Assembly (NCBI GenBank): GCA_027046105.1
Contig: JALTZQ010000069.1
Coordinates: forward strand, 1 to 19,107
From: Pyrodictiaceae archaeon
GTDB lineage: Archaea > Thermoproteota > Thermoprotei_A > Sulfolobales > Pyrodictiaceae
Direction: 5' to 3'
DNA length: 19,107 nt
The notes below the pieces were generated by a model. The model ran no database searches. It was not told the DNA's origin and worked only from the letters and a program-made list of their open reading frames with translations. Of this stretch, positions 1 through 19,107 are shown piece by piece. The translations under genes and the position numbers were made by a program. Position 1 is the stretch's first letter, and each line of letters begins with the position of its first letter.

Positions 1-722
1 AATAGAAAGTATCCGCCAACTACTATAGCAAATACTGCTATTGCGATACCTACAGCTAGCGCAGCATCATACTCCATTATCTTTCCAGCCTCAACAGTCT
101 TAACAATAGTCTTCGTAACAGTCTCCTCGATAACAGTCACGGTTGTCGTAGGTGTCGGTGTTGGTGTCTCAGTGGGTGTTGCTTCTCCAGTAGTGGTAGC
201 TGGCTCAATCGTTATCTCTTTATAGCCGTAGGAGTCTCCCTGGAAACTTCCATCACCATTTGCAGCGATTACAGCTATCTTGAATGTTACTGGCTCGGGT
301 GTATCGGGTGCTTTCCATTCAAAACTCCACTCGCGTTTTAGAGATCCATCTTTTGTATGTGTCAATAGTTCTTCGCCAAGAGGTGTTGTTGACATGAATG
401 TATTGGTTTCGTCAACTACTATTAGCTGGCCACCGCTGACCTGTACAGCGAAACCACCACAAGCCACGCCGCCGCTACAGTCGGGACCCGAGAGTATCTT
501 GACTGTTATCTTGTAGGTTTGACCTGGTTCATAGGTCTTAGGAAGGCCTTCAATAGTGAATTCTGCAGGATTCTGGTCAGCACCAGCATGGCATTGAATA
601 CACTCAAGTTGTGGTGCACCATTACTCATCGCAACTGCATATATGGCTGAATAATTATAAGCAATAATCCCTATAGCAGCCATGAAGACTAGGATGCCTA
701 GCACAGGTAGTAGTTTTCTCAT
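1..722 (-). CDS. Exported monoheme Reeler-domain-like protein (3' end beyond window)
   Basis: Open on the minus strand from ATG at 722 to the window edge; 240 codons are visible and the C-terminus is cut off. Residues 1-31 form a signal peptide or signal anchor. One haem c site CIQCH lies at residues 41-45. It is followed by a beta-rich domain (about 50-175) with the pattern LPKTYEPGQTYKITVKI and a Cys pair (PDCSGGVACGG), which I recognise as Reeler-like (reelin N-terminal fold, found in many secreted prokaryotic cytochromes). A Thr/Pro-rich linker follows (EPATTTGEATPTETPTPTPT), then a hydrophobic segment at the edge (about residues 220-240) that should anchor the protein. It is the last visible member of the same-strand cytochrome cluster, 257 bp after the previous gene. 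Likely an extracytoplasmic electron-transfer or haem-binding accessory. Domain family is moderately sure; the exact role is unknown. The best ribosome-binding site (GGTGA) is about 18 nt upstream, so the start is less certain than for its neighbours. Confidence 0.8.
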   Translation of the reverse strand, partial: MRKLLPVLGILVFMAAIGIIAYNYSAIYAVAMSNGAPQLECIQCHAGADQNPAEFTIEGLPKTYEPGQTYKITVKILSGPDCSGGVACGGFAVQVSGGQLIVVDETNTFMSTTPLGEELLTHTKDGSLKREWSFEWKAPDTPEPVTFKIAVIAANGDGSFQGDSYGYKEITIEPATTTGEATPTETPTPTPTTTVTVIEETVTKTIVKTVEAGKIMEYDAALAVGIAIAVFAIVVGGYFL

Positions 723-979
723 GCCTAGTTAACCCCGCTTCACCTTTATGCTCCTTTAACCGTAACCATTCTAAAGCCCTCGCTTTTACAACGATAAATT
801 AGCATTGTCCCTTAAATCTTCGGATTCAGAGAATTGCATTAGTTTCACTAGTCTCAAGTAAATGAGTTTGGCTGGGTAAAACATCCAAGCAGTATATTAT
901 ATTCTACGAGGAAAAGCTGTTGTACATAGTGATGAGGAAAAATGGTGTGGCTTTCCTTTCACTGTAGCTGCAGCTATCC
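723..979. other. Intergenic gap with possible promoter and T-rich terminator
   Basis: No gene is seen here. Read on the minus strand, just after the monoheme cytochrome gene, there is a T-rich run (CCATTTTTCCTC, about 936-947) that could end transcription. Nearer the Reeler gene, TTAAAGGAGCATAAAGG (about 743-759) could contain a TATA-like element for that gene. Neither is strong. Confidence 0.3.
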
Positions 980-1618
980 TTACTTTCTTCTCTCGGATAA
1001 TGCCCATGCTATGACAAAGACACCTACGGCTGCTAGGTAAAGTGCTAGACCCACAATAAATCCGCTTCTTACTAGGGACTCAGATTCTGCGATAGGATCG
1101 GGTATAGGGACTTCTGGCAGCTTCTTGTATGTTATTGTTGATGTTGGTTTAGTTTGTGTGGGTGTAGTCTTTGCTGGTTTGGGCGTTGTTTCTACTGTTG
1201 TAGGTGTTGTTTTAGTTGTTGTTTTTGGGATTGTTGGTGTTTGAGTCTCTTGTGCTGTTTTACTCTTTTTTGCCTCCTCAAATATAGCTATAAAGTAGTT
1301 GTTGAGCTCTGGTGTGACGCCTGGCATTGACTTCATTAACTCATCCCAGCTCTTCACATTGTTGAACATCTTGAAGTTTGCCGCCTCTGTAGCGACAGCT
1401 TCGTCGAGGCTCTCGTACTTTAAGGCCCACTCACGAAGCTTAGCTATAACACCATCAAAGTCTGGTGCTAGGACATTGTTGTGGCAGCTTGTACAGCCAG
1501 CTTCACTGAATAGTTTCCTAGCTTCATCCTCACTTAGACCACTAGTAGCTGAAGCCAGCCCCACGACTCCAGTAAGTACCAGTAGTGTGAGCATTAACAG
1601 CCAGTTATTACGCCTCAT
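980..1618 (-). CDS. Membrane-tethered monoheme c-type cytochrome
   Basis: A 212-residue exported cytochrome. Residues 1-24 are a signal peptide (hydrophobic core WLLMLTLLVLTGVVGLA). The haem site CTSCH is at 42-46 within EARKLFSEAGCTSCH, the usual context of small class I-type cytochrome domains. A candidate distal Met ligand is in LMKSMPGVTPELNNY near residues 100-115, where the P-x-L-T-like context resembles a cytochrome c Met loop. Residues about 122-170 are a Thr/Pro/Lys linker, and about 183-205 form a transmembrane helix ending in ERRK. I chose ATG 1618 because GGGTGG sits 6 nt upstream; an in-frame TTG at 1624 is the alternative. It lies 85 bp after nrfD on the same strand. It probably shuttles electrons between the NrfD complex and the octaheme enzyme or another partner. 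In complex III-like NrfD systems a monoheme cytochrome fills that role. Confidence 0.85.
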   Translation of the reverse strand: MRRNNWLLMLTLLVLTGVVGLASATSGLSEDEARKLFSEAGCTSCHNNVLAPDFDGVIAKLREWALKYESLDEAVATEAANFKMFNNVKSWDELMKSMPGVTPELNNYFIAIFEEAKKSKTAQETQTPTIPKTTTKTTPTTVETTPKPAKTTPTQTKPTSTITYKKLPEVPIPDPIAESESLVRSGFIVGLALYLAAVGVFVIAWALSERRK

Positions 1619-1703
1619 CTGCAACCACCCTATCGCGGAATTCCCGGGTTTATCCCCATAGGAAGTTTATCCCTAGGCCACGAAAAAACTTATGAAAGAC
1701 TTG

Positions 1704-2960
1704 TTAGTGGCTCGTCTTTCCACTGAAATAATGTATCATGACAGCTTTGAGCGCTGCCCTTGCTAGTACAAGGTACACTAGTATCCCTATTGCGTGCATA
1801 CCCACCGTTATCCCAACCTCTAATGGCGTTGGATAATATGGGTATATTTCGCCAAGGGTTCCCGGTACATAGCCTGGTATGACGATGGTCATGGTTTTTT
1901 CTGCTATTACCGCAACTACCGTTAGTGCGGACACCAACAATACACCCTCCTTCGTATTGTGGATGCGTGGCAGTATGCCTAGTATCGCAGCAGCAATACC
2001 TAGACCTATCCAAAGCCATATCAATATCGCGAGGTATGGTAGATGGTAGCCGAAGAACAATACCTCAGCCTGTGCCCTCTTTACAGGCTCTGTGGTATAC
2101 CAAAAGATCTCCTGGACTTCGCTGAACGTGAAGTACAAGCCAACTATCAATGCTCCAACGACCACGTACAAGGTTTTCTTGTAAACGCTAAAGTCTACGT
2201 GGAAGCCCTTCACGTACCTCTCTGCCAAGTATAACGCTAGTAATAGCAGGGCGGGACCACTAGCAAAGGCTGTAGCGACGAAGCGTGGTGCCATAAGTGG
2301 GCTATTCCATATTGGTCGCGCGGTTAGTGCTTGGAATATGAATGCAGTTACAGTATGTATACCTATTGCAAAAGGTGCGGCAATTATTATGAATGGCACC
2401 AGGAACTTCTTTGGCAAAGGCTTATCCTGGCGATAGTAGTGGACAGTTACCAGTAATGCTATCAGGTTTAGCAAGAGATAGGTGGTTAATACTATGAAGT
2501 CCCAGTCTAGCATTGAACGTAGATTCGGCAGCTGCGGCATCAATACTAGTGCTCTTAGGGGGCGCCCAATGTCAACCATGATTAGTAGGAGGACTGTTAC
2601 TAGTGCTGCTATAGCTTGTACTTCGCCGAAAACGGCAACCTTCACGAACTCCTTATCATTGAACACGTAAGCTGCTATACCGAATAATATGCCCGCAGCG
2701 GCGACACCAACCCAGAACACGAAGAATGATACATAGAGTCCCCATGGCACACTATCACTTAGCGCTGTTAGTATCATGCCGCCCCTATCACTGCCGAGAA
2801 ATATTGGTGCATGCTGCACGAATATCCACAGGTAGAGGCCATAGGCAGCTATCAGCACGAGTCCGATAATAGCCAGATAGTATCGTGTGCTACCCTCTAG
2901 TAGTGCTTCACGTATAACGAACTTTAGTGTCTCAAGAAACCCTCCATTCCCCTCACCCAT
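1704..2960 (-). CDS. nrfD: NrfD/PsrC-family quinol-site membrane subunit
   Basis: A 418-residue polytopic membrane protein. Hydrophobic helices begin at about residues 28, 72, 109, 151, 189, 228, 262, 306, 340 and 380, so roughly 8-10 spans. Characteristic stretches are SVPWGLYVSFFVFWVGVAAAG near the start (NrfD proteins carry a similar W-G-x-Y motif) and LNLIALLVTVHYYRQDK. Known family members (NrfD, PsrC, QrcD, ActC) hold the quinone site and have no cofactors of their own. At 418 residues it is longer than PsrC and in the range of NrfD/QrcD-type proteins. ATG 2960 is preceded by GGGTGAT at good spacing, and the gene begins 21 bp after the iron-sulfur subunit, so they are surely co-transcribed. 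It should oxidise menaquinol-type quinol and pass electrons to the iron-sulfur subunit. Direction of flow is inferred from context. Confidence 0.92.
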   Translation of the reverse strand: MGEGNGGFLETLKFVIREALLEGSTRYYLAIIGLVLIAAYGLYLWIFVQHAPIFLGSDRGGMILTALSDSVPWGLYVSFFVFWVGVAAAGILFGIAAYVFNDKEFVKVAVFGEVQAIAALVTVLLLIMVDIGRPLRALVLMPQLPNLRSMLDWDFIVLTTYLLLNLIALLVTVHYYRQDKPLPKKFLVPFIIIAAPFAIGIHTVTAFIFQALTARPIWNSPLMAPRFVATAFASGPALLLLALYLAERYVKGFHVDFSVYKKTLYVVVGALIVGLYFTFSEVQEIFWYTTEPVKRAQAEVLFFGYHLPYLAILIWLWIGLGIAAAILGILPRIHNTKEGVLLVSALTVVAVIAEKTMTIVIPGYVPGTLGEIYPYYPTPLEVGITVGMHAIGILVYLVLARAALKAVMIHYFSGKTSH

Positions 2961-2981
2961 GCACTATCACCCCACTAACAG

Positions 2982-4028
2982 CTAGCCACGGCCACCTCCC
3001 TCGGTAGTCTCTTCGGGGGAAGGTTCACGTGGGGGAGTTCTTCTTGGTCCAAAGAAGTAGAAGAATCTAGGCCTTGTACCAGCTTCGGGCTTTAATACAA
3101 AAGCGCCATATTCCTCTATGACACGACGTATAGGGCTCTCTGGGTCATTGAGATCACCAAAGACGCGTGCACCAACCGGACACACCTCAACACATGCTGG
3201 TACTCCTCCATCGCGTGTACGCTGAATACACCATGTACACTTCTCTACAACGTGTACTTGCCTCGGTATATTGCCGAGAATATGCATGTTGGGATTGATT
3301 TCGGTTACTGGCACATAGGGTTTAGCCCAGTTAAAGTACCTAGCACCATAAGGACATGCTGTCATACAGTACCGGCAACCAATACAGCGGTCGTAATCCA
3401 CGATAACTATACCGTCGGGTTCCTTCCATGTGGCGCGAACCGGGCAAACCATGACACAAGGAGGGTCCTCGCAGTGCATGCATGCAACAGGTACATAGAC
3501 CATGCCAGGTTTTGGTGCATCCTTATAGTCCATATTCGAGTAGATTATCTCCATTTCTTCTCTGGGCATCTCTAGAACCTTTATCCATTCTATGCGCAAG
3601 TTCCTACCCTGATTATTCTCCATGACACATGCGTAGGCGCAGCGGCGGCAGCCAATACACTTATTTACGTCAAGTGCCATGGCATAGCGGGTTCCTTCGC
3701 GAGGTTCAGTTGCTTTTACCTTAATCATTGAGCACCGCTTACGTGCCTCCTTACAAGCATCAGAGTCTTCGCCCATGGAGCTGCAGATCTTTTCAGCCTC
3801 AGCCTCACACCATTTACGTATCTCGGCTTCTTTCTCCAGTGCACGTTTTTCTAAGGGGCTCTTAGCGGTCTCGCGGTCTTGGAGAAGAAGATCCTCAAGC
3901 TTTACTGGTGTAAGAAGTTTCTGTAATTCTTCCCGCTTAACCGCTATAAAGGCTATTGTTGAGGTACTTGCGGCCACAGCGGCTGCTTTAAGGAATTCCC
4001 TCTTAGACTGGTCAATCTTCTCCACCAT
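2982..4028 (-). CDS. nrfC: Exported four-[4Fe-4S] ferredoxin-like subunit, NrfC/PsrB type
   Basis: A 348-residue iron-sulfur subunit with 16 Cys in four motifs: 124/127/130/134 (CIGCRRCAYAC), 183/186/191/195 (CMHCEDPPCVMVC), 215/218/221/225 (CIGCRYCMTAC) and 264/267/279/283 (CTWC...ACVEVC). This is the standard DmsB/PsrB/NrfC arrangement for four cubanes. The N-terminus SKREFLKAAAVAASTSTIAFIA looks like a Tat signal with KR in place of RR, so export folded is likely but atypical. Between the signal and the first cluster lie four extra Cys (about 74, 82, 92, 99) in a helical, charged segment, not part of the usual family pattern. The C-terminus is Pro/Gly-rich. ATG 4028 is preferred over GTG 4037 because GAGGTGA lies 5 nt before it, overlapping the stop of the tetraheme gene. 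No molybdopterin catalytic subunit is adjacent, so it probably links NrfD to the tetraheme cytochrome. Confidence 0.92.
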   Translation of the reverse strand: MVEKIDQSKREFLKAAAVAASTSTIAFIAVKREELQKLLTPVKLEDLLLQDRETAKSPLEKRALEKEAEIRKWCEAEAEKICSSMGEDSDACKEARKRCSMIKVKATEPREGTRYAMALDVNKCIGCRRCAYACVMENNQGRNLRIEWIKVLEMPREEMEIIYSNMDYKDAPKPGMVYVPVACMHCEDPPCVMVCPVRATWKEPDGIVIVDYDRCIGCRYCMTACPYGARYFNWAKPYVPVTEINPNMHILGNIPRQVHVVEKCTWCIQRTRDGGVPACVEVCPVGARVFGDLNDPESPIRRVIEEYGAFVLKPEAGTRPRFFYFFGPRRTPPREPSPEETTEGGGRG

Positions 4029-4033
4029 TGATC

Positions 4034-4705
4034 TCACCTCTCATCCCTGCTAAGAGGTAGGAAGAGGGCGCCTGCGACAAGTAGTAAACCACCTATTATG
4101 GCAGCTAATCCGCCAAAGGCTATACCTGCCTCATTGGGTGGTGGTGGTCTTATTGAGGGTTCTGGGAGTATGCTTGGTGGAGGCATTGTTGGGTCGTGGG
4201 GGTTATGGCACTCTACACAAGCCTTTGCAGGGACTGTTGTTAGATTCTTGTATTCTGGGCATATGTGAAAATCGTAGCCTACGCCCTTGTAGCCAATGAC
4301 CTTTGTTACATTTCCGTCGGGGCAGATGAAGGTCTTATTCCCGTGTACGAGGTAGTTGTAGTCAAGATACTGTCTCGGATGGCAAACTGCACATACACTA
4401 TTGGTCTTCTTAAGATCCTCTGTTGTGTGTAGTCCAGGTATATAGACTTCAGCATTATTTACTAGTTTCTGCATAGTAGGTGGTACGTGGCAGCTTGAAC
4501 AGACTAATCCGCGGTGAGCACCCTTAGTCAAATCGATACCGTGGAAGGGTACAATTTTGCGGTTCCCTGTCAGATTTAGTGCTTGGTGACATGTCACGCA
4601 GGGATAGAACTGGGATGACCCTTGTGCTTCAATCGTGGTTGATGCTAATAGTATTACTAGTATTGTAGAGAAAAGGGCTAGTACACTTACCCTGGCCCAC
4701 CTCAT
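4034..4705 (-). CDS. Tail-anchored tetraheme c-type cytochrome (NrfB-like role)
   Basis: A 223-residue exported cytochrome with four CXXCH sites at residues 36-40, 69-73, 105-109 and 163-167. Residues 1-28 are a signal peptide (VSVLALFSTILVILLASTTIEA). Two further Cys (about 128 and 149) may form a disulfide. Extra His residues (FHG, AHRG, LVHG, NPHD) are candidate distal ligands. The end is a Pro-rich linker and a transmembrane helix (about 195-217) followed by SRDER. Membrane quinol-dehydrogenase cytochromes of the NapC/NrfH family also have four haems but are anchored by an N-terminal helix, so this is not a simple NrfH. ATG 4705 has GAGGTGA 8 nt upstream; GTG 4717 is the alternative. Its stop is 5 bp before the iron-sulfur gene. 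Gene order tetraheme-FeS-NrfD matches nrfB-nrfC-nrfD, with the haem protein as electron exit. Confidence 0.88.
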   Translation of the reverse strand: MRWARVSVLALFSTILVILLASTTIEAQGSSQFYPCVTCHQALNLTGNRKIVPFHGIDLTKGAHRGLVCSSCHVPPTMQKLVNNAEVYIPGLHTTEDLKKTNSVCAVCHPRQYLDYNYLVHGNKTFICPDGNVTKVIGYKGVGYDFHICPEYKNLTTVPAKACVECHNPHDPTMPPPSILPEPSIRPPPPNEAGIAFGGLAAIIGGLLLVAGALFLPLSRDER

Positions 4706-4717
4706 CGTGTAAGTCAC

Positions 4718-4837
4718 CTCTGGCGTATCAAATGAGATGATAGTATACTCTTTAACTATTGCCTTACACTGTATTTGCCATGACTTGGGTTTGCTAGCAG
4801 ATGAGTCTAGAATTAAGTGTTAGCCCGAAAACTTTCC
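4718..4837 (-). promoter_or_regulatory. Possible promoter of the tetraheme-FeS-NrfD operon
   Basis: On the minus strand the gap holds GTTAAAGAGTATACTATC (about 4737-4754), an A/T-rich TATA-like element. A start site about 25 nt downstream would leave a leader of about 20 nt that carries the GAGGTGA ribosome-binding site. No other feature is seen. Confidence 0.35.
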
Positions 4838-6370
4838 CTACTTACCACCCTTAAAGCTAGAACGCTTGGCCTGGATCACGAGAAGAACTACAACAAACAG
4901 AATAATTGCCAAGACGAGCGTAGAGCAGGTTTCGGGAATAACATGGCAGTTCTTCTCCCCATCCATAAGGGGTGTGGTGGTCAATATGGGTTGCTGTATA
5001 GGGGGAGCGCTAATACTCGTAGGTGTAGTGCTTTCTCTTTCTTCCAAGATGCTGGGGCAAACGCGTGAAATAGTCGAGGCGGTAGAAGCATTGTATGAGG
5101 TATTAGGTATGACACCTAGCGTCTTACCACTCCTGGAGAGCCAGTCTATGGTACTCGTGTTGATGTAGGGCCATGTAGCGTTATCAGTAGCCACGGCTAC
5201 GAGAATACCGCCAATAAGTTGTTTGAGTATGTTGCGGCACTCTGCTGGTGCAAGGGAGAGCATTAACATAACCAGGTCGGGCAAAGTTATGGGCTCTCTT
5301 GGTCCAGTAGCTAGTGAGTCAATAAATAGTTTCCTAAGAGCAGCGGTATATACATCAACTTGGCAAACTTTCAGCCCTGCATACCATAGAGCACTGTGAG
5401 CCCTCATCCAGACTCCATACTGTTCATCGGCAGATAACAGACCGACAAGATACTTTTGAGCAAACTCGTATAACCTCGGCGCCTTCTCGTAAAGTGCTCG
5501 CATAGCTAGAAACTCTGCAGCAGCTTCCTGAAACCCGAAACCCCCATACAGCATGCCATGATTAAACCATCCATGCAGGGTTTCATGTGCAATTGTGTGT
5601 ACAAGCCATGCTGTAGCATCAATGCTAAATCCCGTTTTCAAATACACAACACCACCAATGCTATGAGCAGTCCCAGGAGGTAAAAACTCATGCTCACTAC
5701 TGCCCACGATAACCGCAACGGTTGGTGCACGGGGACTAGAACCCAGCCAAGACGAGGCTGCTGAACGCACAGTTACAAGAGTAGAAACAACTAGATCCAA
5801 ATCCCCCATTGAAAGACCACGCCAAGCAACGATGCTTACATTAAGCTTAGGATAGTCGAGGACACGGTAGATAGACGAATTAGCGACCACGACTCCATCA
5901 AACAAGTAGTACTTCCTAAACAACCCAGCATCAACCGTATAGGGTCCACCAACACGGCCATAACCTCTCCAATCCATACCCGTGCGTACAGCATAGCCCT
6001 CTGGAACCCTCAACTCAAAGAAAATGGCGCCATTACTAGTCTCCTCGATAGCGTCTAGCACACGAGGACACACACGGTCCAACACATAATATAAAGGTGT
6101 TACAACAAGGTCACGAGAGATACTTCTCGTCTGCAAATAATAGACATTGGGTGTAAGCACCCCTTCGCAGGAGATACCGGCTCTCCCCTCTAACACTACA
6201 TGTACTCTCCAACTATTGTTCATCAATGGTTCCTCAAAGAATAATACAAGCCTAAACCCATAACCACTGGTATCAGCTAGTACATACCAAAACATGGTTG
6301 ACGTGATTGACAAGGCTACGCCAAGTAGTAAAGCCACGTGTAAAATGGAAAATGTGTGCTCGTGTCCCAC
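4838..6370 (-). CDS. Membrane-anchored gluzincin-like zinc metallopeptidase
   Basis: A 510-residue protein with an N-terminal hydrophobic segment (about 8-31), a large extracytoplasmic domain, a Ser/Thr/Pro-rich stretch (about 440-470) and a C-terminal transmembrane helix (about 479-501) ending in QAKRSSFKGGK. The zinc motif HETLH is at 262-266 in AHETLHGWFNHG, with Glu282 and Glu286 in GFQEAAAEF as candidates for the third ligand. M1-type gluzincins have HEXXH-x18-E with W-F after the motif and an E-G-F-A-E-Y-like block. Here the W-F is kept and the spacing is 15 or 19, so it is a divergent relative rather than a standard aminopeptidase. The upstream half (residues 35-190) is beta-rich and Tyr-rich. 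GTG 6370 is supported by GAGGAGG just upstream. It sits among cytochrome genes on the same strand and may process or clear exported cytochromes; the substrate is unknown. Confidence 0.8.
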   Translation of the reverse strand: MGHEHTFSILHVALLLGVALSITSTMFWYVLADTSGYGFRLVLFFEEPLMNNSWRVHVVLEGRAGISCEGVLTPNVYYLQTRSISRDLVVTPLYYVLDRVCPRVLDAIEETSNGAIFFELRVPEGYAVRTGMDWRGYGRVGGPYTVDAGLFRKYYLFDGVVVANSSIYRVLDYPKLNVSIVAWRGLSMGDLDLVVSTLVTVRSAASSWLGSSPRAPTVAVIVGSSEHEFLPPGTAHSIGGVVYLKTGFSIDATAWLVHTIAHETLHGWFNHGMLYGGFGFQEAAAEFLAMRALYEKAPRLYEFAQKYLVGLLSADEQYGVWMRAHSALWYAGLKVCQVDVYTAALRKLFIDSLATGPREPITLPDLVMLMLSLAPAECRNILKQLIGGILVAVATDNATWPYINTSTIDWLSRSGKTLGVIPNTSYNASTASTISRVCPSILEERESTTPTSISAPPIQQPILTTTPLMDGEKNCHVIPETCSTLVLAIILFVVVLLVIQAKRSSFKGGK

Positions 6371-6403
6371 AATACCTCCTCCTCAATGGAAGCACTTGTA
6401 AGC

Positions 6404-6411
6404 ATTATAAT
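6404..6411 (-). promoter_or_regulatory. TATA-like element before the metallopeptidase gene
   Basis: Minus-strand TTATAATG lies about 34 nt before the GTG start at 6370. That spacing would place transcription start about 10 nt before the start codon, just ahead of the GGAGG ribosome-binding site. It implies the peptidase can be expressed apart from the octaheme gene. Confidence 0.35.
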
Positions 6412-6487
6412 GTATTGCGTGAAGGAGAGTTAGTGGCTTAAGACGAGTCTCCTATAGTTATCTTAAGAAGAGAGCTTTTTGGAGTAT

Positions 6488-6508
6488 GCTTTAAAAAATA
6501 GTGGGGGA
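6488..6508 (-). terminator. Probable T-tract terminator of the octaheme gene
   Basis: About 30 nt after the octaheme stop codon the minus strand reads CCCCCACTATTTTTTAAAGC. A six-T run is a typical archaeal intrinsic termination signal. No strong hairpin is seen, nor is one needed in archaea. Confidence 0.4.
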
Positions 6509-6533
6509 ACGTGTTTAGTATACAGTATTTATT

Positions 6534-9062
6534 TTACTTGCGGCGATAGACTACGAACAATACTAGTGCTATGACCGCTATGGCTAGTGCTATGGCTGCT
6601 AATGTGTAGGCTGCTGCGGATGCACTCTCAACCTTGCTACTTAACTCATCTATCTTACCCGTAATCTCCTCAACGGTTGTTAATGCCCGACTAGCAGTAG
6701 CACTAGCTTCTTCAGCCTTAGCGCCAGCGCTCTCTGCCTTCTGTCTTAGTTCCTCAATCTTGCTAACTACTTGTTGTATCTCGCTTACAAGCCTTTGTAT
6801 CTCCTCTGCGCGTGGACTTATAGCAGTGAGCTGCTTACTCAATTCTTCAAGCTGTTGTAGTATCGTTGTTACATCGCCTTTCAGAGCACCAACATCACCT
6901 TCAATAGCAGTGTAGCTCGCTTCTAGGCTCTGCAGTTGATTCCTCAGCGCTGGTACCTGTGCCTCTAGGGCAGCTAGCTGTGCACGTAATGTCTCTAGCT
7001 CGCGTTGTAACTGGGTTATCAGCGTCATTAGCTCTGGAGTATAGGGTGCACCAGCCACTTGTTGTTTCAGCACTTGTAGTTCCATCTCAAGTTTCTTCAT
7101 GCGTAGAGCTGTGTCTAGGTACGATATCATCCTTGTCAGCTTATCCATCACAGTATCGGTTATGCCCATCCACATTGCGTACTCGGGGCTCATCATTGTT
7201 GCTCCGTGTCTCCATCTTCTGCCGTCGTGATGCCAGATGTAGTACCACATTAACTCCATGTACTCGTCAAGCTTGTTTGTCGGATCGTGTATACCCTCCT
7301 TATAAGCTAGCTGTAGGAGTGCAAACGCGAATCTAGCAACAATGTCGTAGTCTATTAAGTTCTGGTCTGCTGTACGGAAGAAGTTGTCTATCCACTGACT
7401 ACTGTGGCAAAGCCTACATACTGACTTCATTTCTTCTCTGTGCTTTGCTAATTCACCAGTATATTCGATCGTTAATAGTCTTGGGAAAGCGGTCTCTCCG
7501 GGCTTAGGTCCTTCAAGTATTCTTACTCCAGTAAAGGTTGGGTACCTATACTCCTCTGGTGCTCTTGGGTTAGCTTTAGCCTCAATATCCTCTAGCTTGC
7601 CCTTTAGCTGGCTCCAGCCATAGTAGAGTGCTAACTGTTGTTTGTCTGGTATTATCGGTTTTGGTATGGTGAAGAAGTGCATCTGGTCCCACACTATTCT
7701 CCTTACAAGATCATGTGTACCCTTGACGAGTATGTTACCCTGTGCATCAGCTATAGTGCTCATGTGACATGTAGCACATGTTGGTGCGTTGAAGTCTACT
7801 CCAACACGCCATGGAATCTGGTTCCAGTTCCAGTCTTTACCATATACATCCCATAGGTTTCCATGCTTGCTGTCCTCGTAGATTTCAATGTGCGGGTGGT
7901 CGAGGCCTAAGTGGCACTGACCACAAGTCCATGGCTCACGGGCTTGCTTCACGCTAAATGTATGTCTTGCATGGCATACTGTACAAGCGCCCATGCTTCC
8001 ATCTGGGTCTAGTCTAGCAGCACCAAGATTTGGCCAACCCCATAGTGCTACACGATTAACCGTTAAACCACGTACATTCACAGTCTCCTTCTTGTAAGGT
8101 ACTACTATACTACCGTGGCACTGCATACATGCATGGTAGACGTAGGCATTCTTGAACCATGGATGCTCCATTATTCTTGACACAGTTTCCGTCTTAAGGC
8201 CCATTGCATTAACGACTACCTTTATACCATGCCTAACTAATACGGTAGTGTTTAGCGTAGCGCTTGGTGGCCATAATGGGCCTATGAATGTCTTCCAATC
8301 ATAGTCGTAGGGTGTAACCATGCCCGTAGCTTCTTTGAGCATTCTTACAATGTCATTCTCCTTTCCTGTCTCTAGGTACTCCATAACAGCCTTGGCTATT
8401 TCCTTGTAGAAGTCCCAATAGATATCAACCTCTCCACGCTTGTTGGTCAAGTATGGTGGGAAGTACTTCTCGTATAGGGCTCTAGCTCTACTGTCACCGA
8501 AGGGGTCTGCTCCCTGCTCCTTAGCCCACTGAAGAATGGCCTTGTACCATGGAGCGAATGGTGACATTATGCTACCGGTTGCGTGCCACGTCCAGCTAAG
8601 CTCGGTGCTTTCCTTAGGATGGCATTGGCTACAGTCTTTCCTTGTTACAATAGTTACTATCTTGTAGCCAAAATGGTTCTCTATGATATCTGGTCTATCC
8701 TGATCCTTAAACATGCCGTGGCACTCATAACAGCTTATCACATAGGGGTAGTCCTTGAACTTATCGGATATCTTATCAGCCCATTCGGGTGCACCAATAG
8801 CCTGGTAGAGTTTCGGTAGTTGATCTACTGTGCTAACAGCATGCTTACTATTAGCCCACTCATACACAATACCAGGTGTATACTGTAGGTGACAACTTAT
8901 ACAAGTCTGGCTCTGTGGACTGACCTTCCCACTCTTCAGTATCTCATCCAATTTAGCGACAAGTTCGTCACCAAAGACTGCTGCTTGAGCACTCACTATA
9001 CCTGTTGCAGTGAGAGGCAGAACCACTAAGAGGAGTATACTAGCCATTAAAATACGTCTCAT
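6534..9062 (-). CDS. hao: Stalked octaheme cytochrome c, hydroxylamine oxidoreductase family
   Basis: An 842-residue exported cytochrome with eight CXXCH sites at residues 54, 111, 144, 312, 360, 380, 429 and 549. Residues 1-25 are a signal peptide (RRILMASILLLVVLPL). After the last haem comes YYIWHHDGRRWRHGA followed by MMSPEYAMWMG, which I recognise as the C-terminal signature of the HAO/octaheme family. All eight sites are CXXCH, which argues against octaheme nitrite reductase ONR (one CXXCK). Typical HAO proteins are about 550-600 residues. Here about 638-815 is a long heptad-rich coiled coil (LQRELETLRAQLAALEAQV and similar), ending in a transmembrane helix (about 816-838) and YRRK. Likely a membrane-tethered trimer or oligomer. 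In hyperthermophiles and epsilonproteobacteria such proteins are linked to nitrite reduction to ammonia rather than hydroxylamine oxidation; that use here is inferred from the NrfBCD-like neighbours. I chose ATG 9062 (signal peptide fits); an in-frame GTG at 9098 would add 12 residues. Confidence 0.88.
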   Translation of the reverse strand: MRRILMASILLLVVLPLTATGIVSAQAAVFGDELVAKLDEILKSGKVSPQSQTCISCHLQYTPGIVYEWANSKHAVSTVDQLPKLYQAIGAPEWADKISDKFKDYPYVISCYECHGMFKDQDRPDIIENHFGYKIVTIVTRKDCSQCHPKESTELSWTWHATGSIMSPFAPWYKAILQWAKEQGADPFGDSRARALYEKYFPPYLTNKRGEVDIYWDFYKEIAKAVMEYLETGKENDIVRMLKEATGMVTPYDYDWKTFIGPLWPPSATLNTTVLVRHGIKVVVNAMGLKTETVSRIMEHPWFKNAYVYHACMQCHGSIVVPYKKETVNVRGLTVNRVALWGWPNLGAARLDPDGSMGACTVCHARHTFSVKQAREPWTCGQCHLGLDHPHIEIYEDSKHGNLWDVYGKDWNWNQIPWRVGVDFNAPTCATCHMSTIADAQGNILVKGTHDLVRRIVWDQMHFFTIPKPIIPDKQQLALYYGWSQLKGKLEDIEAKANPRAPEEYRYPTFTGVRILEGPKPGETAFPRLLTIEYTGELAKHREEMKSVCRLCHSSQWIDNFFRTADQNLIDYDIVARFAFALLQLAYKEGIHDPTNKLDEYMELMWYYIWHHDGRRWRHGATMMSPEYAMWMGITDTVMDKLTRMISYLDTALRMKKLEMELQVLKQQVAGAPYTPELMTLITQLQRELETLRAQLAALEAQVPALRNQLQSLEASYTAIEGDVGALKGDVTTILQQLEELSKQLTAISPRAEEIQRLVSEIQQVVSKIEELRQKAESAGAKAEEASATASRALTTVEEITGKIDELSSKVESASAAAYTLAAIALAIAVIALVLFVVYRRK

Positions 9063-9300
9063 AACGTAGCCCCCCGGGCCTACCTTGGCTTTTAACACCT
9101 ATTCTTAGCCGCAGTAAATGGTGGAACGTGTACAACTAGTTATGTTTGCAACCCCAACCTTTCGGTGCCCACTCCATTCTCGTGGTCTAAAACTAAGTGA
9201 GTAAGAGGCTACCTTGGTCTAGCCTTTTAGACCCCGGGGGGCTAGGGCTACTTTCTAATTTCCATTGCCTATAGCAGCGTTATAGGGCTTTATAAAGTGA
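9063..9300 (-). promoter_or_regulatory. Long structured leader and promoter of the octaheme gene
   Basis: CTTTATAAAG (9288-9297) is a strong, palindromic TATA-like element. A start near 9265 would give a leader of about 200 nt. In that leader TAGCCCCCCGGG (minus strand, from 9244 down to 9233) is exactly complementary to CCCGGGGGGCTA (9078 down to 9067), whose last base is 4 nt before the ATG. Between the arms is a perfect six-bp hairpin GGTCTA-AAAGGC-TAGACC (9216-9233) that overlaps the outer arm by one base (9233), and CCAAGGTAG occurs twice (near 9082-9090 and 9211-9219). The G-run nearest the ATG is the only ribosome-binding candidate and is inside the helix. No riboswitch family is recognised. 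Confidence 0.5.
9067..9244. repeat. Perfect 12-bp inverted repeat flanking 154 bp
   Basis: Plus-strand TAGCCCCCCGGG at 9067-9078 and its exact reverse complement CCCGGGGGGCTA at 9233-9244. Both arms are very GC-rich compared with the surrounding A/T-rich DNA, so they stand out. The pair brackets the untranslated region of the octaheme gene. Confidence 0.85.
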
Positions 9301-9476
9301 ATGGTTGTTCAAACATTGCGGTATATTCCGGTAATCGATAGTGATTAACATGTTTATTCGGGAGGTTTCTCATGCTAGCCTTTCCTAGCAGTTAGTACCT
9401 TAGGGAATGAGTGTTGAAGGGATCTTTTTGTATCAACAGTTAGTGTACTGTAAAATATTCTATCGCTTGCAGAGAT
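9301..9476. other. Gene-free stretch
   Basis: No open frame of useful length on either strand. A small perfect hairpin GCTAG-CCTTTC-CTAGC lies near 9374-9389. Nothing else is recognised. Confidence 0.4.
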
Positions 9477-9560
9477 GTGGCAGCGATTAATGGCACAGAA
9501 GTAAAGAAGTTGATAGCATAATAGCTAGGATTCGAAATAGTTCATGATTACTGGTCTGCC
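9477..9560 (+). pseudogene. Probable remnant of a HicA-type mRNA interferase
   Basis: Read from GTG 9477, the plus strand gives VAAINGTEVKKLIA, two adjacent stops (TAA TAG at 9519-9524), then LGFEIVHDYWS in the same frame. HicA toxins begin with a block of the form (I/V)-(S/N)-G-x-E-V-x-K-x-L-x-x-x-G-F-E-(I/V)-V, followed by a Gly-Ser-His that supplies the catalytic His. The first block matches well across the stops; the catalytic GSH is not seen. No hicB is recognised next to it. The piece is short, so this could be chance, but the match of both halves in one frame with the right spacing makes a decayed hicA the best reading. Confidence 0.4.
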
Positions 9561-9659
9561 AGGCTGATACGGGCCATCCAAGTTGCATACAGTTTGGAGT
9601 ATTTAGTTTGGCCCCACATCTATATACATTATGATTATTCTGTCATTGGCTCATGTTGT

Positions 9660-9681
9660 GCCCGGCTATCCCCGCTCGGGC
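9660..9681. repeat. Hairpin at the 3' end of the tnpB remnant
   Basis: GCCCG (9660-9664) and CGGGC (9677-9681) form a perfect five-bp inverted repeat with a 12-nt loop. It starts 1 nt after the last recognisable stop codon of the tnpB remnant. Subterminal hairpins at this place are typical of IS200/IS605 right ends and of the overlapping guide RNA region, so it may mark the old right end of the element. Confidence 0.5.
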
Positions 9682-9682
9682 T

Positions 9683-10200
9683 TCATTGGTCATCAGTTGT
9701 GTGTCTCAGATCCTGGTTTGGAGCTAAGGCTATGAGGCCCTTCTTGTAGATATTCATTGCTCTCACTGTGGTCAATGACTTGGCTGTGCTTGCATCTCGG
9801 ATACATCCTGCTAGTACTACTTGGATTCATGTAGATTATGGGGACGTTGTGCTTTACCACTTTAGCCTCTATCGCTTAGACTTAGCTTCCTGTAAGCGAA
9901 CCTGAATAGCCTACGTACTAAACTTCTATGGATATTGTACACGGCTTCTCCAGCTCTTCGACGGCTACGGCTCTACTCATTCTTCTGGCCTTCAACGTTA
10001 AGTACTTGGCAATCTTTTATAAGTTAATCTAGTACAATTCTTACGCTATTTTTATGCACTGAACCCGCAAACATCAGCAACCTAGGGATGGATTCAGACT
10101 TCTTATAGCTAAAGAACATACTCTTATACGCATACATCACGGCCTTTTCTCTTAAGCCCCTCCTCTCCTATAGTGCTCTGCCCTCTTCCTTCAACGTATA
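9683..10200 (-). pseudogene. tnpB: Frameshifted TnpB (IS605-family OrfB) remnant
   Basis: The minus strand carries TnpB blocks in order, in shifting frames. They are KIAKYLTLKARRMSRAVAVEELEK (10016 to about 9945; EEL fits the RuvC-II Glu), RSLVRRLFRFAYRKL (about 9927-9883), AKVVKHNVPIIYMNPSSTSR followed by a YPRC Cys (9875-9765; the TS...CP.C first zinc knuckle), and RAMNIYKKGLIALAPNQDL ending at TGA 9683. At least three frame changes separate the blocks. Between the first knuckle and NIYKKG about 20-25 residues are missing, which in intact proteins hold the second Cys pair and the RuvC-III Asp. The part upstream of 10016 (to about 10200) is only faintly TnpB-like. No TnpA is seen. It is dead as a nuclease. 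Confidence 0.8.
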
Positions 10201-10266
10201 TCAGTACTATTCGTGAATACTAGTGTTAGGTAACCGCATTCACACAAGAATAATCACTATCTCTAC

Positions 10267-10461
10267 TTAAAGTTTCTTAAGACAATCAACGACACGCCTA
10301 TCAATACCGAAATTACTGTCTACCCTATTCAACAGGTATGGGTTTTTAGAATACGCAGTTAAGGCGTTTAGTGCTTCGCCAGTAAGTGCCCAAGCAAGGT
10401 AATCGATAAAGACATTGCTAGACTTATTTAGACATAATTCGCAAGCTAAAGATACGTGTGT
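10267..10461 (-). pseudogene. Decayed reading frame of unknown family
   Basis: A 64-codon open segment on the minus strand lacks a good start and runs straight out of in-frame stops at 10462-10464 and 10489-10491. It reads THVSLACELCLNKSSNVFID followed by YLAWALTGEALNALTAYSKN and PYLLNRVDSNFGIDRRVVDC, ending LKKL. The amino-acid composition (regular Leu/Ala/Val spacing, one Trp) looks protein-like rather than random. The same frame before the stops reads EWKILKSFFSEPLQLLNSLR. I do not recognise a family. It may be the tail of a gene broken when the nearby IS element arrived. Confidence 0.35.
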
Positions 10462-10594
10462 CTAGCTACGATAACTTATTGGGAGACGCTAACGTAAGCT
10501 ATTTAGAAGCTGTAGAGGTTCTGAGAAAAAGGACTTTAGAATCTTCCACTCCCCCAAGTTCTTGCTTGAAAAGACCAAGTGCAGGTGATGAGAG

Positions 10595-11422
10595 ATGAAG
10601 ATCTGTTGCTTAGGCGATATCCATTACCATGGCAGTTACAGCGACTTAGATGAACTAACTAAGAATGTCGAAAAGGAATGCAACAATGTTAATGCAATAG
10701 TTGTTGTGGGCGACCTCACCTCTAGGGGAAGGCTTGACTATGCAGAAGACGTTCTGATAGCCATAAGAATAGCACTAGGGGGTGCAAGACGCTTTAAGGT
10801 ACCTATACTCGTTGTGCCGGGTAACCACGATATCTACCTTACACCGGAGGAGTTAAAGGAGAGAATCGACTCCGAAACTAAGTTATCGAGATTCAATGAC
10901 TTTGTTGAGAAGCTCGGTTATGTAGCACTGATGAAGAAGCCCTTCATTCTGGGGAACGTAGGTTTTGTGGGCTCGATTGGGTGGTACGATTATAGCTTTG
11001 CCCCTCAATGGTTAAACCTCCCACTTGAAGCTTACCGTAAAAAGGCTTTCGATTCAAAAATCTGGGCCGATAGAGAGTTCGTTAAGCTCCTCTTTTCGGA
11101 TGAAGAGTTTACACTAAAGCTGCTTGACAACTTTGAAAAGCATATCAAGGAAATCTATGATAAGGTTGATAAGGTTGTTGTCGTTCTTCACCACGTACCT
11201 TTCATGGAGTTGGTCCACTACAAGCAAGTGCCTGAATGGGATTACTTTTCAGCATTCATGGGCTCTGAGAGGTTTGGGCACGTAATCAAGAAGTATGGAA
11301 GTAAAATTAAGTTAGTACTTTACGGACATAGCCACAATGGTATAAACACAGAGTGTAAAAACGTTGAAGGAATAAAGTGTTGTAATTGTGCATCACCAAT
11401 ACCGATGCTGATCGAGGTCTAG
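10595..11422 (+). CDS. Calcineurin-like metallophosphoesterase
   Basis: A 275-residue cytoplasmic protein with the full dimetal phosphoesterase set: GDIH (Asp8, His10), GDLTSRG (Asp40), PGNHD (Asn77, His78), LHHVPF (His199/200) and GHSH (His245, His247). This family cleaves phosphomonoesters, phosphodiesters or nucleic acids with two metal ions. The closest general resemblance is to short single-domain archaeal members. It is too short for Mre11 and lacks a capping domain. A C-terminal Cys cluster (about 254, 262, 263, 265 in CKNVEGIKCCNC) is unusual and could bind a metal or form a disulfide. ATG 10595 has GGTGAT 5 nt upstream. It stands alone on the plus strand, after the pseudogene zone and with no partner gene, so the substrate cannot be inferred. 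Confidence 0.88.
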   Translation: MKICCLGDIHYHGSYSDLDELTKNVEKECNNVNAIVVVGDLTSRGRLDYAEDVLIAIRIALGGARRFKVPILVVPGNHDIYLTPEELKERIDSETKLSRFNDFVEKLGYVALMKKPFILGNVGFVGSIGWYDYSFAPQWLNLPLEAYRKKAFDSKIWADREFVKLLFSDEEFTLKLLDNFEKHIKEIYDKVDKVVVVLHHVPFMELVHYKQVPEWDYFSAFMGSERFGHVIKKYGSKIKLVLYGHSHNGINTECKNVEGIKCCNCASPIPMLIEV

Positions 11423-11766
11423 CAGGTAGTAACATACTATTTACCAAGATGTCCTCATCAGAATGATGTAATGCTTGTGTTTACAAAGTTATCAACGAGT
11501 TTTTGGAAAGAATAAGATTATTTTCAGGATATCTAGCTGGATCAAAGTACATTAGGTCTTGGTGAAGTCTAGCGAGTCGAACCATGCAGCCCTACTTATG
11601 TATCGTCTCGAATGGTGTCATCCTAGGAGATTGTGTGGAGCCGTATCCGAGAATAGAATAGCACCAGTATATGTATATATTGGGCAATCTCGGCCATGAA
11701 CCATGTAGTACCTCGTTACTATCCTTAGGAGTTTTTTAGGAAAAGCCTATATAGAGGGTATATAAG
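11423..11766. other. Gene-free stretch with promoter-like A/T elements
   Basis: No supported gene. Two very short frames (plus 11584-11661, minus 11481-11585) have protein-like composition but no recognisable family. TATATAG and TATATAAG occur at about 11748-11766, directly beside the tRNA-Gly 3' end. On the minus strand AGGCTTTTCCTAAAAAACTC (about 11730-11749) is a possible terminator region for the tRNA transcript. Confidence 0.35.
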
Positions 11767-11845
11767 TGGTGCGGCGGCCGGGATTTGAACCCGGGATCTC
11801 CGGCTTGGCAGGCCGGCGTCCTAGTCCAGGCTAGACGACCGCCGC
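11767..11845 (-). tRNA. tRNA-Gly(GCC) with encoded CCA
   Basis: The minus strand folds as a complete cloverleaf: acceptor GCGGCGG/CCGCCGC, anticodon arm CCGGC-CTGCCAA-GCCGG with anticodon GCC (34-36), T arm CCGGG-TTCAAAT-CCCGG, discriminator A at 11770, then CCA at 11767-11769. There is no intron. It reads GGC and GGT codons. It lies about 55 bp downstream of the ribonucleotide reductase gene on the same strand. Confidence 0.95.
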
Positions 11846-11900
11846 ACACCAACCTTAGTCCCGATAGTATTAGGGGGTTTAATGCCTTATTCGTAACGTT

Positions 11901-14165
11901 TCAGATTTCGCATGTGGGGCATCCTCCTGCGTACTCTTCTGCCGCCATTACTAGTTCGTCCTTACCTATTCTCAACCACCTATGGTATAACTTGTCCTTG
12001 TGTACCAGTTTCTCTGGCATGCTTTTTAGTACCTCTTCTATGGTTTTACCCACCTTTATGACTTGTTCTGGCTTGGAGCGGTCTCTGAATACTGTTATGC
12101 CCTTGCAGCCTAGTTTCCATGCTAGTATGAATGCTTTATGTACGTCCTCTATCGTGGCGTCGTGGCGCATGTTTATGGTCTTACTTACAGCATTGTCTGT
12201 CCAGCGCTGAAAGACAGCCTGCATTTTTATGTGCCACTCTGGCCCTATTTCATGGGCTGTTCTCAGAAGACTACGGTACTCTGCTGGTATGTAGACTTTA
12301 TTGCCTTTAGCGATTTCTATAAGGACTTCTCTTGTTAGTTTGCCCCTTTGTTTTAGTATTCTACGAAGATGTTGATTTACTTCTACAAAGAGCCCTACTG
12401 TAGTTTCTCTAATATAGACGAGGGCGAAATATGGTTCTATGCTGGAATTTACATTTGCAATTATACTGATACTTCCTGTTGGTGCTATCGTAGTTACAGT
12501 GGCATTCCTTGTCCCCTTAATCATTTCGCTCCTAACTTTCTCCCAGTCGAGGCTAGGTCTGTCCTCAATAAGCCTTTTGGTTCGACTAGACACCTTTCTC
12601 TCATCGTATATAGTGTTTGCGGGTATTTGTGGCTCGAAGTTAAATCGTCCCTTGGCATGTATGCTTTCGGGGAAGGCTGGATAGGGTCCTCGCTCTCTTG
12701 CAAGCTTATTGCTCTCATCGCGTGCTACGTAGGCTATGAACTCCATTATCTTGTCTGCTACGAAAAGAGCATCATCACTATCATATCTTATTCCTAGTTC
12801 TACCAGTGCATCGGCTAACCCCATTACGCCTAATCCTATCTTTCTAGTACGGAGTACTGCTTCCTCAATACGTGGATCAGGGTACCAGGACATATCTATT
12901 ACATCGTCTAGAAACCTTACTGCAAGCCTTACTGTCTCCTCTAACTCCCTCCACTGTATTTGGCCTCCCTTAACGAATGCATGTAGGTTTATACTGCCTA
13001 GGTTGCAAGCCTCCCAGTCCAATAATGGTGTTTCACCACAAGGATTTGTTGCATGTATTACGCCTAACCCTGGTGTTGGGTTATGCTTGTTTATCGTGTC
13101 TACGAATACTAGACCGGGGTCTCCAGAGGTCCATGCACACTTAACTATTTCCTCGAAGACTTTACGTGCCTTCACGGTCCTCCACGGCTTACACTGTTTA
13201 TGTGCCTTCTCCAACGAATCCATAGATGTAATATTCGGGCATGTTCGTGGATTGTAAAGACTCCACTCACCATCCTCTAGCACTGCTCTTATGAATTCAT
13301 CATGTACCGCTACGCTTATGTTAAAGTTCTCAAAGACCCTCACTTGCCCACACTTAGCTCTTATAAACTCTATTATGTCTGGATGCCAGTCATGCATTAT
13401 ACCCATCATTGCTCCTCTACGCTTACCACCTTCCTTGATAACGTCAGCCGCAACGTCGAAGAGCCTCATGAAGCTAACTGGGCCACTACTTAAACCACCA
13501 GTACCCTTTATGATATCGCCTCGAGGCCGGAGAGGCGAGAAATCAAAGCCTACTCCAGCCCCTGTCCTATGTATGAGTACTGTGACTCGTAGAGCATCCA
13601 GTATAGCGTTAATATCATCATCCAAGGGTACAACGAAGCATGCTGCGAGTTGTGGTCTACGTGTAGCAGCATTCATCAATGTAGGCGAGTTGGGTAAGAA
13701 TTTAAGCTCAGCCATTAGCGTATAGAACTTCTTTGTGTAATCCTCTACGGGATTACCGTATCTTGCCTCAGCTAAGGCGACATAGTTAGCAACACGCTTG
13801 AAAAGCTCGTCCGGCGTTTCACGTACTTTCCCCTCCTCATTTCTTAACAAGTATCGTGTGTAGAGAAGCCTAATCGCTTGATAGCTTAGCCTTTCCTCGA
13901 CTCCTGCAGGTTTTTCCAACTGTTTACCAGCTTCCACATAGATTCTCATGAGGAGAGTATATTTTGCGAAAAGAGCCCACTTATCGTCAACTATACCTAA
14001 GATCATTGCAATATGCTCAACCGCGTCTAGTAGTTGGCTTAAACTGGGCCTCTCAACACCACGAGCTCTAAGTAATTTTAATGCCTCTTCTTCGACTCCC
14101 CGAAGATCAGCAGGGCTTAAATCTGCTAGTTTCGCGGCCTTTTCCAAGATTGTATTGATCGTCAC
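11901..14165 (-). CDS. nrdJ: Adenosylcobalamin-dependent ribonucleotide reductase (class II)
   Basis: A 754-residue enzyme that makes deoxyribonucleotides from ribonucleotides using coenzyme B12 to generate the thiyl radical. Key residues: Cys176 (LAACFV) and Cys387 (EACNLGS) as the redox pair, Cys376 in NPCGE as the catalytic thiyl, and a C-terminal Cys749-x-x-Cys752 (GGCPTCEI) that re-reduces the active site. RTGAGVGFDFSPLRPRG and APTGSISIIANV are well-kept barrel and phosphate-loop motifs. There is no ATP-cone typical of class I NrdA; a short helical domain precedes the barrel. No small subunit is present, as expected for class II. GTG 14165 follows an in-frame TAA directly and lacks a clear ribosome-binding site, so the message may be leaderless or start at TTG 14150. 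Cytoplasmic; it requires B12 supply. Confidence 0.95.
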   Translation of the reverse strand: MTINTILEKAAKLADLSPADLRGVEEEALKLLRARGVERPSLSQLLDAVEHIAMILGIVDDKWALFAKYTLLMRIYVEAGKQLEKPAGVEERLSYQAIRLLYTRYLLRNEEGKVRETPDELFKRVANYVALAEARYGNPVEDYTKKFYTLMAELKFLPNSPTLMNAATRRPQLAACFVVPLDDDINAILDALRVTVLIHRTGAGVGFDFSPLRPRGDIIKGTGGLSSGPVSFMRLFDVAADVIKEGGKRRGAMMGIMHDWHPDIIEFIRAKCGQVRVFENFNISVAVHDEFIRAVLEDGEWSLYNPRTCPNITSMDSLEKAHKQCKPWRTVKARKVFEEIVKCAWTSGDPGLVFVDTINKHNPTPGLGVIHATNPCGETPLLDWEACNLGSINLHAFVKGGQIQWRELEETVRLAVRFLDDVIDMSWYPDPRIEEAVLRTRKIGLGVMGLADALVELGIRYDSDDALFVADKIMEFIAYVARDESNKLARERGPYPAFPESIHAKGRFNFEPQIPANTIYDERKVSSRTKRLIEDRPSLDWEKVRSEMIKGTRNATVTTIAPTGSISIIANVNSSIEPYFALVYIRETTVGLFVEVNQHLRRILKQRGKLTREVLIEIAKGNKVYIPAEYRSLLRTAHEIGPEWHIKMQAVFQRWTDNAVSKTINMRHDATIEDVHKAFILAWKLGCKGITVFRDRSKPEQVIKVGKTIEEVLKSMPEKLVHKDKLYHRWLRIGKDELVMAAEEYAGGCPTCEI

Positions 14166-14492
14166 TTATGCTGTCCCAGAATATTCTCCCTCTAGAGATA
14201 CCTTTCTCCTTTATCCCAGCCTTGTCCAAGCAGAGCTGTTACACACAACTTAGTGGTTATGAGGTCGTATTGTAGCGTTAATGCATGAACGCGTTGTTAG
14301 GCTTAATCAAAGCGGATAAAAGAATTAATGTAGCTATTTGTCATTGTACTCATCAGTTTTCGAGTTCTGCATCTAATGGATTACAAATAACTGGTATCAT
14401 GATTATGCTGTGCATGCAGTATTAGAACACTGATAGTGGAAGAGACCTATGTTATTATTTATCTCTCGACACCCCTCTTCCAACAATAAGCG
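14166..14492. other. Intergenic region with possible nrdJ promoter and an inverted repeat
   Basis: No gene is seen. On the minus strand CTTTTATCC (about 14314-14322) is a possible TATA element far upstream of nrdJ. GGAAGAG (14438-14444) and CTCTTCC (14475-14481) form a seven-bp inverted repeat just after the stop of the metal-binding gene, possibly part of its 3' end. No cobalamin riboswitch consensus is seen upstream of nrdJ. Confidence 0.35.
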
Positions 14493-14963
14493 TTATGGGT
14501 GTGGACACATAACGCAGTGATGTGGCATGTAGGGCATCCTAGTTGTTGGACATTGCGTTGGCACGTATTCTACCCCGTTTATTATTAGTAGTATTGGCTG
14601 GATAACTATACCATGAGGCATTGCATAGACTTGTCCCTCTACAATAATCTCTGCTCCAGGTTCTAGTTTTCCGGGATCTAAGAGTTGACTATCGCTTATC
14701 CAGCAACCCCTTACCGGCATCATGTACAAGTTACTACCAGCTCGTATGTAGAGCATTCCATCCTCAAAGCCTGCAATGACTCCTTTAACTACTGTCTTAC
14801 CTCCATATACACGACAATGCCCCAATGCCTCAACGAATGCGGGTAGTTGTTCTGTTTCTTCGATCGGTGGCGGCCCTGGGTACAGAGTGTAAGCTAGGAA
14901 AGGCCCTAACATTGCTAGTAGTAGCGATACAACGACTAAAGCAATCCTTCCGATGAATGGCAT
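14493..14963 (-). CDS. Membrane-anchored OB-fold-like protein with Cys/His metal-binding tail
   Basis: A 156-residue protein. Residues 7-26 form an N-terminal signal anchor (ALVVVSLLLAMLGPFLAYTL), followed by a Pro-rich hinge (PGPPP). About 45-135 is a beta-rich domain with the alternation VVKGVIAGFEDGMLYIRAG and IIVEGQVYAMPHGIVIQPIL, resembling small OB-type barrels. The tail CPTTRMPYMPHHCVMCPHP is packed with Cys, His and Met, and probably binds copper or another soft metal. Two more Cys (HCRVYGG and RGCWIS) could form a disulfide. An alternative is a CcmE-like haem chaperone (OB fold, N-terminal anchor, C-terminal ligand tail), which would suit the many cytochromes in the window, but the C-x3-Y/H-x3-Y motif is not cleanly present. 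ATG 14963 is chosen because GGGGTGG lies upstream; TTG 14984 is possible. The next upstream gene is a likely paralogue. Confidence 0.65.
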   Translation of the reverse strand: MPFIGRIALVVVSLLLAMLGPFLAYTLYPGPPPIEETEQLPAFVEALGHCRVYGGKTVVKGVIAGFEDGMLYIRAGSNLYMMPVRGCWISDSQLLDPGKLEPGAEIIVEGQVYAMPHGIVIQPILLIINGVEYVPTQCPTTRMPYMPHHCVMCPHP

Positions 14964-15126
14964 TCTCAACCCACCCCATTTCAATCCTAGAGGACTACAC
15001 TTTGTAATATTGTGTTAGTGTGTTAACATAGCCCTAGGAGAGTGTTGAGCCTCCATAAGCGCAAGATATAGCGTCATTAATCTGTATGGATTGAAAAGAA
15101 TAGGGATTTAAGGTGTTTAACGCGAA

Positions 15127-15139
15127 TTTAAAAAATATT
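15127..15139 (-). terminator. T-tract after the Met/His-rich gene
   Basis: Minus-strand AATATTTTTTAAA lies about 50 nt after the stop codon at 15187. A six-T run in an A/T-rich setting is a plausible archaeal terminator and would separate this gene from the one downstream. Confidence 0.4.
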
Positions 15140-15186
15140 GGCTTGAGCTGATTTTATGGCTTTGCCTTCCCATCCTGGATTTAGTG

Positions 15187-15678
15187 CTAGTGCATCATTG
15201 GTACTGTGTAGCTCTTGTTGTTCCAGTCTAAGCTTAGTATCATCATGCCATAGATTGTTACCGTTACTTGGTCGCCAACGCCTATCTTTTCTATTAGCCA
15301 TTTGCCTGAGACTAGATAGCCGTTGTCTTCGTCAACGAGCATTCCCGGCAGCTTAGCTGTGATAACGATATCACCTGCCTCTATAGTTAGTATTCCACGA
15401 TACTCGTCTTTAGCGACAATAGTACCGGTTATACTCGTCCCCTCAAACCCATCTATTGTTTGAGGCTCGTATCCCCCCATTTCCTCGTGGTGGGGACAGT
15501 GGTCACTCCAGCCTGCTTGCCTCATCATGCCCATATTGTAGTCTGAAGGGTTGTAGCCTTGGTGCATTCCCATCCATGGCCCCATCATACCCATCTGTGT
15601 TGTTCCATAGACTGTAACTGGTAGTCCTACAGCCAGTGCTGCTAGGAGTATGGGTATGAGGGTTGTCTGACCTGCCAT
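15187..15678 (-). CDS. Exported OB-fold-like protein with Met/His-rich metal-binding domain
   Basis: A 163-residue protein. Residues 1-25 form a signal peptide (LIPILLAALAVGLPVTVYG). About 26-70 is unusually rich in Met and His (QMGMMGPWMGMHQGYN, then DYNMGMMRQAGWSDHCPHHEEM), with one Cys. About 80-158 is a beta-rich domain (GTIVAKDEYRGILTIEAGDI, then VGDQVTVTIYGMMILSLDWN) of OB type, ending in PMMH. Met-rich segments next to a small beta barrel are typical of extracytoplasmic Cu(I)/Ag(I) binders such as CusF or PcoC-like proteins; that is analogy, not homology. The HCPHH here resembles HHCVMCPHP in the gene downstream, with the metal segment at the opposite end of the fold. ATG 15678 has GGTGA 7 nt upstream; GTG 15690 is the alternative. 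It shares a divergent promoter region with the membrane protein gene at 15781. Confidence 0.65.
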   Translation of the reverse strand: MAGQTTLIPILLAALAVGLPVTVYGTTQMGMMGPWMGMHQGYNPSDYNMGMMRQAGWSDHCPHHEEMGGYEPQTIDGFEGTSITGTIVAKDEYRGILTIEAGDIVITAKLPGMLVDEDNGYLVSGKWLIEKIGVGDQVTVTIYGMMILSLDWNNKSYTVPMMH

Positions 15679-15690
15679 TCTCTGCGTCAC

Positions 15691-15780
15691 CGTTTTGTAT
15701 TATTGGTGGGGTGGGGCTCTTAGGGGGGTCTCACAGCTCGTGAGTAACGCTTAAAACTAGGTGTCTACTGGTGTGAGCTC
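15691..15780. promoter_or_regulatory. Divergent promoter region
   Basis: The 90-bp spacer between the Met/His-rich gene (minus) and the membrane protein gene (plus) holds TTAAAA at 15751-15756, which reads GTTTTAAGC on the minus strand and fits a TATA element about 75 nt before that gene's ATG. The G-run GGTGGGGTGGGG (15704-15716) and GGGGGG (15723-15728) are striking. No clear operator is seen, but the winged-helix gene at 16355 would be the natural candidate regulator. Confidence 0.35.
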
Positions 15781-16353
15781 TTGGCCACGGTCTTGGGTTT
15801 TGTCGAGGCTTATTACTGGCTCATCGTCCTCGTTAGCGTTATTGGGGCATTGTCATTCATCTACATAACAATAGTGCTAATACGGGTTACCATGCTCGTG
15901 GGTCGTGGTGCGCGTTGGGAGTATCCACTTGGGTTTCTACTACTTGCATTAAGCCATTTTGCAACAATAATAGCTGTGCAAGATATTGGTACTCGTGAAG
16001 CATTAGCGGCATATACTGCTTCATCTTCTCTAGCGTTGGCTGGCTTTATCATACTATTTTCGCCAATTGATACAAGAAGAATGTATGTTGCTCTGCCCCT
16101 GCTGGTGCCACTAACCTATGACTTAGCAACAGCTGTGATTGGCGCTGCCGCATCGTTAACGAGATTCTCGGGTACAGCAAGGCATCTTGTTTTAGCAATA
16201 GCGTTGACCCATACGCTGCGTGCAGTAGGAGCACTCCTCTTGCCAGGTGAAGCTGGGGCATTACTAGTAATGGTAGCAGAGCTGCTACGAGCTATGTTTG
16301 CAGCAATGCTCGCCACGTACTATGCTGTAACCATTGCGAGGGGGATGCAGTAG
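15781..16353 (+). CDS. Multi-pass membrane protein of unknown family
   Basis: A 190-residue integral membrane protein with about six hydrophobic spans (roughly 10-36, 50-68, 78-92, 100-120, 130-152, 158-185). There are few charged residues outside short loops (GRGARWEYP, SPIDTRRMY, TRFSGTARH). No recognised motif, no Cys, and few potential metal ligands apart from scattered His. The start is TTG 15781; there is no earlier start in frame after the stop at 15745, and a weak GGTGTGAG lies just upstream. It ends one base before the start of a winged-helix regulator on the same strand, a pairing seen in archaea where a membrane protein modulates a DNA-binding partner. I cannot name a function. Confidence 0.7.
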   Translation: MATVLGFVEAYYWLIVLVSVIGALSFIYITIVLIRVTMLVGRGARWEYPLGFLLLALSHFATIIAVQDIGTREALAAYTASSSLALAGFIILFSPIDTRRMYVALPLLVPLTYDLATAVIGAAASLTRFSGTARHLVLAIALTHTLRAVGALLLPGEAGALLVMVAELLRAMFAAMLATYYAVTIARGMQ

Positions 16354-16354
16354 A

Positions 16355-16636
16355 GTGTCTAGGAAACGGAGAGCGAAAATAGAAATAATCATGGATGTGC
16401 TTGAGGTGTTAGCGCGTAAAGGAGAGGAGCCGCCATCAAAAATAGCCACATACGCAAATCTCTCTTATGATAGGCTTCAAAAGCTCCTAGCGGAGCTCGA
16501 GGCAAAGGAAATAGTAGAACGGGTTACGACATCGGAGCGTACTCTCTATAGATTGACTTCACGGGGCTATCGTCTACTCACAGAGCTTAAGAAGATAAAG
16601 AAGCTACTAGGCGATTTTGGCCTCGACATAGTATAG
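16355..16636 (+). CDS. Winged-helix DNA-binding regulator
   Basis: A 93-residue protein with a basic N-terminus (SRKRRAK) and a winged-helix fold. Helix 1 is IIMDVLEVLAR, the helix-turn-helix is PPSKIATYANLSYDRLQKLLAELEAKEIV, the wing is RVTTSERTLYRLTSRG, and a last helix YRLLTELKKIKKLLGDF probably dimerises. This is the common archaeal small wHTH type, in which the wing ends in Y-x-L-T-x-x-G. GTG 16355 is preferred, with GGGGGAT about 8 nt upstream; TTG 16334 would overlap the previous gene. It likely represses or activates its own unit or the divergent metal-binding gene. No ligand domain is present, so sensing may come from the adjacent membrane protein. Confidence 0.8.
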   Translation: MSRKRRAKIEIIMDVLEVLARKGEEPPSKIATYANLSYDRLQKLLAELEAKEIVERVTTSERTLYRLTSRGYRLLTELKKIKKLLGDFGLDIV

Positions 16637-16680
16637 ATAATAGCCTGGGACTTACCGGGTTGGAGCCTGACATGGTGGGG

Positions 16681-16757
<77 letters not shown>

Positions 16758-16850
16758 ACCCATGTGTTATGTTAGGCTATGTCTCTGTTTGGGGGTGTTT
16801 ATTTTTGTTGCGTGTGTACCCCTCGGCTTTTAATCCTAGAATGGTGTTCT

Positions 16851-16860
16851 CTATATTTTA
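16851..16860 (+). promoter_or_regulatory. TATA element of the orc1/cdc6 gene
   Basis: CTATATTTTA lies about 24 nt before the GTG at 16879, the usual TATA-to-start distance in archaea. A leaderless or nearly leaderless message is therefore likely. A second A/T element, GCTTTTAATCC (16826-16836), is further upstream. Confidence 0.45.
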
Positions 16861-16878
16861 TGGTCTGGGGCATGGAGG

Positions 16879-18111
16879 GTGTTGTCTGGGGATCTTCTAG
16901 AGGAGGTTTTCGCGCGTATAGCGTTGTCTAGGATATTCCGCAATCGTGACATGCTTAGCCCAGACTATATACCTGATAGGCTTCCCCATCGGGAGAATGA
17001 AATTAAACGTTTTGGTAGTATTGTTGCTCAAGCTCTAAGGGGGGAAAAGCCTAGTAATGTCTTCATCTATGGACTAACGGGTACAGGTAAAACAGCTGTA
17101 ACTCTCTACGTTCTACGCCGCCTTGTCTCAAAGGCCAAACAGCTTGGTGTCAATGTTAAGTTCGCTTATGTGAACACCAGGCAACGCGATACACCTTATA
17201 GGGTTCTCGCTGATATAGCGTCAGCGATAGGACTGAGAATACCATTCACAGGTTTATCAACGGCTGAGGTCTATTCTAGGATAGTTCGCGCCTTATCTAG
17301 GAATAGTGGTGTTCTCATAGTGGTTCTTGACGAGATTGATTGGCTTGTACGTAGAAAAGGCGATGACATATTGTATAAGTTGACACGTGTAGGCTACGAG
17401 TTGCCTAGAAACGCGATGAGGGTATCGATAGTCGGCATAACCAATGATGTAAAGTTCGTCGAAATGTTAGATGCACGTGTACGTAGCAGTCTTGGTGAGG
17501 AAGAGCTTGTCTTCCCTCCCTACAATGCTGAGCAGCTACGCGACATCCTATGGGAGAGGGCTATGGGCGCGTTTCAGCCAGGCGTTATAGACGAGGCTGT
17601 AATATCCTATTGTGCAGCACTTGCTGCTAGAGAGCATGGTGACGCTCGTCGAGCTCTGGATTTGCTACGTGTTGCTGGTGAGATAGCTGAGCGTGAAGGA
17701 GCAGAGCGAGTAACAGTAGAACATGTGAAGAAGGCTTGGAGCCAAATAGAGCGTGATCGTGTAGCTGAAGTTGTATCTACATTACCTCTTCACGCTAGAC
17801 TCGTCCTATTGGCAGCTCTTCTAACGACAAGTATGGGATCAACGACTACAACAACGGGTGAACTATACACTGCATACACCGAGCTAGCCAAAATAATTGG
17901 AGTTGAAAAGGTGACACAGCGTAGGATAAGCGATATAATAAATGAGCTTGACATGCTCGGCGTTATAAATGCGCGTGTGGTGAGTAGGGGTAGGTATGGG
18001 AAGACAAAGGTGATAACAGTCAGTGTTGATCCAAACACCATATTGGATAGTCTAGCTAAGGATCCGAGGCTAAGCAGTATTGTTGCGAAACTGTATAGCA
18101 GGAATAGATGA
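16879..18111 (+). CDS. cdc6: Orc1/Cdc6 replication initiator ATPase
   Basis: A 410-residue AAA+ protein that binds replication origins and loads the MCM helicase. Seen: the N-terminal Orc1/Cdc6 block SRIFRNRDMLSPDYIPDRLPHREN (about 17-40), Walker A GLTGTGKT (65-72), Walker B LIVVLDEID (146-154), sensor 1 GITND (186-190), a probable Arg finger in DARVRSSLG, sensor 2 GDARRALDLLR (about 254-264), and a C-terminal winged-helix domain (about 300-405). The length is normal. The first possible start is GTG 16879, followed at once by TTG 16882. The nearby GGAGG overlaps too closely to act as a normal ribosome-binding site, so leaderless translation is likely. Crenarchaea usually carry two or three paralogues; which one this is cannot be decided here. 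Origins often lie beside such genes, but I see no convincing origin-recognition box upstream. Confidence 0.95.
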   Translation: MLSGDLLEEVFARIALSRIFRNRDMLSPDYIPDRLPHRENEIKRFGSIVAQALRGEKPSNVFIYGLTGTGKTAVTLYVLRRLVSKAKQLGVNVKFAYVNTRQRDTPYRVLADIASAIGLRIPFTGLSTAEVYSRIVRALSRNSGVLIVVLDEIDWLVRRKGDDILYKLTRVGYELPRNAMRVSIVGITNDVKFVEMLDARVRSSLGEEELVFPPYNAEQLRDILWERAMGAFQPGVIDEAVISYCAALAAREHGDARRALDLLRVAGEIAEREGAERVTVEHVKKAWSQIERDRVAEVVSTLPLHARLVLLAALLTTSMGSTTTTTGELYTAYTELAKIIGVEKVTQRRISDIINELDMLGVINARVVSRGRYGKTKVITVSVDPNTILDSLAKDPRLSSIVAKLYSRNR

Positions 18112-18691
18112 TGGGTATTTTGAGAAGCACTGGGCAAGCACAGTGCTAGCAATGGTAATCTACTGTGATAGCCTTCCAGCACAAGTGTATACAACTCTTG
18201 TCAAGATAGATGGCTGGGACTCTACACAGAAGATAATCGAGCTTATTAAACGTGCACTTAGCCGTGGCTACTTGATAGAAATGGTTCTACTAGATACAAT
18301 AGTCTTTGCAGGCTTTAACATAGCAGATCCACGCAAGGTCTATGAGGAAACTAGGGTTCCAGTTCTAGTAGTCTACCATTATCCTCCAAACCGTGATAAA
18401 ATAGTAGAAGCGTTGAAGAAACACTTCCCGGACTGGAGGAGGAGATTAGCTGTACTAGAGGAGACATGGTCTTCTCTCCAACGCGTAACCTGTCCGCGGG
18501 GGACGCTCTATGCAGCGGTCTATGGGACTGACAAAACAACAGCCTGGAACACTCTATGTAGTACTCAGCGCTTTACACGTACACCCGAACCACTATATGC
18601 AGCTGGGGTTGTCGCGTCAGCTTTCTCTAGAAGCCTAGGACCATTAACGTTTAAACCTGGCCCTGCCCCTGCTACTCAGGAAAACCGGTAA
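18080..18691 (+). CDS. DUF99-family protein (endonuclease V-like, endonuclease dU type)
   Basis: A 203-residue archaeal protein with the DUF99 pattern: AGIDDGYF (residues 7-14), KIDGWDSTQKI, VLLDTIVFAGFNIADPRKVY, PVLVVYHYPPN and PEPLYAAGVVAS. The family has an RNase H-like fold related to endonuclease V, with acidic residues in the first strand (Asp10, Asp11) and VLLD as likely metal ligands. Members have been described as acting on deoxyuridine-containing DNA, so a repair role is likely. The normal GIxxDGxF and LDGIxxAGFN signatures are slightly altered here (LDTIVFAGFN). The start is TTG 18080 or TTG 18083. It overlaps the end of cdc6 by about 30 bp in another frame, implying translational coupling and co-expression of replication and repair functions. 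Confidence 0.85.
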   Translation: MLRNCIAGIDDGYFEKHWASTVLAMVIYCDSLPAQVYTTLVKIDGWDSTQKIIELIKRALSRGYLIEMVLLDTIVFAGFNIADPRKVYEETRVPVLVVYHYPPNRDKIVEALKKHFPDWRRRLAVLEETWSSLQRVTCPRGTLYAAVYGTDKTTAWNTLCSTQRFTRTPEPLYAAGVVASAFSRSLGPLTFKPGPAPATQENR

Positions 18692-18696
18692 AGCCA

Positions 18697-18773
18697 GGGC
18701 CGGTAGCTCAGCCAGGAAGAGCGGCGGGCTTTTAACCCGTAGGTCCCGGGTTCAAATCCCGGCCGGCCCGCCA
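18697..18773 (+). tRNA. tRNA-Lys(UUU) with encoded CCA
   Basis: Plus-strand cloverleaf: acceptor GGGCCGG/CCGGCCC, D arm GCTC...GAGC, anticodon arm GCGGG-CTTTTAA-CCCGT (one G-U pair) with anticodon TTT, T arm CCGGG-TTCAAAT-CCCGG. Discriminator G is at 18770 and CCA at 18771-18773. There is no intron. It begins 5 bp after the DUF99 stop codon, so it may be processed from that transcript. Confidence 0.95.
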
Positions 18774-18844
18774 CAACAATACAATATACGGTGTAAAACG
18801 TCGGCCTCCTCCTTAGAGCCTCCTCACCAAAAGGGGGCCTCACC

Positions 18845-19107
18845 GTGCACGAAATGGGCCTTGTCTACGATCTTCTTCAGCGTATCGAGAACTGTTCTCG
18901 TGGCGAGAGAGTAGCGCGTATACATATCGAGGTAAACCTCGTGGCGGGAATAGACATTGAGGAGCTTAGACACCTCTTCAACACATATGCCTTTGGTGGT
19001 GTAGCTGAAAAAGCACGGCTACTAATACAAGTAGTTGAGCCTCCAGTTAGGTGTACTAGATGCGGGTATTCTTGGAGCTTCTCACGCCGAGACTATGAGC
19101 GTCTTGT
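18845..19107 (+). CDS. hypA: HypA nickel chaperone for [NiFe]-hydrogenase (3' end beyond window)
   Basis: The visible 87 residues begin MHEMGLVYDLLQRIE, the invariant M-H-E start of HypA/HybF; the N-terminal amine, His2 and nearby groups bind nickel. The middle (ERVARIHIEVNLVAGIDIEE, then LRHLFNTYAFGGVAEKARLL) fits the HypA fold. A first zinc Cys pair, CTRCGYSW, is near residues 71-78; the second pair would lie past the window end. GTG 18845 is fixed by the MHE motif, since translation must start exactly there, with GGGGG about 9 nt upstream. HypA, with HypB, inserts nickel into hydrogenase large subunits, so the organism likely has a [NiFe]-hydrogenase. A TATA-like CAATATACG lies at about 18782-18790, just past the tRNA-Lys. 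Confidence 0.9.
   Translation, partial: MHEMGLVYDLLQRIENCSRGERVARIHIEVNLVAGIDIEELRHLFNTYAFGGVAEKARLLIQVVEPPVRCTRCGYSWSFSRRDYERL

Follow-up and report, generated by a model that had tools for sequence, protein, structure and literature searches.

A candidate quinol-dependent nitrogen-oxide reductase pairing an HAO-family octaheme cytochrome with a DsrOP-like module in Pyrodictiaceae

Bacterial NrfABCD consists of a catalytic multiheme cytochrome (the pentaheme NrfA), a small multiheme cytochrome (the pentaheme NrfB), a four-cluster iron-sulfur (FeS) protein and the membrane protein NrfD, while in the DsrJOP part of DsrMKJOP the multiheme component, DsrJ, is a triheme cytochrome. A different arrangement was described in epsilonproteobacteria, Caldithrix and Denitrovibrio, where epsilon-Hao, an HAO-family octaheme lacking the cross-link Tyr, is encoded next to Nap and has been proposed to reduce nitrite to ammonia (PMC5317091). 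For Caldithrix that work proposes a NapM tetraheme, a Rieske/cytochrome b complex and ACIII as donors rather than a linked tetraheme-FeS-NrfD trio, and neither a stalk nor a peptidase gene is mentioned in the relevant passages of that paper (PMC5317091). Among archaea, P. delaneyi Pyrde_0485-0496 comprises an octaheme, a tetraheme, two "sulfur reductase-related" genes and monohemes with Ccm genes in between, and was presented, without an assigned function, as a putative respiratory complex that includes the "sulfur reductase" genes (PMC8105010), and the trio of Ignicoccus and Hyperthermus was presented as polysulfide-reductase-like (PMC2614490). We found no prior description of an octaheme-tetraheme-FeS-NrfD module as a nitrite reductase in the open-access literature; new relative to published work are the co-occurrence counts, the Archaeoglobaceae operon, the accompanying Nap-like enzyme and an octaheme that keeps the Asp-His pair without the cross-link Tyr.

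The locus analysed here lies in a 19,107-nucleotide stretch of a Pyrodictiaceae contig (the window) and has the same gene set as that of P. delaneyi, with 79% identity for NrfD, 82% for the FeS protein and 72% for the octaheme, which we read as a terminal N-oxide reductase. All named genes are on the minus strand in the list of open reading frames, and a CxxCH scan returned 16 matches against a shuffle mean of 1.6: eight in the gene of an octaheme c-type cytochrome with homology to HAO chains (6534..9098), four in that of a tetraheme c-type cytochrome with a hydrophobic segment at its C-terminus (4034..4717), one each in frames 1624-980 and 722-3, and two elsewhere. The tetraheme is followed by a four-cluster 4Fe-4S protein (2982..4037), with 16 Cys in four ferredoxin motifs identified by eye, and by an NrfD-superfamily membrane protein (1704..2960; Pfam NrfD, 132 bits). 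The octaheme, tetraheme, four-cluster FeS and NrfD genes proposed by a sequence-only reading of this DNA are thus real and share one strand. That reading did not include a predicted membrane-anchored M1-type metallopeptidase-like protein of 510 residues between octaheme and tetraheme (4838..6370; HExxH x19 E and predicted fold), or two monoheme c-type cytochromes, one with a Thr-rich linker and a hydrophobic C-terminal segment (980..1624) and one of Reeler / choice-of-anchor V type cut by the window end (3..722). The peptidase-like gene adjoins the octaheme gene in 12 genomes and was not found in a second group. Relatives of the 980..1624 monoheme follow NrfD in seven of nine 20-kb trio regions, being missing from two Ignicoccus regions and carrying two hemes in Pyrolobus, and the Reeler monoheme gene occurs within about 5 kb of a Nap-like gene in six relatives.

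The octaheme matched PDB chains 4qo5, 6h5l, 1fgj, 4n4j and 6hif by sequence, which places it in the HAO family, and its predicted model matched the folds of 4qo5, 1fgj, and 6hif at E 0.019; confidence was poor around the heme core, and the model was used for fold naming only. Residues are numbered from a GTG start at 9098, the start used previously being the ATG at 9062. The D267-H268 pair of 1fgj, which we take to be the catalytic Asp-His pair, is kept as Asp400-His401 and is invariant in two alignments (A1, 27 rows; A3, 35 rows). Met642 aligns to the heme 4 cross-link Tyr, so that the Tyr of oxidative HAO and HDH (P460) is missing; among 64 sequences (P0001-P0064), aligned at this position through a short motif rather than by structure, the residue was His in 54, Phe in 6, Tyr in 1 (P0004), Met in 1 and unresolved in 2. 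Reductive HAOs have His at the position of the cross-link Tyr (PMC12758564). The retained Asp-His pair and the missing Tyr are features of reductive HAO-family proteins, in support of the earlier reading. Assignment as a hydrazine dehydrogenase or oxidative HAO was rejected (family model 66 bits against a cut-off of 900, Tyr missing). The C-terminus comprises a coiled-coil-like stretch of about 140 residues and a terminal hydrophobic helix. The 4qo5 chain, presumably IhOCC of Ignicoccus hospitalis, is the nearest to it in sequence among solved chains (244 bits) and the first fold match, but it has Asp-Val in place of Asp-His and, at 521 residues, no stalk; a closer Ignicoccus relative (P0032, 55%) is a different protein.

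The architecture shared with NrfABCD had led to the label of an Nrf-type module, which fails because the FeS protein scores as DsrO and NrfD is nearest to DsrP. The FeS protein passed the DsrO equivalog cut-off (205.6 bits; cut-off 200) and reached 137 of the 377.6 bits required by the NrfC model; the best equivalog for NrfD was DsrP, below cut-off at 243 of 350 bits, with the NrfD equivalog model not listed; and the tetraheme scored 19.5 of 184 bits with the NrfB model (PRK11659). Compared with NrfABCD, the locus thus has an HAO-family octaheme for the pentaheme NrfA, a tetraheme for the pentaheme NrfB, and FeS and NrfD proteins closer to DsrO and DsrP. It resembles DsrJOP in these two proteins and in the adjacent multiheme c gene, which encodes a tetraheme rather than a triheme, and neither DsrM nor DsrK was recognised among the window ORFs or scanned neighbours. 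The tetraheme may be the functional counterpart of NrfB or DsrJ.

Across 147 genomes of the crenarchaeal order, 21 had both the trio NrfD and the octaheme, two NrfD only (G118, G138), three the octaheme only (assemblies of 0.9-1.1 Mb) and 121 neither (Fisher 3e-20, uncorrected for kinship); two of the 21 (G071, G152) have partial octaheme matches only, at 34-47%, and these may be paralogues. We refer to the 26 genomes with either or both matches as module genomes and to the 121 with neither as others. The octaheme gene directly adjoins the trio in four further crenarchaeal loci (L009, L010, L011, L019) in two gene orders, is separated from it by two Ccm genes in L017, and by a CcmC-like, a CcmF and a thioredoxin-cytochrome gene in P. 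delaneyi, P. abyssi, P. occultum and Pyrofollis, and lies 200 kb away in Pyrolobus and >500 kb away in Ignicoccus. P. occultum has an open trio but broken octaheme and peptidase genes, and so the trio must serve another use there, unless the assembly is faulty. The co-occurrence and the four adjacent loci, together with a compact operon in Archaeoglobaceae, bear out the proposal that octaheme and trio belong together.

No NrfA was found by PF02335 search in any of the 26 module genomes, in keeping with the sequence-only reading, the single match among the 147 genomes (30.5 bits) falling outside them; in the window, neither NrfA nor a molybdopterin gene was recognised, and PF02335 was not among the Pfam matches of its cytochromes. 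The suggested co-occurrence with a Nar nitrate reductase was not borne out in the crenarchaeal order (2/26 module genomes vs 15/121 others), and Nar was set aside as a partner of the module. In this order it is a Nap-like enzyme rather than Nar that goes with the module, being present in 11 of the 26 module genomes and in one of the 121 others, where it has internal stops. Pyrolobus and G007 carry the Nap-like gene two genes away from the octaheme, Pyrofollis and G138 three genes away from the tetraheme. A reading of the trio as belonging to a molybdoenzyme complex was rejected: the Nap-like gene is the sole molybdopterin gene recognised nearby, and it comes with NapG/NapH-like genes of its own in both Pyrolobus and P. 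delaneyi. Frames of at least 600 residues in the nine 20-kb trio regions included one molybdopterin protein, the Nap-like one of L113, the others being Ccm proteins, 2-oxoacid oxidoreductase, ATPase or peptidase, except for proteins of 716 (L111) and 690 residues (L114) with no Pfam family; consistent linkage of the trio to sulfur or polysulfide reductases was thus not seen in these regions. P. abyssi has octaheme and trio with neither a Nap nor a Nar match, and has a protein of NO-reductase length.

Among 55 Archaeoglobaceae, 12 genomes bear the octaheme, and in six of these octaheme, tetraheme, FeS and NrfD genes stand in a row with no intervening gene, even in the A-B-C-D order of bacterial NrfABCD; the G186 contig breaks off within the FeS gene. 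NarG was found in 5 of the 12 octaheme genomes vs 2 of the 43 others, but in only two of the six with the operon (G185, G186), G189 having the compact operon and no NarG match. In the one operon genome scanned (L059), NrfD scored best as NrfD (67.9 bits vs 35.1 for DsrP) and the FeS protein as TtrB (194.2 bits vs 156.4 for DsrO), all below cut-off, and the octaheme fell in a different clade (0.99, in a tree whose root was chosen by hand). With octaheme and NrfD on other branches, the pairing would most simply have arisen twice, judging from models below cut-off in one genome and a hand-rooted tree; a single ancient association followed by changes of partner and losses would also be compatible with that tree.

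On balance, the locus probably encodes a quinol-dependent nitrogen-oxide reductase at the outer membrane face, in which electrons pass from quinol through the trio to the octaheme and on to nitrite (or NO, or hydroxylamine). What is observed are the genes, families, conserved residues, co-occurrence and linkage; the way the electrons run, the docking, the substrate and product, and the geometry of trimer and stalk are inferred. NrfD would oxidise (methyl)menaquinol and pass electrons to the four-cluster FeS protein, the tetraheme and then the octaheme, with the monoheme possibly acting as a shuttle. The octaheme, probably trimeric, would be anchored by its C-terminal helix and lifted off the membrane on the coiled-coil stalk. 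Its substrate would be nitrite, made in many of these organisms by the Nap-like nitrate reductase, and its product would be ammonia in Pyrolobus and other ammonifiers, or NO where an NO reductase is present, such as in P. delaneyi. P. fumarii converts nitrate to ammonia (PMC3156397). Against this proposal, heme bands from P. delaneyi cells grown on nitrate and on ferrihydrite both contained the octaheme Pyrde_0496, no significant difference between the two being reported, and Pyrde_0485, the linked monoheme, was up on ferrihydrite (PMC8105010). I. hospitalis possesses the Nap-like gene, the trio and the octaheme and yet lacks nitrate respiration (PMC2614490). We also counted against the proposal P. 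abyssi, the scarcity of NarG with the Archaeoglobaceae operon, the broken octaheme of P. occultum, the long octaheme-trio distances in Pyrolobus and Ignicoccus, the Met of the window octaheme where His is usual and the Tyr of P0004.

The retained trio of P. occultum, the intervening Ccm and thioredoxin-cytochrome genes in four taxa, the wide separation in Pyrolobus and Ignicoccus and the NrfD without octaheme in G118 and G138 would also fit a trio that acts as a general DsrOP-like quinol:cytochrome c oxidoreductase filling a pool shared by the Nap-like enzyme, other multihemes and the octaheme, with linkage reflecting the clustering of cytochrome genes around Ccm genes. We regard this as unlikely, given the uninterrupted Archaeoglobaceae operon and the octaheme beside the trio in two crenarchaeal gene orders. 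Still less probable is an extracellular conduit to Fe(III) minerals, in which the stalked octaheme would cross the S-layer space without reducing nitrite: the predicted stalk, the operon of G189 lacking a NarG match and the greater abundance of Pyrde_0485 on ferrihydrite (PMC8105010) agree with it, but no significant change between ferrihydrite and nitrate was reported for the octaheme, while another octaheme (0784) and two molybdoenzyme complexes were strongly up (PMC8105010). The invariant Asp-His pair, which a pure conduit would not require, and the Nap linkage also argue against a conduit.

That the octaheme is a non-respiratory scavenger protecting against NO, hydroxylamine or nitrite seems very improbable. 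Its presence under both growth conditions in P. delaneyi (PMC8105010), in Ignicoccus, an organism without nitrate respiration (PMC2614490), and in P. abyssi alongside the protein of NO-reductase length would suit such a role, but the quinol module and Nap link suggest energy metabolism, and P. fumarii was enriched with nitrate as sole electron acceptor (PMC3156397). We give scarcely any credence to the trio being a sulfur or polysulfide reductase with an incidental octaheme, although source records name NrfD "polysulfide reductase", relatives respire S0 and the Ignicoccus trio was earlier proposed as such (PMC2614490, PMC4429474): no sulfur-reductase catalytic subunit was recognised in the nine 20-kb trio regions, P. 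fumarii has the trio but does not grow on elemental sulfur (PMC3156397), and P. delaneyi Su06 is the exception to sulfur reduction in its family (PMC8105010).

A wider version of the nitrogen-oxide reductase proposal, which we advance tentatively and think rather doubtful as a whole, is that archaea have on at least two occasions assembled a quinol:nitrite reductase by combining an HAO-family octaheme and a tetraheme with an FeS/NrfD pair, this pair being DsrOP-like in Pyrodictiaceae and nearer NrfD/TtrB in Archaeoglobaceae. In Pyrolobus this enzyme would turn nitrite into ammonia, in Ferroglobus it would be the nitrite reductase that forms NO, and in Pyrodictiaceae it would have a coiled-coil stalk in the S-layer space. 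Ferroglobus converts nitrite to NO and N2O, and the authors of its genome paper found neither of the known nitrite reductases that form NO (PMC3236036). Pyrolobus forms ammonia from nitrate (PMC3156397), and no NrfA was found there by the PF02335 search; with a named set of four candidate genes and a defined path for the electrons, both cases become testable. If the proposal is true, octaheme enzymes took up the NrfD/FeS quinol module on more than one occasion, with a bearing on the origin of ammonification and of the HAO family in hot, anoxic settings.

Scans for promoters and terminators gave no excess over shuffles. A structured leader RNA before the octaheme gene, suggested by a 12-nt inverted repeat (fold z -2.05, 4 of 200 shuffles equally good), was dropped, as neither P. 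delaneyi nor P. abyssi conserves the arms of the repeat. Upstream of the octaheme gene, a conserved 24-nt leader element on the minus strand (9132..9155) contains half-sites TTGCAA..TTG(C/T)A.

The genes of interest lie on the minus strand of the window. Read from right to left, an 854-aa octaheme cytochrome (9098-6534; from ORFs and a CxxCH scan) comes first and a 510-aa M1-aminopeptidase-like membrane protein (6370-4838) second. The tetraheme cytochrome (4717-4034), the Fe-S protein with four clusters (4037-2982) and the NrfD-superfamily member (2960-1704) come next, and two monoheme cytochromes close the row, one at 1624-980 and one with a Reeler domain, truncated at the window end, at 722-3. 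The tetraheme and Fe-S genes share 4 bases, and the other intergenic gaps span 21 to 257 bases.

We assessed the co-occurrence of the octaheme with the tetraheme-FeS-NrfD trio across 147 crenarchaeal order-level genomes. NrfD was found in 23, the octaheme in 24 and both in 21; for two of these 21 (genomes G071 and G152) the octaheme matches were merely partial and may be to paralogues. The three genomes with an octaheme but no NrfD were assemblies of 0.9 to 1.1 Mb. The Fisher value for the association (3e-20) overstates independence because the genomes are related. All nine twenty-kb regions contained tetraheme, FeS and NrfD genes in that order, and in seven a monoheme relative comes next. The 80 octaheme loci, of which many had little flanking sequence, included five from crenarchaea with the trio: it directly precedes the octaheme in L009, L011 and L019 and directly follows it in L010, and two cytochrome c maturation (Ccm) genes separate them in L017. 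Ccm genes also sit between the two in Pyrodictium delaneyi, P. abyssi, P. occultum and Pyrofollis, and in Pyrolobus and Ignicoccus the trio and octaheme are far apart in the genome. Co-occurrence and the directly adjacent loci together indicate that octaheme and trio belong together, as the sequence-only reading held.

A similar pairing was found in the Archaeoglobaceae, where 12 of 55 genomes encode an octaheme and six of these have the row octaheme-tetraheme-FeS-NrfD, including G186, whose contig ends inside the FeS gene. In the remaining six no trio adjoins the octaheme, which in some lies on a short contig. In three Archaeoglobus loci the row is tight (eight- and four-heme cytochromes, then FeS and NrfD). 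Archaeoglobus octahemes grouped apart, in a clade shared with bacterial sequences (0.99 support in a hand-rooted 32-row tree), and at locus L059 the NrfD protein scored best with the NrfD model (67.9 bits vs. 35.1 with DsrP) and the FeS protein with TtrB (194.2 vs. 156.4 with DsrO), all below cut-off. If this pairing was built from different parts, it would be the strongest argument that octaheme and trio parts cooperate; one old octaheme-trio association with a later change of partner may alternatively account for it.

The label "Nrf-type" failed at the level of family. With equivalog models, the window Fe-S protein passed DsrO (205.6 bits, cut-off 200) and reached only 137 of 377.6 bits for NrfC, and the tetraheme scored 19.5 of 184 against NrfB. 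DsrP was the best model for the window NrfD protein, though below cut-off (243 of 350 bits), and the NrfD equivalog was not listed among its matches; of the 27 NrfD relatives scanned, all matched DsrP and eight also matched the NrfD equivalog. Igni528-530 of Ignicoccus is described as a bacterial-type polysulfide-reductase cluster common to Hyperthermus (PMC2614490).

The octaheme itself aligned with HAO-family chains, the best being the Ignicoccus protein 4qo5; its closest named relatives are from P. delaneyi (72% identical), Hyperthermus (69%) and Pyrolobus (61%), which places the window in a Pyrodictiaceae-like crenarchaeon. A fold search with its predicted model, which is weak in the heme core, matched 4qo5 and 1fgj, and 6hif at E 0.019. 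D400-H401 aligned with D267-H268 of 1fgj, and this Asp-His pair was invariant across octaheme alignments A1 and A3 (27 and 35 rows), whereas 4qo5 has Asp-Val at the site. Octaheme active sites were of two kinds, Asp-His and Asp-Val (P0102-P0119, PDB 4qo5), the solved 4qo5 being Asp-Val. The Tyr position of hydrazine dehydrogenase and related anammox proteins, assigned by short motif alignment rather than structure, is Met in the window, His in 54 of 64 relatives and Tyr in one (P0004); HAO-family members are described as having His there if reductive and Tyr if oxidative (PMC12758564). The protein is probably the terminal reductase, in agreement with the sequence-only reading. At its C-terminus a coiled-coil-like stretch runs into a final hydrophobic helix. 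The GRRWxxG motif is followed by 222 residues in the window protein; many relatives have 212 to 253, a second group 132 to 179, P0062-P0064 about 80 and the Ignicoccus-like group about 50. We infer an enzyme on a stalk within the S-layer space. The octaheme proteins Igni_0955 and Igni_1359 are described in PMC4429474.

The module genes are already known, Kashyap and Holden listing the P. delaneyi set (Pyrde_0485-0496) as a putative respiratory complex (PMC8105010), and the nitrite-reductase reading is what is examined here. The proposed co-occurrence with Nar showed no association in the crenarchaeal order; in Archaeoglobaceae, NarG was found in 5 of 12 octaheme genomes vs. 2 of 43 others, and in only two of the six operon genomes. 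A roughly 1250-aa Nap-like protein was present in 11 of 26 octaheme-or-trio genomes vs. 1 of 121 others (E 1e-60), the sole other match having six internal stops; querying the 20-genome family with it gained G001 and G019. Among solved structures it is closest to a periplasmic nitrate reductase (2jio), although it scores below the cut-off for NapA; in Pyrolobus and P. delaneyi the genes after it are NapG/NapH-like. Gene order is Nap, 319-aa gene, Reeler monoheme, octaheme, peptidase, HTH_10 in Pyrolobus; Nap, HTH_10, peptidase, octaheme in G007; and Nap, two genes, Reeler, tetraheme in Pyrofollis and G138. Pyrolobus is reported to reduce nitrate to ammonia (PMC3156397), and our searches found neither NrfA (family search) nor a COX1-family protein (E 1e-20) in it. 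COX1-family members of 710-738 aa occur in P. delaneyi, P. abyssi and G014, and that of P. delaneyi, the sole one compared, matches NO reductases; the octaheme product may thus be ammonia in Pyrolobus and NO in P. delaneyi. Ferroglobus placidus is reported to convert nitrite to NO and N2O, and the authors found neither a NirS nor a NirK type for it (PMC3236036).

Several observations count against the nitrite-reductase reading. Ignicoccus is reported not to respire nitrate (PMC2614490), and neither Nap nor Nar was found in P. abyssi by the searches run. Kashyap and Holden detected the P. delaneyi octaheme on both nitrate and ferrihydrite with no significant difference reported; it was not nitrate-induced, and the monoheme 0485 was higher on ferrihydrite (PMC8105010). 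The P. occultum octaheme and peptidase genes are broken into several frames while its trio is open (loci L207, L112); a thioredoxin-cytochrome gene is also split there, so assembly error is possible. Quinol-dependent nitrite reduction is the likeliest function of the module, a reading we favour with little more than even confidence.

Relatives of the peptidase-like gene adjoin the octaheme in 12 genomes (G002-G007, G014, G033, G044, G053, G063, G085), and none was found 3' of the octaheme in a further 12 loci that extend at least 2.5 kb downstream (L008-L013, L015, L018, L022-L025); the gene is therefore characteristic of one group rather than of every stalked form. Its product perhaps trims the octaheme or sets it free. 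Beyond the peptidase, a gene for an HTH_10 regulator is present in P. delaneyi, Pyrolobus, G007, G003 and Pyrofollis. Upstream of the octaheme gene, the window shares with P. delaneyi and P. abyssi a conserved 24-nt element with inverted half-sites (9132-9155, minus); P. occultum, whose octaheme is broken, has it with four mismatches. In the loci scanned, Nap loci and trio loci among them, nothing else matched at under six mismatches. The element is a possible operator, perhaps the target of the HTH_10 regulator whose gene lies close by in relatives.

Elsewhere in the window, two small proteins rich in Met and His, each with a signal-like start (14493-14984 and 15187-15690), are possibly metal-binding; a Pfam search returned no families for them. 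No ORF of at least 80 aa starts between 9098 and 10595, and a short open piece at 9693-9860 (minus) carries, by eye, a TSRM-type zinc-ribbon-like stretch resembling the C-terminus of a TnpB-type transposon protein.
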